Source of the DNA: Methanothrix sp.
GTDB taxonomy: Archaea; Halobacteriota; Methanosarcinia; Methanotrichales; Methanotrichaceae
NCBI GenBank assembly: GCA_018052825.1
Contig: JAGPMN010000006.1
Location: 1-52,068 of the forward strand
Direction of reading: 5' to 3'
Length of the DNA: 52,068 nt
This document shows, piece by piece, positions 1 through 52,068 of this stretch. Within the stretch, counting starts at the first letter, position 1; every line of letters begins with the position of its first letter. The notes under the pieces were generated by a model. That model was not told where the DNA came from, ran no database searches, and was given only the letters and a program-made list of their open reading frames with translations. A program made the translations under genes and the position numbers.

Positions 1-68
1 TCTTCTGTGGCTACCCCCTTGCGGTTTTGACGAAGGATATAGCGAACCTTCGTCTTGTTTAATTTCAT
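1..68 (-). CDS. Transposase-like N-terminus, cut by the window edge
   Basis: An open frame starts with ATG at 68 and runs off the left edge, giving only 22 codons. The peptide begins MKLNKTKVRYILRQNRKG, a basic helix-turn-helix-like start that resembles the N-terminus of IS481-type archaeal transposases. No inverted repeat or catalytic residue lies inside the window, so the family call rests on this short basic segment and is tentative. It points away from the FmdE gene, so the left edge of the transporter locus borders possible mobile DNA. Confidence 0.4.
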   Translation of the reverse strand, partial: MKLNKTKVRYILRQNRKGVATE

Positions 69-179
69 ATCCTGGACTGGGCGTCCAAGCTTAGATGATC
101 GGCGAAATAATTTCAGGACTCCACAATACTTCCAGGGCAGAGGTTTATAGGAATCCTCGGTGATCTGCCCTTATAATAA

Positions 180-346
180 TCACATAAATCTCCTTGATTT
201 ATATTGAGCTAATTAAGACTAATTTAAATATAACGGCTATTTAATAATACTAATAACAGCATAAGTCGATGAACTGTTTGAGTAATACTAATTTAAACAA
301 AAATCTTAAATAACACATATTTCACAACCAAATAAGAGGAATTAAG
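180..346 (+). promoter_or_regulatory. AT-rich promoter region of the transporter locus
   Basis: This stretch is far richer in A and T than its surroundings and holds no gene. It contains related copies of a short motif: AGACTAATTTAAAT at 216-229, ATACTAAT at 247-254 and ATACTAATTTAAAC at 285-298. Several TATA-like stretches overlap them. The gene that follows has a clear ribosome site, AGAGGA, 7 bases before its ATG. Positions 69-179 hold nothing recognised. I infer a regulated promoter, possibly for a metal-responsive repressor. Confidence 0.45.
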
Positions 347-1417
347 ATGAAAATGAAATGTAAGATAATAGAATTACTACTCCTCCTGGCACTGGTTCCT
401 GGGCTGGCCCTGGCGGATAGTGCTGTGATGGAAGAGCTGGGAAGCAAGGCGGCAAATATGGCCATGCAGGAGCTCATGGTGGAGAGGGGTGATGCTGATC
501 TGCTGATATTGACCAACGCAGGCCATGCCATCGTCGACGGCCAGACCACCCAGACTGCTCTTAAGGGGCTCTCCAATGAAAGCGGGAACAGCATTGGCGA
601 TGCCAATCTCTTCCAGGTTCTGCGGCCATACTACAAGCCCGTCTGGTTCTACTTCTTCGACAGGGCCACAGGAGAGGCTCTCTTCCTGCAGGCGGACGGC
701 AAGGCTCTGAATGCCAGCCTGAATGAGTTCGAGGCCCTCCCGGACGATCAGGTCTTCAGCAAGATCTCAAAGGCCAATGTAGATATCGACTATCTAAGGA
801 ATCATACCAATGAGGGCAACACCACATTCAACGGCAAGGCCTTCAACGGCAATGAGTTCTCGCTCGCGGCCATATCCAATGTATGGGCGCGGGGAGGCTC
901 CTTTGACTTCATACAGGCCGCATGCTTCCATGATCATCTCTGCCCGGGAGTCACCAGTGGCCTGTTCCTGGCCAAGTTCGTAGAGGAGAAGCTGCCCATC
1001 AACAATATCTCAACAGAGAGCTACAAGGTCATCTCCTGCCCCAACTGGTGCAAGGACGATCTGTTCCAGATGCGCTGGGACGCCACTCCGGGAAAGAGCG
1101 GCATGTTTGTGATGGCTCTCACGGATGCAGAGAAGAAGGCTGTGCCCAACATTGCCGGAATTTACATTCGATGGAACGATACCTCGAAGTCTGGCGATGC
1201 ATTGGCCCTGGCCTACAACTTCAGTGCAGTAGCATTGCCTACATGGACCGGACCGGCCTGGGGATCCAAGCTCTACCAGGATATTGTGCTCATGGATTAT
1301 GCGGACAAACCTGAGACATTCATATCGATAATCAAGGAGTTCAAGGTGGACGCGGCCACACTGGCCAACCTCGAGAATGCCGGTATGCACCCGCTCAAGA
1401 TTGCAGGGGTGGTGTAA
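347..1417 (+). CDS. Exported FmdE-domain protein
   Basis: This 356-residue protein has a cleavable signal peptide (hydrophobic LLLLLALVPGLALA at about residues 10-23), so it acts outside the membrane. The C-terminal half carries the FmdE signature FHDHLCPG at 194-201 and a second cysteine pair, C231 and C235 (SCPNWC), which together could bind a metal. FmdE was named for a gene in the molybdenum formylmethanofuran dehydrogenase operon, but most family members are of unknown role and this one is not an enzyme subunit. The first 180 residues match no family I recognise. It precedes a NikA-type binding protein by 87 bases on the same strand, and I infer a role in metal capture or chelate handling at the cell surface. 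Confidence 0.8.
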   Translation: MKMKCKIIELLLLLALVPGLALADSAVMEELGSKAANMAMQELMVERGDADLLILTNAGHAIVDGQTTQTALKGLSNESGNSIGDANLFQVLRPYYKPVWFYFFDRATGEALFLQADGKALNASLNEFEALPDDQVFSKISKANVDIDYLRNHTNEGNTTFNGKAFNGNEFSLAAISNVWARGGSFDFIQAACFHDHLCPGVTSGLFLAKFVEEKLPINNISTESYKVISCPNWCKDDLFQMRWDATPGKSGMFVMALTDAEKKAVPNIAGIYIRWNDTSKSGDALALAYNFSAVALPTWTGPAWGSKLYQDIVLMDYADKPETFISIIKEFKVDAATLANLENAGMHPLKIAGVV

Positions 1418-1504
1418 GAGTGACATCAGCCGGAAGTCTGAACATTGATGGGCTTCCGAATCCCAAATTTTTTAGATATAATTTAACAAAATTGAGGTTA
1501 TTCT

Positions 1505-3055
1505 ATGAAAAACAAATCTAAGCAATCGTTGGGCCTATGCATACTTTTACTGCTCTATATAGGTCCAGCTCCATGTGTGGAACAAATACCAGTTTACACT
1601 GTTGCCGATTCCACCGGCGATTGGGGCTTCCCATCGCCTTACGGCCATTATTCTCGGGGACCGGGATATATTAGGATGAGCCTGATCTTCGACACACTTG
1701 TCTGGAAGGATCAGAACGACTATGTGCCCGCTCTTGCCGAGAGCTGGAATATGGTGGGGAGTGGCGCTTTCGTTTTCAACCTGCGGAAGAATGTAACCTG
1801 GAATGACGGCATCAAGTTCACGGCTAATGATGTGGTCTTCACCGTAAATTATATCAAGAAGCACCCATACCAGTGGGTCAACTCTGAGCCGTTGAGAAAT
1901 GCAGAAGCAGTGGATGATTACACTGTGAAAATATATCTCAACCATTCCTATGCTCCATTTCTGGAAATGATAGCGGGAACTCTGCCGATTCTGCCCGAAC
2001 ATATCTACAAGGACGTAAGCGATCCAGCGAAGTTCACCGATGCCAAGGCGCTTACCGGAACAGGCCCATACAAGCTCGTCAATTACGATAAGGCTCAGGG
2101 AACTTATCTTTATGAAGCGTATGACGGATATTACCTGGGCAAGCCCGTTGTAAATCAGATCAAATTTATCAAAGTCAGCAATGAGATGGCGGCCGCCTCT
2201 CTTAAGAAAGGCGATGTCGATGCTGCCAGTGTTCAGCCTGAGACTATAGATGACCTCAAGAATGGCGGCTATAAGGTCATTACAGGTTCACCACATGATG
2301 GGATTACCAAGATCATGATCAACCACAAGAAGGAGCCGTTCTCCAATGTCAGGTTCAGACAGGCGCTCTACTATGCAATCGACCGTCAGGCTCTGGTGAA
2401 GACGGCCCTTCGCGGTTACGGTGTCGCAGCAAGCCCAGGACTTTTCCCCCCCGACAGCGAGTGGTTCAATTCGAGCCTAGATCGGTACGCTTACGACCCC
2501 TCTAAGACCGAGACTCTTCTGAAGGAGATGGGATACAGCAAGGACGGTCAATATTTCGCCAAAGACGACAAGACTTTAGAGATGGAGATGCTGGTCACCT
2601 CGACAAGCGAAAGGGTCGGGGAGATGATCCGCCAGCAGCTTGCAAATGCCGGATTTAAGGTAACTCTGAGAAGCGTCGAATCCAAGACCCTTGACAGCCT
2701 TGTTGGTGACTGGAAGTTCGATCTGGCCTTGAACAGCCACGGCGGGATGTGTGGCGACCCTGAGATTTTGAACAGAATCATAGGTGAAGGTTACATGTTT
2801 AACAGCGATAGGTACACTGCTGACCAGAAGCTGAATGATCTCCTAAACAGGGAGGTCTCTGAGATGAACCCAGAAAAACGTAAAGATCTAGTCGATCAGG
2901 TCGAGACTCTATATGCATATGACCTACCTGCCCTTCCGCTGTACTACTCCGACTCGTATTGGGCGTTTGATGGAAATCTGGAGCTGTACTATACTAAGAG
3001 GGGAGTCGCCAACGGCATTCCAATAGCTATGAACAAGCTTTCTTTCGTCGGGTAA
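1505..3055 (+). CDS. ABC transporter substrate-binding protein, NikA/DppA family (copy 1)
   Basis: A 516-residue extracytoplasmic receptor of the SBP_bac_5 family, the class that binds peptides, nickel or nickel chelates. A signal peptide occupies about residues 1-25. Family hallmarks are the N-terminal lobe start FDTLVWKD, AESW, the segment LTGTGPYKLVNY and the internal MINHKKEPFSNVRFRQALYY. A GAGGT ribosome site precedes the ATG. It is closely similar along its whole length to the receptor at 5473-7032. Its neighbours, an FmdE protein upstream and CooC 13 bases downstream, favour nickel as cargo. Family membership is certain; the ligand is inferred. Confidence 0.9.
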   Translation: MKNKSKQSLGLCILLLLYIGPAPCVEQIPVYTVADSTGDWGFPSPYGHYSRGPGYIRMSLIFDTLVWKDQNDYVPALAESWNMVGSGAFVFNLRKNVTWNDGIKFTANDVVFTVNYIKKHPYQWVNSEPLRNAEAVDDYTVKIYLNHSYAPFLEMIAGTLPILPEHIYKDVSDPAKFTDAKALTGTGPYKLVNYDKAQGTYLYEAYDGYYLGKPVVNQIKFIKVSNEMAAASLKKGDVDAASVQPETIDDLKNGGYKVITGSPHDGITKIMINHKKEPFSNVRFRQALYYAIDRQALVKTALRGYGVAASPGLFPPDSEWFNSSLDRYAYDPSKTETLLKEMGYSKDGQYFAKDDKTLEMEMLVTSTSERVGEMIRQQLANAGFKVTLRSVESKTLDSLVGDWKFDLALNSHGGMCGDPEILNRIIGEGYMFNSDRYTADQKLNDLLNREVSEMNPEKRKDLVDQVETLYAYDLPALPLYYSDSYWAFDGNLELYYTKRGVANGIPIAMNKLSFVG

Positions 3056-3068
3056 TCGAGGTGTTCAA

Positions 3069-3824
3069 ATGAAGATATTGATATGCGGCAAAGGCGGCAG
3101 CGGAAAGAGCACCATCTCTGCCCTCCTAGCAGAAGAGCTCGCATCAAAGGGACATAAAGTACTGGTAGTGGACACGGACGAGTCCAACTTCGGTCTGTAC
3201 AAGCATTTAGGCATGGAACAGCCTAAGGATTTCATGGAGTCTCTGGGCGGAAAAGCTGGACTCAGAGACAAGCTCATGGCATTCATAAGATCAGAAGGGA
3301 GCGAGATGCCGAATATGATGCCTGAGCAGTTTTGCATCGACGAGATTCCCCCGGAAGTGATCGTTGGTAAAAATGGCATAAAACTAGTGGCCATCGGCAA
3401 GATTCATGACTATGGCGAGGGGTGTGCCTGTCCCATGGGAGCACTTGCCAGGGAGTTTCTGGAGAAGCTGAAGACGAATAGGGAGTACATAATCGTGGAT
3501 ACGGATGCAGGAATAGAGCATTTCGGTAGAGGTGTGGAGGCAGGGTGCGATAAGATAGTAGTGGTCATAGATCCAAGCTATGAGTCTGTCCAGCTCTCTC
3601 TAAAGATAGCCCAGATGGCTGAGAAGATTGGGAAAGAAGTCTATTTCCTGCTCAACCGAATGGATGAGAACTCAAAAGAACTGGCTGAGATGGTGGACAG
3701 ACGAAGAGTGATAGGCATCCTTCCAAATGATAAGGATGTTTTCACTGCCTGTCTGAAAGGTGGCGCTGTGCCAAAGGTTAAGGAGATGGAGGGCATCGCC
3801 GACCGCCTCATAGGTCTAGGCTAG
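3069..3824 (+). CDS. cooC: CooC-type nickel-insertion ATPase
   Basis: A 251-residue MinD/ParA-type P-loop ATPase. The deviant Walker A motif GKGGSGKST lies at 7-15 and the switch DTDESN at 35-40. The CooC-specific metal site C119-A-C121 is present in GCACPMGA. Known CooC proteins bind Ni(II) at this CxC motif as dimers and use ATP to load nickel into the C-cluster of CO dehydrogenase. The gene follows the receptor gene with a GAGGTG ribosome site, so they are probably one transcript. This is the best evidence that the locus handles nickel. An acetate-using methanogen would need it for CODH/acetyl-CoA synthase. Confidence 0.88.
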   Translation: MKILICGKGGSGKSTISALLAEELASKGHKVLVVDTDESNFGLYKHLGMEQPKDFMESLGGKAGLRDKLMAFIRSEGSEMPNMMPEQFCIDEIPPEVIVGKNGIKLVAIGKIHDYGEGCACPMGALAREFLEKLKTNREYIIVDTDAGIEHFGRGVEAGCDKIVVVIDPSYESVQLSLKIAQMAEKIGKEVYFLLNRMDENSKELAEMVDRRRVIGILPNDKDVFTACLKGGAVPKVKEMEGIADRLIGLG

Positions 3825-3845
3825 GCCGGAGGAGGGAAAGAGAAA

Positions 3846-4442
3846 ATGAAACTTGAGCCCCGCATGAGAGAGCAGATCCTTCCACTCCCGGTGGTTCTTA
3901 TCTCTACAGTCTCCCAGGAGGGCATCAGAAACGCTGCTCCCTGGTCCAACTTTACTCCGATACTGCGGCCGCATGATGAAGTGCTTTTGGCCTCCTGGCT
4001 AAAACGTGATACTTTGGAGAACATTCGTCAGACTGGGGAGTTCGTGGTGAATGTGCCACCGAGGGGGATGGAGGATGCTGTTATGGTAACAGCCTGGAAT
4101 TATCCCCCGGAGGTGGATGAGTTTGAGATGGCAAATCTTCAACCACGCCCCTCATCCATTGTAAAGCCCCCTGGAATCGAGGGCTGCCTGGCCTGGGCGG
4201 AATGCGTTCTCGAGGAGGAAATAGCGCGAGAAAAGTTCGTCCTGGTCATAGGCAAGGTTGTGCATCTGGAAGCAGATAACCGATTCTTCAACGATTTGGG
4301 AGAGATGGACTTTGAGAAGGCCAAGCCCCTGGCAGTCATGCTCGGAGATGCAGGGATGCATTTCACTCATCCAGTCTCTTCAGGCAGATATGCAGAGTAC
4401 AGGGAGATGTTCCTCCCCTCGGCAAATCCGGGCGGGAGCTGA
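3846..4442 (+). CDS. Flavin reductase-like FMN-binding split-barrel protein
   Basis: A 198-residue protein with the flavin reductase-like split-barrel pattern. The N-terminal strand LPVVLISTVSQEGIRNAAPWSNF is followed by a WLKRDTLENI segment and a barrel region ending near SSGRYAEY. Family members bind FMN as dimers, and many serve as redox partners for metal or cofactor chemistry. A strong GGAGGAGGG site lies just before the ATG, and the gene begins 22 bases after cooC. Its job here is unknown. Reduction of a metal or chelate is a reasonable guess from context only. Confidence 0.75.
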   Translation: MKLEPRMREQILPLPVVLISTVSQEGIRNAAPWSNFTPILRPHDEVLLASWLKRDTLENIRQTGEFVVNVPPRGMEDAVMVTAWNYPPEVDEFEMANLQPRPSSIVKPPGIEGCLAWAECVLEEEIAREKFVLVIGKVVHLEADNRFFNDLGEMDFEKAKPLAVMLGDAGMHFTHPVSSGRYAEYREMFLPSANPGGS

Positions 4443-4468
4443 ATCGAGTTTGCTGCAAAAGGAGTTTT

Positions 4469-5320
4469 ATGATTTCTCCCTTAAAAGATATCGACTGGAA
4501 TGAGGTCTGGAAGGCCCAGATGCTGTTAAGCCTTGAATCCAGCCCAGGCAGAGACTGCGCCCGCATCTGGGAGAGCAGGGAGCGCGCTCTCGCGTTCTGG
4601 AACATGTGCAAGAATGAGAGGAGCCGCATCGACCAAACGGTCTGGGAGACGGAGGTCCCGTCGGCAACGGGGGTGCTGGATGCCGGAGCCGGGCAGGGCA
4701 CCCTGGCCATCCCCTTCGCCCAAAAGGCTGCTCACGTCACGGCGGTCGAGCCGGCTGAGGGAATGCGCAGCGTCATGAGGGAGAAGATGGCGGAGCACTC
4801 AGTCTCCAACATCGACATAGTGCCGAAGCGCTGGGAGGACGTGGATGTGGAGAGGGATCTGTCTGGGCCGTACGATGTGGTGATCGCATCCTTCTCCCTG
4901 GGAATGCAGGACATCCGGGCGGCCATTGAGAAGATGGTGCAGGCCTCCTCGCGGTACGTCTACCTTTATCACTTCGCCGGCCCATCATCCTGGGACAGGC
5001 AATGGCAGAGCCTCTGGCCGAAGCTGCATGGCAGGCCCTACCGGCCCGGACCCAAGAGCGACGTGCTCCACAATGTCCTCTACCAGATGGGCGTCTACCC
5101 AAACGTGAGTGTCTTTCGGCTGGAGCACAGCCGGCCCTACGGCTCACTAGATGAGGCCGTGGCAGATCTCGCCCCCCAGGCCCGTGCGGAGAGCGAGGAG
5201 CAGAAGGCGGTGCTGCGCGAGTATCTGAGGAGGGCTCTCTTAGAGGATGGCGGGATTCTGGTTATGCCGGGGTCGTCGGTGAGGGAGAATATGTGGTGGG
5301 AGAAAGAGGCAGTGAAGTAA
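4469..5320 (+). CDS. Class I SAM-dependent methyltransferase
   Basis: A 283-residue protein with a Rossmann methyltransferase core. Motif I is VLDAGAGQGTLAIPFA near residues 70-85, the acidic loop is VTAVEPAEGM and motif IV is DVVIASFSLGM. The C-terminal third is rich in Arg and Trp and may define the substrate. It sits 26 bases after the flavin reductase-like gene with an AAGGAG site, so it is likely cotranscribed with cooC. The substrate cannot be read from the sequence. In this setting it could modify a metal ligand, but an unrelated small molecule or tRNA target is equally open. Confidence 0.8.
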   Translation: MISPLKDIDWNEVWKAQMLLSLESSPGRDCARIWESRERALAFWNMCKNERSRIDQTVWETEVPSATGVLDAGAGQGTLAIPFAQKAAHVTAVEPAEGMRSVMREKMAEHSVSNIDIVPKRWEDVDVERDLSGPYDVVIASFSLGMQDIRAAIEKMVQASSRYVYLYHFAGPSSWDRQWQSLWPKLHGRPYRPGPKSDVLHNVLYQMGVYPNVSVFRLEHSRPYGSLDEAVADLAPQARAESEEQKAVLREYLRRALLEDGGILVMPGSSVRENMWWEKEAVK

Positions 5321-5428
5321 ATCCTCCGGCAAGCTATATTCAATTGTAATATCGATTTATATCATACTATTATCAGAAAAGTTCTTAAATTAGACATACT
5401 ATACTTTAAATCATAGGAGGAAATTGCG

Positions 5429-5476
5429 ATGATAATACAAATAAATACATGCTTTGTAAGGAGAGAGCTCACATGA
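5429..5476 (+). CDS. Leader ORF overlapping the second receptor gene
   Basis: A 15-codon open frame (MIIQINTCFVRRELT) begins 8 bases after a perfect AGGAGG at 5415-5420 and ends with TGA at 5474-5476. That stop overlaps the ATG of the next gene in the ATGA arrangement typical of translational coupling. The ribosome site for the receptor, AAGGAGAG at 5458-5465, lies inside this frame. It has no recognisable domain. It may be a translated leader that controls the receptor, or it may simply mark an alternative start region. Confidence 0.4.
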   Translation: MIIQINTCFVRRELT

Positions 5477-7032
5477 ACCGTCTTTCATCCTTCGGCTTTG
5501 CTGCTCTGGCCGGCCTGCTTTTGCTCCTGTTCGGCGGAGCACAGGCGGCGGATGAGACCGTGGGCATGATCACCATAGCCGACAGCACTGGCGACTGGGG
5601 CTACCCATCGCCCTATGGCCATTACTCCCGCGGCCCTGGCTATGTCAGGATGAGCCTGATATTCGACACCCTGGTCTGGAAGGACGAGGACGGGTTTGTG
5701 CCGGCTCTGGCTGAGAGCTGGGAGTACCTATCCGGTGAGAATGCCTACCTCTTCCACCTTCGCGATGGTGTGACCTGGAACGACGGCCAGCCCTTCACCG
5801 CCCGGGATGTGGCCTTCACATTCCAGTACATCCGGGACCATCCCTATGCCTGGGTTGACTCGAGCTCTGTGAAGGCCGTAGAGGCGGCCGATGATCAAAC
5901 TGTCAAGATCACTCTCGTAAGGGATTATGCCCCATTCCTGGACCAGGTGGCTGGCACTCTGCCCATTCTGCCTGAGCATGTCTACAAAGACGTGAGCGAT
6001 CCGGCCGGGTTCAAGGACCCCGAGGCTCTGACTGGCACCGGCCCCTTCGAGCTGGCCGACTACAACCAGGCCCAGGGGACATACCTCTTCAAGGCCAATG
6101 AGAACTACTACCAGGGCTCTCCCCGGGTCAAACAGATCAGGTTCGTGAAGGTCAGCCAGGAGATGTCCGCCGCCTCCCTGGAGAAGGGTGAGGTGGATGC
6201 GGCGGTGGTGCCGGGGGAGACCGTGAGCGATCTGGAGGGCAGGGGCTTCTCGGTTGTGAAGGGCTCTCATGACTGGCTGGCCAAGATCATGGTCAACCAC
6301 AAAAAGGAGCCTTTCTCCGATGTCAGGTTTAGAAGAGCCCTCTACTATGCCATAGACCGGCAGGACCTGGTGGATACTGCTCTGCGCGGCTACGGCCTGG
6401 CTGGCAGCCCCGGGCTGTATGCCCCGGACAGCGACTGGTACAATTCGGATCAGGAGCAGTACAGCCATGATATAGCTGAGGCAGGACGGCTGCTGGAAGA
6501 GATGGGATATGAGAGGAGCCAGGGCAGCCAGTACTACGGCAAGGACGGCCAGACTCTGGAGATCGAGCTTCTTGCCACCTCGGCCACTGAGAGGCAGGGG
6601 GAGCTGATCGCCAGCCAACTCAAGGAGGCAGGCCTGAACGTCGATCTGCGCATAGTCGATGCCAAAACCCTGGACAGCCTGGTCGAGAAGTGGCAGTTCG
6701 ACCTGGCCATGAGCGGCCACGGCGGCCTCGGCGGGGATCCGGCCATCCTCAACAAGGTTGTGATCGATCAAAAGAGCTTCAACAGCGCTCGCTACAATGA
6801 AAACAGGACTTTGAACGATGTTCTGGAGGCGCAGATTGAAGAGATGGATTCGGATGCAAGAGCGGATCTGGTGGACAGGGCCCAGGAGCTGATCGCCCTG
6901 GAGCTGCCAGCCCTGCCCATGTACTACACCGACAGCTTCTGGGCCTTCAATGACAAAGCCGACTACTACTATACATATGGAGGCGTGGGAAGCGGAGTGC
7001 CGATTCCTCTGAACAAGATGATCTTCGTTTGA
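5473..7032 (+). CDS. ABC transporter substrate-binding protein, NikA/DppA family (copy 2)
   Basis: A 519-residue extracytoplasmic receptor of the SBP_bac_5 family, paralogous to the protein at 1505-3055. They share the motifs DSTGDWG, PSPYGHYSRGPGY, FDTLVWKD, TGTGP and MVNHKKEPFSDVRFRRALYY. A signal peptide covers about residues 1-26 (LAGLLLLLFGGAQA). I chose the ATG at 5473 because AAGGAGAG lies 7 bases before it; an in-frame ATG at 5449 would add an unlikely charged extension. Two receptors for a single permease and ATPase set suggest two ligand forms or two affinities. Nickel or a nickel complex is inferred from the neighbours. Confidence 0.9.
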   Translation: MNRLSSFGFAALAGLLLLLFGGAQAADETVGMITIADSTGDWGYPSPYGHYSRGPGYVRMSLIFDTLVWKDEDGFVPALAESWEYLSGENAYLFHLRDGVTWNDGQPFTARDVAFTFQYIRDHPYAWVDSSSVKAVEAADDQTVKITLVRDYAPFLDQVAGTLPILPEHVYKDVSDPAGFKDPEALTGTGPFELADYNQAQGTYLFKANENYYQGSPRVKQIRFVKVSQEMSAASLEKGEVDAAVVPGETVSDLEGRGFSVVKGSHDWLAKIMVNHKKEPFSDVRFRRALYYAIDRQDLVDTALRGYGLAGSPGLYAPDSDWYNSDQEQYSHDIAEAGRLLEEMGYERSQGSQYYGKDGQTLEIELLATSATERQGELIASQLKEAGLNVDLRIVDAKTLDSLVEKWQFDLAMSGHGGLGGDPAILNKVVIDQKSFNSARYNENRTLNDVLEAQIEEMDSDARADLVDRAQELIALELPALPMYYTDSFWAFNDKADYYYTYGGVGSGVPIPLNKMIFV

Positions 7033-7227
7033 GTCTCTTTGGGGCGATCTCTCTGTGGTTCCGTCCAGAAAGCGCACGCACTGCCGACGGAAGCATAGAG
7101 AGAGTATTTATTACTTCATATTTTGTTATTCTATAATAGGTATTAATAGATATACATTTAGAAATTTTTAGTAATAATTTATCCTATTAGGAAAACTCTA
7201 TTAATACGAAGATCTATTTGATTTGCT
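7033..7227 (+). promoter_or_regulatory. AT-rich spacer, probable second promoter of the importer locus
   Basis: This gene-free stretch turns strongly AT-rich from about 7105. It contains several TATA-like runs (TTATTACTTC, GTAATAATTTATCC) and TATTAATA-type elements at 7141-7148 and 7199-7206. It resembles the regions at 180-346 and 5341-5415 in composition and in ATA/TTA-rich repeats. I infer an independent promoter for trmO and the membrane and ATPase genes. Confidence 0.35.
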
Positions 7228-7698
7228 ATGCCATTTGAAGAAATAGGTCCAATGGTGCTACGAGCTGTCGGGGTGATTCACACTCCATACCTGCGGCGGG
7301 AGGACATACCCCGCCAGGGAAGGCTTTCCAATGAGATATGCGAGATTGAGGTATTCCCTCAATATGCGGCAGCTCTCAAGGACATAGACCAGTGCAGCCA
7401 CCTTTTCGTAATATTCTGGCTGCACATGGCGGACAGGGAGAGGCTCTCTGCCACACCGCCACATGACGGAAAAGAGCACGGCGTCTTCGCCACCCGCTCT
7501 CCCAACCGCCCCAATCCCCTGGCTCTGGATGTTGTGGAGCTGGTTGGTGTGGAGGGAGAAAGGCTGAAGGTCAGGGGCATGGATGCCCTGGACGGCTCCA
7601 TCCTTCTGGACATCAAGCCCTACTCGGCGGGAATCGACTGCTTCCCTCAGGCCAGGATCGCCTGGCAGGAGAAGGAAGGGAGAAAGGCTGAAGCCTGA
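7228..7698 (+). CDS. trmO: tRNA (t6A37) N6-methyltransferase TrmO
   Basis: A 156-residue TsaA/YaeB-family protein. Typical features are the opening AVGVIHTPYLRRED, the segment SHLFVIFWLHMADR and the motif ATRSPNRPNPLALDVV, which binds the methyl donor in this beta-barrel methyltransferase family. TrmO methylates threonylcarbamoyladenosine at position 37 of tRNAs. Translation could begin at 7228 or at the in-frame ATG at 7252, which fits the family N-terminus. It sits between the second receptor and the permease genes, 27 bases before the latter, with no evident functional link to transport. Confidence 0.88.
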   Translation: MPFEEIGPMVLRAVGVIHTPYLRREDIPRQGRLSNEICEIEVFPQYAAALKDIDQCSHLFVIFWLHMADRERLSATPPHDGKEHGVFATRSPNRPNPLALDVVELVGVEGERLKVRGMDALDGSILLDIKPYSAGIDCFPQARIAWQEKEGRKAEA

Positions 7699-7725
7699 TT
7701 TTGATCATCGTGGGGGTGAATATCG

Positions 7726-8790
7726 ATGGAGGGCGCCAGCAGAGCATCTGAGCTGATGAAGAGGGCAGCCGGACATGAAATGAATTCCCGTCCGGTCAAT
7801 TCCGCCTCAATCTTCGGTCTGCTCTGCCGCATCCTCCCGGCCGGCTCTCTCAACTATCTCATCGCAGCCGCGGCCATACTCTCCCTGAACTTCGTCCTGC
7901 CCAGGCTCATGCCAGGCGACCCCCTGCGCGCCATATACGGAGATGAGGCGCTGGTAGCCATGACCCCGGAGATGGAGGCCGAAATCATCCGCCAGTTCTC
8001 CCTGGACAGGCCGTGGTGGGATCAGCTTATAGCATATGCAGCCGGCCTGCTGAATGGCGATCTCGGCTTCTCTTACTACTACCGCGAGCCTGTATCCCAG
8101 GTCATATTGGGCGCCCTGCCCTGGACCATGCTCCTGGCCGGCCTGGCCCTGGTCATCGCCACGGCCGTCGGGGTCATCCTCGGGATAGAGTCGGGATACC
8201 GCAGAGGTTCCCGCTTTGACCGCAGCCTGGTCGCCGGCCTGATGCTAATTGGAGGCTTTCCCGACTTCTTCATAGGCATCCTCATGCTCCTCATATTCGC
8301 GGTTACATTTAGCGTCCTGCCACTCTCAGGAGCAGAGTCTGCCTACGCCGGGTACAGTGGCCTCTCCCGCCTGCTGGATATACTCAAGCACCTGGCCCTC
8401 CCCCTGGCCTCTATGGTTCTGGTACAACTGGGAGGTACCTTCCTTCTCACCAGAAACACCGTTGTCACATTGATGGGCGAGCCCTTCATACTCGCAGCCA
8501 GGGCCAAAGGCTGCACTGAGAGGCTCATAAAGTACGGCCACGCGGGCAGGAACACCCTGCTGCCGGTCACCACCGCCACAGGCATGCGTATCCCCTATCT
8601 GCTTACAGGCGCCCTCTTTATCGAGGTCATCTTCTCCTACCCTGGCGTTGGCATGCTGCTGAACTGCTCCATCTCTGCCCGCGACTACCCCCTCATCCAG
8701 GGAATACTCCTCCTGCTCACAATGACAGTCCTGACCGCCAACTTCGCAGTAGACCTGCTCTACATGAGGCTTGATCCGAGGGTCGAATAA
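7726..8790 (+). CDS. ABC transporter permease, NikB/DppB family
   Basis: A 354-residue membrane subunit with about six transmembrane helices. The first is near residues 42-60 (LIAAAAILSLNFVLPRLMPGDPL, the family start). The cytoplasmic coupling loop appears as EPFILAARAKGCTERLIKYGHAGRN, matching the EAA motif through which the ATPase drives the permease. It pairs with the permease at 8790, whose ATG overlaps this stop by one base (TAATG). A GGGGGTGA site precedes the ATG at 7726. It should form the pore for ligand delivered by one or both receptors upstream. Confidence 0.9.
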   Translation: MEGASRASELMKRAAGHEMNSRPVNSASIFGLLCRILPAGSLNYLIAAAAILSLNFVLPRLMPGDPLRAIYGDEALVAMTPEMEAEIIRQFSLDRPWWDQLIAYAAGLLNGDLGFSYYYREPVSQVILGALPWTMLLAGLALVIATAVGVILGIESGYRRGSRFDRSLVAGLMLIGGFPDFFIGILMLLIFAVTFSVLPLSGAESAYAGYSGLSRLLDILKHLALPLASMVLVQLGGTFLLTRNTVVTLMGEPFILAARAKGCTERLIKYGHAGRNTLLPVTTATGMRIPYLLTGALFIEVIFSYPGVGMLLNCSISARDYPLIQGILLLLTMTVLTANFAVDLLYMRLDPRVE

Positions 8791-9665
8791 TGCACATTAA
8801 CATACTGCGGGCCGTCTCCCGCGACCCCCTGGCGAGGCTGGGCGTATTCATGCTCTCCTCAATCATCCTCCTGGCCCTCTTTGCACCCTGGCTCTGCTCA
8901 CCCTCTCCCCATGACTACACAGGCAGGATCTTCCTGCCTCCCTGCGGGGCTCATCCTCTGGGAACAGACTCCATGGGCCAGGACATCTGGGCCCGGCTGC
9001 TCTGGGGGGGCCGTACATCGCTGCTTGTGGCCGGAGCGGTGGCAGCCCTATCAGCCTCTGTGAGCCTGCTGGTGGGATCCACGGCTGCCCTTTACGGGGG
9101 CATGTACGAGCAATTTTGGATGCGGGTGGTCGATGCCATGACCGCCATCCCCTCCATCATAGTGATGATACTGGTGTCGGCGTATCTGCGCCCCAGCCTC
9201 CTGCTGCTCATCCTTCTCATCTCCGCCTTCTCCTGGCCGGGAGGAGCCAGGATAATCCGCTCTCAGGTCCTGTCCCTGAGGCAGAGGATGCATATCAATG
9301 CCGCCCTGACCTTCGGAGCCGGCAAATGGCATATCCTAAAAGCCCATATAATTCCAGACCTTCTCCCCATCATATTCGCTCTGATGATGCAGGACGCAAG
9401 AAGGGCGGTATTCATGGAGGCGGGGCTTGCGTTCCTGGGGATTTCGGATGCCGGGCTGATCAGCTGGGGAAAGATGATGCACCAGGCACTGGCCTTCACC
9501 TACCTGGATGTCTGGCAGTGGTGGCTTCTTCCAGCCGGACTGGCCCTGTCAGCCACACTGGTCTCCATCAGCCTCCTCTCCTTCAGCCTGGAGACGGCCA
9601 TGGACCCAAGGCTGAGGGCTGGCACCTCAGGAGAATTGGGCATTCAAAAAGAGAGCATGGCATAG
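8790..9665 (+). CDS. ABC transporter permease, NikC/DppC family
   Basis: A 291-residue membrane subunit, the partner of the permease before it. The N-terminal helix is followed by HPLGTDSMGQDIWARLLWGGRTSL, the family hallmark. The EAA coupling loop reads AALTFGAGKWHILKAHIIPD, followed by the EAGLAFLGIS segment. About six transmembrane helices are visible. The start overlaps the upstream stop by one base, so the two subunits are translated together in equal amounts. The ATPase gene begins 10 bases downstream. Confidence 0.9.
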   Translation: MHINILRAVSRDPLARLGVFMLSSIILLALFAPWLCSPSPHDYTGRIFLPPCGAHPLGTDSMGQDIWARLLWGGRTSLLVAGAVAALSASVSLLVGSTAALYGGMYEQFWMRVVDAMTAIPSIIVMILVSAYLRPSLLLLILLISAFSWPGGARIIRSQVLSLRQRMHINAALTFGAGKWHILKAHIIPDLLPIIFALMMQDARRAVFMEAGLAFLGISDAGLISWGKMMHQALAFTYLDVWQWWLLPAGLALSATLVSISLLSFSLETAMDPRLRAGTSGELGIQKESMA

Positions 9666-9675
9666 CGAGGATGGA

Positions 9676-11502
9676 ATGACGCTCACCATAAGGAACCTTC
9701 GGGTTTCAGCGGCTTTTTTGGAACCTGGCCTGGCGAAAAGGGAGAGGCCTGAGATATTGTGCGGAGTTGAGATGAGCCTGGAACGCGGCTGCTGCCTGGC
9801 CCTGATTGGCGAGTCCGGTGCAGGAAAGAGCACACTTGGGCTTTCCATAATGGGCCTCTTTCCGGGGTCCGCCTCAGGAGAGATCATCTTCCAGGGAAGG
9901 AATATGCTCAGGCTATCCCAGGAGAAGCTACGGCAAATGCGGGGCCGGGATATGGCCATGGTCTTTCAGAATGTGGAGGGCGCGCTGGATCCAGTGCAGC
10001 GCATAGCCGATCAGGTGGCAGAGGCGGCGGCAGTGCACAGGAGCATATCCTCTCGAGCGGCCGGGTCCATGGCCCTGCAGCACCTGCTCTCCATGGGCCT
10101 CAGCGAGGACAAGGCCCGGCTCTATCCCCATCAAATTAGCGGCGGAGAGAAGCAGAGGGCGCTCATAGCCATGGCCACCATCAACGATCCGGATCTCCTC
10201 ATCTTAGACGAGCCCACTGCATCTCTGGATGCCCTGACCAAGTCGGATATCACGAGAAGGCTGGCCTCATGTATCTCCGGACGCATCTGCATACTGATAA
10301 CCCATGACCTTTCCCTGGCGCGGGCGCTGGCTGACAGGATGGCGGTGCTCTACTCCGGGCGGATCATGGAGATGGGTGCGGCAAAGGATCTGCTGGAAAA
10401 TCCCCTCCATCCCTACACTCGCGGCCTGGTTCGATCCTATCCGGATATGACCGTCACCAAAGACCTGCAGGGCATTGCCGGCAGGATGGAGCAGAGCGTG
10501 CCGGGCTGCCCCTTCCACAGGCGGTGCACCCAGAAAATCGAAGTCTGCAGCCGGGAGGTCCCCAATCCCCGGCGGATAGAGAGGGGGGACAGGGTTCTGG
10601 CCTGCCACAGGGGGGGCATAATTCCTCTGCTGGAGGTCAGGGGCCTGAGTGTATCCTACGGTTCCAGCCCCATCCTGCAGGATATCAACCTCACCCTTTA
10701 CGAGGGAGAGACGGTGGCTGTTGTGGGAGAGAGCGGCTCAGGCAAGAGCACCCTGGCCAGGGCGATCATGGGCCTCTGCCGGCCGGCGCGGGGCTCTATC
10801 ATCCTGGAGGGCCGGCATGTGCAGAGCTGGGATGGAGACTTTTACAGCCGGGTGCAGATGGTATTTCAAAACCCCGGGGAGTCGGTCAGCCATCGCATGA
10901 ATGTGCTGGAGGCGGTCTCTGAGCCGCTGGTAGTGCAGAGGAGGGGCAGATCCGGGGAGATGCTGCCTCTGGCAAGAGGGGCACTCCGCCAGGCGGAGCT
11001 TCCCTGTGACGATGATTTTCTCAAGAGGTATCCGCATGAGCTATCCGGAGGCGAGGTGCAGAGGGTGGCCATTGCCAGGGCCCTGGTCCTCCGCCCGAGG
11101 CTCCTTCTGGCCGATGAGCCTACATCGGCTCTCGATCCCAGCGTTCAGGCAAAGATACTCAAGCTTCTCATGAGCCTGCAGGAGAGGATGGGCCTTGGCC
11201 TGCTATTCATCACCCACGACATTGCCGTTGCCAGGAAGATCAGCGACCGCATAGCTGTAATGAGAAAGGGCCGAATTGTGGAGGAGGGCCCAGCTCCCGA
11301 CGTCCTGCTAAATCCCCGGCATTCCTATACCAGAAGGCTCGTCGAGAGCGCCTCCGCCTGCGGGAGAGATGGCCTGCATCTGTACAAGCATTTTCAAACG
11401 CTGCCTGTGGCCTCTACCGGCTCCTGCCAGGAGGCCTGCCAGGCAGGGTACATACCTGCGACCGGGCGCAGTCCTACTGCCACGGAAACTATAGCCAGGT
11501 AG
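9676..11502 (+). CDS. Fused double ABC ATPase, NikDE/DppDF type
   Basis: A 608-residue fusion of the two ATPase subunits that are usually separate. The first domain has Walker A GESGAGKST near 45-53, signature ISGGEKQRA and Walker B LLILDEPTASLD. It ends in an oligopeptide/nickel-type C-terminal region with cysteines (GCPFHRRCTQKIEVC). The second has GESGSGKST near 350-358, LSGGEVQRVA and LLLADEPTSALD. All catalytic motifs of both halves are intact. The last ~40 residues contain extra cysteines and no known domain. It powers import by the two permeases just upstream and ends the plus-strand locus. Confidence 0.9.
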   Translation: MTLTIRNLRVSAAFLEPGLAKRERPEILCGVEMSLERGCCLALIGESGAGKSTLGLSIMGLFPGSASGEIIFQGRNMLRLSQEKLRQMRGRDMAMVFQNVEGALDPVQRIADQVAEAAAVHRSISSRAAGSMALQHLLSMGLSEDKARLYPHQISGGEKQRALIAMATINDPDLLILDEPTASLDALTKSDITRRLASCISGRICILITHDLSLARALADRMAVLYSGRIMEMGAAKDLLENPLHPYTRGLVRSYPDMTVTKDLQGIAGRMEQSVPGCPFHRRCTQKIEVCSREVPNPRRIERGDRVLACHRGGIIPLLEVRGLSVSYGSSPILQDINLTLYEGETVAVVGESGSGKSTLARAIMGLCRPARGSIILEGRHVQSWDGDFYSRVQMVFQNPGESVSHRMNVLEAVSEPLVVQRRGRSGEMLPLARGALRQAELPCDDDFLKRYPHELSGGEVQRVAIARALVLRPRLLLADEPTSALDPSVQAKILKLLMSLQERMGLGLLFITHDIAVARKISDRIAVMRKGRIVEEGPAPDVLLNPRHSYTRRLVESASACGRDGLHLYKHFQTLPVASTGSCQEACQAGYIPATGRSPTATETIAR

Positions 11503-11556
11503 CTTGCAGGATTGATCTCCAGAAGCATGGCGATCTACTGCTTCCGCTTTGAATTT

Positions 11557-11667
11557 TTATACTATTAGCACGTGGAGGAGAAGCAACACCGCCCCCAAAA
11601 AACCTGTTACGGCAATCGCTGTCTCAGTATTTATTTCTGGATTATGCACGGCCGGCTCCCTAAGCAT
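11557..11667 (-). CDS. Small single-pass membrane protein (36 aa)
   Basis: A short frame starts at ATG 11667, two bases after the stop of the membrane protein gene at 11670-11969, and encodes 36 residues. A polar first half (MLREPAVHNPEINTE) is followed by one hydrophobic helix, IAVTGFLGAVLLLLHVLIV, up to the stop. The tight spacing suggests cotranslation with the upstream gene. It matches no family I know. The coherent amphipathic-to-hydrophobic layout makes chance less likely, but coding is unproven. Confidence 0.4.
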   Translation of the reverse strand: MLREPAVHNPEINTETAIAVTGFLGAVLLLLHVLIV

Positions 11668-11669
11668 AT

Positions 11670-11969
11670 CTAGGATAAATAATTTTCCAGGGCAAAAGGC
11701 GCAATATCCAGGACCGTAAGAGCGACGACGGCTGCCATCCAGTAGAGAGGCTTCTTATAGTACCAGGCTCTCCTGCCGCGGGCATAGATGTAGGCGATAT
11801 AGGGAAGGAGCGGCACAAAGGAGATGACCGGATTCGGCTGCACATGGAGAAGATATGTGAATATATAGCCCTGGCAGAGAAGACAGATGACCGTCACCAG
11901 GCCGACCTTGGCTTGGTTATTGATTCTCATGGCTTTTGCTCTTCCGTACCTGATTAAATAGCCTTTCAT
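11670..11969 (-). CDS. Hypothetical membrane protein (99 aa)
   Basis: A 99-residue protein of unknown family with about three transmembrane helices: VGLVTVICLLCQGYIFTYLL, FVPLLPYIAYIYA and YWMAAVVALTVLDIAPFAL. Basic residues in the first 20 positions and in the ARGRRAWYYKK loop suggest cytoplasmic loops. I chose the ATG at 11969 because a GAGGTG site lies 6 bases before it; the GTG at 11978 overlaps that site. It follows polX on the same strand, 18 bases after the polX stop, so the two may share a transcript. No function can be assigned. Confidence 0.6.
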   Translation of the reverse strand: MKGYLIRYGRAKAMRINNQAKVGLVTVICLLCQGYIFTYLLHVQPNPVISFVPLLPYIAYIYARGRRAWYYKKPLYWMAAVVALTVLDIAPFALENYLS

Positions 11970-11987
11970 GCGCCCCACCTCTGCAGT

Positions 11988-13709
11988 TCATGCTCTTATC
12001 TTTAAAAGGGAGCAAAGATCGGAGAGGGGCATGGCATTGAGCAGGTCATGGCTCTCCAGCCAGGCCCGCCGGCCTACGTTCACACCGTACTTCATTGTCG
12101 TAAGCTGCTCGATGTCGTGGGCATCGGAGTTGATGGCCATCTTCACGCCGGCCTCCTTTGCTGCTCTGGCATTTACATCGCTCAGATCCAGGCGGCTGGG
12201 GTAGGCGTTGATCTCCATGGCGGTGCCCGTCCTGGCAGCCGCCTCGAATACCGCCTGCAGATCGATGTCATAGGGCTCACGCTGGCCTATGATCCTGCCT
12301 GTTGGGTGGGCGATGATGTCCACATTCTCGTTTTCTATGGCCGAGACCAGCCGGCCGGTCAGAGCCCTCTCACTCTGCTGCTGGGCCATGTGAACCGAGG
12401 CCACCACCACATCGCACTCGGCGAGGAGGTCGTCAGGGTAGTCCAGCTTTCCGTCTGCCTTGATGTCCACCTCAGCCCCCATGAGGATGGTGATGCCCTC
12501 TAGCTCCTCGTTGGCGGCGTCAACTGCCTGCATCTTTTGCATGAGTCTCTCCGGGGATAGGCCTCCGGCGATGCCAACTGAGGGGGAGTGGTCGCAGACG
12601 GCGATGTATTCGTAGCCGAGCCCGCGCGCGGCACGGGCCAGATCCAGCAGGCTTGCCATGCCGTCCGACCAGTTGCTGTGCACATGCAGGTCGCCGCGAA
12701 TGTCCCCGACGGCCACAAGCTCCGGAAGCCGTCCATGCATCGCCGCCTCGATCTCGCCCCGGTCCTCCCTCATCTCCGGGGGGATGTAGGCCAGCCCCAG
12801 GGCGGAGTAGACGTCCTCCTCGCGGTCGAAGAACAGCTCCCTGCCGTCTGAGAGCCTGGTGAGGGAGTACTCGCTCAGGGAGTAGCCCCGGTCGAGGGCG
12901 ATCTGGCGCAGCCTGACGTTGTGCTCCTTGGAGCCGGTGAAGTACTGCAGGACGGTGCCGAAGGACCGGTGCTCGACGATCCGCAGGTCCACCTGTATGG
13001 TGTCCCTGACTACGACGCTGGCCTTGGTGGGCCCCCTGGCCAGCACCTCCTCGACCAGGGGCATTCTCACAAAGGCGGCCACGATCTCCTCAGGGCGGCT
13101 GGCGGTGGCCAGGATGTCTATGTCCCCCACCGTCTCCTTGGCCCTGCGGAATGATCCGGCGGCGGTGATGTGCTCGATGCCCTCCAGCCCCTGCAGATAG
13201 CTCATGATCTGCTGCACTGCCGGCTCGGCGGCGCTGTAGAGGATTCTGGTGCTGCGTTTTTTGTACCTCTCAATGGCCCTGAGGATGTTGCCTTCCCTGG
13301 TTGGGCCCATGCGGGGAAGCCTTCTGATGCGGTGCTCCCTGGCAGCCGCCTCCAGGTCGTCGAGGCTGGATACTCCGAGCTTCTCGTGAAGCATGGCGAT
13401 CGTCTTGGGGCCGAGGCCGGAGATCTGGAGGAGCTGGGCTAGGCCCGGAGGGGTTTTGGCCAGCAGCTCCTGATGGGCCTGTATCTGTCCGGTCTGCAAG
13501 TACTCCTCGACCTTGGCGGCGATGGCCTTTCCCACGCCGGGGATGGCCTCCAGCCTCCCCTCCTGGCAGACTTTGACGATGTCCTCCTGTAGGGACTCGA
13601 TGGCCCGGGCAGCTTTGCTGTAGGCGATTATCTTGAAGCGGTTCTCAGCCTGCAGCTCCAGCAGCTCTGCCATCTCGTACAGGACTGCTGCAACCTCGCG
13701 ATTTTTCAC
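11988..13709 (-). CDS. polX: DNA polymerase X family protein with PHP domain (PolX)
   Basis: A 573-residue repair polymerase. N-terminal helix-hairpin-helix segments appear as AIPGVGKAIAAKVEEYL and ISGLGPKTIAMLHEKLGV. The nucleotidyltransferase core has the motif GSFRRAKETVGDIDIL, with the catalytic aspartate pair. The C-terminal PHP domain starts at GDLHVHSNWSDG and contains further metal ligands (CDHSPS, INSDAHD); in bacterial PolX this domain is a 3'-5' exonuclease or AP endonuclease. I prefer the GTG at 13709 because PolX proteins open with MKNxE; a TTG at 13718 is also possible. The expected role is base-excision or gap-filling repair. Confidence 0.9.
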   Translation of the reverse strand: MKNREVAAVLYEMAELLELQAENRFKIIAYSKAARAIESLQEDIVKVCQEGRLEAIPGVGKAIAAKVEEYLQTGQIQAHQELLAKTPPGLAQLLQISGLGPKTIAMLHEKLGVSSLDDLEAAAREHRIRRLPRMGPTREGNILRAIERYKKRSTRILYSAAEPAVQQIMSYLQGLEGIEHITAAGSFRRAKETVGDIDILATASRPEEIVAAFVRMPLVEEVLARGPTKASVVVRDTIQVDLRIVEHRSFGTVLQYFTGSKEHNVRLRQIALDRGYSLSEYSLTRLSDGRELFFDREEDVYSALGLAYIPPEMREDRGEIEAAMHGRLPELVAVGDIRGDLHVHSNWSDGMASLLDLARAARGLGYEYIAVCDHSPSVGIAGGLSPERLMQKMQAVDAANEELEGITILMGAEVDIKADGKLDYPDDLLAECDVVVASVHMAQQQSERALTGRLVSAIENENVDIIAHPTGRIIGQREPYDIDLQAVFEAAARTGTAMEINAYPSRLDLSDVNARAAKEAGVKMAINSDAHDIEQLTTMKYGVNVGRRAWLESHDLLNAMPLSDLCSLLKIRA

Positions 13710-13718
13710 GGAGGACAA

Positions 13719-13995
13719 TTGTGTGGACGTGGTAGTAAAAGGCTTCTGTAAGGAGGGGAGATGGTCAGGATTTTAGGGGTGGTAGTTTAGCCGTCTTGAG
13801 AGAAATGCTGGGTGCGCTTCGAAATGATAAAGGATCATCGATTCATGAGCGAATCATGACGGGACTGGCAATCTGTGGCAAAATGGGCTAAACAGCCTGC
13901 AAATGCTAACCACAAAGCCTGCCAGCTAAACACATACCAGTGTTGTGTAAGCCAAGCCCGCCGCTGTTAAATACCGCTAACCCTAATTATCATTC
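13719..13995. other. Gene-free spacer between polX and a dehydrogenase gene
   Basis: A divergent intergenic stretch without a convincing gene. It holds a perfect AAGGAGGGGAG ribosome-like site at about 13749-13759 followed directly by a 9-codon frame that stops, which I do not regard as a gene. TGTTAAATACC near 13966-13976 could be part of the promoter for the plus-strand gene at 13996. Confidence 0.3.
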
Positions 13996-14874
13996 ATGAA
14001 AGCAGGTTTCATCGGTCTCGGACACCTGGGACAGGCCATGGCAGGAAGGCTTGTCTCCCAGGGCGTGGATTTGATACTGTGGAACAGGACCACAAAGAAG
14101 GCTGCCGACTTCGCAAAAGAGCATGGCTGCCGGGTGGCGGAGACCCCTTCCACCCTGGCGGCGGACTCCTCCGTCATCATACTCAACCTATTCGACAGCT
14201 CTGCAGTGAAATCTGTTCTGGCCGGGCCGGGCGGCCTTTTGGAGGGCGATCTCGCTGGCCGCCTGCTCATCGACACCACCACCAACCACTTCAGGGATGT
14301 CCTTGAGTTTCACAGGATCGTCTCCTCCCGCGGCGGCCTGTACCTGGAGGCTCCCGTCCTGGGATCTGTGGTTCCAGCCTCGCGGGGGGAGCTCACAGTG
14401 CTGGCATCAGGCGAGGAGACTGCATTCGAAATGGCTCTACCCTATCTGCAAAATCTGGCCACCAATATATTCTACCTCCAGGAGCCGGCCCTGGCGAGCA
14501 GGATGAAGCTTGTCAACAACCTGGTGCTCGGATCGTTCATGGCCACAATTGCCGAGGCAGTGGCCTTCGGAGAGGCGGCAGGGCTGGACAGGGATCGGGT
14601 CCTGGAGATCCTGGCCAGCGGTGCCGGCAATTCCGGGGTCCTGAATGCCAAGAGGGAGAAGCTGGCCTGCCAGGACTTCTCCCCCCACTTTCAGTCATCG
14701 CTGATCTACAAGGATATGCATTACCTGCAGGACCTGGCCTATGATCTGAAGAGGCCGCTTTTCATGGGCTCGGCTGTCAAGGAGCTATATGGAATGACAT
14801 ACGCCAGGGGCGAGGAGAAGCTGGACTTCTCGGCGATCTACACCGTGCTCAAGGATCTGCAGCGCCGGCAATGA
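13996..14874 (+). CDS. NAD(P)-dependent beta-hydroxyacid dehydrogenase family protein
   Basis: A 292-residue member of the 3-hydroxyisobutyrate/6-phosphogluconate dehydrogenase superfamily. The N-terminal Rossmann motif is GFIGLGHLGQAMAGRL. The substrate signature region is APVLGSVVPASRGELTVLASG, and the catalytic lysine segment is MKLVNNLVLGSFMATIAEA. The C-terminal half is the all-helical dimerisation domain. Related proteins reduce glyoxylate, succinic semialdehyde or tartronate semialdehyde, or act as imine reductases, so the substrate is open. The gene stands alone between polX and RNase HI. Confidence 0.82.
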   Translation: MKAGFIGLGHLGQAMAGRLVSQGVDLILWNRTTKKAADFAKEHGCRVAETPSTLAADSSVIILNLFDSSAVKSVLAGPGGLLEGDLAGRLLIDTTTNHFRDVLEFHRIVSSRGGLYLEAPVLGSVVPASRGELTVLASGEETAFEMALPYLQNLATNIFYLQEPALASRMKLVNNLVLGSFMATIAEAVAFGEAAGLDRDRVLEILASGAGNSGVLNAKREKLACQDFSPHFQSSLIYKDMHYLQDLAYDLKRPLFMGSAVKELYGMTYARGEEKLDFSAIYTVLKDLQRRQ

Positions 14875-14957
14875 GACGTCCTTCCATCCTTTGTGCGTGT
14901 GCAAGGAGGGACATTCAGGCGGAAATGAAGCAGCAAAGAGCCATCCTGAGAAGAGGC

Positions 14958-15416
14958 CTACCTCCGGGCGGCCCCGGCGAGCTTCTTGCAGCTTTCATTC
15001 TTGTGCCTCAGGTAGCTCTCATATCCCATCCTGGAGAGGCTGTCCGCCTCTTCGTTCTCCTTGCGCGGCACCCATACGAAGCTGACGTCCCTTCCCTCCA
15101 GCATCCTCCTGATCACAGGCACGTACCTCTTGGACGTGGCTGAAGAGATCCGATACTCGCCCTTCATCTGCTTGATCACAAGCTCTGAGTCGCCTTTGAT
15201 GACAATACCGTCCTCGATCCCCTCATCGATCAGCCACTGCACCGCTGCCTTCAGCCCCTCGTATTCGGCCACGTTATTGGTCATGCCCCGGCCCTCCCCC
15301 ACGCTGCCGAAGCCTCTCCAGATCGGCTCGCCATCCCGGTAGATGGCGTAGCCGTAAGCAGCCACGCCCCCCGGATTTTTGGGATAGCAGAGGCCGTCAA
15401 AGTGAATTGTGATCAT
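14958..15416 (-). CDS. rnhA: Ribonuclease HI family protein
   Basis: A 152-residue RNase H-fold protein. The acidic metal-binding residues are visible in order: HFDGLCYPKNPGG (first Asp), NNVAEYEGL (Glu), KGDSELVIKQM (Asp) and ENEEADSLSRMG (last Asp). It should cleave the RNA strand of RNA-DNA hybrids, as in Okazaki primer or R-loop removal. Many archaea have this short RNase HI-like protein beside the main RNase HII. A basic tail (KKLAGAARR) ends the protein. Transcription converges with the dehydrogenase gene. Confidence 0.88.
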   Translation of the reverse strand: MITIHFDGLCYPKNPGGVAAYGYAIYRDGEPIWRGFGSVGEGRGMTNNVAEYEGLKAAVQWLIDEGIEDGIVIKGDSELVIKQMKGEYRISSATSKRYVPVIRRMLEGRDVSFVWVPRKENEEADSLSRMGYESYLRHKNESCKKLAGAARR

Positions 15417-15542
15417 AGCAGGTTATTTTATTAGGCTCTGATATAAAACTTTTCAAATCGCGTTTCTAATCGTTATGGAATAGATTTAAACCCAGGCAGG
15501 TGGCAAACACGGTAGCCAATTGAAAGAAAGGTATTCGAGATC

Positions 15543-16607
15543 ATGAAGGTCGCTGTCATTGGAGGAGGCATAGCAGGCGCAGAGCTGATCCGGGTTGCCT
15601 CGCCCTGCCCCCTGGAGTTCACGCTGATAGAGCCCAAGAAGCAGGTGGAGATGCAGGCCCTCTACCCGGAATACCTAGGAGGCGTCGCCCGGCTGCAGGA
15701 GCTGTCCGCACCCCTCAAGCCCTTCTGCGATAGGGTTGGGGCCAATTACATTCAGGAGAGGGCGCTGCACATCGAGGGCAGCACAGTCATCTGCGAGAGG
15801 TCTGAGGTCGACTTCGACCACGCGGTCATAGCCACAGGGGCCGCCCAGAACTACTTCGGCATCCAGGGCGTGGAGAACACATTCTCCATAAACACACTGG
15901 AGGAGACGAAAAGGGCGCGGCGCTTCGTAGAGGATCACTACCCGGAGAGGATCATGATCCTGGGGTCGGGCCTCACTGGAGTGGAGGCGGCATCCATTCT
16001 GGCGGAGAGCCTGGACGCCAGCATTTACATCGTCGAGGCCAGGGAGAGGGTACTGCCCCAGTTCTCCCCTCATACATCGGAGCTGGTGGAAAAAGCCCTC
16101 TCCAAGAAAGGGGTGAACATCCTCACATCCACCCAGGTGGCTGAGGTCAAGAAGGATTGCATCATGTTCACAGACAGCACTTGCCTGGACTGCGACATGG
16201 CCATCTGGACGGCAGGCATCAAGCCCTCGGAATTCATAGAGCGGCTGGACATGCCCAAGAAGAACGGCTGGCTGCTGGTCGATCCCTATCTCAATGCCAA
16301 AGGGAACATCTTTGCCATCGGCGACTGCGCCTGGATAGAGATCAATGGCCGTATGGCCACCAAGACCGGACTTGAGGCTGAGCGCCAGGCCAAGTACCTG
16401 GCCCGGCACTTCAGGAACATGATCAGGGGCCGGCCCTTTGAGAAGTACTCGGTGCGGGCCAGCACTGACAGCCAGGTGGCTCTAATCTCGCTGGGAGCAG
16501 AATGCGCCGTGGGTGTTGTTGGCAAGACCTGCATCGGGGTGCCGACCAGGCTGATCTACTCTCTGAAGAGCTGGATTGACAAGTCATTTATAAAGAGATT
16601 TAAATAG
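15543..16607 (+). CDS. NADH dehydrogenase-like FAD/NAD(P) oxidoreductase
   Basis: A 354-residue two-dinucleotide-binding flavoprotein. The FAD motif AVIGGGIAGAEL opens the protein, the NAD(P) motif is IMILGSGLTGVEAASIL near 139-155, and the C-terminal FAD contact is NIFAIGDCAWIE. The layout matches type II NADH dehydrogenase and sulfide:quinone reductase relatives. Without a clear membrane anchor or a conserved cysteine pair, the acceptor cannot be named. The C-terminus ends in a basic stretch (KSWIDKSFIKRFK) that could touch the membrane surface. It stands alone, converging with the gene at 16626. Confidence 0.8.
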   Translation: MKVAVIGGGIAGAELIRVASPCPLEFTLIEPKKQVEMQALYPEYLGGVARLQELSAPLKPFCDRVGANYIQERALHIEGSTVICERSEVDFDHAVIATGAAQNYFGIQGVENTFSINTLEETKRARRFVEDHYPERIMILGSGLTGVEAASILAESLDASIYIVEARERVLPQFSPHTSELVEKALSKKGVNILTSTQVAEVKKDCIMFTDSTCLDCDMAIWTAGIKPSEFIERLDMPKKNGWLLVDPYLNAKGNIFAIGDCAWIEINGRMATKTGLEAERQAKYLARHFRNMIRGRPFEKYSVRASTDSQVALISLGAECAVGVVGKTCIGVPTRLIYSLKSWIDKSFIKRFK

Positions 16608-16625
16608 AGAGTCTTTTGGCGTATT

Positions 16626-16946
16626 TCACTCCATTTCTTCCTCCAATACAGCAAACGCCGCGGAAAATCCCGAACCCAGCCGAACGAGGCCGCCTATTGC
16701 TGCCGCCTCAAGCATCTCTTCTCTCGTGGCTCCAGCTGATATTGCTGCTTTCCTGTGAAATTTTACGCATGAGTCGCAGGGAATGGCCACAGCACATGCC
16801 AGTGCGATAAGTGCCTTTTCTTTCGATGACAGAGCACCGCTTTTCATGATCTCGCTTCTCAGGCTGGCGAAGGCGGAGTTGACGCCTCCGCCCAATGCCT
16901 CTCCAAACCGGACAGGCCTCGACCTCTCTTCAACCATATATAGCAA
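16626..16946 (-). CDS. Carboxymuconolactone decarboxylase/AhpD-like protein
   Basis: A 106-residue all-helical protein with the AhpD-type signature SSKEKALIALACAVAIPCDSCVKFHRKAA. The CxxC pair and the following histidine are intact, as in members that relay electrons to peroxiredoxins or act as small peroxidases. The downstream segment GATREEMLEAAAIGGLVRLGS is typical of the family. Stress defence is the likely role, in keeping with a strict anaerobe. Transcription converges with the flavoprotein gene with only 18 bases between them. Confidence 0.82.
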   Translation of the reverse strand: MLYMVEERSRPVRFGEALGGGVNSAFASLRSEIMKSGALSSKEKALIALACAVAIPCDSCVKFHRKAAISAGATREEMLEAAAIGGLVRLGSGFSAAFAVLEEEME

Positions 16947-17160
16947 GCCTCCTGTGAACTATACACCCCTGAAGGGCGGAGCTTCTCACCTCACTGCCAA
17001 GGCTTGCATCACAGGCTTGTGATGCAGAGGCTTTGGCTCTATGGGCGCAATGGGTTGTTCCAGCCGTGCGATAAGTATGTTCCTGGATGCATTGCAGTCT
17101 GGATCACATTGGATTATAAAAGTCAAAAAGATAATCTTCTCCGAGCATCTATTAGATCCT

Positions 17161-17865
17161 ATGAGATTCATCCATGCCATTACAATCGTTATTCTTGCAT
17201 TGATGCCATTTGCACAATGTCAGCATACTGCGGAAGAATGGTTTAACAAAGGGAATGATTTCTATGGCCAGGGCAAATATGACGAGGCCATCAATGCTTT
17301 TAACGAATCGATAAAGATCAATCCAAACCTCATGGGGACCTGGAACAATAAAGGCGCTGCCCTAGCTCGCCAGTACAGGTACGATGAGGCTATCAAAGCA
17401 CTGGATGAAGCCATCAGAATCGAGCCGAACTATGCTGGCGCATGGAATAATAAAGGCGCCGTTCTTACTAGCCAGGGTAATTACAATAAGGCCATCAAGT
17501 CTTTCGATGAGGCCATCAGGCTTAATACGAACTATTCCAAGGCCTGGAACAATAAAGGCATTGTTCTTGGCAAACAAGGTCTCTACGACGAGGCCATAAA
17601 AGCTTTAGATGAATCCATCTGGCTAAATCCTAACTATGCCGAATTTTGGAGCAACAAAGGCTTTTTCCTCGGCAAACAAGGCAGTTATGACGGTGCAATC
17701 ACGGCTTTAGACCAGGCGATCAAACTCAATCCCAGATATGTTAATGCCTGGAATAACAAAGGCCTCGTATTACAATCGCTCGGTCGAAGCATTGAAGCCA
17801 ATGATGCATTCTACAGAGCCAGAGAGCTCTGGAATGCGACTGCTCTCCGCGCTGAAGGGGAATAG
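17161..17865 (+). CDS. Exported TPR-repeat protein
   Basis: A 234-residue protein with a signal peptide (MRFIHAITIVILALMPFAQC) and then about six tandem 34-residue TPR units. Each contains a variant of AWNNKGxxLxxxGxYxxAIxxxDxAIxLxPNY. A cysteine at the predicted cleavage site allows a lipoprotein reading. I start at 17161 because the frame upstream encodes no sensible signal sequence. It is more regular than the TPR proteins at 40793-48608 and not a close copy of them. TPR solenoids bind peptides or partner proteins; none is evident here. Confidence 0.8.
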   Translation: MRFIHAITIVILALMPFAQCQHTAEEWFNKGNDFYGQGKYDEAINAFNESIKINPNLMGTWNNKGAALARQYRYDEAIKALDEAIRIEPNYAGAWNNKGAVLTSQGNYNKAIKSFDEAIRLNTNYSKAWNNKGIVLGKQGLYDEAIKALDESIWLNPNYAEFWSNKGFFLGKQGSYDGAITALDQAIKLNPRYVNAWNNKGLVLQSLGRSIEANDAFYRARELWNATALRAEGE

Positions 17866-18024
17866 TGCCTTGCTATCGCCATGGCCTTCCATGACAGCCA
17901 TCACACATGGAACCAGCTCCAATCCCCGAACAAGAAGGTATCTTGTATTTCCCGAGCATCCCATCAAGTACATATACTATATCAGATCCCGACATATCGC
18001 CAGACGATAGTCGAAGTAGGTAGC

Positions 18025-18399
18025 ATGGAAGATAAGATAGACCCAGAGATCAGGCGGGTGTTACTCAAGTTTGTCGTGCTGAAGACCATTAAAGATCGTC
18101 CTACACATGGCTATGAAATCATCCACCATATAAAGGAGATCACCGGAGGCCGATGGACGCCAAGCGCCGGTTCGATATACCCTATACTGGAGAGGCTGGA
18201 GACGAACGGGCACATCAAGAGCGAGGAGATCGAGCGCAAAAGAGTATACACAATCACACCTAAGGGAGTGAATGCGCTGGATCAGATGATTCAGAAGAAG
18301 ATGGATTTCATAAGGGAGACGGCTATAGTTATCAACAAAGTGACCGATGAAGATGCCGGGACGAAAAAAACCGATTGCCGGAGCCAGGAATTACAGTGA
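18025..18399 (+). CDS. PadR-family transcriptional regulator
   Basis: A 124-residue winged-helix protein of the PadR family. The core reads [20 protein letters not shown] followed by [18 protein letters not shown], with wing residues [11 protein letters not shown] and a short C-terminal dimerisation helix. PadR proteins usually repress a neighbouring efflux gene and release DNA on binding a toxic ligand. Here the gene runs directly into a DHA2-type exporter gene, which fits that model. A TATA-like CATATACTATATCAG at 17969-17983 lies about 42 bases upstream and could include its own operator. Confidence 0.85.
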
Positions 18400-18406
18400 G
18401 GTCCCG

Positions 18407-20236
18407 GTGGCTGTATGGAGGAATAAGAAAACGATACCGAAAGGCAACACTGCGGCTGAAAAAGGCGGTGATAAGAATAATGCAGATGAGGCTACGCCCA
18501 AAAGGGGCATCTCTTACAAATGGGTTGCGTTATCGAATGTGACTCTTGCTTCGTTAATGGGCACGATCAACGGCAGCATTATATTGATCTCGCTACCGGC
18601 CATATTCAAGGGCATTCAAATTGATCCCATGGCCCCGGACTCGTTTCAGTATTTACTGTGGATCCTTATGGGCTACGGACTGGTTACGGCGACACTCCTT
18701 TTGAGCATAGGCCGGCTATCAGATATTTATGGCCGGGTGAAGCTGTTCCAGATGGGCTTCCTGATCTTCACAATAGGCTCGATACTGCTGTACTTAACGC
18801 CTGGAACTGGCAATACTGCCGCTCTGGAACTGACCATCTTCAGGCTGATACAGGCGGTGGGAGGGGCATTCACCATGGCCAACGGCCCGGCCATCATCAC
18901 AGATTCTTTCCAGACTAACGAGAGGGGTAAGGCCCTTGGTATCAACATGGTCGCGGTCATGTCTGGCCAGTTCATAGGCCTCATCCTCGGAGGCATTTTA
19001 GCCGCCTACCACTGGCGCTATGTGTTCCTAGTCAGCGTGCCCTTTGCGATCATAGGGACGGCCTGGTCCTATTGGAAGCTTGAAGAGCTATCGATACCGG
19101 TGGCTAAGACGGGTATTGACTATATAGGCAACCTCGTCTTTATCGGCGGCCTCACATCGCTGCTCATAGGCATTACTTACGGGCTCATGCCGTACGGTAG
19201 CGATTCCATGGGCTGGGGTAACCCATGGGTGATTTCGACAGTCATCATCGGTATCGTACTGCTGATGGCCTTCCCGTTCATCGAAACTCGCGTGAAGTAC
19301 CCGATGTTCCGCATCGATTTATTCAAAATCAGGGCATTTGCGTACGCCAACCTTGCCAGCACGATATCAGCCATCGCAAGGGGCGGTGTCATGTTCATGC
19401 TGATCCTGCTTTTGCAAGGGATCTGGCTTCCCCTCCACGGTTATGCATATGCCGATACTCCATTCTGGGCTGGCATCTACATGCTGCCCATGACATTCGG
19501 CTTCGTCCTGATGGGGCCGATATCCGGCATGCTTTCGGATAATTACGGGCCTCGATGGATCGCCACCGGTGGCATGACGCTGGTCACATTGTGCTTCATC
19601 GGCCTAGCTACGCTCAACTTTGACTTTGAATACTGGCAGCTTGGCGTCCTCTTATTCCTCATGGGCTGCGGCAGCGGCATGTTCGCTTCGCCCAATAGCT
19701 CATCGATCATGAACTCCGTGCCTCCCCAGGATAGAGGTGTCGCTTCGGGTATGATGTCCACGTTGATGAACTCGGCGAATACGGCGAGCATGGCCATATT
19801 TTTCACCATTGTGATCGTCGGCATCCAGGACGCGTTTCCCGGTGCCGTCTCTAACTCACTGGCCGGCCTTGGCTCAGAACATATAGCACCGCTTGCAGCA
19901 ACACTCGGCTCCATCCCGCCAACCGGTGCGCTATTCTCGGCGTTCCTGGGATACAACCCGATGGATGCTATCCTCGGCTCCCTGCCACAGTCAATGCTCA
20001 GCACCATACCCCAAAACGTCGTTGCAATACTGGAGAGCCATGACTGGTTCCCGAGGACTCTGGCAGATGCATTCATGCCTTCGCTGCGGTTGTCGTTCAT
20101 CATAGGAGCTGTGCTCTCGGGCGTCTCTGCAGTTCTATCGGCAATGCGTGGCGAAAGATACCTGCATGAGAGCCATGGCAGCGGCGCCGGCGTAATAAAA
20201 ACCGCTCCCATGGTGCTGGAGAAGCAGAAGCTGTGA
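18407..20236 (+). CDS. MFS drug exporter, DHA2 (14-TM) family
   Basis: A membrane protein of about 609 residues with roughly 14 transmembrane helices. The MFS motif A appears as [20 protein letters not shown] and motif C as [18 protein letters not shown]-like sequence in helix 5. It belongs with EmrB/QacA-type proton-driven exporters. I place the start at GTG 18407, just after the PadR stop with AGG at 18399-18401; an ATG at 18347 inside padR is also possible. A large loop near residues 465-535 ([19 protein letters not shown] onward) is longer than usual. Regulation by the upstream PadR protein is likely. Confidence 0.85.
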
Positions 20237-20273
20237 AGTGGACGAAAGGTTATGCATGAGAGCAAGCCGGTTA

Positions 20274-20723
20274 TTAGCGAACTATCAGGACGGGATGCCT
20301 CGAGTTTCGAACCACTTTTTCCGCCACGCTTCCCAACAGGAACTTTTCCAGGCCGGTTTTGCCGATGCTGCCCAATACTATTACATCTACCATTCTCTCT
20401 TCTGCAATCTTCAATATCTCGCTGGAGGGATTCCCCTCGACAACCATCCGTTTGCTCCTGATGCCGTACGCCTTTGCCAGCTCATCCACTTCAAGCGTTG
20501 CCTTTTCGCCAGCCTCCCTGATGCTTGTAAAAAAATTATCGATGACATTCGGGCTGGCTCCTCCAAATGGCGGAATGAGAGCTGCAGAAGACACATAGCC
20601 GATATCTACAACATAGACGATAATGGCCTGTCCGCCAGAGAGCCTGGCAAGCTCGATGCCGGCCTTTGCCGCCTTCTTGCTATAAATTGACCCATCGGTT
20701 GCAATAAGAATGCGCTCAAACAC
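20274..20723 (-). CDS. Universal stress protein, UspA family
   Basis: A 149-residue UspA-fold protein. The start FERILIATDGSIYSKKAA and the ATP-binding tail VLGSIGKTGLEKFLLGSVAEKVV (GxxGx9GS pattern) are both intact, so it should bind ATP as a dimer. The start codon is GTG at 20723 without a Shine-Dalgarno site. That codon lies in one arm of an inverted repeat (20715-20745). It sits between two exporter genes and points toward the first, ending 37 bases from it. Confidence 0.88.
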   Translation of the reverse strand: MFERILIATDGSIYSKKAAKAGIELARLSGGQAIIVYVVDIGYVSSAALIPPFGGASPNVIDNFFTSIREAGEKATLEVDELAKAYGIRSKRMVVEGNPSSEILKIAEERMVDVIVLGSIGKTGLEKFLLGSVAEKVVRNSRHPVLIVR

Positions 20724-20745
20724 AGTTTATTTTTTGCTGTTTGAG
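20715..20745 (-). promoter_or_regulatory. Hairpin over the start codon of the stress-protein gene
   Basis: CTCAAACACAG at 20715-20725 faces CTGTTTGAG at 20737-20745. On the minus-strand transcript these arms can pair over seven base pairs plus two more across a 2-base bulge, around an A-rich loop of about 11 bases. The GTG start lies in the 3' arm. The element could be a protein operator or an RNA structure that hides the start; the sequence alone cannot decide. Confidence 0.4.
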
Positions 20746-20771
20746 ATGATAATTATTTTGGTTATTGAGCG

Positions 20772-20921
20772 ATGAATTGGAGTGGACCCGCCGAGGTTTG
20801 GCGAGACGAACTGGCCCAGAATCGCAAAAGAGCATTCAGAGACAATGGCAACAGATACAAGTACGTGGTCAGAGTTGATGATCTGGAGAGATCGCCGGGC
20901 TGGGTTCATGCTGAAAAATGA
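20772..20921 (+). CDS. Possible small protein (49 aa)
   Basis: A 49-codon frame starts at ATG 20772 and ends 52 bases before the preferred start of the next exporter. The predicted peptide is strongly charged (WRDELAQNRKRAFRDNGNRY, then a VVRVDDLE stretch) with no membrane segment or known domain. No good ribosome site precedes it. It may be a leader ORF of the exporter or chance; the coding call is weak. Confidence 0.25.
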   Translation: MNWSGPAEVWRDELAQNRKRAFRDNGNRYKYVVRVDDLERSPGWVHAEK

Positions 20922-20973
20922 TATTGTAAATATAAAATGAATGGTGAAGCTTGTCATAAAGGGAGAAAGCCGG

Positions 20974-22440
20974 ATGGTATGCCATTTTCAAGCCAATAAG
21001 ATAAATGAGACGGGCGATATCTATGCCCGGCGCTATGCAATTCTCGCTGCCGTTATGCTGGGAAGCATCATGGGCCCTCTTGACGCCAGCATAGTCAATA
21101 TAATTCTTCCTACGATCACTCAATTCTTCGGCACAGACATAGCCACAGCCCAGTGGGTTCCAATGGTATACCTACTGACCATTAGCAGCCTCCTCCTGTT
21201 ATACGGTCGTCTGGGAGATATTCTGGGATACAAAAAGATATACCTATGCGGTATTGCCGGTTTTACCGTTGCCTCTGCTCTATGCACCCTCTCCCCCACT
21301 ATCTACTGGCTTATTCTGTTTCGAGCCATCCAGGGACTTGCTGCTGGAATGATGATGTCGATGCCATTCGCCCTCATAACTGCGTCCTTCCCTCCGGCAG
21401 AACGGGGCAAGGCCCTGGGCATAAATGCAATAAGCGTCTCAGCAGGCCTGGCCATAGGCCCAACTCTCGGCGGGCTTATCGCCTCTCTATCAAGCTGGCG
21501 ATACTGCTTCCTGATTAACATGCCGATTGGCATTATAGGGTTCCTGTACGCTAATTATATTATCCCTCAGTTGAAAGGGCAGCCTGGCAAAATAGATATG
21601 TCGGGGGCGATAATCGGTTTTATTTCATTATTTTTCTTTCTTCTTTCGGTCAACAGCTTCCAAAATTTAGGCTCGTATCGGATATCTTTTATTATGCTAT
21701 CAATTGCAGTTCTGGCCGGCATCAGCTTTCTGGTGATGGAGAGTAAGAATACGGATCCGCTGGTCGACCTGGATCTTTTCCGAAATGCAACTTTTTCCTT
21801 TGCAAATGCCAGTGCTCTTCTAAATTTCATGTCTCAATATGTGATGGTTTTCCTTACACCCTTCTACTTGCAAAGACTGCTACTCTACGCTCCGAATGAG
21901 GTGGGTATGGTCATGAGCGCATTTCCGCTGGCGGTTATGGCGGTCGCCCCTCTGAGTGGTTTTCTCTCTGACCGGATAGGCACACGGACTCTGGCATGCC
22001 TGGGCGCTGCAATATGCGCTCTCTCCCTGTTTCTTATGAGCCTATTGCCGGCTTCTGTCGCATCTTCTGATGTTGTCTGGAGGCTGGCTCTCTTCGGCCT
22101 GGGCACAGGCATATTTCAATCTCCAAATAACAGCGCTGTGATGGGGTGCGCGCCGAGATCTCAGCTCGGCATAGCTTCAGGGATACTGGCGACAGTGCGA
22201 AATATTGGCATGGCGCTGGGGATTGCCATCGGCGGCGCTGTCCTGTATGCTTATGTTCCCTTTGAGGTACTTCAGGATGCGGTCATCGGGGGCCCGGACG
22301 CCACAGCATTTCTATCAGGATTGAAATATGCTTATATATCGGGTGGGATACTAACCGGCCTCGCTGCCGTCACATCTCTTATCAGAGGCGACGAAGAGGG
22401 GGAGAATCCTGTGCAAAAAAACACACGAGCTGCCCGCTGA
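20974..22440 (+). CDS. MFS drug exporter, DHA2 family (second copy)
   Basis: A 488-residue protein with about 14 transmembrane helices. Motif A is LLLYGRLGDILGYKKIYLCG and the helix 5 motif C region is INAISVSAGLAIGPTLGGLIA, typical of the EmrB/QacA branch. The N-terminal helix has LGSIMGPLDASIVNIILPTI, including the Asp of motif D1 seen in 14-TM exporters. GGGAG at 20961-20965 lies 8 bases before the ATG at 20974, so I prefer it to the ATG at 20941. It is only distantly similar to the exporter at 18407 and has no adjacent regulator of its own. Confidence 0.87.
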   Translation: MVCHFQANKINETGDIYARRYAILAAVMLGSIMGPLDASIVNIILPTITQFFGTDIATAQWVPMVYLLTISSLLLLYGRLGDILGYKKIYLCGIAGFTVASALCTLSPTIYWLILFRAIQGLAAGMMMSMPFALITASFPPAERGKALGINAISVSAGLAIGPTLGGLIASLSSWRYCFLINMPIGIIGFLYANYIIPQLKGQPGKIDMSGAIIGFISLFFFLLSVNSFQNLGSYRISFIMLSIAVLAGISFLVMESKNTDPLVDLDLFRNATFSFANASALLNFMSQYVMVFLTPFYLQRLLLYAPNEVGMVMSAFPLAVMAVAPLSGFLSDRIGTRTLACLGAAICALSLFLMSLLPASVASSDVVWRLALFGLGTGIFQSPNNSAVMGCAPRSQLGIASGILATVRNIGMALGIAIGGAVLYAYVPFEVLQDAVIGGPDATAFLSGLKYAYISGGILTGLAAVTSLIRGDEEGENPVQKNTRAAR

Positions 22441-22457
22441 GAGAATGTTTCTGCTCT

Positions 22458-22601
22458 TCAATTATTGGGGGGAACGAGAGGCGAAACCGCGTCGTGACAG
22501 GGTCCTGAACCCTGCGCAGTCCACGGTTCGACGAAAACCCCACCGCCCACGAAGTTGGGCAGTATGCCCTGGATGCGCATTCCGATAAAATCTCCGATCA
22601 T
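22458..22601 (-). CDS. Small protein (47 aa) downstream of an exported protein
   Basis: A 47-codon frame starts two bases after the stop of the gene at 22604-22924, so translation could be coupled. The peptide is rich in Gly, Pro and Val (segment ILPNFVGGGVFVEPWTAQGS, then a single Cys) and ends SPLVPPNN. It has no signal peptide or domain that I recognise. Its reading frame explains this otherwise empty stretch better than any RNA does. It may be real or the residue of a longer gene. Confidence 0.35.
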   Translation of the reverse strand: MIGDFIGMRIQGILPNFVGGGVFVEPWTAQGSGPCHDAVSPLVPPNN

Positions 22602-22603
22602 GT

Positions 22604-22924
22604 TCAGTCAATCGAGCAGAGGCCGGGGGCCGGGCAGTTGGGCGTGAGCTTATAGACGCTGCCGCCTAAATTGACAGCCACATGGCCGCCGTCCGGCTTT
22701 GCATCGAAGTTATGGGTTGCCAGATAGAAGGCCAGCTCCTCCGCATTCATGCGGGCATCTTCGAAGGCGGATATTGTGGACCTCAAATCGGATATCGATG
22801 CATTCGACGCGCTGACAGCCGGGACGGCCAGCACGATCTCAAGCGATACAATGCATATTGCGCTTAATTCCTTCCAGGCCATAGCTGCATATGAGCGCTT
22901 CGGGCTTATCATAGCGTACGACAT
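22604..22924 (-). CDS. Hypothetical exported small protein
   Basis: A 106-residue protein, or 92 residues if the ATG at 22882 is used. That second methionine opens a typical signal peptide, MAWKELSAICIVSLEIVLAV ending in a VSA cleavage site. The mature part starts with a helical segment (ISDLRSTISAFEDARMNAEE) and ends with a small strand-rich part and two cysteines near the C-terminus (NCPAPGLC). The gene begins 7 bases after the nreA stop, so the two are probably cotranscribed. No family is recognised. Confidence 0.5.
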   Translation of the reverse strand: MSYAMISPKRSYAAMAWKELSAICIVSLEIVLAVPAVSASNASISDLRSTISAFEDARMNAEELAFYLATHNFDAKPDGGHVAVNLGGSVYKLTPNCPAPGLCSID

Positions 22925-22931
22925 ATCCCTG

Positions 22932-24107
22932 TTAAAACTCCAGCAGGCTTCTCTGCACCGGCCTATACAGAAGCCGCGCCCCCCCTCGCCACTCTCCTGC
23001 AGGCGTCGTGATCCTGCCCTCCATCTCAGCCACCGCCCCGGCCAGAGTTGAGAAGCGCCGGGGAGCGGAGTTCATGGCCTTCCTCGCCACCTCTCGCACC
23101 ACCCACACCCCCAGCGGCGCCCAGTAGGCAGGAGAGATCTCCCGCACAGCCAGCACTGCAGCCTGCCGGCCCAACCTCGCCAGCCCCTCCAGCGCCGCCA
23201 GCCTGGCGGCATAGTAGCCGCCTGCCAGCGAGCTGTAGCCCCTCTTTGGCCTCGAATCCTCCGAGTCCCCGCCGATGAATCCCTCCCCGGACCAGACAGA
23301 CTGCGCCATCCAGATCTCCACCAGCTCGTATGCATAGGGCCTCGGCAGGAGCAGGATCTCGAAGTGGTTTCCAAGGCCCTGCCCCGAATAAAGATAGTAA
23401 TCGTTCACCAGCGGCAGTTCCAGTATGCGCTCCTTGAGCTGTCCGCCTATCATGTCGTCCGATGCTGTGATCGACCAGCGGGTGGGAACAAGCCGCCTCT
23501 TTCTGCCCAAAAGCCCCATTGAGAGCAGGCGGGAGATGTGATCGGCCGATATGCCTGAGGAGTACAGCTCGGCCACTGCCTCCGCCGCCCCGGCATCCCT
23601 GTCCTCAGCCAGCTGATCCACCCTGCGGGGTATGACCGGATTGGTTGTGATCTGCACGGCCTTCAGCTCAGCCGATGGCCCGGATGGGGAGAGGACTCCG
23701 TCAAAATGCATGCGGCTTTTGGGAGGCCTCTCGAACATCACCTCCGCCCCCACTGGCCCCTCAGAGAGGGCGATCTGCCGGCAGGCCTCCAGCAGCCTTC
23801 CCCCGGCCGCCGCATCAGCCTCCTTCACAGAGAGGCGGGCAGCCGAGCGGACCAGACCGGCACGCGAGGCTATGATCTCTCCTATGTCCATGCCGAGAGA
23901 GGGATGGACGGGAGCGCCGCCGGCCGGCAGCATGGGCCCGGCTGCCACAAGCGGATAGCCGTGCCTGCCCACAAAGACCTCCGGAGGCGACAGCCCCTCC
24001 AGGCTCCTGCCTATGCGGGGAAGGGCCGCAGCCTCCTCCAGCCGGCGGAGAATGGGGCAGACAGGCCGGCCGCACAGCCCCCGGCCCTTGCATTTGACAC
24101 ATCTCAT
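22932..24107 (-). CDS. nreA: DNA repair protein NreA
   Basis: A 391-residue archaeal Nre-family protein. It opens with a zinc-binding segment, CVKCKGRGLCGRPVCPIL. The body contains the conserved GRHGYPLVAAGPMLP region and a YYAARLAALEGL segment. It ends in QRSLLEF, a PIP-box-like tail of the kind through which Nre proteins bind PCNA. Genetic work in Haloferax links Nre proteins to mitomycin C resistance. I start at ATG 24107, with ATG 24113 as the alternative, since the conserved zinc segment begins there; the open frame upstream overlaps hisI and is not plausible. It is divergent from hisI. Confidence 0.88.
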   Translation of the reverse strand: MRCVKCKGRGLCGRPVCPILRRLEEAAALPRIGRSLEGLSPPEVFVGRHGYPLVAAGPMLPAGGAPVHPSLGMDIGEIIASRAGLVRSAARLSVKEADAAAGGRLLEACRQIALSEGPVGAEVMFERPPKSRMHFDGVLSPSGPSAELKAVQITTNPVIPRRVDQLAEDRDAGAAEAVAELYSSGISADHISRLLSMGLLGRKRRLVPTRWSITASDDMIGGQLKERILELPLVNDYYLYSGQGLGNHFEILLLPRPYAYELVEIWMAQSVWSGEGFIGGDSEDSRPKRGYSSLAGGYYAARLAALEGLARLGRQAAVLAVREISPAYWAPLGVWVVREVARKAMNSAPRRFSTLAGAVAEMEGRITTPAGEWRGGARLLYRPVQRSLLEF

Positions 24108-24155
24108 CAACATCGTAGCAAGTAGCTTATAGGATATATTCGCTATTACCCGCAG

Positions 24156-24524
24156 ATGATCGACCTTTTTCCGAAAGGAGGGGGGGCGGAGGTGCTCATC
24201 CCGGCCATCGCCCAGGACGCCAGAAGCGGTGAGGTGCTCATGCTGGCCTATATGAACGAAGAGGCCCTGAAGAAGACCAGGGAGACGGGCCGGGCCCACT
24301 ACTGGTCGCGCTCGCGAAAGAAGCTATGGCTGAAGGGAGAGTCCTCCGGTCACTTTCAAAGGGTCAAAGAGATCAGAATCGACTGCGACCAGGATGCAGT
24401 GCTTCTTCTCATCGAGCAGGAGGGAGGGGCATGCCACACCGGCTACAGGTCATGCTTCTATCGCACCATTGAGGGCGACGTCGTCGGCGAGAAGGTCTTC
24501 GACCCCGGAGACGTCTACAAATGA
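24156..24524 (+). CDS. hisI: Phosphoribosyl-AMP cyclohydrolase HisI
   Basis: A 122-residue enzyme of histidine biosynthesis that opens the adenine ring of phosphoribosyl-AMP. Hallmarks are [38 protein letters not shown], the metal-binding segment [16 protein letters not shown] and [11 protein letters not shown], which holds the zinc-binding cysteines. It is the stand-alone archaeal form without a HisE domain. No other his genes are nearby. Its last bases overlap the next gene by four (ATGA), so the radical SAM protein is translated with it. Confidence 0.93.
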
Positions 24525-25618
24525 GCGAACGGTACCAGCTCTACAGCAGCCCCCTGCTCAGGGCATCTGCCGAGGTTGTGCAGCACCGTGTGAGGATCGG
24601 TGCCTCAGGCCTTCTGGCGTGCCTGCCCCCCATTCGCTCCGCCCTGCAGATGTTCGACTGCCAGATGCCTGCCTATTTCGACTCGAAGAGGCTGTGCCTC
24701 TCCACCTGGATTCCTCCCGTGCCCAGCCTGGCCTTTGACAGGCTGGCACAAAGCCGCGTTCGCGGTCTCTTAGGCCTGCGCACCCCGGACCAGGTCACGA
24801 TCTCCATCACAGAGGAGTGCCCCAACCACTGCTCCCACTGCGCACTGCCGAACTCCGGAAGGAAGCTCCGCCTCTCCCCCCAGACGGTTAAAGACATCAT
24901 CGGCCAGGTCCTGGACATGGGTGCCACCCTGGTCATATTCGACGGGGGCGAGCCGGCGCTCTACCCCGGACTGCCGGAGCTGGTGGCATCCGTGGGCGAG
25001 AGGGCGGTCGCCACTCTGTTCACCTCAGGCGCGGGCTTTACAGCAGAGCTCGCCCGGCAACTGAAGGAGGCGGGGCTTTACGCAGTGAACGTGAGCCTGG
25101 ACAGCCCTCTTCCAGAAGAGCATGATGCCATGCGCGGCAGAAAGGGGGTATTTGGGGAGGCCATGCAGGCAGCCCGGCTGGCCCGGCAGGCCGGCCTTCT
25201 GGTAGACATCTATGTGGTCCTGCGCAGGGAGAACATTGTCCATCTACAGCGCTTTCACGAACTGGCTGCGCAGGCGGGCGCGCACGAGCTGACCCTCTTT
25301 GAGGTGGTCGCCACCGGCCGCTGGTCTGAGAGAGAGGGCATCGCCCTCCGGCCGGAGGATCACCGCCTGCTGGACGGCTTTGTGATGGATGCAGGCACGC
25401 GCCCGCCTCGCATCTTCTCAGTTCCTGAGGCATACCGCCACTTCGGCTGCTTTGCCGCCACCAGCTGGATGCATATCTCCCCGGGGGGCGACGTCTATCC
25501 CTGCTCCTGCTATCCGCAGTCCTGGGGAAGCATATTCGACAGGCCCATCCGCGAGATCTGGCGAGAGATGAGAGCATTTCCCTTCAAAAAAAGCAAAATA
25601 TGCCCCATGCGAAAATAA
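24521..25618 (+). CDS. Radical SAM protein with C-terminal cysteine region
   Basis: A 365-residue radical SAM protein. The 4Fe-4S motif C100-PNH-C104-SH-C107 follows ITEE, and the GGEP motif is FDGGEPALY. The C-terminal part has a SPASM-like pattern of Cys residues (CFAATSW, YPCSCYP, ICPMRK), but the protein stops right after ICPMRK where relatives often continue, so the last cluster may be incomplete. SPASM-type enzymes modify peptides or build cofactors such as heme d1 and PQQ. The ATGA overlap with hisI is notable because no histidine step needs such an enzyme. The substrate is unknown. Confidence 0.82.
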
Positions 25619-25686
25619 GGCGTTTTTATCCCTGATTTGGGCAATATTGTCCATAGATGCGGAGCCTAAATGGCCCGAAAAATCAA

Positions 25687-25728
25687 AATAGATCTTTATA
25701 GCACACTCCAATCAATAGATCTATATAG
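25687..25728 (+). promoter_or_regulatory. 15-bp direct repeat in the promoter of the CBS regulator
   Basis: AATAGATCTTTATAG at 25687-25701 is repeated with one change at 25714-25728 (AATAGATCTATATAG), 27 bases from start to start. Each copy contains a TATA-like core and an AGATCT palindrome. The second copy ends 10 bases before the ATG at 25739. I infer either paired operator sites for a repressor, perhaps the winged-helix protein encoded just downstream, or two overlapping TATA boxes. Confidence 0.45.
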
Positions 25729-25738
25729 GACATTAATC

Positions 25739-26626
25739 ATGAACAATTTTGATCGAACTATGGATCTGACACCTGTTCAAAGGGATATATTAACCGCATT
25801 GATCAACATACACCGCGTGGAAGGAAGAGCCGTCAAGGGCGAGGAGATTGCCGAGCTGATCGACCGCAATCCCGGCACCATCAGAAACCAGATGCAATCG
25901 CTCAAAGCCCTGAACCTGGTGGAGGGCGTACCCGGCCCCAAGGGGGGGTACAAGGCCACGGGTTCCGCCTATGAGGCACTCAACATAGAGGTCACGGGAG
26001 AGGTGGTGACAGTACCTGTCATCAGGAACGGCGTCGTGGTAGAGGGCGCTACAGCCAGCGAGATAGTATTCAATAAGGTCATGCACTCCCATCAGTGCGA
26101 CGGAGTGGTCCGCGTCATAGGCAACATCAGGGACTTCAACGTGGGAGATGAGATCGAAGTCGGTCCGACTCCGGTCAACAAGCTGTACATCCGCGGCAAG
26201 ATGACTGGCAGAGACGACACCATGAGCCGGCTGATACTTCATATCACAGAGATGATATCTGTGCCCAAGGTCCCCATCAAGGGGATCGCCCGCCGGGCCC
26301 AGCGGATCCCTCCAAACGCCTCACTACAGGAAGCGGCGCGCATTCTGGTGCACAACGGCGTCTCCGAGGCGCTTGTGGACGACAGCTCACCTGGACTGAT
26401 CAATCTGGCTGACATCGCCCGTGCCGTCGCGGACGGCAGGAACGGCCAGGAGGCCCGCGAGATCATGAACCGCGGCTTTTTGACAATCGACTCAGAGGAG
26501 CCCATATACGAGGCCATCAAGATGCTGGGCAGGACCGGTGCCAATCAACTGGTGGTCTCCGAGCAGGGTGCACTCTGGGGCATCGTCTCCGCCTCGGACC
26601 TGATAAGGACCCTCACCCCTGACTGA
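25739..26626 (+). CDS. Winged-helix protein with two CBS domains
   Basis: A 295-residue archaeal regulator. A winged-helix segment fills residues 10-75 (PVQRDILTALINIHRVEGRA and DRNPGTIRNQMQSLKALNLV). A middle beta domain follows (EVTGEVVTVPVIRNGVVVEG), and then a pair of CBS motifs from about residue 180 (PPNASLQEAARILVHNGVSE and DSEEPIYEAIKMLGRTGANQ). CBS pairs sense adenine nucleotides or SAM. I chose the ATG at 25739; 25760 is possible. Its 3' end overlaps the converging pyrH gene by 14 bases. The direct repeat just upstream suggests self-regulation. Confidence 0.8.
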   Translation: MNNFDRTMDLTPVQRDILTALINIHRVEGRAVKGEEIAELIDRNPGTIRNQMQSLKALNLVEGVPGPKGGYKATGSAYEALNIEVTGEVVTVPVIRNGVVVEGATASEIVFNKVMHSHQCDGVVRVIGNIRDFNVGDEIEVGPTPVNKLYIRGKMTGRDDTMSRLILHITEMISVPKVPIKGIARRAQRIPPNASLQEAARILVHNGVSEALVDDSSPGLINLADIARAVADGRNGQEAREIMNRGFLTIDSEEPIYEAIKMLGRTGANQLVVSEQGALWGIVSASDLIRTLTPD

Positions 26627-27287
26627 TCTCGGTTCCGGTGTGCCCGCCCAGGGCACCCTTTTTCAAATTCTCTATTTTGCTTCCAAGCACTATAGCCGTG
26701 GGAATCCGGCTTCTCTCGATGATCTTGGCAGCCAGGGGATCGATGGGAGAGCGCGAGCCGGCCTTCATCTCCATCTGGCTTGCGAACGCTGCCAGAGCCT
26801 GATGCGTCATACTGGGCAGCTTCCTCGCTGATGGGTCACTCTCCGGATCGGCGGTGTAGACGCCATCCACGGATGTGGGGATGATGAGCCTGTCGGCATG
26901 GACATACTCCGCCAGCAGAGCGGCCACGGCGTCGGTGGTCTGGCCTGGGGAGACGCCGCCCATGACCACAACCCTTCCGGGCCCGGCCAGCCGGGCAGCC
27001 AGGGCATAACTGCCGGGGATCTCCTGGGGTGCGGCATCGCCCAGAGCAGCGACGAGCAGAGCCGAGTTGAGCTTTGTCGCACCAATGCCGATCATGTCGC
27101 AGAACATCTCGCTGGCGCCGAGCGCCCTCGCCTTTTCGATGTACTCGCGTGCGATCCTGCCCCCGCCCACAACCACGAAGATCTGGTGCTCCTCCGCAAG
27201 CTCCTTGAGAGCCAGGGCATACTCGGAAAGGCTCCGGGCATCGCGGCCGGCTATCACTGAGCCTCCCAGGGAATAGACTAGTATCAT
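26613..27287 (-). CDS. pyrH: UMP kinase, archaeal type
   Basis: A 224-residue amino acid kinase-fold enzyme that phosphorylates UMP to UDP. The N-terminal SLGGSVIAG loop, the GGGRIAREYIEKARALG segment, VVMGGVSPGQTTDAVAALLAE and the nucleotide loop SVDGVYTADPESDPSA are all typical of archaeal PyrH, which is about 225 residues long. A PIDPLAAKIIERSRIP motif near the C-terminus completes the family pattern. Its 3' end overlaps the CBS gene. Pyrimidine synthesis also appears in this window through pyrE. Confidence 0.92.
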   Translation of the reverse strand: MILVYSLGGSVIAGRDARSLSEYALALKELAEEHQIFVVVGGGRIAREYIEKARALGASEMFCDMIGIGATKLNSALLVAALGDAAPQEIPGSYALAARLAGPGRVVVMGGVSPGQTTDAVAALLAEYVHADRLIIPTSVDGVYTADPESDPSARKLPSMTHQALAAFASQMEMKAGSRSPIDPLAAKIIERSRIPTAIVLGSKIENLKKGALGGHTGTEISQG

Positions 27288-27403
27288 GAGGGAGGGGCTA
27301 TTCAGGAAGACTGTAAAAAGGTTGGCGGGATGGCTGAGGCCGGCAGGGAGACAGGCCGGGTGAGATGGATGCTGTATATGCGATTTATAAAAAAGAGAGA
27401 GGT

Positions 27404-28048
27404 TTAGATCCTGTCCAAAGCCTCGACGATCTTGGCGAAGATGGCCTTGATGTCGCCCACGCCTAGCACAGTGGCCACGATTCCCCTCTTGTTGTAGTAG
27501 TCTATGAGGGGCTGAGTCTGGGCATGGTAGGCCTGCAGCCTCTGCTTGACTGTCTCCTCGGTGTCATCAGCCCTCTGGTAGAGGTCGCCTCCGCAGGCAT
27601 CGCACTTGCCTGCCACCTTGGGCGGGTTGAACTGGACGTGATATGTGGCTCCGCACTTGCACATCCTCCTTCCCGTGACCCTCTTGATAAGCTCAGCATC
27701 GGGAACATCGATGTTCAGGACGACATCGATCTTCTGTCCGAGGGCTGGAAGGATCTTATCAAGTGCCTCTGCCTGGGGGATGGTTCTCGGATAGCCGTCC
27801 AGCATCCAGCCGCCCTTTACGTCATCCTTGGCCAGCCTGTCTTTGATGATATCGATGAGCAGGCTGTCAGGAACGAGCTTGCCGGCCTCCATGAACTTCT
27901 TGGCCTCAACGCCCAGGGGCGTACCATTGCGAACATTCTCGCGCAGGATGTCCCCGGTTGAGATATGCACTACCTTATACTTATCGGCGATCATCTTGGC
28001 CTGTGTGCCTTTGCCGGATCCCGGCGGACCGAGCAGAATAATATCCAT
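27404..28048 (-). CDS. adk: Adenylate kinase
   Basis: A 214-residue adenylate kinase (ATP + AMP to 2 ADP). The P-loop GPPGSGKGTQ lies at 7-16, with the AMP-site motif STGDILRENV and the DGYPRT motif. The lid is zinc-binding, with four cysteines in CKCGATYH and GKCDACGG. The start at 28048 is supported by GGAGG at 28056-28060; the longer frame upstream lacks sense. This long-lid form is the bacterial-type Adk that many methanogens carry. It is divergent from nothing and stands between pyrH and the lipid kinase gene on the same strand. Confidence 0.94.
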   Translation of the reverse strand: MDIILLGPPGSGKGTQAKMIADKYKVVHISTGDILRENVRNGTPLGVEAKKFMEAGKLVPDSLLIDIIKDRLAKDDVKGGWMLDGYPRTIPQAEALDKILPALGQKIDVVLNIDVPDAELIKRVTGRRMCKCGATYHVQFNPPKVAGKCDACGGDLYQRADDTEETVKQRLQAYHAQTQPLIDYYNKRGIVATVLGVGDIKAIFAKIVEALDRI

Positions 28049-28164
28049 TCCATATCCTCCTATACCCTTGTCAGAGCAGCTTTTGCCGCTTATGAGCGGG
28101 AGATGATACAATGGCATACTTTAAAAAACCTTTTCTGTGTCCCTGAAGTTGGGCGCGGTTGATT

Positions 28165-28797
28165 TCAAACGATTAGAGAGACTGCACTCATGACAGCGCC
28201 GGAGAGGACGGGTATGGAGAAGTTGTCATCCAGGCTCCAGTCGCCCACGATCAGGGCCACGCAGTCTGCGACCGTAGACGCTGCCGCCCCCGCCAGGGTG
28301 ATTGCCGGTGAAAGCCCGGTTATGGCTGAAGAGATGGAGGCGATCAAAAGGCAGGCGAGGAGCGTGACGGCTACCACTGGCATGGGCTTGACCCGCCGGC
28401 GGCCTCTCTGCCCAGGATCGCCACGCACATCGGAATGCTTTATGATCGAGCCGGCCAGGCCGGAGGCCGTGTCGCCGAGCGATAGGAAGAGAACGGCAGT
28501 GATGGCTATCGAGGGAGTGAAGAATAGCACAGTAAAGAGGCAGCCTGCCATGTAATATATGTAACCGGCCACGCGGGTTTCCTCCTGCTCCCGCGTCTCC
28601 GGCAGCCTGACCTTCCCCTTGAGCCGCAGCGCCTCCAGCACTAGAGAGGCAGCCAGCACCACGGCGATGGCCGCTGCCGTTATCGTCCGGCCGAAGAGGA
28701 TGATGCCGGCTGGAACGGACAGCCCTGTGAGGTGGATGGCCTTTCGCCTCATCTCCCTGGCCAGCCGGCCCCTCCAATCGGAAATAAGCTCGGGCAT
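28165..28797 (-). CDS. Dolichol/diacylglycerol kinase-like membrane protein
   Basis: A 210-residue membrane protein of the polyprenol/phosphatidate-cytidylyltransferase-related kinase group. The opening EMRRKAIHLTGLSVPAGIILFG and the central LSLGDTASGLAGSIIKH match the CTP-dependent lipid kinase pattern. About five or six hydrophobic helices are visible. A plausible role is phosphorylation of dolichol or another isoprenoid alcohol used for glycan carriers. It ends 27 bases downstream of glyS on the same strand, so the two may be cotranscribed. Confidence 0.75.
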   Translation of the reverse strand: MPELISDWRGRLAREMRRKAIHLTGLSVPAGIILFGRTITAAAIAVVLAASLVLEALRLKGKVRLPETREQEETRVAGYIYYMAGCLFTVLFFTPSIAITAVLFLSLGDTASGLAGSIIKHSDVRGDPGQRGRRRVKPMPVVAVTLLACLLIASISSAITGLSPAITLAGAAASTVADCVALIVGDWSLDDNFSIPVLSGAVMSAVSLIV

Positions 28798-28824
28798 GCC
28801 GCTCTCCTTCTAACTCAATCTTTT

Positions 28825-30576
28825 TTACCGCTCTTTTCTGGCTGCTGCCGGAATTACGCCTGCATCCTGAAAATTTAGGATGCCTGAGAGCAGCGCCGCA
28901 AGCTTGTCCGCCACCTGCCAGCGGGGCACCTTGACCTGCTCCATGGAGTCACGATCGCGGATGGTGACGGTCCCCTCCTCCAGTGTCTCATAGTCCACTG
29001 TAACAGCGAAGGGCGTGCCTATCTCGTCGTTGCGCCTGTACCTCCTGCCGATCGAGCCTGATGTATCGTAGTCGACGCGCATGCCCCGGCCCCGCAGCTC
29101 CAGAAGTATGGCCTGAGCAGGGCCTGTCAGCTCCTTTCTGTCCATGAGAGGCAGGACAGCTACCTCTACGGGGGCCACGGCCGGCTTTAAGCGGAGCACC
29201 GAACGCGTCTCGCCATCCACCATGTCCTCGTAGTAGGAGTGATCGAGTACAGCGTATAGGATCCTGTCAATGCCGAAGGAGGGCTCTATGACATGGGGGA
29301 CGATCTCCTCGCCCCGGATCTCCACATCGACGGTCTCGAATGTGAAGAGCGACGGATCTATCTGAAGGCGCTCTCCATCCACCACAACAGTCACAGCCTT
29401 GCCTGAGCCCAGCTCCTCTGCTGATAGGGCCTTGAGCGCCTCGCCCACCGCCCTAGCCCTGGCCTTGAACCTGGGGCCGAGGGCCTTGAAGTCAGGCTTT
29501 ACCACCAGACGGCTCTTCTTCACCGGCTGGTCGTAGTGCACGAAGACGCTCAGATTGACGCCGCTTACCCTGGAATGGGCCTTGAGGTCGTAATCGGTTC
29601 TGTCGGCTACGCCCACGATCTCAATCCAGCCCAGCCGGTCCAGGAGGACCTCGGCATCCCAGCAGTCTGCAGCATAATGGGCCATCTCATCTGCCTTGTG
29701 CTGACGGAATCGCAGTCGATCCGGGGATACTCCCACCGCCAGGAGGAACTGATATGTTCGGGCCACATAATAGGCCAGGGCCTGGTGGGCTACAACGCCC
29801 CTCTCCACAGCCTCGCCGAAGGTCATCTCCTCCTCTTCGCCCTTCTCTTGTGCCGCCTGTGAGTAGAACTTCATACTGATATCCGCCACCTCTGAGAAGA
29901 GGGGGTGGCTCTTGTCGCGGGGGTCGATGAATATCTCAGCCTCTGCCTGTGTGAACTCCCGCAGCCGGATCACGCCCTGGCGGGGGGAGATCTCATTGCG
30001 GAAGGACTTGCCTATCTGCACCGCGGCAAAGGGCAGGCTGTCGCGGAAGTAGCGCAGCAGGCGGGGGAAGTTGATGAACATGCCCTGGGCGGTCTCCGGG
30101 CGGAGGTAGCCTGCCATCCTGTTGCCGGGGCCGATCGCAGTCTTGAACATGAGATTGAACTCGTAGACCTCAGAGAGCTCTCCCCCGCACTCCGGACAGC
30201 CGATATCGTTATCCCGGATGCACTGATAGATCTGCTCATTGCTGAGGGCGTCAGGCACTTCCACGATGTGCTTGATGAGATGGTCCGCCCGGTAGATCTC
30301 CTTGCACTCCTTGCAGCTTGTGAGCGGATCTGAGAAGCCGCTCAGGTGGCCGGATGCCTCGTAGATCTCCTCCACGCCGATGGTGGGTGTCTCGATCTCT
30401 GCAAAGCCCTCTGCTATGACGAAGTACTGCCGCCAGATATCTTCAATGCGCCTCTTCAGGGGCGCGCCCAGTGGGCCGTAATCGTAAAATCCTGCCGCTC
30501 CGCCGTAAAGCTCAAAGGCCGGCCAGAGAAAGCCGCGCCTTCTGGCGAGTTCGTTTACCAGCTCATTCTTATCCAT
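28825..30576 (-). CDS. glyS: Glycyl-tRNA synthetase, archaeal/eukaryotic alpha2 type
   Basis: A 583-residue class II aminoacyl-tRNA synthetase. The N-terminus has RRGFLWPAFELYGGAAGFYDYGPLG. Motif 2 is FRNEISPRQGVIRLREFTQAE, and motif 3 is EPSFGIDRILYAVLDHSYYE. The HGPT-type anticodon-binding domain forms the C-terminal ~110 residues. Two Cys pairs (SCKECKE, GCPECGG) lie in the insertion and could bind zinc. The ~150-base region upstream up to 30729 holds no further gene. Confidence 0.95.
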   Translation of the reverse strand: MDKNELVNELARRRGFLWPAFELYGGAAGFYDYGPLGAPLKRRIEDIWRQYFVIAEGFAEIETPTIGVEEIYEASGHLSGFSDPLTSCKECKEIYRADHLIKHIVEVPDALSNEQIYQCIRDNDIGCPECGGELSEVYEFNLMFKTAIGPGNRMAGYLRPETAQGMFINFPRLLRYFRDSLPFAAVQIGKSFRNEISPRQGVIRLREFTQAEAEIFIDPRDKSHPLFSEVADISMKFYSQAAQEKGEEEEMTFGEAVERGVVAHQALAYYVARTYQFLLAVGVSPDRLRFRQHKADEMAHYAADCWDAEVLLDRLGWIEIVGVADRTDYDLKAHSRVSGVNLSVFVHYDQPVKKSRLVVKPDFKALGPRFKARARAVGEALKALSAEELGSGKAVTVVVDGERLQIDPSLFTFETVDVEIRGEEIVPHVIEPSFGIDRILYAVLDHSYYEDMVDGETRSVLRLKPAVAPVEVAVLPLMDRKELTGPAQAILLELRGRGMRVDYDTSGSIGRRYRRNDEIGTPFAVTVDYETLEEGTVTIRDRDSMEQVKVPRWQVADKLAALLSGILNFQDAGVIPAAARKER

Positions 30577-30729
30577 GCCAATCCTCGCTACCGGTCAAAA
30601 GCACCGGGGGTGATTTAACCTTTGTTATGAGACGGATTCCTCCCTGGCGGCAGAGATGAAGAGATCGCAATCTATTTGCAAAACTGCCGCATTTGGATGT
30701 AGAAAAGAGGTGGCCGGACTGGTTGGATC

Positions 30730-30897
30730 TCAGCAGCAGGCTGAGAAGACAAGAAGCAGCCCGAAGGCGGCCGCAACGCTGCAAAGAAGGATCAGATCTC
30801 TGTATTTATTTTGCATCAAACCCTTCAGCCCGGACCATATGTAGCATGCGGCTTCATCCCCGTCTCCCGTCTTCCCTGTTACACTCATCCCTGGCAT
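30730..30897 (-). CDS. Small single-pass membrane protein (55 aa)
   Basis: A 55-codon frame starts at ATG 30897 (ATG 30888 is also possible). A polar N-terminus with acidic and Gly residues is followed by YRDLILLCSVAAAFGLLLVF, a clear membrane helix, and the protein ends SACC. The cysteine pair at the end resembles no known motif. It is upstream of glyS on the same strand with 153 bases between them. The clean helix supports coding, but no homology can be claimed. Confidence 0.4.
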   Translation of the reverse strand: MPGMSVTGKTGDGDEAACYIWSGLKGLMQNKYRDLILLCSVAAAFGLLLVFSACC

Positions 30898-31157
30898 GAT
30901 CCATACTCAGGCATCCTGCCTTTAAGTATGTATTTTTCATATTGAGGTTTTATCAAATCCAGGGATTGCGATTTATCTCATATGAGGGCCATGTAGGCTT
31001 TGTGTAGCCATAATTTAGAAATATTCTTACAGAAATATTTCCTTTTGGATGTATTGAAATGGAGAGCCGGCAAACATAGAGGCCTCAGGCCGGAGGCCGC
31101 CGAGACTTCACTGCGCACAAAAAAAATTGACAAAAAAGGAGGGAAGGTAGCAAGGCC
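30898..31157. other. Gene-free spacer with a GC hairpin
   Basis: No convincing gene lies here. A short GC-rich inverted repeat (GGCCTC 31081-31086, GAGGCC 31093-31098) and T-tract termination signals for hsp20 occupy the right part. AT-rich DNA at 30920-31060 could hold a promoter for the small membrane protein gene on the minus strand. Confidence 0.3.
31117..31140 (-). terminator. T-tract terminator of hsp20
   Basis: On the minus strand, just past the hsp20 stop at 31158, there are two uninterrupted T runs: six at 31132-31137 and eight at 31119-31126. Runs of U without a needed hairpin are the usual intrinsic termination signal in archaea. Confidence 0.55.
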
Positions 31158-31745
31158 CTACTCGATCTTGACCTCCTTGCCCCGTCTCTTCTCCTTCTTG
31201 TCCAGCTCCAGTGTCAGGACCCCGTTCTTGTAGGAGGCCCGGGCGCTGTCCGAGTCCACTGGGGAGTCGAGGTAGATCATCTTGTAGAACTTCTTCTCGT
31301 CGTCGGTCTTGATCTCCACGCTATCCTCGGCTACATCCAGCTTCACCTTGTCCTTGTCCACGCCTGGAAGCTCAACGAAGATGCGGTACTTGTCCTTCTC
31401 GCTCATGACGTCGACTAAAGGCTCTCTGCCCTGTGCAGGTTCAATGCCCCGGTAGGATGGCTTGATATTGCCGAACTCCCTGAAGATCGGCTCCTTTCCT
31501 GGCTCAGCGGTGTAGCTGAAGCCGTAGACAAACGGACCGTATCTGCGGCTGATACCACTAGGAGTAACCTCTTCGCGCACGAAGGACTTGAACTCGGTGG
31601 GCATGCTCTCTTCAAACCTCTTGATCATCTCCTCAAAGGGCTCCTTGAACATGCTCTCTTCGAACTTCTCCTTCCTCTCGAAGGGAAATCCCTTGGCAAA
31701 GCTCTCAAATATGTCGAATATGGATGGATATCTCTTGTCCCACAT
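31158..31745 (-). CDS. hsp20: Hsp20/alpha-crystallin family heat shock protein
   Basis: A 195-residue small heat shock protein. An N-terminal region rich in Phe and Lys (KGFPFERKEKFEESMFKEPF) precedes the alpha-crystallin domain at about 100-195, with VELPGVDKDKVKLDVAEDSVEI and ARASYKNGVLTLELDKKEK. It would form oligomers that hold unfolding proteins. The C-terminal IxI-type anchor is only weakly seen in GKEVKIE. A ribosome site GAGGTGAG lies 5 bases before ATG, and a TATA box lies about 50 bases upstream. Confidence 0.9.
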   Translation of the reverse strand: MWDKRYPSIFDIFESFAKGFPFERKEKFEESMFKEPFEEMIKRFEESMPTEFKSFVREEVTPSGISRRYGPFVYGFSYTAEPGKEPIFREFGNIKPSYRGIEPAQGREPLVDVMSEKDKYRIFVELPGVDKDKVKLDVAEDSVEIKTDDEKKFYKMIYLDSPVDSDSARASYKNGVLTLELDKKEKRRGKEVKIE

Positions 31746-31795
31746 TTTGTCTCACCTCATGATTACTTTTCCATACTAACCTTAGGATAGTAATA

Positions 31796-31807
31796 GGATA
31801 TAAATTT
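31796..31807 (-). promoter_or_regulatory. TATA box of hsp20
   Basis: Read on the minus strand this is AAATTTATATCC, a good archaeal TATA element about 50 bases before the hsp20 start codon. That leaves room for a short untranslated leader with the GAGGTGAG ribosome site at 31751-31758. Confidence 0.5.
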
Positions 31808-31878
31808 TTGCCTCAAATGATGGCATGTGATATGGCAAAATTCAATAGCCATGAAGGAGCAATACTTTATGTGAATTT

Positions 31879-32205
31879 ATGACCGAAAACCTGGTTCAAT
31901 TTGAGGCAGAGATCGTCAGCCTGACGGAGATCCGCTTCAGGGTGATCTGGCCCCAATCCGAGGGACCCTGGGTTGAAGGGGCAATGGAGGACCTCATAGT
32001 CCATTTTACACATGCCGGCTGGACGGCCTACAATATGAGATGTGCCCTGTCCATCGCCCTCCACAGCAAAGATGAGAGCCTGGGACGCTCCATATCTGAC
32101 CTCTTGAACAGGATCATATCTTCCATGGGAGCCGCACAGATGGCTGATATCCGCCTCTCAGCAGGGGCTATGGCCGAGCTGAAGAGAGATCACATCGATC
32201 CATGA
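31879..32205 (+). CDS. Hypothetical protein (108 aa)
   Basis: A 108-residue soluble protein that I do not recognise. The first half has strand-rich content around ITEIRFRVIW-like sequence and a conserved-looking WVEGAMEDLIVHFTHAGWTA. The second half is helical (SIALHSKDESLGRSISDLLN). It has no signal peptide and no cysteine pair. It is divergent from hsp20 and converges with the tRNA gene. Codon use looks normal for the window, which supports coding. Confidence 0.55.
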   Translation: MTENLVQFEAEIVSLTEIRFRVIWPQSEGPWVEGAMEDLIVHFTHAGWTAYNMRCALSIALHSKDESLGRSISDLLNRIISSMGAAQMADIRLSAGAMAELKRDHIDP

Positions 32206-32225
32206 TGCAGAGAAATGCATTAAAG

Positions 32226-32298
32226 TAGCCCGGCCAGGATTCGAACCTAGGTGGGGAGGTCCAGAGCCTCCTGTGATTGACCGCTACACTACCGGGCT
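32226..32298 (-). tRNA. tRNA-Gln (anticodon CTG)
   Basis: The minus strand folds as a tRNA of 73 bases. The acceptor stem pairs AGCCCGG with CCGGGCT. The anticodon stem GGAGG/CCTCC encloses the loop CTCTGGA, so the anticodon is CTG (Gln). The T arm is CTAGG-TTCGAAT-CCTGG. The discriminator base is A and the CCA end is not encoded. There is no intron. In archaea this tRNA is first charged with Glu and then amidated by GatDE. Confidence 0.92.
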
Positions 32299-32331
32299 TC
32301 GCCACATACCTTACAGCAGGTAGTTATTAAT

Positions 32332-33033
32332 CTATCGATCGGCCCTTCCCTCTGCCGCCGGGCAGGATAGCAAAACGATCCTTGTGCCGCCCTGCCTGCG
32401 TGCGCCTTTTTCGCCCACCTTTGAAGCGAATGAGGGCAGATCACCCCCGCTGATGCGCAGCTCTTCCAGCGGCCCCGAGTACTCCTTTCCTTTGAGAAAG
32501 ACATCAACCGGAGCCAGAGGGAAACTCAAGGCAGCCGTCTTGTAATGCATGGGCACGGCAATGGATGGCTGGAGCGCCTCTATCACTTTATCCGCGCCGG
32601 CTGCATCGATGGTATAGACCCCGCCCACAGGAACGAAGAGCAGGTCCACCCGTCCAATATCCCCGACCTGGGCCTTGCTCAATTCATGCCCGAGATCGCC
32701 CAGGTGGCAGACCCTCACTCCGTCCATCTCGAAGCAAAATATGGTGTTCCTGCCGCGACGACCACCTCTCTCTGAGTCGTGATAGGATCTGATTCCGAAA
32801 ATGTTCATCCCATTGCTTATGAACTGGCCGTCCTCCATGATGACGTCGGCAGACTCTCCCGCAGCCCGCGCATTGTTGTGGTCCTCATGGTCATGGCTGA
32901 TGGTCACAATGTCAGCTTCGACATGGGGCATATCGTAGCCGACCATCTCCTTATAAAACGGGTCCATGAGGATGACAAGCCCCTCTTCGCCCGTCAAAAG
33001 AAAACAGCTATGTCCTAGCCACTTGACTATCAT
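32332..33033 (-). CDS. Metallo-beta-lactamase-fold hydrolase, UlaG/UPF0173-like
   Basis: A 233-residue metal-dependent hydrolase. It opens with VKWLGHSCFLL and has the metal motif TISHDHEDHNNA (HxHxDH type, here HDHEDH). Further ligands lie in HLGDLGHEL and PVGGVYTIDAAGADKVIEAL, with a late MHYK. The family includes UlaG lactonases and many uncharacterised archaeal proteins, so the substrate is unknown. The last ~35 residues look disordered (GEKGARRQGG). It lies 33 bases from the tRNA-Gln gene on the same strand. Confidence 0.85.
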   Translation of the reverse strand: MIVKWLGHSCFLLTGEEGLVILMDPFYKEMVGYDMPHVEADIVTISHDHEDHNNARAAGESADVIMEDGQFISNGMNIFGIRSYHDSERGGRRGRNTIFCFEMDGVRVCHLGDLGHELSKAQVGDIGRVDLLFVPVGGVYTIDAAGADKVIEALQPSIAVPMHYKTAALSFPLAPVDVFLKGKEYSGPLEELRISGGDLPSFASKVGEKGARRQGGTRIVLLSCPAAEGRADR

Positions 33034-33099
33034 AATAATATCTATGGATTTTTTACTAAAAATCTCCTTCGATCGGACGTCGATCGAACGACCAACAGG

Positions 33100-34134
33100 C
33101 TAGTCTATACGGGCGTCTATCACGGCATGGACCACGCCAGGAGAAAATTTCTTGACCCGAATACAACTGAGTATCTCCGCCCTCCGGCCAAGGGCAGCCG
33201 CCCCCTCTTCGACCTCTCTTACCGCAGCCTGCGGATATAGCCAGGAGGGCACGGTCTGGTGGTAGTGGAGTACGCCGCCCGGCCGCAGTGCAGAGATGCC
33301 CTTCTCCAGATACCTGTCTGTCACCTCTACCATGCCCATCACCACCCTGTCCGCGACCCCATCAGGCGTCACATTCGCGCAGTTCCCCAGGACCGGCTCG
33401 ACTATATCCTGCACCCGGTTAGCACTGATATTCTTGCATAGATAGTGATAGGCATTGGGATTCAGCTCGATGGCCACGATCCTCTCCGGACGGGATAGGA
33501 CCGCCATGGGAATGGTGAAGTAGCCGATGCCTGCAAACATGTCCACCACCGTCTCCCCTCTGCCCAGCCGGCCCATCCTCATCCGCTCCCTGAGGTTTCC
33601 CGGCGAGAACATGACACGTGCGGCATCCAGATGAAAGAGAACTCCGTTCTCCCTGTGAACAGTCTCAGTGCGGCTTCCGGCAAGGATTCTGCGCCGGGGC
33701 TCCCGCAGGGGGCCGAAGATTCCATCATCTGCTAAAACCGTGCAGCAGCGGGGATAGCAGTCCAGAAGGGCCCGGGCGATTCGCGCCTCGTGCACCGCTA
33801 AAAGGGGGTGGATGCGTACCACGATCACCTCGCCCAAAAGAAACCACCCGCGCGGCAGAAGGAGGAGAAGATCTTGGGGGATCTCACCCTTCAGGGCCCG
33901 GGCCAGAGAGGGAGGGCTTCGATAGTAGGCAGGCGACCTCTGTTGCACCATCTCCCAGCCGGAAAGAGGCCTGGTGAGTGGGATCTCCACATGGCCCTCC
34001 GCCTTTATCGCCTTTCGGCCTCTATCCAGTGCGCCCTCCGAGGCGATGGCCTTCAGAGCGAGAGACGCATCCTCCCGGCGGACCTTTGCCGCCCATAGAC
34101 CCTCACTGCCCCTTCCTGGAGTAGCTCTGTTCAA
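33100..34134 (-). CDS. taw2: tRNA wybutosine-type aminocarboxypropyl transferase Taw2
   Basis: A 344-residue Trm5/Tyw2-type SAM-binding protein. Motif I is VVDMFAGIGYFTIPMAVLS, and the adjoining IVAIELNPNAYHYLCKNI is shared with Trm5. The key segment reads RVVMGMVEVTDRYLEKGI, with GGVLHYHQTVP after it. This fits Taw2, which transfers the aminocarboxypropyl group of SAM to the wyosine base at tRNA-Phe position 37, rather than Trm5, which has an NLP-type motif there. The start overlaps the upstream gene's stop by 32 bases. I am confident of the family and fairly confident of the Taw2 branch. Confidence 0.82.
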   Translation of the reverse strand: MNRATPGRGSEGLWAAKVRREDASLALKAIASEGALDRGRKAIKAEGHVEIPLTRPLSGWEMVQQRSPAYYRSPPSLARALKGEIPQDLLLLLPRGWFLLGEVIVVRIHPLLAVHEARIARALLDCYPRCCTVLADDGIFGPLREPRRRILAGSRTETVHRENGVLFHLDAARVMFSPGNLRERMRMGRLGRGETVVDMFAGIGYFTIPMAVLSRPERIVAIELNPNAYHYLCKNISANRVQDIVEPVLGNCANVTPDGVADRVVMGMVEVTDRYLEKGISALRPGGVLHYHQTVPSWLYPQAAVREVEEGAAALGRRAEILSCIRVKKFSPGVVHAVIDARID

Positions 34135-35359
34135 ACTTTACCTCTTTTTCGGTAAGGTTAAGCTTCAGTATCAGAGTATCATTCTTGCGGGTGACGAGAT
34201 AGTCATCTTCGTGAACCAGGAGGCTGGTATCATAGCCGGAGGGAGTTGAAAAGGCGAGGCCGATGGGAACAGACGTCCAGCTGCCATTCAAATATATTTT
34301 TATGCTGGCATCGCTGCTGGAGTTCATGCGCACCACAGTATTCTCCCCATGAGAGATCGTAACGATGCCACCTCTGGCGCTGATGCTACGGTCGATGTCC
34401 GGCGGCAGAGTCATCTCCATATCATTGGCAATCTTCTCGTTGTTGACTATCTCCAGGGCCAGATAGCTATCGTTGGTGGTGTTGGAGAGGTATGCGGAGT
34501 ACTCGACGAAGACAGGGGGCACAGCCAGCGGTGCGGGCTGATTGGCGAATAGCCATATGGCCGCAGCCAGCAGCAGGACGAGGCCCAGAGCGGCCAGCAT
34601 CTTCGGCTGCATTCCGGGCAGCCTTTTCGCCGGGGCATCGGCGCCAAAGGTGGCAGGTTTCTTCTCAGGTGGGGATGGCGCCCTTTCCGGCTCTGCCCTG
34701 CGTGCTGGCTCCTCTTGACGCGGACCGGCCATATCGGCAAAGACCTCAGAGGGGGGAGGCGGGATGGATGGCGCATTCTGCGGCTGCGAGGGCATCTGGC
34801 CGGATGGCGCAGGAGCGGCGGCCTGTGCCGAGACCTGCGTCACCTTATCTGCTCCCAGGCCGGATGGCTGCTCGGGCAGATCGATATTCGCCTCATCCAT
34901 ATCTAGAGAGGCTGCCTCATCATTCTCCGCCATGGTGCGGCCCTCCACGGGCAGTGGAGTCTTTCTGCGGGTGGGAAGAACCACGCTCCCCTCCTCGAAG
35001 TTCAAAATGAGATCTGTATAGGTGCCTGTGACATCCACAAACTTAAGTGCGCGAGGAACGAGGTAGGAGACTCCGGAGATCTTGACCTCTTCGAAGAACT
35101 CGGTGTTCTTCATCAAGCGGTCTTTGAAGGCGTAAACCGCTCCGCTCTCCATCTTGGCATCGATCTCGCTGAGGCTGGGGAAGCGGTCCTCCAGTGCAGC
35201 CAGCTCCTTTGTGGCAGCCACATAGGCCTCAAAGAACACCCGGCTCATGCGGTTGAGCCTGTTTGTGTAGCGCCTATCGAAGAGGAAGGAGAAGCTATCT
35301 CCTTTGAGCTGCAAGCTCTCTTCTCGCGAATGCCTCCAGGCAGAGAAAGAGACGTCCAT
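34103..35359 (-). CDS. Hypothetical protein with proline-rich linker and one membrane helix
   Basis: A 418-residue protein of unknown family. An N-terminal folded domain of about 150 residues (RRYTNRLNRMSRVFFEAYVA) is followed by a Pro/Ala/Glu-rich linker and one transmembrane helix, MLAALGLVLLLAAAIWLFA, near residues 255-275. The C-terminal ~130 residues, rich in Asn and Ser with several NxS/T sites, should face outward. The ATG at 35359 is preferred to an upstream TTG at 35383. The layout suggests a sensor or envelope anchor. It is cotranscribed with taw2 by overlap. Confidence 0.7.
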   Translation of the reverse strand: MDVSFSAWRHSREESLQLKGDSFSFLFDRRYTNRLNRMSRVFFEAYVAATKELAALEDRFPSLSEIDAKMESGAVYAFKDRLMKNTEFFEEVKISGVSYLVPRALKFVDVTGTYTDLILNFEEGSVVLPTRRKTPLPVEGRTMAENDEAASLDMDEANIDLPEQPSGLGADKVTQVSAQAAAPAPSGQMPSQPQNAPSIPPPPSEVFADMAGPRQEEPARRAEPERAPSPPEKKPATFGADAPAKRLPGMQPKMLAALGLVLLLAAAIWLFANQPAPLAVPPVFVEYSAYLSNTTNDSYLALEIVNNEKIANDMEMTLPPDIDRSISARGGIVTISHGENTVVRMNSSSDASIKIYLNGSWTSVPIGLAFSTPSGYDTSLLVHEDDYLVTRKNDTLILKLNLTEKEVKFEQSYSRKGQ

Positions 35360-35469
35360 CAGAGGAGCATATCTCGGAGCCAAATAAGTATTTTATGTAT
35401 GGCCAAGGCCTCATATCAATCTCGTATGACAGGTATCTTTAAATTCGCCAGGCTGAAGATAGCCTTTTG

Positions 35470-36072
35470 ATGAAGCATTTGCAGCTCGTGCATATCCTTA
35501 TGCTCGCATCAATCGGGCTAATGATCTGGCCAGCGGCGGCTGAGCTTACCGCCTACCAGAGCCTGCCATCTTCGGCCAATGTGGGCCAGATGGTGATGGT
35601 GACGGTCAGCCTGACCTACAACGGACAAAGTCCGACTGAGGCAGAGGTAACTCCCCGACTGCCTCCTGGCGTCGTCGCGAATAGCGGAAGTCAGAGAATT
35701 GAACTATATCCGGGAGTCACTCAGCAGCTCAGCTATGCCTTTACATCACAGCAGAGCGGCAGCTACATCATAGTCTCTGATATCTCCTGGATGGATGGCG
35801 GAAACTGGCGAAGCCTCAGCCTGGAAGCACCCTTTACTGCAATAGCCACTGCCCCGCCGCAGGGTAGCGCAACCGGTGCTGAACAGAACGGCGGCATCAG
35901 CAATCCTCAGGGGCCACCCGCTGCACCCGCGATAGGGCCACTGCCTGGCGACTACCCACATGCCAATGATACAGAGCGAGGGAGCGAAGATATGCCTGGG
36001 GGAGAGATGCCAGCAGATGCCCCGCATGACGGACCAGAAGGCGGGGGATTCGATCCCCACAAAGGTCCGTAA
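35470..36072 (+). CDS. Hypothetical exported protein with a beta domain and acidic tail
   Basis: A 200-residue protein with a signal peptide (hydrophobic LVHILMLASIGLMIWPAAA). The mature part starts with a beta-sandwich-like segment of about 100 residues (SSANVGQMVMVTVSLTYNG, RLPPGVVANSGSQRIELYPG), similar in style to archaeal surface proteins with DUF11- or CARDB-like folds. A Pro/Gly/Asp-rich tail fills the last 70 residues and looks disordered. No anchor follows, so it may be secreted. It is divergent from the membrane protein gene at 35359, which may act with it. Confidence 0.65.
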   Translation: MKHLQLVHILMLASIGLMIWPAAAELTAYQSLPSSANVGQMVMVTVSLTYNGQSPTEAEVTPRLPPGVVANSGSQRIELYPGVTQQLSYAFTSQQSGSYIIVSDISWMDGGNWRSLSLEAPFTAIATAPPQGSATGAEQNGGISNPQGPPAAPAIGPLPGDYPHANDTERGSEDMPGGEMPADAPHDGPEGGGFDPHKGP

Positions 36073-36073
36073 T

Positions 36074-36625
36074 TCATCTATTTTTGTCAATTCCCAAATC
36101 CCGGCGGGTAAAGAGCGCCTGCAGAGTGAGGCCTCGTTCTTCTATGGCCTGCCTTCCTCCCTCCTCCCGGTCCAGTATGGCCAGAGCCTGCACCGGCCGG
36201 TAGCCGGCGGCAGATAAGCGATCTGCGGCCTTTAAAAGCGAGGCTCCAGACGTGACCACATCCTCCACCACCGCCACCATGGCACCCTTCTCCAGGGCCG
36301 GGCCCTCCACATAGCTCATGGTTCCGTGCTTCTTTGGCTCCTTTCTGACTATGAGGGCGGACAGATCCCTCTTCTCGATGTGGCTCAATAATGATATCGA
36401 CGACACTATGGGATCGGCCCCGAGGGTCAGACCGCCCACTGCAGACACATCCGCCCGGATCATGTCCAGCATCAGCCGGGCGGTCAGATAAGCGCCCTCG
36501 GCGCTCAAAGTCACGCGCTTGCAGTCCATGTAGTAGTCGCTGGCCCTGCCTGAGGATAGGATGACCGGCCTGATCTCCAGCGACTTCTCCCTGAGCAGCT
36601 CCAAAAGCCTTTCTTTGTCATTCAA
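36074..36625 (-). CDS. pyrE: Orotate phosphoribosyltransferase
   Basis: A 183-residue type I phosphoribosyltransferase that joins orotate to PRPP in UMP synthesis. The PRPP loop reads MVAVVEDVVTSGASLLKAAD, the RKEPKKHGT segment carries the lysines of the flexible loop, and SGRASDYYMDCKRVTLS is the family N-terminus. Length fits the archaeal enzyme (about 180). It ends one base from the converging exported-protein gene. It is in the same pathway as pyrH at 26613. Confidence 0.93.
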   Translation of the reverse strand: MNDKERLLELLREKSLEIRPVILSSGRASDYYMDCKRVTLSAEGAYLTARLMLDMIRADVSAVGGLTLGADPIVSSISLLSHIEKRDLSALIVRKEPKKHGTMSYVEGPALEKGAMVAVVEDVVTSGASLLKAADRLSAAGYRPVQALAILDREEGGRQAIEERGLTLQALFTRRDLGIDKNR

Positions 36626-36698
36626 TCTAAATCGCCCCTCATTTCAGGTGAGACTTGTCCGCGACCGATGATAACTCTGCCGCAATGAATCTGCCTCA

Positions 36699-37463
36699 TC
36701 ATTCCCTCCCCCCTCCTGCCGCCCTTACATCCGCCAGCAGGCCTATGTCGGTTCCGTCCAGCAGATAGATGCGGGCGGCCTCAATGTCTGCCATGGCCAG
36801 CAGCGGGCCGCGTATATCCTCCACAGGCTCGTTGAGGGGCAGGCCGCCGCAGAGGGGATTGAAGGCAGGGGCGACTACGATCTCCGTCCGGGCGGAAAAG
36901 CCGTAATGCTCCTCTACCGCCTCTCCCCGCAGACGGGCCCTGGCCCAGACCGGGCTAGTCGGGCTATGCCCCAGACGGTCAACAAGCCGGACCGCCGGGT
37001 GCAGGTGCGCCGCCACAAGGCTCTTCGCGCGCATGACCCTTTCGTCAGGCCATGTGTGGCCGTGAAAGTAGCCCACTCCGTCCAGAACAAAGCCGGAGGA
37101 GGGGCGCATGCGCACTCCTGGCGGGGCGAGGTCTGCGAGGTCGCCGTCGTGATTGCCGGGCACAACGTCAACCTTTACCTTCCCTGCTATGCGGCTCAAG
37201 AAATCCGGAACCTCCCGCCTCTCCTGCCAGCTCGTCCTGGGCACATTGTGCTTGACGTCCCCTAAGAGCAACAGCCGGTCCGGCCTGATCTCATCCAAAC
37301 AGCCCAGAAGCCTCTCCAGCATCTTGCCGGTCTGGCTTGGTACGGAGACCCCCTCAAGCCACAGCTCGTGCTCGATGCCTATGTGGAGGTCGGCGGCCAC
37401 GAGAACTCTCTGCTCTCCCTCTGCCAGGAGAAGGGGCGCACCGAAAATCGGCAATAACTGCAT
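36699..37463 (-). CDS. Metallophosphoesterase, archaeal Icc-like family
   Basis: A 254-residue calcineurin-like phosphoesterase. The metal motifs are in order: AADLHIGIEHE, LLLLGDVKHN, VVPGNHDGDL and YFHGHTWPD. Family relatives in archaea (MJ0037-like) are often described as ICC-type phosphoesterases of unknown substrate; bacterial cousins sit beside DNA ligase-helicase repair genes. Here its neighbours are a deoxyribosyltransferase, 12 bases upstream on the same strand, and pyrE downstream, so a nucleotide-related task is possible. Confidence 0.85.
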   Translation of the reverse strand: MQLLPIFGAPLLLAEGEQRVLVAADLHIGIEHELWLEGVSVPSQTGKMLERLLGCLDEIRPDRLLLLGDVKHNVPRTSWQERREVPDFLSRIAGKVKVDVVPGNHDGDLADLAPPGVRMRPSSGFVLDGVGYFHGHTWPDERVMRAKSLVAAHLHPAVRLVDRLGHSPTSPVWARARLRGEAVEEHYGFSARTEIVVAPAFNPLCGGLPLNEPVEDIRGPLLAMADIEAARIYLLDGTDIGLLADVRAAGGGRE

Positions 37464-37475
37464 GGCAGTAGAAGG

Positions 37476-37892
37476 TCACAGGCCCTTGAGCCCTGCTAAA
37501 AGCTCCTCCAGGCTCCCGGCTATGGCCAGGCAGGAGCATTCTATCATGAGGTTGACACGGGAGGACTCAGCCTCTCCCGCCCGACGCAGGTCAGTCCTCA
37601 GGCCAAATACCCTCTTGCCGGCTCCAAAGAAATAGCCGATCTCCCAGGCTGTTCCATCGTCCACCTGAGGGCCGTCGAGAATGGCCACCATGAGGTCTGC
37701 CTCCTTGAGGGCATCCAGATTGGCCTGAAATATCTGCTGCGGCCCGGCCCGGCATGGGGAGAGCTCATGGGGCCAGATGACGCGCACGCCGTCCAGCCGG
37801 TCCTCCAGAAACGACTTTACGCGCCCACCCCAGGCAATCTCACCCCTGGAGAAGAGAGGACCGGAGAGGTATATCCTGCGAACCGCAGACAT
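37476..37892 (-). CDS. Nucleoside 2-deoxyribosyltransferase-like protein
   Basis: A 138-residue protein of the nucleoside 2-deoxyribosyltransferase fold. Family segments are RRIYLSGPLFSRGE, QIFQANLDALKEADLMVAIL, GPQVDDGTAWEIGYFFGAGK and VNLMIECS. Relatives exchange bases on deoxynucleosides or hydrolyse deoxynucleoside monophosphates. The glutamate in the TAWEIGY motif is the expected nucleophile and is intact. I start at ATG 37892 rather than the GTG just before it. It probably shares a transcript with the phosphoesterase. Confidence 0.82.
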   Translation of the reverse strand: MSAVRRIYLSGPLFSRGEIAWGGRVKSFLEDRLDGVRVIWPHELSPCRAGPQQIFQANLDALKEADLMVAILDGPQVDDGTAWEIGYFFGAGKRVFGLRTDLRRAGEAESSRVNLMIECSCLAIAGSLEELLAGLKGL

Positions 37893-37945
37893 CACAGAGC
37901 ACCATCACACAGTTCAGGCAACACACTTATCCGCCCGTCCTCGTC

Positions 37946-39442
37946 TCAGGCTGCAGAGGCCTCCTTGAGCCTGGCCCTGACGAAGTCCCTCTCAAGGCTG
38001 GAGAGGAACCAGCCTACCTTGGGGCCCTGCCGGTCGCCGAGAAAGGCCAGATATATGGCCTGGAAGAACTTCCTGGAGTCCAGGCCCTCCTGCGCTGCCA
38101 CTGCGTAGACTGTATCGTGGATCTCGGCAGCCGTCTTGTCTCCTATCTGGTCTGCCAGTATGCCCAGGGCCCGGCGCTCCTGTGGCGTGAGGTTCTTGAC
38201 AGCAGACGGAAGGCTCTCCTGCACCTGGAACTTGACATAGGCTGGGGCATACTTGTCCAGCCACGTCTGCACATTTCTGGCCCGGCTTATTATCTCATCC
38301 CGGCGGGTGAGAACATCGTAGCCCGACCTCTTCAGGGCTGCGAAGAGGCGCTCATCGTCGCCGCGGGCGATCTGCACAGCTGTGACCATGTGGCGGAACG
38401 GGATTTCGAATGGGCCGCTATTGTTGATATTGGATAGCTCTATGGCCCTTTCATCCCCCTTTCTCTGGTCGTACTCGTCCACTAGGCTGAGCAGCGGTAG
38501 GGAGGGATCGAACTCGATGTGCTTCTCAGGCTTGTTCCTGATGATCAGGTAGCGGAGAACCTCAGGAGGCACCACGTCCAGCATCTCCTCGATTGTGACA
38601 ACGATTCCAGTGGAGCTGTGCATGGCACCAACACCCTTGAGGTGGATCCACTCGTATACAATGGGGAATGGGGCAGGGTAATTGTATATCTCCTCGCTGA
38701 TCCTCTTGCCCGTGTCATATGAGCCGCCGGCTGTGGCGTGGTCCTTGCCGAAGGGCTCAACTGTCACATTGAATATGGGCCAGCGGGCAGGCCAGTCCAC
38801 CCTCCAGACCAGCTTCCCCCCGCCGCAGATGGAGACTGTTCCCTCCGAGCCGCAGTAGCAGGCATAGTCCACAGTCCCGGCATCAATGTCAAAGCCGGTG
38901 ACGCGCGTAGTGTTCATCCGCCCGCAGGCCTGGCAGATGGGATCAAAGGGGCTCCAGCCATCGGGAACATCTCTGCCTGATACCTCCTTGAGTATGCGGG
39001 CTATGTCATCCTTTCGAGAGAGGGCGGTCCGGATGGCATCAACGTATTCTCCTTCCTTGTAGAGCTGGTCGGCCCTGTAGATCTCCGGCCTGATGCCCAG
39101 CCGCTCCATGCTCCTGAGGAATGGATTTAGAAAGTGGTCGGCGTAGCTGGCGCAGCAGCCCATGGGGCAGGGTATCTCCGAGAGCGGCTTTCCGATGTGC
39201 TCCTTGAAGCACTCAGGGAGGAACGGGTAGAGCCTTCTCAGCCGGTCGTATGTATCGGCGATGTAGATGAGACGGGCCTCCACGCCTCTGTCCAGCAGGG
39301 CGCGGTAGACGGCCTCCGCAGTCATGACCTCGCGCATATTTCCGAGATGCACGGGGCCGGATGGGGTGATGCCCGTGGCTATGGTGTGAGGGCCGCTCTT
39401 CTCCAGCCTCTCAGCGATGACGTCAGCCCAGTGAATAGACAT
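37946..39442 (-). CDS. lysS: Lysyl-tRNA synthetase, class I
   Basis: A 498-residue class I LysRS, the form used by many archaea. The HIGH-like motif ITPSGPVHLGN is at 25-35. A four-cysteine zinc segment (ICQACGR, CYCGSEG) is in the middle. The KMSKS-equivalent reads MHSSTG at 274-279, without the usual lysine of the MSSSKG pattern. The C-terminal helical domain ends in FVRARLKEASAA. I set the start at ATG 39442 because the conserved MSIHWADVIAERL begins there; the open frame upstream is antisense to the deaminase gene. An RNA-binding anticodon domain is present as expected. Confidence 0.92.
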   Translation of the reverse strand: MSIHWADVIAERLEKSGPHTIATGITPSGPVHLGNMREVMTAEAVYRALLDRGVEARLIYIADTYDRLRRLYPFLPECFKEHIGKPLSEIPCPMGCCASYADHFLNPFLRSMERLGIRPEIYRADQLYKEGEYVDAIRTALSRKDDIARILKEVSGRDVPDGWSPFDPICQACGRMNTTRVTGFDIDAGTVDYACYCGSEGTVSICGGGKLVWRVDWPARWPIFNVTVEPFGKDHATAGGSYDTGKRISEEIYNYPAPFPIVYEWIHLKGVGAMHSSTGIVVTIEEMLDVVPPEVLRYLIIRNKPEKHIEFDPSLPLLSLVDEYDQRKGDERAIELSNINNSGPFEIPFRHMVTAVQIARGDDERLFAALKRSGYDVLTRRDEIISRARNVQTWLDKYAPAYVKFQVQESLPSAVKNLTPQERRALGILADQIGDKTAAEIHDTVYAVAAQEGLDSRKFFQAIYLAFLGDRQGPKVGWFLSSLERDFVRARLKEASAA

Positions 39443-39535
39443 AGCGGCAATTCGATGCTGGAAGGGGATATTAATGTTGTTGTCGTATTTTATAGGAGAG
39501 ATTCTTAAGCCAGGAGAGCCATCTCCTAACTCAGA

Positions 39536-39979
39536 ATGCCGCCCATCCTCCGCCCCACGCTCGACGAGTACTTCATGGAGATCGCCACTGTTGTAGCCAA
39601 GCGCTCCACGTGCCTGAGAAATCATGTGGGGGCGCTCTTCGTCAAGAACAAGCGCATCCTTTCCACAGGCTATAACGGTGCTCCTGCCGGCCTCGATCAC
39701 TGCGACAGGGTGGGCTGCGCTCGCGAGGGGGTGGAGAGCGGCACCCGCCACGAACTGTGCCGGGCGGTTCATGCCGAGCAGAATGCCATCATCCAGGCGG
39801 CCCTGCACGGCACCAGCATCGAGGGAGCAACCCTGTACTGCACCCACCAGCCCTGCATACTTTGCGCAAAGATGATGATCAACGCCCAGGTCAAGCGCGT
39901 GGTCTACGCCCAGAGCTACCCGGACGGAACTGCGCTGGAGTTTCTCAAGCAGGCGGGAATCGAGGTTGTACGGCTGTAG
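39536..39979 (+). CDS. dCMP deaminase family protein
   Basis: A 147-residue zinc deaminase. The active-site pair is HAEQNAII and [10 protein letters not shown], which supply the His, Glu and two Cys. A further N-terminal zinc pattern ([10 protein letters not shown]) and the GYNGAPAG loop are typical of the ComEB/dCMP deaminase branch, which makes dUMP for thymidylate synthesis. It is divergent from lysS with a 93-base promoter region between, and ends one base from the FKBP gene. Confidence 0.9.
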
Positions 39980-39980
39980 A

Positions 39981-40415
39981 CTACCCATTTACTATCTCAA
40001 GCAGCTTTATATCGAATATGAGCGTCTGCTCGCAGAGTGGATGGTTGGCATCGAGAGTGATGATATCGCCATCTATCTTTGAGATCTGAAGCGGGATGCT
40101 CTCTCCGGTGGATGCGCACATCTCCAGGCTCATGCCCTCTGCAGGCACTATATCCTCGGGCAGCTCCTTTCGATCTATCTCTATCACCCTGTCTTCCCTG
40201 TACAGCCCGTAGGCCTTTTCCGGAGGGATTTCGACGGTCTTCGACTCTCCCGGCATCATCCCCACAACTGCCTCTTCAAAGCCGGGAATGAGCCTTCCGC
40301 CGCCCAGCTCGAACTGCAGCGGATCGCTGCCCTCTGAGGTGTCAACTATAACTCCGGTGGCCAGCCGGCCTGTGTAATGCACCCTTACGATGTCGCCATT
40401 CTTCGCCTGAACCAT
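39981..40415 (-). CDS. FKBP-type peptidyl-prolyl isomerase, SlyD-like
   Basis: A 144-residue FKBP with an insert-in-flap domain. The isomerase core has GDIVRVHYTGRLATG and GGGRLIPGFEEAVVGMMPGE. The insert follows the AYG element (PEKAYGLYREDRVIEIDRKE), and the core resumes with TLDANHPLCEQTLIFDI. This is the chaperone-like arrangement of SlyD and archaeal FKBP17/26. The His-rich metal-binding tail of bacterial SlyD is absent. It assists protein folding in the cytoplasm. Confidence 0.92.
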   Translation of the reverse strand: MVQAKNGDIVRVHYTGRLATGVIVDTSEGSDPLQFELGGGRLIPGFEEAVVGMMPGESKTVEIPPEKAYGLYREDRVIEIDRKELPEDIVPAEGMSLEMCASTGESIPLQISKIDGDIITLDANHPLCEQTLIFDIKLLEIVNG

Positions 40416-40792
40416 ATGCTATTCGCCCCTCTGTTTATGCTATTGCAGCTCCAACTATTTAGAATGCACCGGGGATTCATGCGGGACGGCGGCTGCGTAT
40501 AGTGGGATCGTCAGCCGCAAGTTTTATATTCGTTAATTGTCGTATTCGACTATTGACGTAAATAATCTGCTGGGTTAAGTCCCCGGCCTGGAAGTGAGAG
40601 AGGATGCTGGATGTCGATCGTGGAGGGAGCTGCTTTGTCGGAATCGTCGCGGGATTCGAAGATCGCCGAAAAGACGTTTGTCCGGTTTGAGAGAGCTCAT
40701 CTCTTCGCCAAAAATAAGCGGAGACTGGCCAGTGTGAGGGGGTACGAGGAATGATCCCCCCTCATTTTTCAAAGCTTAATGGAGGTATGTAA
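40416..40792 (+). other. Spacer before the TPR array with a relic 3' end
   Basis: No intact gene is seen. TTTTATATTCG at 40520-40530 is a likely TATA box, which would give the array a leader of about 240 bases. An inverted repeat (GCGGCTG 40489-40495, CAGCCGC 40512-40518) precedes it. From about 40739 to 40799 the DNA closely matches 44459-44519, including a frame end (TAC GAG GAA TGA) where the matching copy has the stop of a TPR gene. The spacer thus ends in what looks like the tail of a lost TPR gene. Confidence 0.45.
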
Positions 40793-41806
40793 ATGAAATT
40801 CAGATTTGCTATCGCTCTGTTAGCGATAGCTATGCTCTGCGCCTCTGCTGTGGCGCAGGAAGAGAGTGCAAAGGATTGGTATCAAAAGGGCCAGGAGCTG
40901 AGGATGAACGGATCCCTGGATGAGGCGTTAACAGCACTGGACAAGGCCATTACGCTTGACCAAGAAAATGCAGATGCTTGGCAGTATAAAGCTCTGACTC
41001 TAAGGGACCTTGAGAGGTTCAATGAGTCCCTGGAGGCTTTCCAGAGGGCCCTGGAGCTGGACCCTCAGGACGACCAGGCCAGGACTGAGATGGCTGGGCT
41101 GCTCATGGTCATGGGAAGGAGCTCTGAGGCAGCGTCCGTGCTGGCTGCGTCTCCTGACCGGGTCCCGCAGAGCCCTAAGGAAAGGCTGGACCAGTCCATA
41201 GTGTGGCAGCTCAGGGGAAAGGTCCTGGTGGAGAAGGGCAGCTACAATGAGGCCCTCGAAGCCTACGACCGGGCCATAGAGCTAGGAGACGGCCAGCCTG
41301 TGGGCGAAGCCACGGCGTGGATGGGCAAGGGCAGCCTTCTTATGAGGCTGGAGCGCTATGAGGACGCCCTCCTGGCCTTTGACAGCGCTCTGCAATCAGA
41401 CTACCCTGACGAAGATAGTGAAGGCAAGCCGAGGCAAACCCTGGTAGGGAGCGAGGCCTGGCTTGGCAGGGGAGAGGCCCTGGAGGCTCTTGGCAGGCAC
41501 GGTGAGGCAGTCGAGGCCTACAACAGGTCTGTTCAATCCCTGGAGATCGACCTGGCCATTACCCCAGATGCTCCCAAGCTCTGGAAGGAGAAGGCAGACG
41601 TCCTGGAGAGCCTGGGCAGACACGATGAGGCTGTGCCGGCCTACGAGAGGGCGATCGAGCTGTTCAGAAGCGAGATCGCTACCCAAACCGGAGCCTCTAA
41701 CGGCTGGAGATACTGGTGGATGGGCGACGCTCTCCAGGCTATGGGCCGTACAGATGAGGCGAATGCTGCCTTTGCAAAGGCTAAGGAACTGGGATATCAG
41801 GAATGA
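40793..41806 (+). CDS. Exported TPR protein 1 of the array
   Basis: A 337-residue exported protein. The signal peptide (IALLAIAMLCASAVAQ) is followed by AKDWYQKGQEL and then about seven TPR units with patterns such as DEALTALDKAITLDQENADAW. The signal peptide and first mature residues are almost identical at the DNA level to those of the protein at 44514, which points to recent duplication. GGAGG lies before the ATG. It ends LGYQE, the shared family C-terminus. No anchor is visible, so it may be secreted or bind another envelope protein through its TPR groove. Confidence 0.82.
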   Translation: MKFRFAIALLAIAMLCASAVAQEESAKDWYQKGQELRMNGSLDEALTALDKAITLDQENADAWQYKALTLRDLERFNESLEAFQRALELDPQDDQARTEMAGLLMVMGRSSEAASVLAASPDRVPQSPKERLDQSIVWQLRGKVLVEKGSYNEALEAYDRAIELGDGQPVGEATAWMGKGSLLMRLERYEDALLAFDSALQSDYPDEDSEGKPRQTLVGSEAWLGRGEALEALGRHGEAVEAYNRSVQSLEIDLAITPDAPKLWKEKADVLESLGRHDEAVPAYERAIELFRSEIATQTGASNGWRYWWMGDALQAMGRTDEANAAFAKAKELGYQE

Positions 41807-41844
41807 CCCCAGCATCTTTTTGTGAGGTTATAGGAGGCTTGTAA

Positions 41845-44475
41845 ATGAAAGCAGAATTTACTGTCGCATTATTGGCAGCAGCCATGCTCTGTGTCTCGGC
41901 TATGGCGCAGGAAAACACAGCCGAGGACTGGTTCAGCAAGGGCCAGGAGCTGCAAAGAAATGACTCTCATGAAGAGGCTCTTCAGGCCTACGAGAAGGCC
42001 ATACAGATCGACCCTGAGTCGGCCAGGGCCTGGATGGGCAAAGGCAATGCCCTTCTGAGCCTGAAAAGATACAATGAATCAATGGAGGCCTATGAAAGGG
42101 CAGTCGAGATTTTGAACGGCAGCCAAAAAGATGATCCCGAAGACGCCGAAGCCTGGTGGCTGAAGGCCGAGAGCCTGGACAGCATGGGCAGGAGCGATGC
42201 GGCCCTTGAGGCCTATGATAGGGTCATAGCTCTGAACTCATCAAAGGCCCTGGGCGCCTGGATAAGGAAGTCGGATATCTTCGCCTCTCTGGGCAGATAT
42301 AACGAGTCAGTGGAAGCCTTTGATGGCGCTCTCAACCTGCTGCCGACCCAGGATAAGCAGAGCATCATGAGCCTGTGGTGGGCGAGGGGCATTGACATTT
42401 ACCATAATGCCTGGATTGCAGACGGCCAGATTCTCAGGACGGCCTCAGCATGGCGCAACCAGTCGACAGGTGCCATCGAGAACATCATGCTGGTCAACTC
42501 GGACTTCACAGCCGCCTGGCAGAGGCCGACCATGGGCAAGGCAGTTTCAGCCGATGGAAAGCCTCTGGGCAGGCACGATGAGGCGCTGCAGTCCTCGGGC
42601 GCCAACTGGGCGCAGTATGGCTTCCCCGGGCCTAAAGAGGCTGCGCAGGAGAACACCGCAGATAGCTGGATGAAAAAGGGCTATGAACTGATGGGAAATA
42701 GATCTTATGAAGAGGCTATAAAGGCTATGCAAAAGGCTGTTGAGCTGGACCCAGAGAACGCAACCCTCTGGGATGCCAAAGCACAAAGCCTCGCCTTTGC
42801 GGTCTCCTTTTCCGGCAATCTCAGTGAGTACAACGAATCCCTCAATGCTGAAGATAAAGCCATCGAGCTGGATCCCGATAATTCAACATTATTGGTTCAT
42901 AAGGGCTTTCTCCTCGCCAATCTAGCTGATATCAGCGGCTATGGAAACGAGAGCTTGTATGAAGACGCCACAAAGGAGTTCGATAAGGCTATTCTACTGA
43001 ACCCACAGGATAAAGAGGCCTGGAACTGGAAGGGCATGGTTCTCGATACTCGACTAAATAGAACAAGTGAGGCCCTTGCAGCCTATGACAAAGTCATCGA
43101 GATCGGTGGTACAAATGCAAGCGATAAGGTCCTGCTGGCAAATGCCTGGAGTGCCAAGGGCGGCGCTCTGGCTAAGCTCGGAAGGGACGATGAGTCCACA
43201 GCGGCTTTTGATAATGCCATCGAGCTGAACCCGCTAAATGCTGCCTCTATCTGGTATATGAGAGCCGCTACTATCAATGCCTCTGGAAAGTATGATGAGG
43301 CGGTCAAGGCATATGATAAGGTCATCGCTCTATCCCAGGATAATGTCACCACTGCCTTGGCCTACGGGGGCAGAGGTGCAGCGCTCATCAAGCTAGGCAA
43401 GTACAACGAGGCTGTCACTGCCTACGATAAGGCCATCCAGCTATTTCCATTGGAGCAAATGGGCGGCCTTGCCTGGTATAAGAAAGGAGTTGCTCTGAAG
43501 GCGCTGGGCAAACAATCTGAGGCGGATGCGGCCTTTGCTAAGGCCAAGGAGCTGGGGTACGAAGTCCCGAACGATAGCGAAGACAACTCATCTTCAACTC
43601 CTGTTAAAATGCTGGCCATCACCAGCATCAAGGCTACGGGCGAGGATGAGTTCGTAGAGATCGCCAACAGCCGAACAGTCGCTCAAAGCCTCAATGGCTG
43701 GACCCTGAATATCAGCGATGGCAGTAATCAGTCCATAGCTCTGCCTGATTTCACGCTTGGTCCTGATGAGAGGATTAATGTCCACCTCGGCAGGGGTGAG
43801 AGCAGTAAGACAGACATCTACCTAAACAGTGCCATTGCCCTCAACGATACTGCAGGCAACATCACCCTGAAAGATGAAACCGAAAAAGATGTGGCCTCCT
43901 TCGGGTACAGAGTTGAGCCCAATGGCTCTCTCACAGGCATAATGACTGCAGAGGGCGAGTTCAGCTATCCTCAGTCGGACTCGAACGAGGTGAAGATGGC
44001 GGTGAGAGAAGCTGGAAGCGGCCCTTACGTCGCCGAGAGGACTGAATACGAGCTGGATGCAGCATACAACTGGGTTGATAAGGGCAATGTTCTGGCCGAA
44101 CAAGGCAATTACGAAGAGGCTATCAAGGCTCTCGATAACGCCACTGAGCTGAATCCTCAGGACAAACACATCTGGATGTCCAAAGGCCTGATCTTCGCAG
44201 CTCATCTGGGCAGGTACAACGAGTCCATCGAGGCTTATGAGTGGGCAATCCAGATCGATCTCAAAGATGCTGATGCCTGGTTTGGCAAAGGCGCGGCGCT
44301 GAACAAGACAGGCAGGTATGAGGAAGCCATTCAGGCGCTTAACAGGGCAACAGATCTAAATCCAAAGCTTGTTGCTGCCTGGAAGGTAACGGGTGACGCT
44401 CTAAAAGCGCTTGGCCGCAACTCTGAGGCAGATGCGGCCTACGATAAGGCCAAGGAGCTGGGGTATCAGGGATGA
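41845..44475 (+). CDS. Exported TPR protein 2, with a lamin-tail domain and internal fusion
   Basis: An 876-residue exported protein, the largest of the array. A signal peptide is followed by a first TPR block (about 25-175), then a non-TPR segment (about 180-265; AWIADGQILR, SDFTAAWQ, GRHDEALQSS). At about 270 the sequence AAQENTADSWMKKGYEL repeats the mature N-terminus of its own family, followed by a long second TPR block. A lamin-tail-type beta domain follows near 585-690 (GEDEFVEIANSRTVAQSLNG, ALNDTAGNITLKDE), and a final TPR block ends LGYQG. It reads as a fusion of two family members. Function is unknown; surface scaffolding is a guess. Confidence 0.8.
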   Translation: MKAEFTVALLAAAMLCVSAMAQENTAEDWFSKGQELQRNDSHEEALQAYEKAIQIDPESARAWMGKGNALLSLKRYNESMEAYERAVEILNGSQKDDPEDAEAWWLKAESLDSMGRSDAALEAYDRVIALNSSKALGAWIRKSDIFASLGRYNESVEAFDGALNLLPTQDKQSIMSLWWARGIDIYHNAWIADGQILRTASAWRNQSTGAIENIMLVNSDFTAAWQRPTMGKAVSADGKPLGRHDEALQSSGANWAQYGFPGPKEAAQENTADSWMKKGYELMGNRSYEEAIKAMQKAVELDPENATLWDAKAQSLAFAVSFSGNLSEYNESLNAEDKAIELDPDNSTLLVHKGFLLANLADISGYGNESLYEDATKEFDKAILLNPQDKEAWNWKGMVLDTRLNRTSEALAAYDKVIEIGGTNASDKVLLANAWSAKGGALAKLGRDDESTAAFDNAIELNPLNAASIWYMRAATINASGKYDEAVKAYDKVIALSQDNVTTALAYGGRGAALIKLGKYNEAVTAYDKAIQLFPLEQMGGLAWYKKGVALKALGKQSEADAAFAKAKELGYEVPNDSEDNSSSTPVKMLAITSIKATGEDEFVEIANSRTVAQSLNGWTLNISDGSNQSIALPDFTLGPDERINVHLGRGESSKTDIYLNSAIALNDTAGNITLKDETEKDVASFGYRVEPNGSLTGIMTAEGEFSYPQSDSNEVKMAVREAGSGPYVAERTEYELDAAYNWVDKGNVLAEQGNYEEAIKALDNATELNPQDKHIWMSKGLIFAAHLGRYNESIEAYEWAIQIDLKDADAWFGKGAALNKTGRYEEAIQALNRATDLNPKLVAAWKVTGDALKALGRNSEADAAYDKAKELGYQG

Positions 44476-44513
44476 TCCCTACTCATTTTTCCGAGCTAAA
44501 TGGAGGTCTGTAA

Positions 44514-45833
44514 ATGAAAGCGATTTTTACTATCGCTCTGTTAGCGATATCTATGCTCTGCGCCTCTGCTGTGGCGCAGGAGGAGAGTGCAGAGGATTGG
44601 TCCAAGAGAGGCGAGGATGAGCTGTTCAACAACAGCTCCTTCGAAGGCGCTTTGCAGGCTTTTAACAAGGCCATCGATCTGGATCCTACGAACGCTACCC
44701 TCTGGTTGCACAAAGCACAGGTGCACGAGTTCATGGGCGACAGAAACCTGGCAGTCGGAGCCTATGAAGAAGCCCTGAACATCACAAATGAAAATCTGCA
44801 AAAAAATCCAGATGATGCAGACGCCTGGTGGACGATGGGGGTGATCCTCGATTCATTGGGCCGACAGGTCGAGGCTAAAGAGTCGAGGGAGAGAGCGGCT
44901 CAGGTTTATAACAAAACGCTGGCCGGCAATCCGGAGGATGGGGAGTGCTGGTTCAAATTGGCCGAGGTGCTTCTCAGCCTGAACAGGGAAGACGAGGCCA
45001 TAGATGCCTATGAACGATCCATCGAGACGAACAGCTCAAAGGCCGGCGTAGCCGCCAGCACCGTCAGCAACCTCTTTGCGAACGCTGGGAGGTACGACGA
45101 GGCCCTGAAGGCCTCAGAGAGGGCCCTCAATCTGACAAGCCCGGACGATATCCGGAACAAAAAGCTTGCGCTGTGGACAAAAGGCAGCATTCTGACGATG
45201 GCAGAAAGGCCGGAGGAGGCGCTGCAGGCATTCGATGAGGCCTTGAGGCTCGATCCAGAGGACAAGATGACATTGATGTCGAGGGCAGATGCCCTCAGTG
45301 ACCTGCACAGGTACAACGAGTCTATAGAGGCCTATCAAAAGGTCATAGAGCAGGCCGCTAATGATAGCAGTAACTGGATTACCAACGCCTTGATCGGCAT
45401 GGGCGACGCCCTGAACGCTACAGGCAGAAGGGACGAGGCACTGGATGCCTACAGATCCCTCCTTGAGGTCAAAGAGATGGAGATTGAGAAGAATCCCGAA
45501 GACTCCATGGCCTGGGAGAGCAAGGGCAGGGCTCTTCTCAAGATGGGCCAGTATGAGGAGGCCATAGAGGCCTTCAACAGATCCATAGAGGTATCTTCAG
45601 GCCCGTATGCCCTATCATCAGCGTCTGGCGACGCTTGGGTTGGGAGGGGAGATGCCATGATGGCGCTGGGCAGATATGAAGATGCCCTGGAGGCCTACAG
45701 GCAGGCAATTGAGGTCTTCCCTCTAAATGGAGATGCATGGCACGGCAAGGGGGAGGCCTTACATGCCCTGGGCAAGAGGATCGAAGGCGACTGGGCATTC
45801 CAGATGGCGAAAAAGCTGGGGTACAGGAAGTGA
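44514..45833 (+). CDS. Exported TPR protein 3 of the array
   Basis: A 439-residue exported protein with the signal peptide IALLAISMLCASAVAQ and mature start ESAEDWSKRGEDE. About ten TPR units follow (NSSFEGALQAFNKAIDLDPT, EEALQAFDEALRLDPEDKMT) and fill the protein to the LGYRK end. It lies 38 bases after gene 2 with TGGAGGTCTGTAA before the ATG, a leader nearly the same as that of gene 1. NxS/T sites are frequent, which fits a glycosylated exterior. It has no lamin-tail domain. Confidence 0.82.
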   Translation: MKAIFTIALLAISMLCASAVAQEESAEDWSKRGEDELFNNSSFEGALQAFNKAIDLDPTNATLWLHKAQVHEFMGDRNLAVGAYEEALNITNENLQKNPDDADAWWTMGVILDSLGRQVEAKESRERAAQVYNKTLAGNPEDGECWFKLAEVLLSLNREDEAIDAYERSIETNSSKAGVAASTVSNLFANAGRYDEALKASERALNLTSPDDIRNKKLALWTKGSILTMAERPEEALQAFDEALRLDPEDKMTLMSRADALSDLHRYNESIEAYQKVIEQAANDSSNWITNALIGMGDALNATGRRDEALDAYRSLLEVKEMEIEKNPEDSMAWESKGRALLKMGQYEEAIEAFNRSIEVSSGPYALSSASGDAWVGRGDAMMALGRYEDALEAYRQAIEVFPLNGDAWHGKGEALHALGKRIEGDWAFQMAKKLGYRK

Positions 45834-45888
45834 TACCCTATTTTTCCTTGAAAATATCGCAAGTCACATTGCATGAAGAGGTGATCGT

Positions 45889-47322
45889 ATGAAAATGGTA
45901 AGAAGAAAGGCAGGGGCCGGGCTTGCTCTGGTTCTTTTAGCTCTAGCAGCTCTATGCTCTTATGCCGCAGCACAGGAAAATACGACAGACTACTGGACGG
46001 AGAGGGCCGAAGAGCTTGCTAACAACAGCTCCTTCGAAGAGGCCATCTCAGCCCTGGATGAGGCTCTGAAGGTGGATCCCGAAAACGAGACGGTCTTGAT
46101 CCGCAAGGCTTCGTATCTCTGTGTAACCGGCAGGATGAATGAGTCCGCTGAGACCTATGAGAGGGCACTCGCCATTTTGGAGGAAGAGCTGAAGAATGAC
46201 CCAATTGATGCCGGGGCCTGGGAGAAGAAGGCCAGAGTCCTGAACAGTTTGAACAGGAAAGAGGATTCCAACCAGGCATATGAAAAGGCACTGGAGATCT
46301 ACGACCAGCGAATAGAAAAGGATCCAAAAGATGCCGATGCCTGGATGGGCAGAGCCAACATGCTGCTGAACCTCGGACGGTGGGATGAGGCTCAGGAGGC
46401 CTATGATAAGGTCACCGAACTCAAACCAGAGGATTACGCAGTCTGGTGGCGAAAGGCAGAGGTCGTCAGCAGCATAGGAGATATCAATGAGTCAGCGGAG
46501 GCATACGATCGGGCCATCAGCCTGATACCAGCCAACGATACCGAAGAGATTGCACTGGCCTACGCTGCCAAGAGCGAGGATCTGGCAGTTGCAGAGAGAT
46601 GGGATGATGCCCTGGAGGCTGTTAATAAGTCCTTAGAACTGAATCCCAAGAGCGGCGTGTGGTGGCATTTCAAGGCATTTGTCTTAACAGAGCTGGATCG
46701 GAAGGAGGAAGCTCTCGCAGCCTTTGACGAGGCCCTCAGGCAGAACCCAGAGGACTTCGATAGCACGGGATGGAAAGCCAGCCTGCTCATGGAGATGAAA
46801 AGGTACAACGAATCCATCGAAGCCTATGATAAGACACTTGGGCTGATACCAGAGAATAACACCGAAAAGCTGGCGCAACTCTGGCTCTCTAAAGGAAAGG
46901 CTCTGAACAAGAGTGGCAAACAGGAGGAAGCGAAAGAGGCCTTCCAAAGATCGCTGGAGCTTTACGATAAGGCTATTTTAGAGGATCCCGGCGACGTCAA
47001 CCTGCTGCATATGAAAGGCCTGGCGCTCTACAATCTGGGCAGGTATGAAGACTCCCTGAGGGTTTATGGTCAAATCCTCGAGACGTCTCCCAGAATCGAG
47101 CCCTACCTAACCGATAGCGCTGCACTGGAGGGCAAAGGCGATGCTCTGCGGGCCTTGGGCAGAAATAAGGAAGCACTGGAGGCTTACAATGAGGTCATAG
47201 AGCTGAGCCCCAATTCCAGCACAGCCTGGCACGGCAGGGGAGAGGCACAGAGGGCGCTGGGAGAGTTCTACAATGCCAGCATCTCGCTTTATGTAGCACA
47301 GAAGCAGGGGTATGAGGAGTGA
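45889..47322 (+). CDS. Exported TPR protein 4 of the array
   Basis: A 477-residue exported protein. Its signal peptide (AGLALVLLALAALCSYAAAQ) differs from its neighbours, but the mature start ENTTDYWTERAEEL and the C-terminal QKQGYEE follow the family pattern. About eleven TPR units follow, many with acidic loops (DPKDADAWMGRANMLLNLGR). An AAGAGGTGATCGT leader precedes the ATG. It lacks the middle and lamin-tail domains. It is the most diverged of the tandem copies, so it is probably an older duplicate. Confidence 0.82.
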   Translation: MKMVRRKAGAGLALVLLALAALCSYAAAQENTTDYWTERAEELANNSSFEEAISALDEALKVDPENETVLIRKASYLCVTGRMNESAETYERALAILEEELKNDPIDAGAWEKKARVLNSLNRKEDSNQAYEKALEIYDQRIEKDPKDADAWMGRANMLLNLGRWDEAQEAYDKVTELKPEDYAVWWRKAEVVSSIGDINESAEAYDRAISLIPANDTEEIALAYAAKSEDLAVAERWDDALEAVNKSLELNPKSGVWWHFKAFVLTELDRKEEALAAFDEALRQNPEDFDSTGWKASLLMEMKRYNESIEAYDKTLGLIPENNTEKLAQLWLSKGKALNKSGKQEEAKEAFQRSLELYDKAILEDPGDVNLLHMKGLALYNLGRYEDSLRVYGQILETSPRIEPYLTDSAALEGKGDALRALGRNKEALEAYNEVIELSPNSSTAWHGRGEAQRALGEFYNASISLYVAQKQGYEE

Positions 47323-47360
47323 CAATATCTAAATTTTTTATATGTTAAGGATGCCTGTTA

Positions 47361-48608
47361 ATGAAAGCAGAATATGCTGCCGCATTGTTAGCGGCATCTA
47401 TGCTGTGCATCTCTGCAGCTGCACAGGAAAATATGACAGAGAGCTGGTTTAAAAAAGGCCAGGAGCTGTATGAAAATGGGTCCTATCAGGAGGCACTTGC
47501 TGCCTGCGATGAGGCCCTGAAGATGGACCCCCAGAACGCCTCTGCCTGGCACTACAGGGCACTGGCCCTTGCAGGAATGGGGCACGGAGTGGAGGCTAAC
47601 CAGTCGCTTCAGAAGGCCATGGATCTGCTCGACCGCAGGCTCCGGGAGAGCCCGGAGGACGCCGAGGCCTTGTGGCTGAGGGCAGAGGGGCTGGACATAC
47701 TGGGAAGAAGCGACGAGGCGGTGGAGGCCTACGACCGGCTGGCAGAGCTGAACTCATCCCCTGCTCTGGGCGCCTGGATAAGGCAGTCCGACATCCTGGC
47801 GGCCCTGGGCAGGTATAATCAATCAGGAGAGGCCTTTGAGAGGGCCATGTCACAGCTTCCTGCCAGCAAATCCACATCGCATATCGAGCTGCAGCGGCAC
47901 ATCGACAACGCCACCATCTTCACAAAAGCCTGGATCATCGACGGCCAGCTTCACAGGGTCTGCATCGGACTGTATAACCTCTCCTCAAAATCCTTCGACG
48001 AGATCGAGCAGATCAGCTCAGATTTCGTATCGAGCTTCCAGCTCAAGGTAGAAGCCGCCGATCCGGGAAGGCATGGCAGCTCATTGATGGGGTCGAGCAT
48101 CAACTGGGATATCTACTCCTTCAACACTCCCAAGGCAACGGGCCCCGCTGAGCCTGCAATCGTGACAATAGCCGGCATCAATACGACTGGCGACGAGTTC
48201 ATTGAAGTAAAGAACGGCCTCCAGGAGGGCATCGATCTCCATAACTGGAGATTTGAGATTGAAGGATCGAATGTATCTCTGCCCGAGCACTCCCTTCCGC
48301 CTGGAAAAGCTGTCAGAATCCATCTGGGAAGCGGCAAAGGAGATGAGACAGACATATTCCTCGATAGCGATCTGGAGCTGAACGATACTGCCGGAAGCAT
48401 CTCCCTGAGAGATGAATCAGGCGAGAAAGTAGCCTCTCTCGACTACAGGACTAAGCTGGATGGCTCGATCGCCTACCAGGTCACCCACTACTCAGGCCTT
48501 GAGTATCCAGGGCCGGATGATCAGGGGAGGATGGCGAAGAGGGCCGCGGGCGTTGGTCCTTTTGTTGCTGAGAGGGGAGAGATTGCGCCGGAGCCGGTCC
48601 ATGGCTAA
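47361..48608 (+). CDS. Exported TPR protein 5, with a lamin-tail domain
   Basis: A 415-residue exported protein. The signal peptide (AALLAASMLCISAAAQ) and mature start ENMTESWFKKGQEL are followed by about four TPR units. A non-TPR segment near 175-262 (TKAWIIDGQLHR, SDFVSSFQ, GRHGSSLMGSSINW) aligns with the same segment of protein 2. From about 266 comes a lamin-tail-type beta domain (TTGDEFIEVKNGLQEGIDLHN, LELNDTAGSISLRDES). It ends without further TPR. This simpler order, TPR then unknown then lamin-tail, looks ancestral to protein 2. Confidence 0.8.
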   Translation: MKAEYAAALLAASMLCISAAAQENMTESWFKKGQELYENGSYQEALAACDEALKMDPQNASAWHYRALALAGMGHGVEANQSLQKAMDLLDRRLRESPEDAEALWLRAEGLDILGRSDEAVEAYDRLAELNSSPALGAWIRQSDILAALGRYNQSGEAFERAMSQLPASKSTSHIELQRHIDNATIFTKAWIIDGQLHRVCIGLYNLSSKSFDEIEQISSDFVSSFQLKVEAADPGRHGSSLMGSSINWDIYSFNTPKATGPAEPAIVTIAGINTTGDEFIEVKNGLQEGIDLHNWRFEIEGSNVSLPEHSLPPGKAVRIHLGSGKGDETDIFLDSDLELNDTAGSISLRDESGEKVASLDYRTKLDGSIAYQVTHYSGLEYPGPDDQGRMAKRAAGVGPFVAERGEIAPEPVHG

Positions 48609-48746
48609 ATGGAGATTGTTGATCTGCAAGAGGGAGAGACGCCCGCCTGCCGGATCGAAAGGGGCCTGCAGCTCTACAAGGGCGAATCTTATCGGAGAGC
48701 AGCCCCGGCTTTTTGCATTTTTTATTATGAGGCAGCCACAGATTGA
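48609..48746 (+). CDS. Possible small ORF, TPR-like remnant
   Basis: A 45-codon frame starts right after the stop of gene 5. Its middle (RGLQLYKGESYRRA) resembles the opening of a TPR unit of this family, such as KGQELYENGSYQEA, but the rest does not and there is no signal peptide. It crosses the T-tract terminator. I read it as a decayed fragment of a sixth TPR gene rather than a working gene. Confidence 0.25.
   Translation: MEIVDLQEGETPACRIERGLQLYKGESYRRAAPAFCIFYYEAATD
48706..48724 (+). terminator. T-tract terminator of the TPR array
   Basis: After the last TPR gene a GC-rich stretch (CCCCGGC) leads into five T at 48710-48714 and six T at 48718-48723. This is the archaeal pattern for intrinsic termination and would separate the array from the next gene, although some read-through is possible. 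Confidence 0.5.
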
Positions 48747-48767
48747 GATCCAAGGAGGTGCTCTGGG

Positions 48768-49367
48768 TTGGCAAGAGGGACGGTCTGGCTGTTTGCTGCT
48801 GTAATGCTTCTCTGCAGCTCAGCTGCCGCAGCAGATCTGTCCGGCTACTGGATGATAGATTACAAAGTCCTTGGGGGAAGCGCAGAGGAGAGGACGATTT
48901 CATTTGCAGAGGGCGGTATGCTCCAGATCATAGAGGATGAATCCACTCTGCACGGCAGCTCCTCTCTGGGCAGCCGGGGCGATGGCTTTCTGATAGGAGC
49001 GGCCACTGCCCTCCAGTTCGATGCTGCAATCACATTTCGCTCGGATCCGCTCCTTTTTCTCAGGCTGAATGGAGAGCGATCCGGCGATGCTCTTTCTGGC
49101 AAGTTCACTGCTTCGTCTTCGGACGGCAGATTCTGGTGGGGAGACTTCCTGGCATTGCCGCCATCGCCGAATAGGGCGGCTGATGGGAGGAGATATTCCG
49201 AGCCCGACGCAGGCCTGTCTCCGCAGCCCCTCAGATTCGTGGACCCGGAGGCCTTCTGGAGCAACCAGACGGGCAAAGAGCACAGGGAGATATTCACAAT
49301 CACATATGACCCAAACACCATCCTGATGTGCAGGAATGTGCCAATGATCTGGCAATGGTGGATGTGA
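48768..49367 (+). CDS. Hypothetical exported protein
   Basis: A 199-residue protein of unknown family. It starts with TTG at 48768, supported by AAGGAGGTG at 48752-48760. A signal peptide (VWLFAAVMLLCSSAAAA) is followed by a strand-rich region of about 120 residues (SGYWMIDYKVLGGSAEERTI, DAAITFRSDPLLFLRLNGE) that could be a lipocalin- or avidin-like barrel. The C-terminal part has several Trp and Pro residues. It lies behind the TPR array on the same strand and may belong to the same envelope system. Confidence 0.6.
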   Translation: MARGTVWLFAAVMLLCSSAAAADLSGYWMIDYKVLGGSAEERTISFAEGGMLQIIEDESTLHGSSSLGSRGDGFLIGAATALQFDAAITFRSDPLLFLRLNGERSGDALSGKFTASSSDGRFWWGDFLALPPSPNRAADGRRYSEPDAGLSPQPLRFVDPEAFWSNQTGKEHREIFTITYDPNTILMCRNVPMIWQWWM

Positions 49368-49476
49368 CGACCTGGTTGACGGATGTTGCCTGGCTTCTTG
49401 GCTCTCTTCCTCGAGGCAGGAGGAGAGTGGGCGAGAAGAACATTTATTACCAACTGTCTCTGCTAACGTAGTCACT

Positions 49477-50256
49477 ATGGCTCTGGATGAAGTTAAGGTC
49501 ACAAAAGCAATAGTGGAGAGCTATTTAGACAGCTTTCTCAAGAATACCGATGTGGATGTGGCTCTGGTGGGGGCTGGACCCGCAAATCTGGTAGCCGCCA
49601 GGCGTCTTGCCCAGGCAGGCCTGAGAGCTGTGGTCTTCGAGAAGAGGCTTTCTGTGGGAGGAGGGCTATGGGGCGGAGGAATGATGTTCCCACGGATAGT
49701 GGTACAGGAGGGGGCCCGCCGTCTGCTGGATGAGTACTGTATAAAGCATAAGGAGCATGACAGCGGCTATTTTGTAGCCAATGCAATTGAGACGGCCTCT
49801 AAGCTCACAGCAGGTGCAATCGATGCAGGGGCAGAGATAGTCAATCTCGTGACGGTCGAAGATGTGATGATAAGGGATGCAGACAGGATCGCCGGCCTTG
49901 TCATCAACTGGACAGCATGTGAGATGGCTGGAATTCACGTCGACCCGCTCTCCATCAGCGCCAAATGCGTCATCGACGGAACTGGCCATGAGGCAGCAGT
50001 CTGCAGGATTGTGCAGAAGAAGGTCTGCTGTGAAGGCCAATCTCGATTTCAGGTAAAGGGCGAAAGGTCGATGTGGGCGGATGTAGGCGAAAAAACGGTT
50101 GTAGAGATGACTCAGGAGGTCTATCCAGGGCTGTTCGTAGCCGGCATGGCAGCGGCTGCCGTCTTTGCCGGTCCCAGGATGGGGCCGATCTTCGGAGGAA
50201 TGCTGCTCTCAGGAGAGAAGGCCGCCCGCCTGGTCATAGAGAAGCTCGCACAATGA
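49477..50256 (+). CDS. thi4: Thiazole synthase Thi4, catalytic sulfide-dependent type
   Basis: A 259-residue enzyme that makes the ADP-thiazole precursor of thiamine from NAD and glycine. The dinucleotide motif is VALVGAGPANLVAARRLA, followed by GGGLWGGGMMFPRIV. At the site where yeast Thi4 has its sacrificial cysteine, this protein has His154 in MAGIHVDPLS, as in methanogen enzymes that use free sulfide and turn over many times. The C-terminal GMAAAAVFAGPRMGPIFGGM loop is conserved. Its stop overlaps the ATG of a 55-codon frame. Confidence 0.93.
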   Translation: MALDEVKVTKAIVESYLDSFLKNTDVDVALVGAGPANLVAARRLAQAGLRAVVFEKRLSVGGGLWGGGMMFPRIVVQEGARRLLDEYCIKHKEHDSGYFVANAIETASKLTAGAIDAGAEIVNLVTVEDVMIRDADRIAGLVINWTACEMAGIHVDPLSISAKCVIDGTGHEAAVCRIVQKKVCCEGQSRFQVKGERSMWADVGEKTVVEMTQEVYPGLFVAGMAAAAVFAGPRMGPIFGGMLLSGEKAARLVIEKLAQ

Positions 50257-50420
50257 ATGGCCGGCCTGCGCGCCCCGAAGCTCTGTCCGGGGATATGAGG
50301 GAGGGCTCGCCCTTTGGGCCGGCCACGGCCCCTTCCGCCATTTGCGACCAGACCTCATTCATCATCCAGTCTCTCCGGGCGTTCCTTGAAAGAGATGAGG
50401 CCACGATCACTCCTCGATGA
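50253..50420 (+). CDS. Possible small protein (55 aa) coupled to thi4
   Basis: A 55-codon frame whose ATG overlaps the thi4 stop in an ATGA arrangement. The peptide starts with a Pro/Arg-rich part and ends with a helical segment, TSFIIQSLRAFLERDEATIT. It has no known domain. Its 3' end overlaps the converging protease gene by 14 bases. The coupling is suggestive but coding is unproven. Confidence 0.35.
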   Translation: MNGRPARPEALSGDMREGSPFGPATAPSAICDQTSFIIQSLRAFLERDEATITPR

Positions 50421-51210
50421 AGTAAGGCAGGGCCTCATCCACGTTTGATACCTCTATCACATTCAGTCCCAGCTCCTCTTTTGCGGCCTCGGCCAGATTC
50501 AGGGTTTTGGGAACATATATCGATCTCATGATCTCGAAGCCCAGATCTGTTGGACGGCGCTGCACAACTCTCTCGTAATATGTGATGTTGGACTGGCCAG
50601 CCGGGATAAGGAAGTTCTTGTACCCTGCCTCGGATACCGCCTTGGCCTTTTCCAGAACTCCGCCGATCCGGCCGATTGTGCCGTCTTTGTTTATGGTTCC
50701 TGTTATTACCGCATCCGTTTTGAGCTTTTTGTCCTGCAGGGCTGCTATGGTGAGGATTGCCGCTGCGGCTCCGGCGCTCTCCCCTCCGATGAGATTGGCT
50801 CCGGTCGAGGAGAAGTTGAAGACGAAATCCTTATCGTATTTGTAGTCAGGAGTTTTGGACACGGCATATGTAACCGCCGTCTTTATGGCGTACTGGACAT
50901 CAGGCTCTGAGAATGGATTGGTATTTATGAGTATATCGTTGTTGCCGGGGATGATTCTCAGGTTCATCTCACCCATTATGCCGGTTTCGTCATTTAAGAC
51001 CGCCACGATCGGTATTGACCTCTCGGCAATGATTATGCTCGAGCTGTGCGCTTGAGCTGAAAGAGAGGACTCTGCCGACCCGGATAGCTCTCCTATCTCA
51101 TCCCGCAAGGCAGAGACCTGTCCGTTCAGGCTGTAGATGTAGTATGAGTTCGCCAGTACCAGGATCAAGAGAATGCTGCTTGTTATCCATAATCCTCTGC
51201 TGTTGACCAT
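50407..51210 (-). CDS. Membrane-anchored Lon-type (S16) protease domain protein
   Basis: A 267-residue protein with one N-terminal membrane helix (LWITSSILLILVLANSYYIY), a short coiled region (LNGQVSALRDEIGELSGSAE) and then a Lon proteolytic domain. The catalytic serine lies in GGESAGAAAAILTIAAL, and the partner lysine is expected in GGVLEKAKAVSEAG. There is no AAA+ ATPase domain, unlike LonB, so it may degrade already unfolded substrates or cut one partner. The catalytic part likely lies outside the membrane. GGAGGATTTGATCC precedes the ATG. Confidence 0.8.
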   Translation of the reverse strand: MVNSRGLWITSSILLILVLANSYYIYSLNGQVSALRDEIGELSGSAESSLSAQAHSSSIIIAERSIPIVAVLNDETGIMGEMNLRIIPGNNDILINTNPFSEPDVQYAIKTAVTYAVSKTPDYKYDKDFVFNFSSTGANLIGGESAGAAAAILTIAALQDKKLKTDAVITGTINKDGTIGRIGGVLEKAKAVSEAGYKNFLIPAGQSNITYYERVVQRRPTDLGFEIMRSIYVPKTLNLAEAAKEELGLNVIEVSNVDEALPYFIEE

Positions 51211-51238
51211 GGATCAAATCCTCCTGTGATGTGCCGGT

Positions 51239-51500
51239 TTACAGGCCTGCTCGTATGCCCGCTGCGGATAAATAACTTCCCGACCGGGGCGGGATGATCA
51301 CGGCCGGATCGCCATGTGGAGTCCCGAAAACGTCTTGCTTTTTCAACCGAGTGGTTATCAGCCCTATTGAGTTGAGGGCAAACTCAGTGATGGAAAGCTG
51401 ATCAGCATCAACCGATTCCAGGAACTGGCGCACCTCGCTTGCTTTTTGTTGTTCTAGAATAAGTTCTAGCCATATATACATTGGTTTCCACAAGGTACAT
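51239..51500 (-). pseudogene. Frameshifted, truncated PIN-domain (VapC-like) toxin
   Basis: The frame that begins at ATG 51500 gives MYLVETNV, the usual start of a PIN ribonuclease except that Glu stands where Asp is usual. The rest of the domain continues in another frame as IWLELILEQQKASEVRQFLE and SITEFALNSIGLITTRLKKQ. A small insertion in the GTATATATGG region accounts for the shift. The protein then ends in unrelated sequence, so the C-terminal half with further acidic residues is missing. It lies 5 bases after the antitoxin remnant, in the usual order for such pairs. Confidence 0.65.
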
Positions 51501-51505
51501 TAACA

Positions 51506-51690
51506 TCAGTCGCCCCACCAGTCCAGCGACTTCTTCTGTAGCTCCAGAGATGTATATTGATCGCGGAACTCTTTGAGGCCTCCAGCCCAGTTCAACCGAA
51601 GCCTCCGTCTCTTTGGCTTAGCCCTCTTCTCCGCCAAGAACAAGGCGAAGTGCGGACCTCTTGCTGGTGCTCAGGAGGCAGCTTTGCCAT
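51506..51690 (-). pseudogene. Frameshifted antitoxin partner (DUF2281-like)
   Basis: From ATG 51690 the frame reads MAKLPPEHQQEVR. One missing base then moves the sense frame, which continues as FALFLAEKRAKPKRRRLRLN and ends with SLELQKKSLDWWGD and a stop at 51506. The joined product matches the small DUF2281-type antitoxins found before PIN toxins. With the toxin also broken, the module is dead unless these are sequencing errors. Confidence 0.6.
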
Positions 51691-51728
51691 AATATCGTCC
51701 AAAGAGGTCGTGAATCTGCAATAGGCTG

Positions 51729-51742
51729 TTATTTATATAACC
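51729..51742 (-). promoter_or_regulatory. TATA box of the toxin-antitoxin remnant
   Basis: On the minus strand this reads as GGTTATATAAATAA, a strong archaeal TATA element about 40 bases before the antitoxin ATG at 51690. It would give a nearly leaderless message. Confidence 0.45.
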
Positions 51743-51773
51743 TATTCATATATGCTACATGGGGTGTAGCAAA

Positions 51774-51977
51774 ATGGGCAAAAGAGGTCCAAAGCCTCGA
51801 TTCTTAGATGTAGCATGTCCGAATGAGCAGTGCAATCTATTTGGAATTGCTGGGAAAGGAAACGTCACTGTGTACGGGACCTACAAGATAAGCTCCGGCA
51901 AGGTCAGGAAATATGGCTCTTCGCTATTTTCTATGGGTGGCTGTGGAGTGAACCCCTCCGAGTGGACAATGAGTTAA
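51774..51977 (+). pseudogene. IS1-like transposase N-terminus, interrupted
   Basis: The frame starts MGKRGPKPRFLDVACPNEQC and continues through GKGNVTVYGTYKISSGKVRK, the N-terminal zinc-finger region of an IS1-like archaeal transposase. After residue ~49, where the second cysteine pair is expected, the sequence becomes unrelated and stops at 51977. The break fits insertion of the IS3-type element that begins just beyond. A short inverted repeat (TGCTAC/GTAGCA, 51753-51771) precedes the start. Confidence 0.55.
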
Positions 51978-52004
51978 GCAACTTCAACTCATGGAGGGAA
52001 ATAT

Positions 52005-52068
52005 ATGAAAAGGACGAGGCAGCGCTACGACCGTGCATTCAAGATATCGGTAATAGCAGAACTTGAGA
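52005..52068 (+). CDS. IS3-family OrfA transposase, cut by the window edge
   Basis: A frame starts at ATG 52005 after a GGAGGG ribosome site (51993-51998) and runs off the right edge. Its 21 codons read MKRTRQRYDRAFKISVIAEL, which matches the helix-turn-helix start of IS3/IS911-type OrfA proteins. DNA at about 51940-51965 (TGGAGTGAACCCCTCCGAGT) may be the left inverted repeat of this element. Confidence 0.65.
   Translation, partial: MKRTRQRYDRAFKISVIAELE

Follow-up and report, generated by a model that had tools for sequence, protein, structure and literature searches.

A tandem array of predicted exported TPR proteins with shared leader DNA in Methanothrix

PrsT (TIGR02917), PilW/Tgl and MamA (NF040959) are TPR solenoids that serve as protein-binding scaffolds outside the cytoplasm or on membranes, and in this they resemble the role proposed here for the array. 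In mycoplasma families of the Vlp/Vsa type, the genes are clustered, and their upstream and signal-peptide DNA is conserved although the bodies behind it differ. To our knowledge, little has been established about the Methanothrix envelope beyond its sheath and S-layer. Among the methanogens that use acetate, Methanothrix is a major one (PMC10470525), and archaeal sheath (SH) proteins have an amyloid-like core made of two beta-sheets (PMC11576556). A literature search on archaeal TPR arrays or LTD-TPR fusions returned nothing relevant, and TPR genes are not mentioned in a transcriptome paper on Methanothrix soehngenii. The array lies in a stretch of 52,068 nt, analysed as a whole and called the window below. 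The named relatives are Methanosaeta/Methanothrix MAGs, which agrees with the attribution to Methanothrix.

Layout of the array and its spacer-plus-leader repeat

The array consists of five consecutive genes on the forward (+) strand, defined by their ORFs and Pfam matches and, for g4 and g5, by orthologs as well. These are g1 (40793..41806, 337 aa), g2 (41845..44475, 876 aa), g3 (44514..45833, 439 aa), g4 (45889..47322, 477 aa) and g5 (47361..48608, 415 aa), and the codon numbers given in the first-pass annotation match these co-directional ORFs exactly. The spacer range that it gave, 38 to 55 bases, also holds: 38 nt separate g1 from g2 (41807..41844) and g2 from g3 (44476..44513), 55 nt lie between g3 and g4, and a diverged 38-nt spacer precedes g5 (47323..47360). 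Because of this short spacing, g1 to g5 are likely carried on one transcript. Many TPR repeats are present in all five, which are TPR proteins as first read, with TPR_1, TPR_2 and TPR_16 far above the Pfam cut-offs. Genes g1, g3 and g4 are predicted to encode exported TPR proteins, g2 an exported TPR-X-TPR-LTD-TPR mosaic, and g5 an exported TPR-X-LTD protein. Another exported-looking TPR gene, with strongly periodic repeats, is found outside the array at 17041-17865 of the window.

What is left of a sixth array gene (40655..40754, +) precedes g1. In it a TPR piece from the interior of the gene, EKTFVRFERAHLFAK, runs straight into a C-terminal end (RGYEE-stop), and directly 3' of this end comes a 38-nt spacer (40755..40792, +) of the same type as those inside the array. 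The remnant matches EKAFVWFERAHLFAE in proteins of other genomes (G009, G008, G022 and G029), and 54 nt of it are 79.6% identical to an array gene of G009; the same region gave no match among plasmids. The array is flanked by an FKBP gene on one side and a Thi4 gene on the other, and the surrounding genes are housekeeping genes with no recombinase among them.

The 38-nt spacer and the signal peptide together form a DNA-level repeat that is about 80-87% identical within and between genomes, and the bodies behind shared leaders have 34-39% amino-acid identity. Over 159 nt of spacer plus leader, g3 and g1 have 85.5% identity, which extends to synonymous positions, for bodies at 34%. The same leader type precedes unrelated bodies in other genomes (G016, G017, G029, G032 and G013), so that a DNA-conserved leader stands before unrelated bodies, as in leader-sharing variable surface gene families. 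A search of the entire window genome (1.8 Mb) for the motif GGAGGTNTGTAAATGAAA with up to 2 mismatches finds it at g1, g2 and g3 and nowhere else; in G016, 6 of its 7 occurrences are inside the array region. Gene g4 has a different leader as well as the longer spacer; a rule of common leader cassettes therefore does not cover every member. RNA hairpins in the 38-nt spacer are weak and not common to the spacers. A second, longer leader type is seen in other genomes, and a NosD-type beta-helix protein encoded within the G013 array (L058:6806-9397) has the same extended leader DNA as array TPR genes.

Export signals, added domains and the cap gene

The signal peptides first noted in all five proteins are recovered by sequence reading and a simple hydropathy scan, as an N-terminal hydrophobic segment and a Sec-type A-x-A site at the junction with Q-E. 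The common mature start described in the first-pass annotation (Q-E-N/E-...-W-x-K-G-x-E-L) is exact in g1, g2 and g5, and deviates in g3 (W-S-K-R-G-E-D-E-L) and g4 (W-T-E-R-A-E-E-L). Similarly, the C-terminal L-G-Y holds for g1, g2 and g3; it is Q-G-Y in g4 and absent from g5. The predicted export agrees with an enrichment in N-x-S/T sequons, which number 64 in g1 to g5 against 11 for the reversed motif. In 89 TPR proteins of related arrays there are 767 sequons and 176 reversed motifs, for a shuffle expectation of 195. In the window genome, TPR proteins taken as cytosolic because they lack a hydrophobic N-terminus contain 1 sequon and 1 reversed motif in 993 residues, whereas sequons are again enriched in its other exported TPR proteins. 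The enrichment thus tracks export and not the TPR motif. Judged from these sequons, the array proteins are probably N-glycosylated. No lipid or PEP-CTERM anchor is seen in them.

Two kinds of module are added to the TPR repeats. A Lamin Tail Domain (LTD, PF00932, gathering cut-off 34.3 bits) is found in g2 (43612..43908, +; 35.1 bits) and in g5 (48162..48446, +; 35.6 bits), the latter with a fold match to lamin A/C. The X module is a region of about 94 aa common to g2 (42340..42639, +; E 4.8e-44) and g5 (47856..48137, +; E 1.2e-48), and its strong matches within the class are confined to Methanotrichaceae. A core of about 57 of its residues has weak matches in other families of the class (G217, G141, G236, G107 and G087) and may represent a small domain of wider occurrence that has no name yet. 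In the AlphaFold model of g5, the X part is of low confidence. The mosaic nature of g2 is apparent along its length: the first 264 residues are similar to g5, the second TPR body (42640..43563, +) starts with AAQENTADSW like a mature N-terminus, and residues 267-573 match, at 70% identity, the mature part of an exported protein that is a gene product of its own in G017. Elsewhere in the window genome (L122:1129-1893, contig C69), another exported protein has an LTD but no TPR.

Downstream of g5 is a conserved cap gene, g6 (48768..49367, +), whose TTG start opens a small exported beta-rich protein of 199 aa ending in IWQWWM. Eleven of the 14 strict members of its family come immediately after an array TPR gene, and among 238 genomes of the class the family is found only in Methanotrichaceae. 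The g6 protein has no Pfam match and no sequence match among solved structures (PDB), and its AlphaFold model (pLDDT 44) is too poor to use. A terminator-like hairpin with a T run lies between g5 and g6 (window 48693-48725), and g6 may therefore have its own transcript. The LTD in g2 and g5, the X module, g6, the near-copy leaders and the upstream remnant are all additions to the first reading.

Distribution, turnover and possible exchange in the Methanotrichaceae

When the array is surveyed across Methanothrix genomes, as first suggested, related arrays appear across the Methanotrichaceae. TPR matches to g5 (E <= 1e-15) are present in 38 of 50 family genomes, and in 7 to 8 of the 50 a g5 ortholog extends over the full length or nearly so. 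Arrays comprise about 4-15 TPR genes; the largest is that of G016, which we take to be M. soehngenii GP6, at roughly 2.94-2.99 Mb of a 3,008,626-bp chromosome. In the well-sampled genus g9 the array and the strict g6 are absent from 6 of 6 genomes, one of which (G046; one contig, 1.9 Mb) is presumably the sheathed M. thermoacetophila PT. Neighbours vary by genome, with Thi4 and LysRS elsewhere far off or on other contigs, and viral contigs gave no relative. Full-length orthologs of g4 are 57-72% identical and those of g5 61-67%. Counterparts of g1 and g3 are weaker (46-56%), and g1, g3 and the mosaic g2 turn over.

Other proteins are interspersed in the G016 array. Three membrane proteins, each combining an outside domain and a membrane span with a DUF7343/MarR domain (L051:1328-2347, 3281-4543 and 5839-7038), alternate with array TPR genes and are possible membrane-bound regulators. 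Also inside this array is an exported protein (L051:9810-12176) that has a long stalk of Pro/Ser/Thr repeats as well as cysteine repeats of the Dictyostelium type (PF00526).

Pairwise dN/dS between closely related array genes is 0.12-0.39, and these genes are therefore maintained by purifying selection. Between the same genomes, several array genes have a dS below that of core genes (0.73 against 1.28 for LysRS between G013 and G016; 0.48 for g5 against 1.46 between G008 and G048; 0.01-0.06 against 0.49-0.66 between G013 and G010), which fits lateral exchange, although codon bias can also lower dS and contigs may have been misbinned in the G010 cases. G010 (L062:4604-6064) and G013 (L058:710-2170), whose core genes differ at dS 0.5-0.66, encode a 486-aa array protein with 100% identity between the two, through either a recent exchange or a misbinned contig. 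The possibility of a hypervariable concave TPR face was rejected: its positions change at 0.26, against 0.24 for other surface positions, and are neither unusually conserved nor unusually variable. The concave face thus gives no pointer to a ligand, and variation seems to come from the exchange of bodies and not from point changes at binding surfaces.

A proposed envelope scaffold and its relation to known systems

A model can be proposed, to which we give an even chance, in which a family-specific, movable array of Methanotrichaceae supplies the envelope with soluble, exported and probably N-glycosylated scaffold proteins that are modular and exchangeable. Each protein would be a rod of TPR repeats, joined in some cases to an Ig-like LTD and an X module. 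These rods would most likely lie between the membrane and the S-layer or sheath, as scaffolds on which other proteins dock. Recombination at the common leader and spacer and at the similar 3' ends would change the array, adding, deleting, fusing or exchanging whole bodies while the export and translation signals are kept. With less assurance, g4, g5 and g6 may be viewed as a constant core and the remaining genes as the exchangeable part. The protein-binding surface system of the first reading is a reasonable inference from the TPR and Ig-like LTD domains. That the array is a dedicated device for envelope diversification is a tentative and rather doubtful extension; TPR bodies would then be swapped as cassettes behind the common spacer-plus-leader, within genomes and between Methanotrichaceae lineages, to give each lineage its own docking rods around the g4-g5-g6 core.

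A less probable account needs no special system: exported TPR paralogues would have expanded in this lineage by ordinary tandem duplication and drift, with the likeness of their leaders due to constraint on signal peptides and ribosome sites or to recent duplication. TPR genes are indeed numerous in the window genome (92 PF13432 matches), and distant TPR similarity is common to all members. However, a non-coding 38-nt spacer and synonymous leader positions are kept across species where the bodies are not, the leader motif is specific to the array, and the array-type leader is also present on the unrelated NosD beta-helix gene. It is unlikely, though conceivable from the lateral exchange and turnover of g1-g3 type genes and from the mucin-like and beta-helix proteins within some arrays, that the array is a recognition repertoire, in which outward-facing TPR rods change per lineage to bind partner cells, viruses or episymbionts and the exchange of bodies is selected. 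The ordinary rate of change at the concave face and dN/dS values well below 1 argue against it, as does the absence of any visible anchor to hold the proteins on the outside.

The two remaining explanations are less probable still. TPR proteins often assist assembly and these are exported proteins of sheathed, filamentous archaea, yet a role as sheath building parts or assembly chaperones is quite improbable because genus g9, which seems to include a well-studied sheathed species, lacks the array and the strict g6 in all its genomes, and because the sheath core has a different fold. The TPR alpha-solenoid is unlike the amyloid-like beta core (PMC11576556), and the sheath formation first suggested is left unsupported. 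Even more remote is the idea that the TPR proteins bind a ligand outside and hand it over to one-component, membrane-bound regulators of the DUF7343/MarR type. It draws on the alternation of such proteins with three array TPR genes in G016, but neither the window nor any other array examined has this arrangement, and the sole DUF7343 gene of the window genome, on a different contig, has no TPR gene next to it.

If the scaffold model is true, the Methanothrix envelope contains many exported, probably glycosylated docking proteins that have so far escaped notice, and their set changes as whole bodies are moved behind a shared leader. With the gene lists, orthologs and leader motif at hand, tests of localisation, partners and exchange are straightforward.

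Compared with PrsT, PilW/Tgl and MamA, the array has many differing copies, common leaders, and LTD and X modules, with no lipid or PEP-CTERM anchor seen. Its proteins are below the NCBIfam cut-offs of these families (best scores 99.0 of 312.2 for PrsT, 160.8 of 200 for MamA and 84.2 of 154 for PilW). A library of anti-phage defence proteins gave only weak, generic TPR-type matches. SH proteins are, like those of the array, exported multi-copy surface proteins of the same organisms; compared by fold, the array proteins are distinct from them, with a TPR solenoid and an Ig-like domain (Pfam and g5 model). Unlike the Vlp/Vsa-type families, the array has intact, co-directional genes, and no adjacent recombinase, inverted copies, silent cassettes or phase-variable tract is seen; as in those families, it is clustered and has conserved upstream and signal-peptide DNA before differing bodies. 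Finally, g2 and g5 have the Lamin Tail Domain (PF00932) in common with other LTD proteins, and what sets them apart is that, in an exported archaeal protein, this domain is fused to TPR and X.
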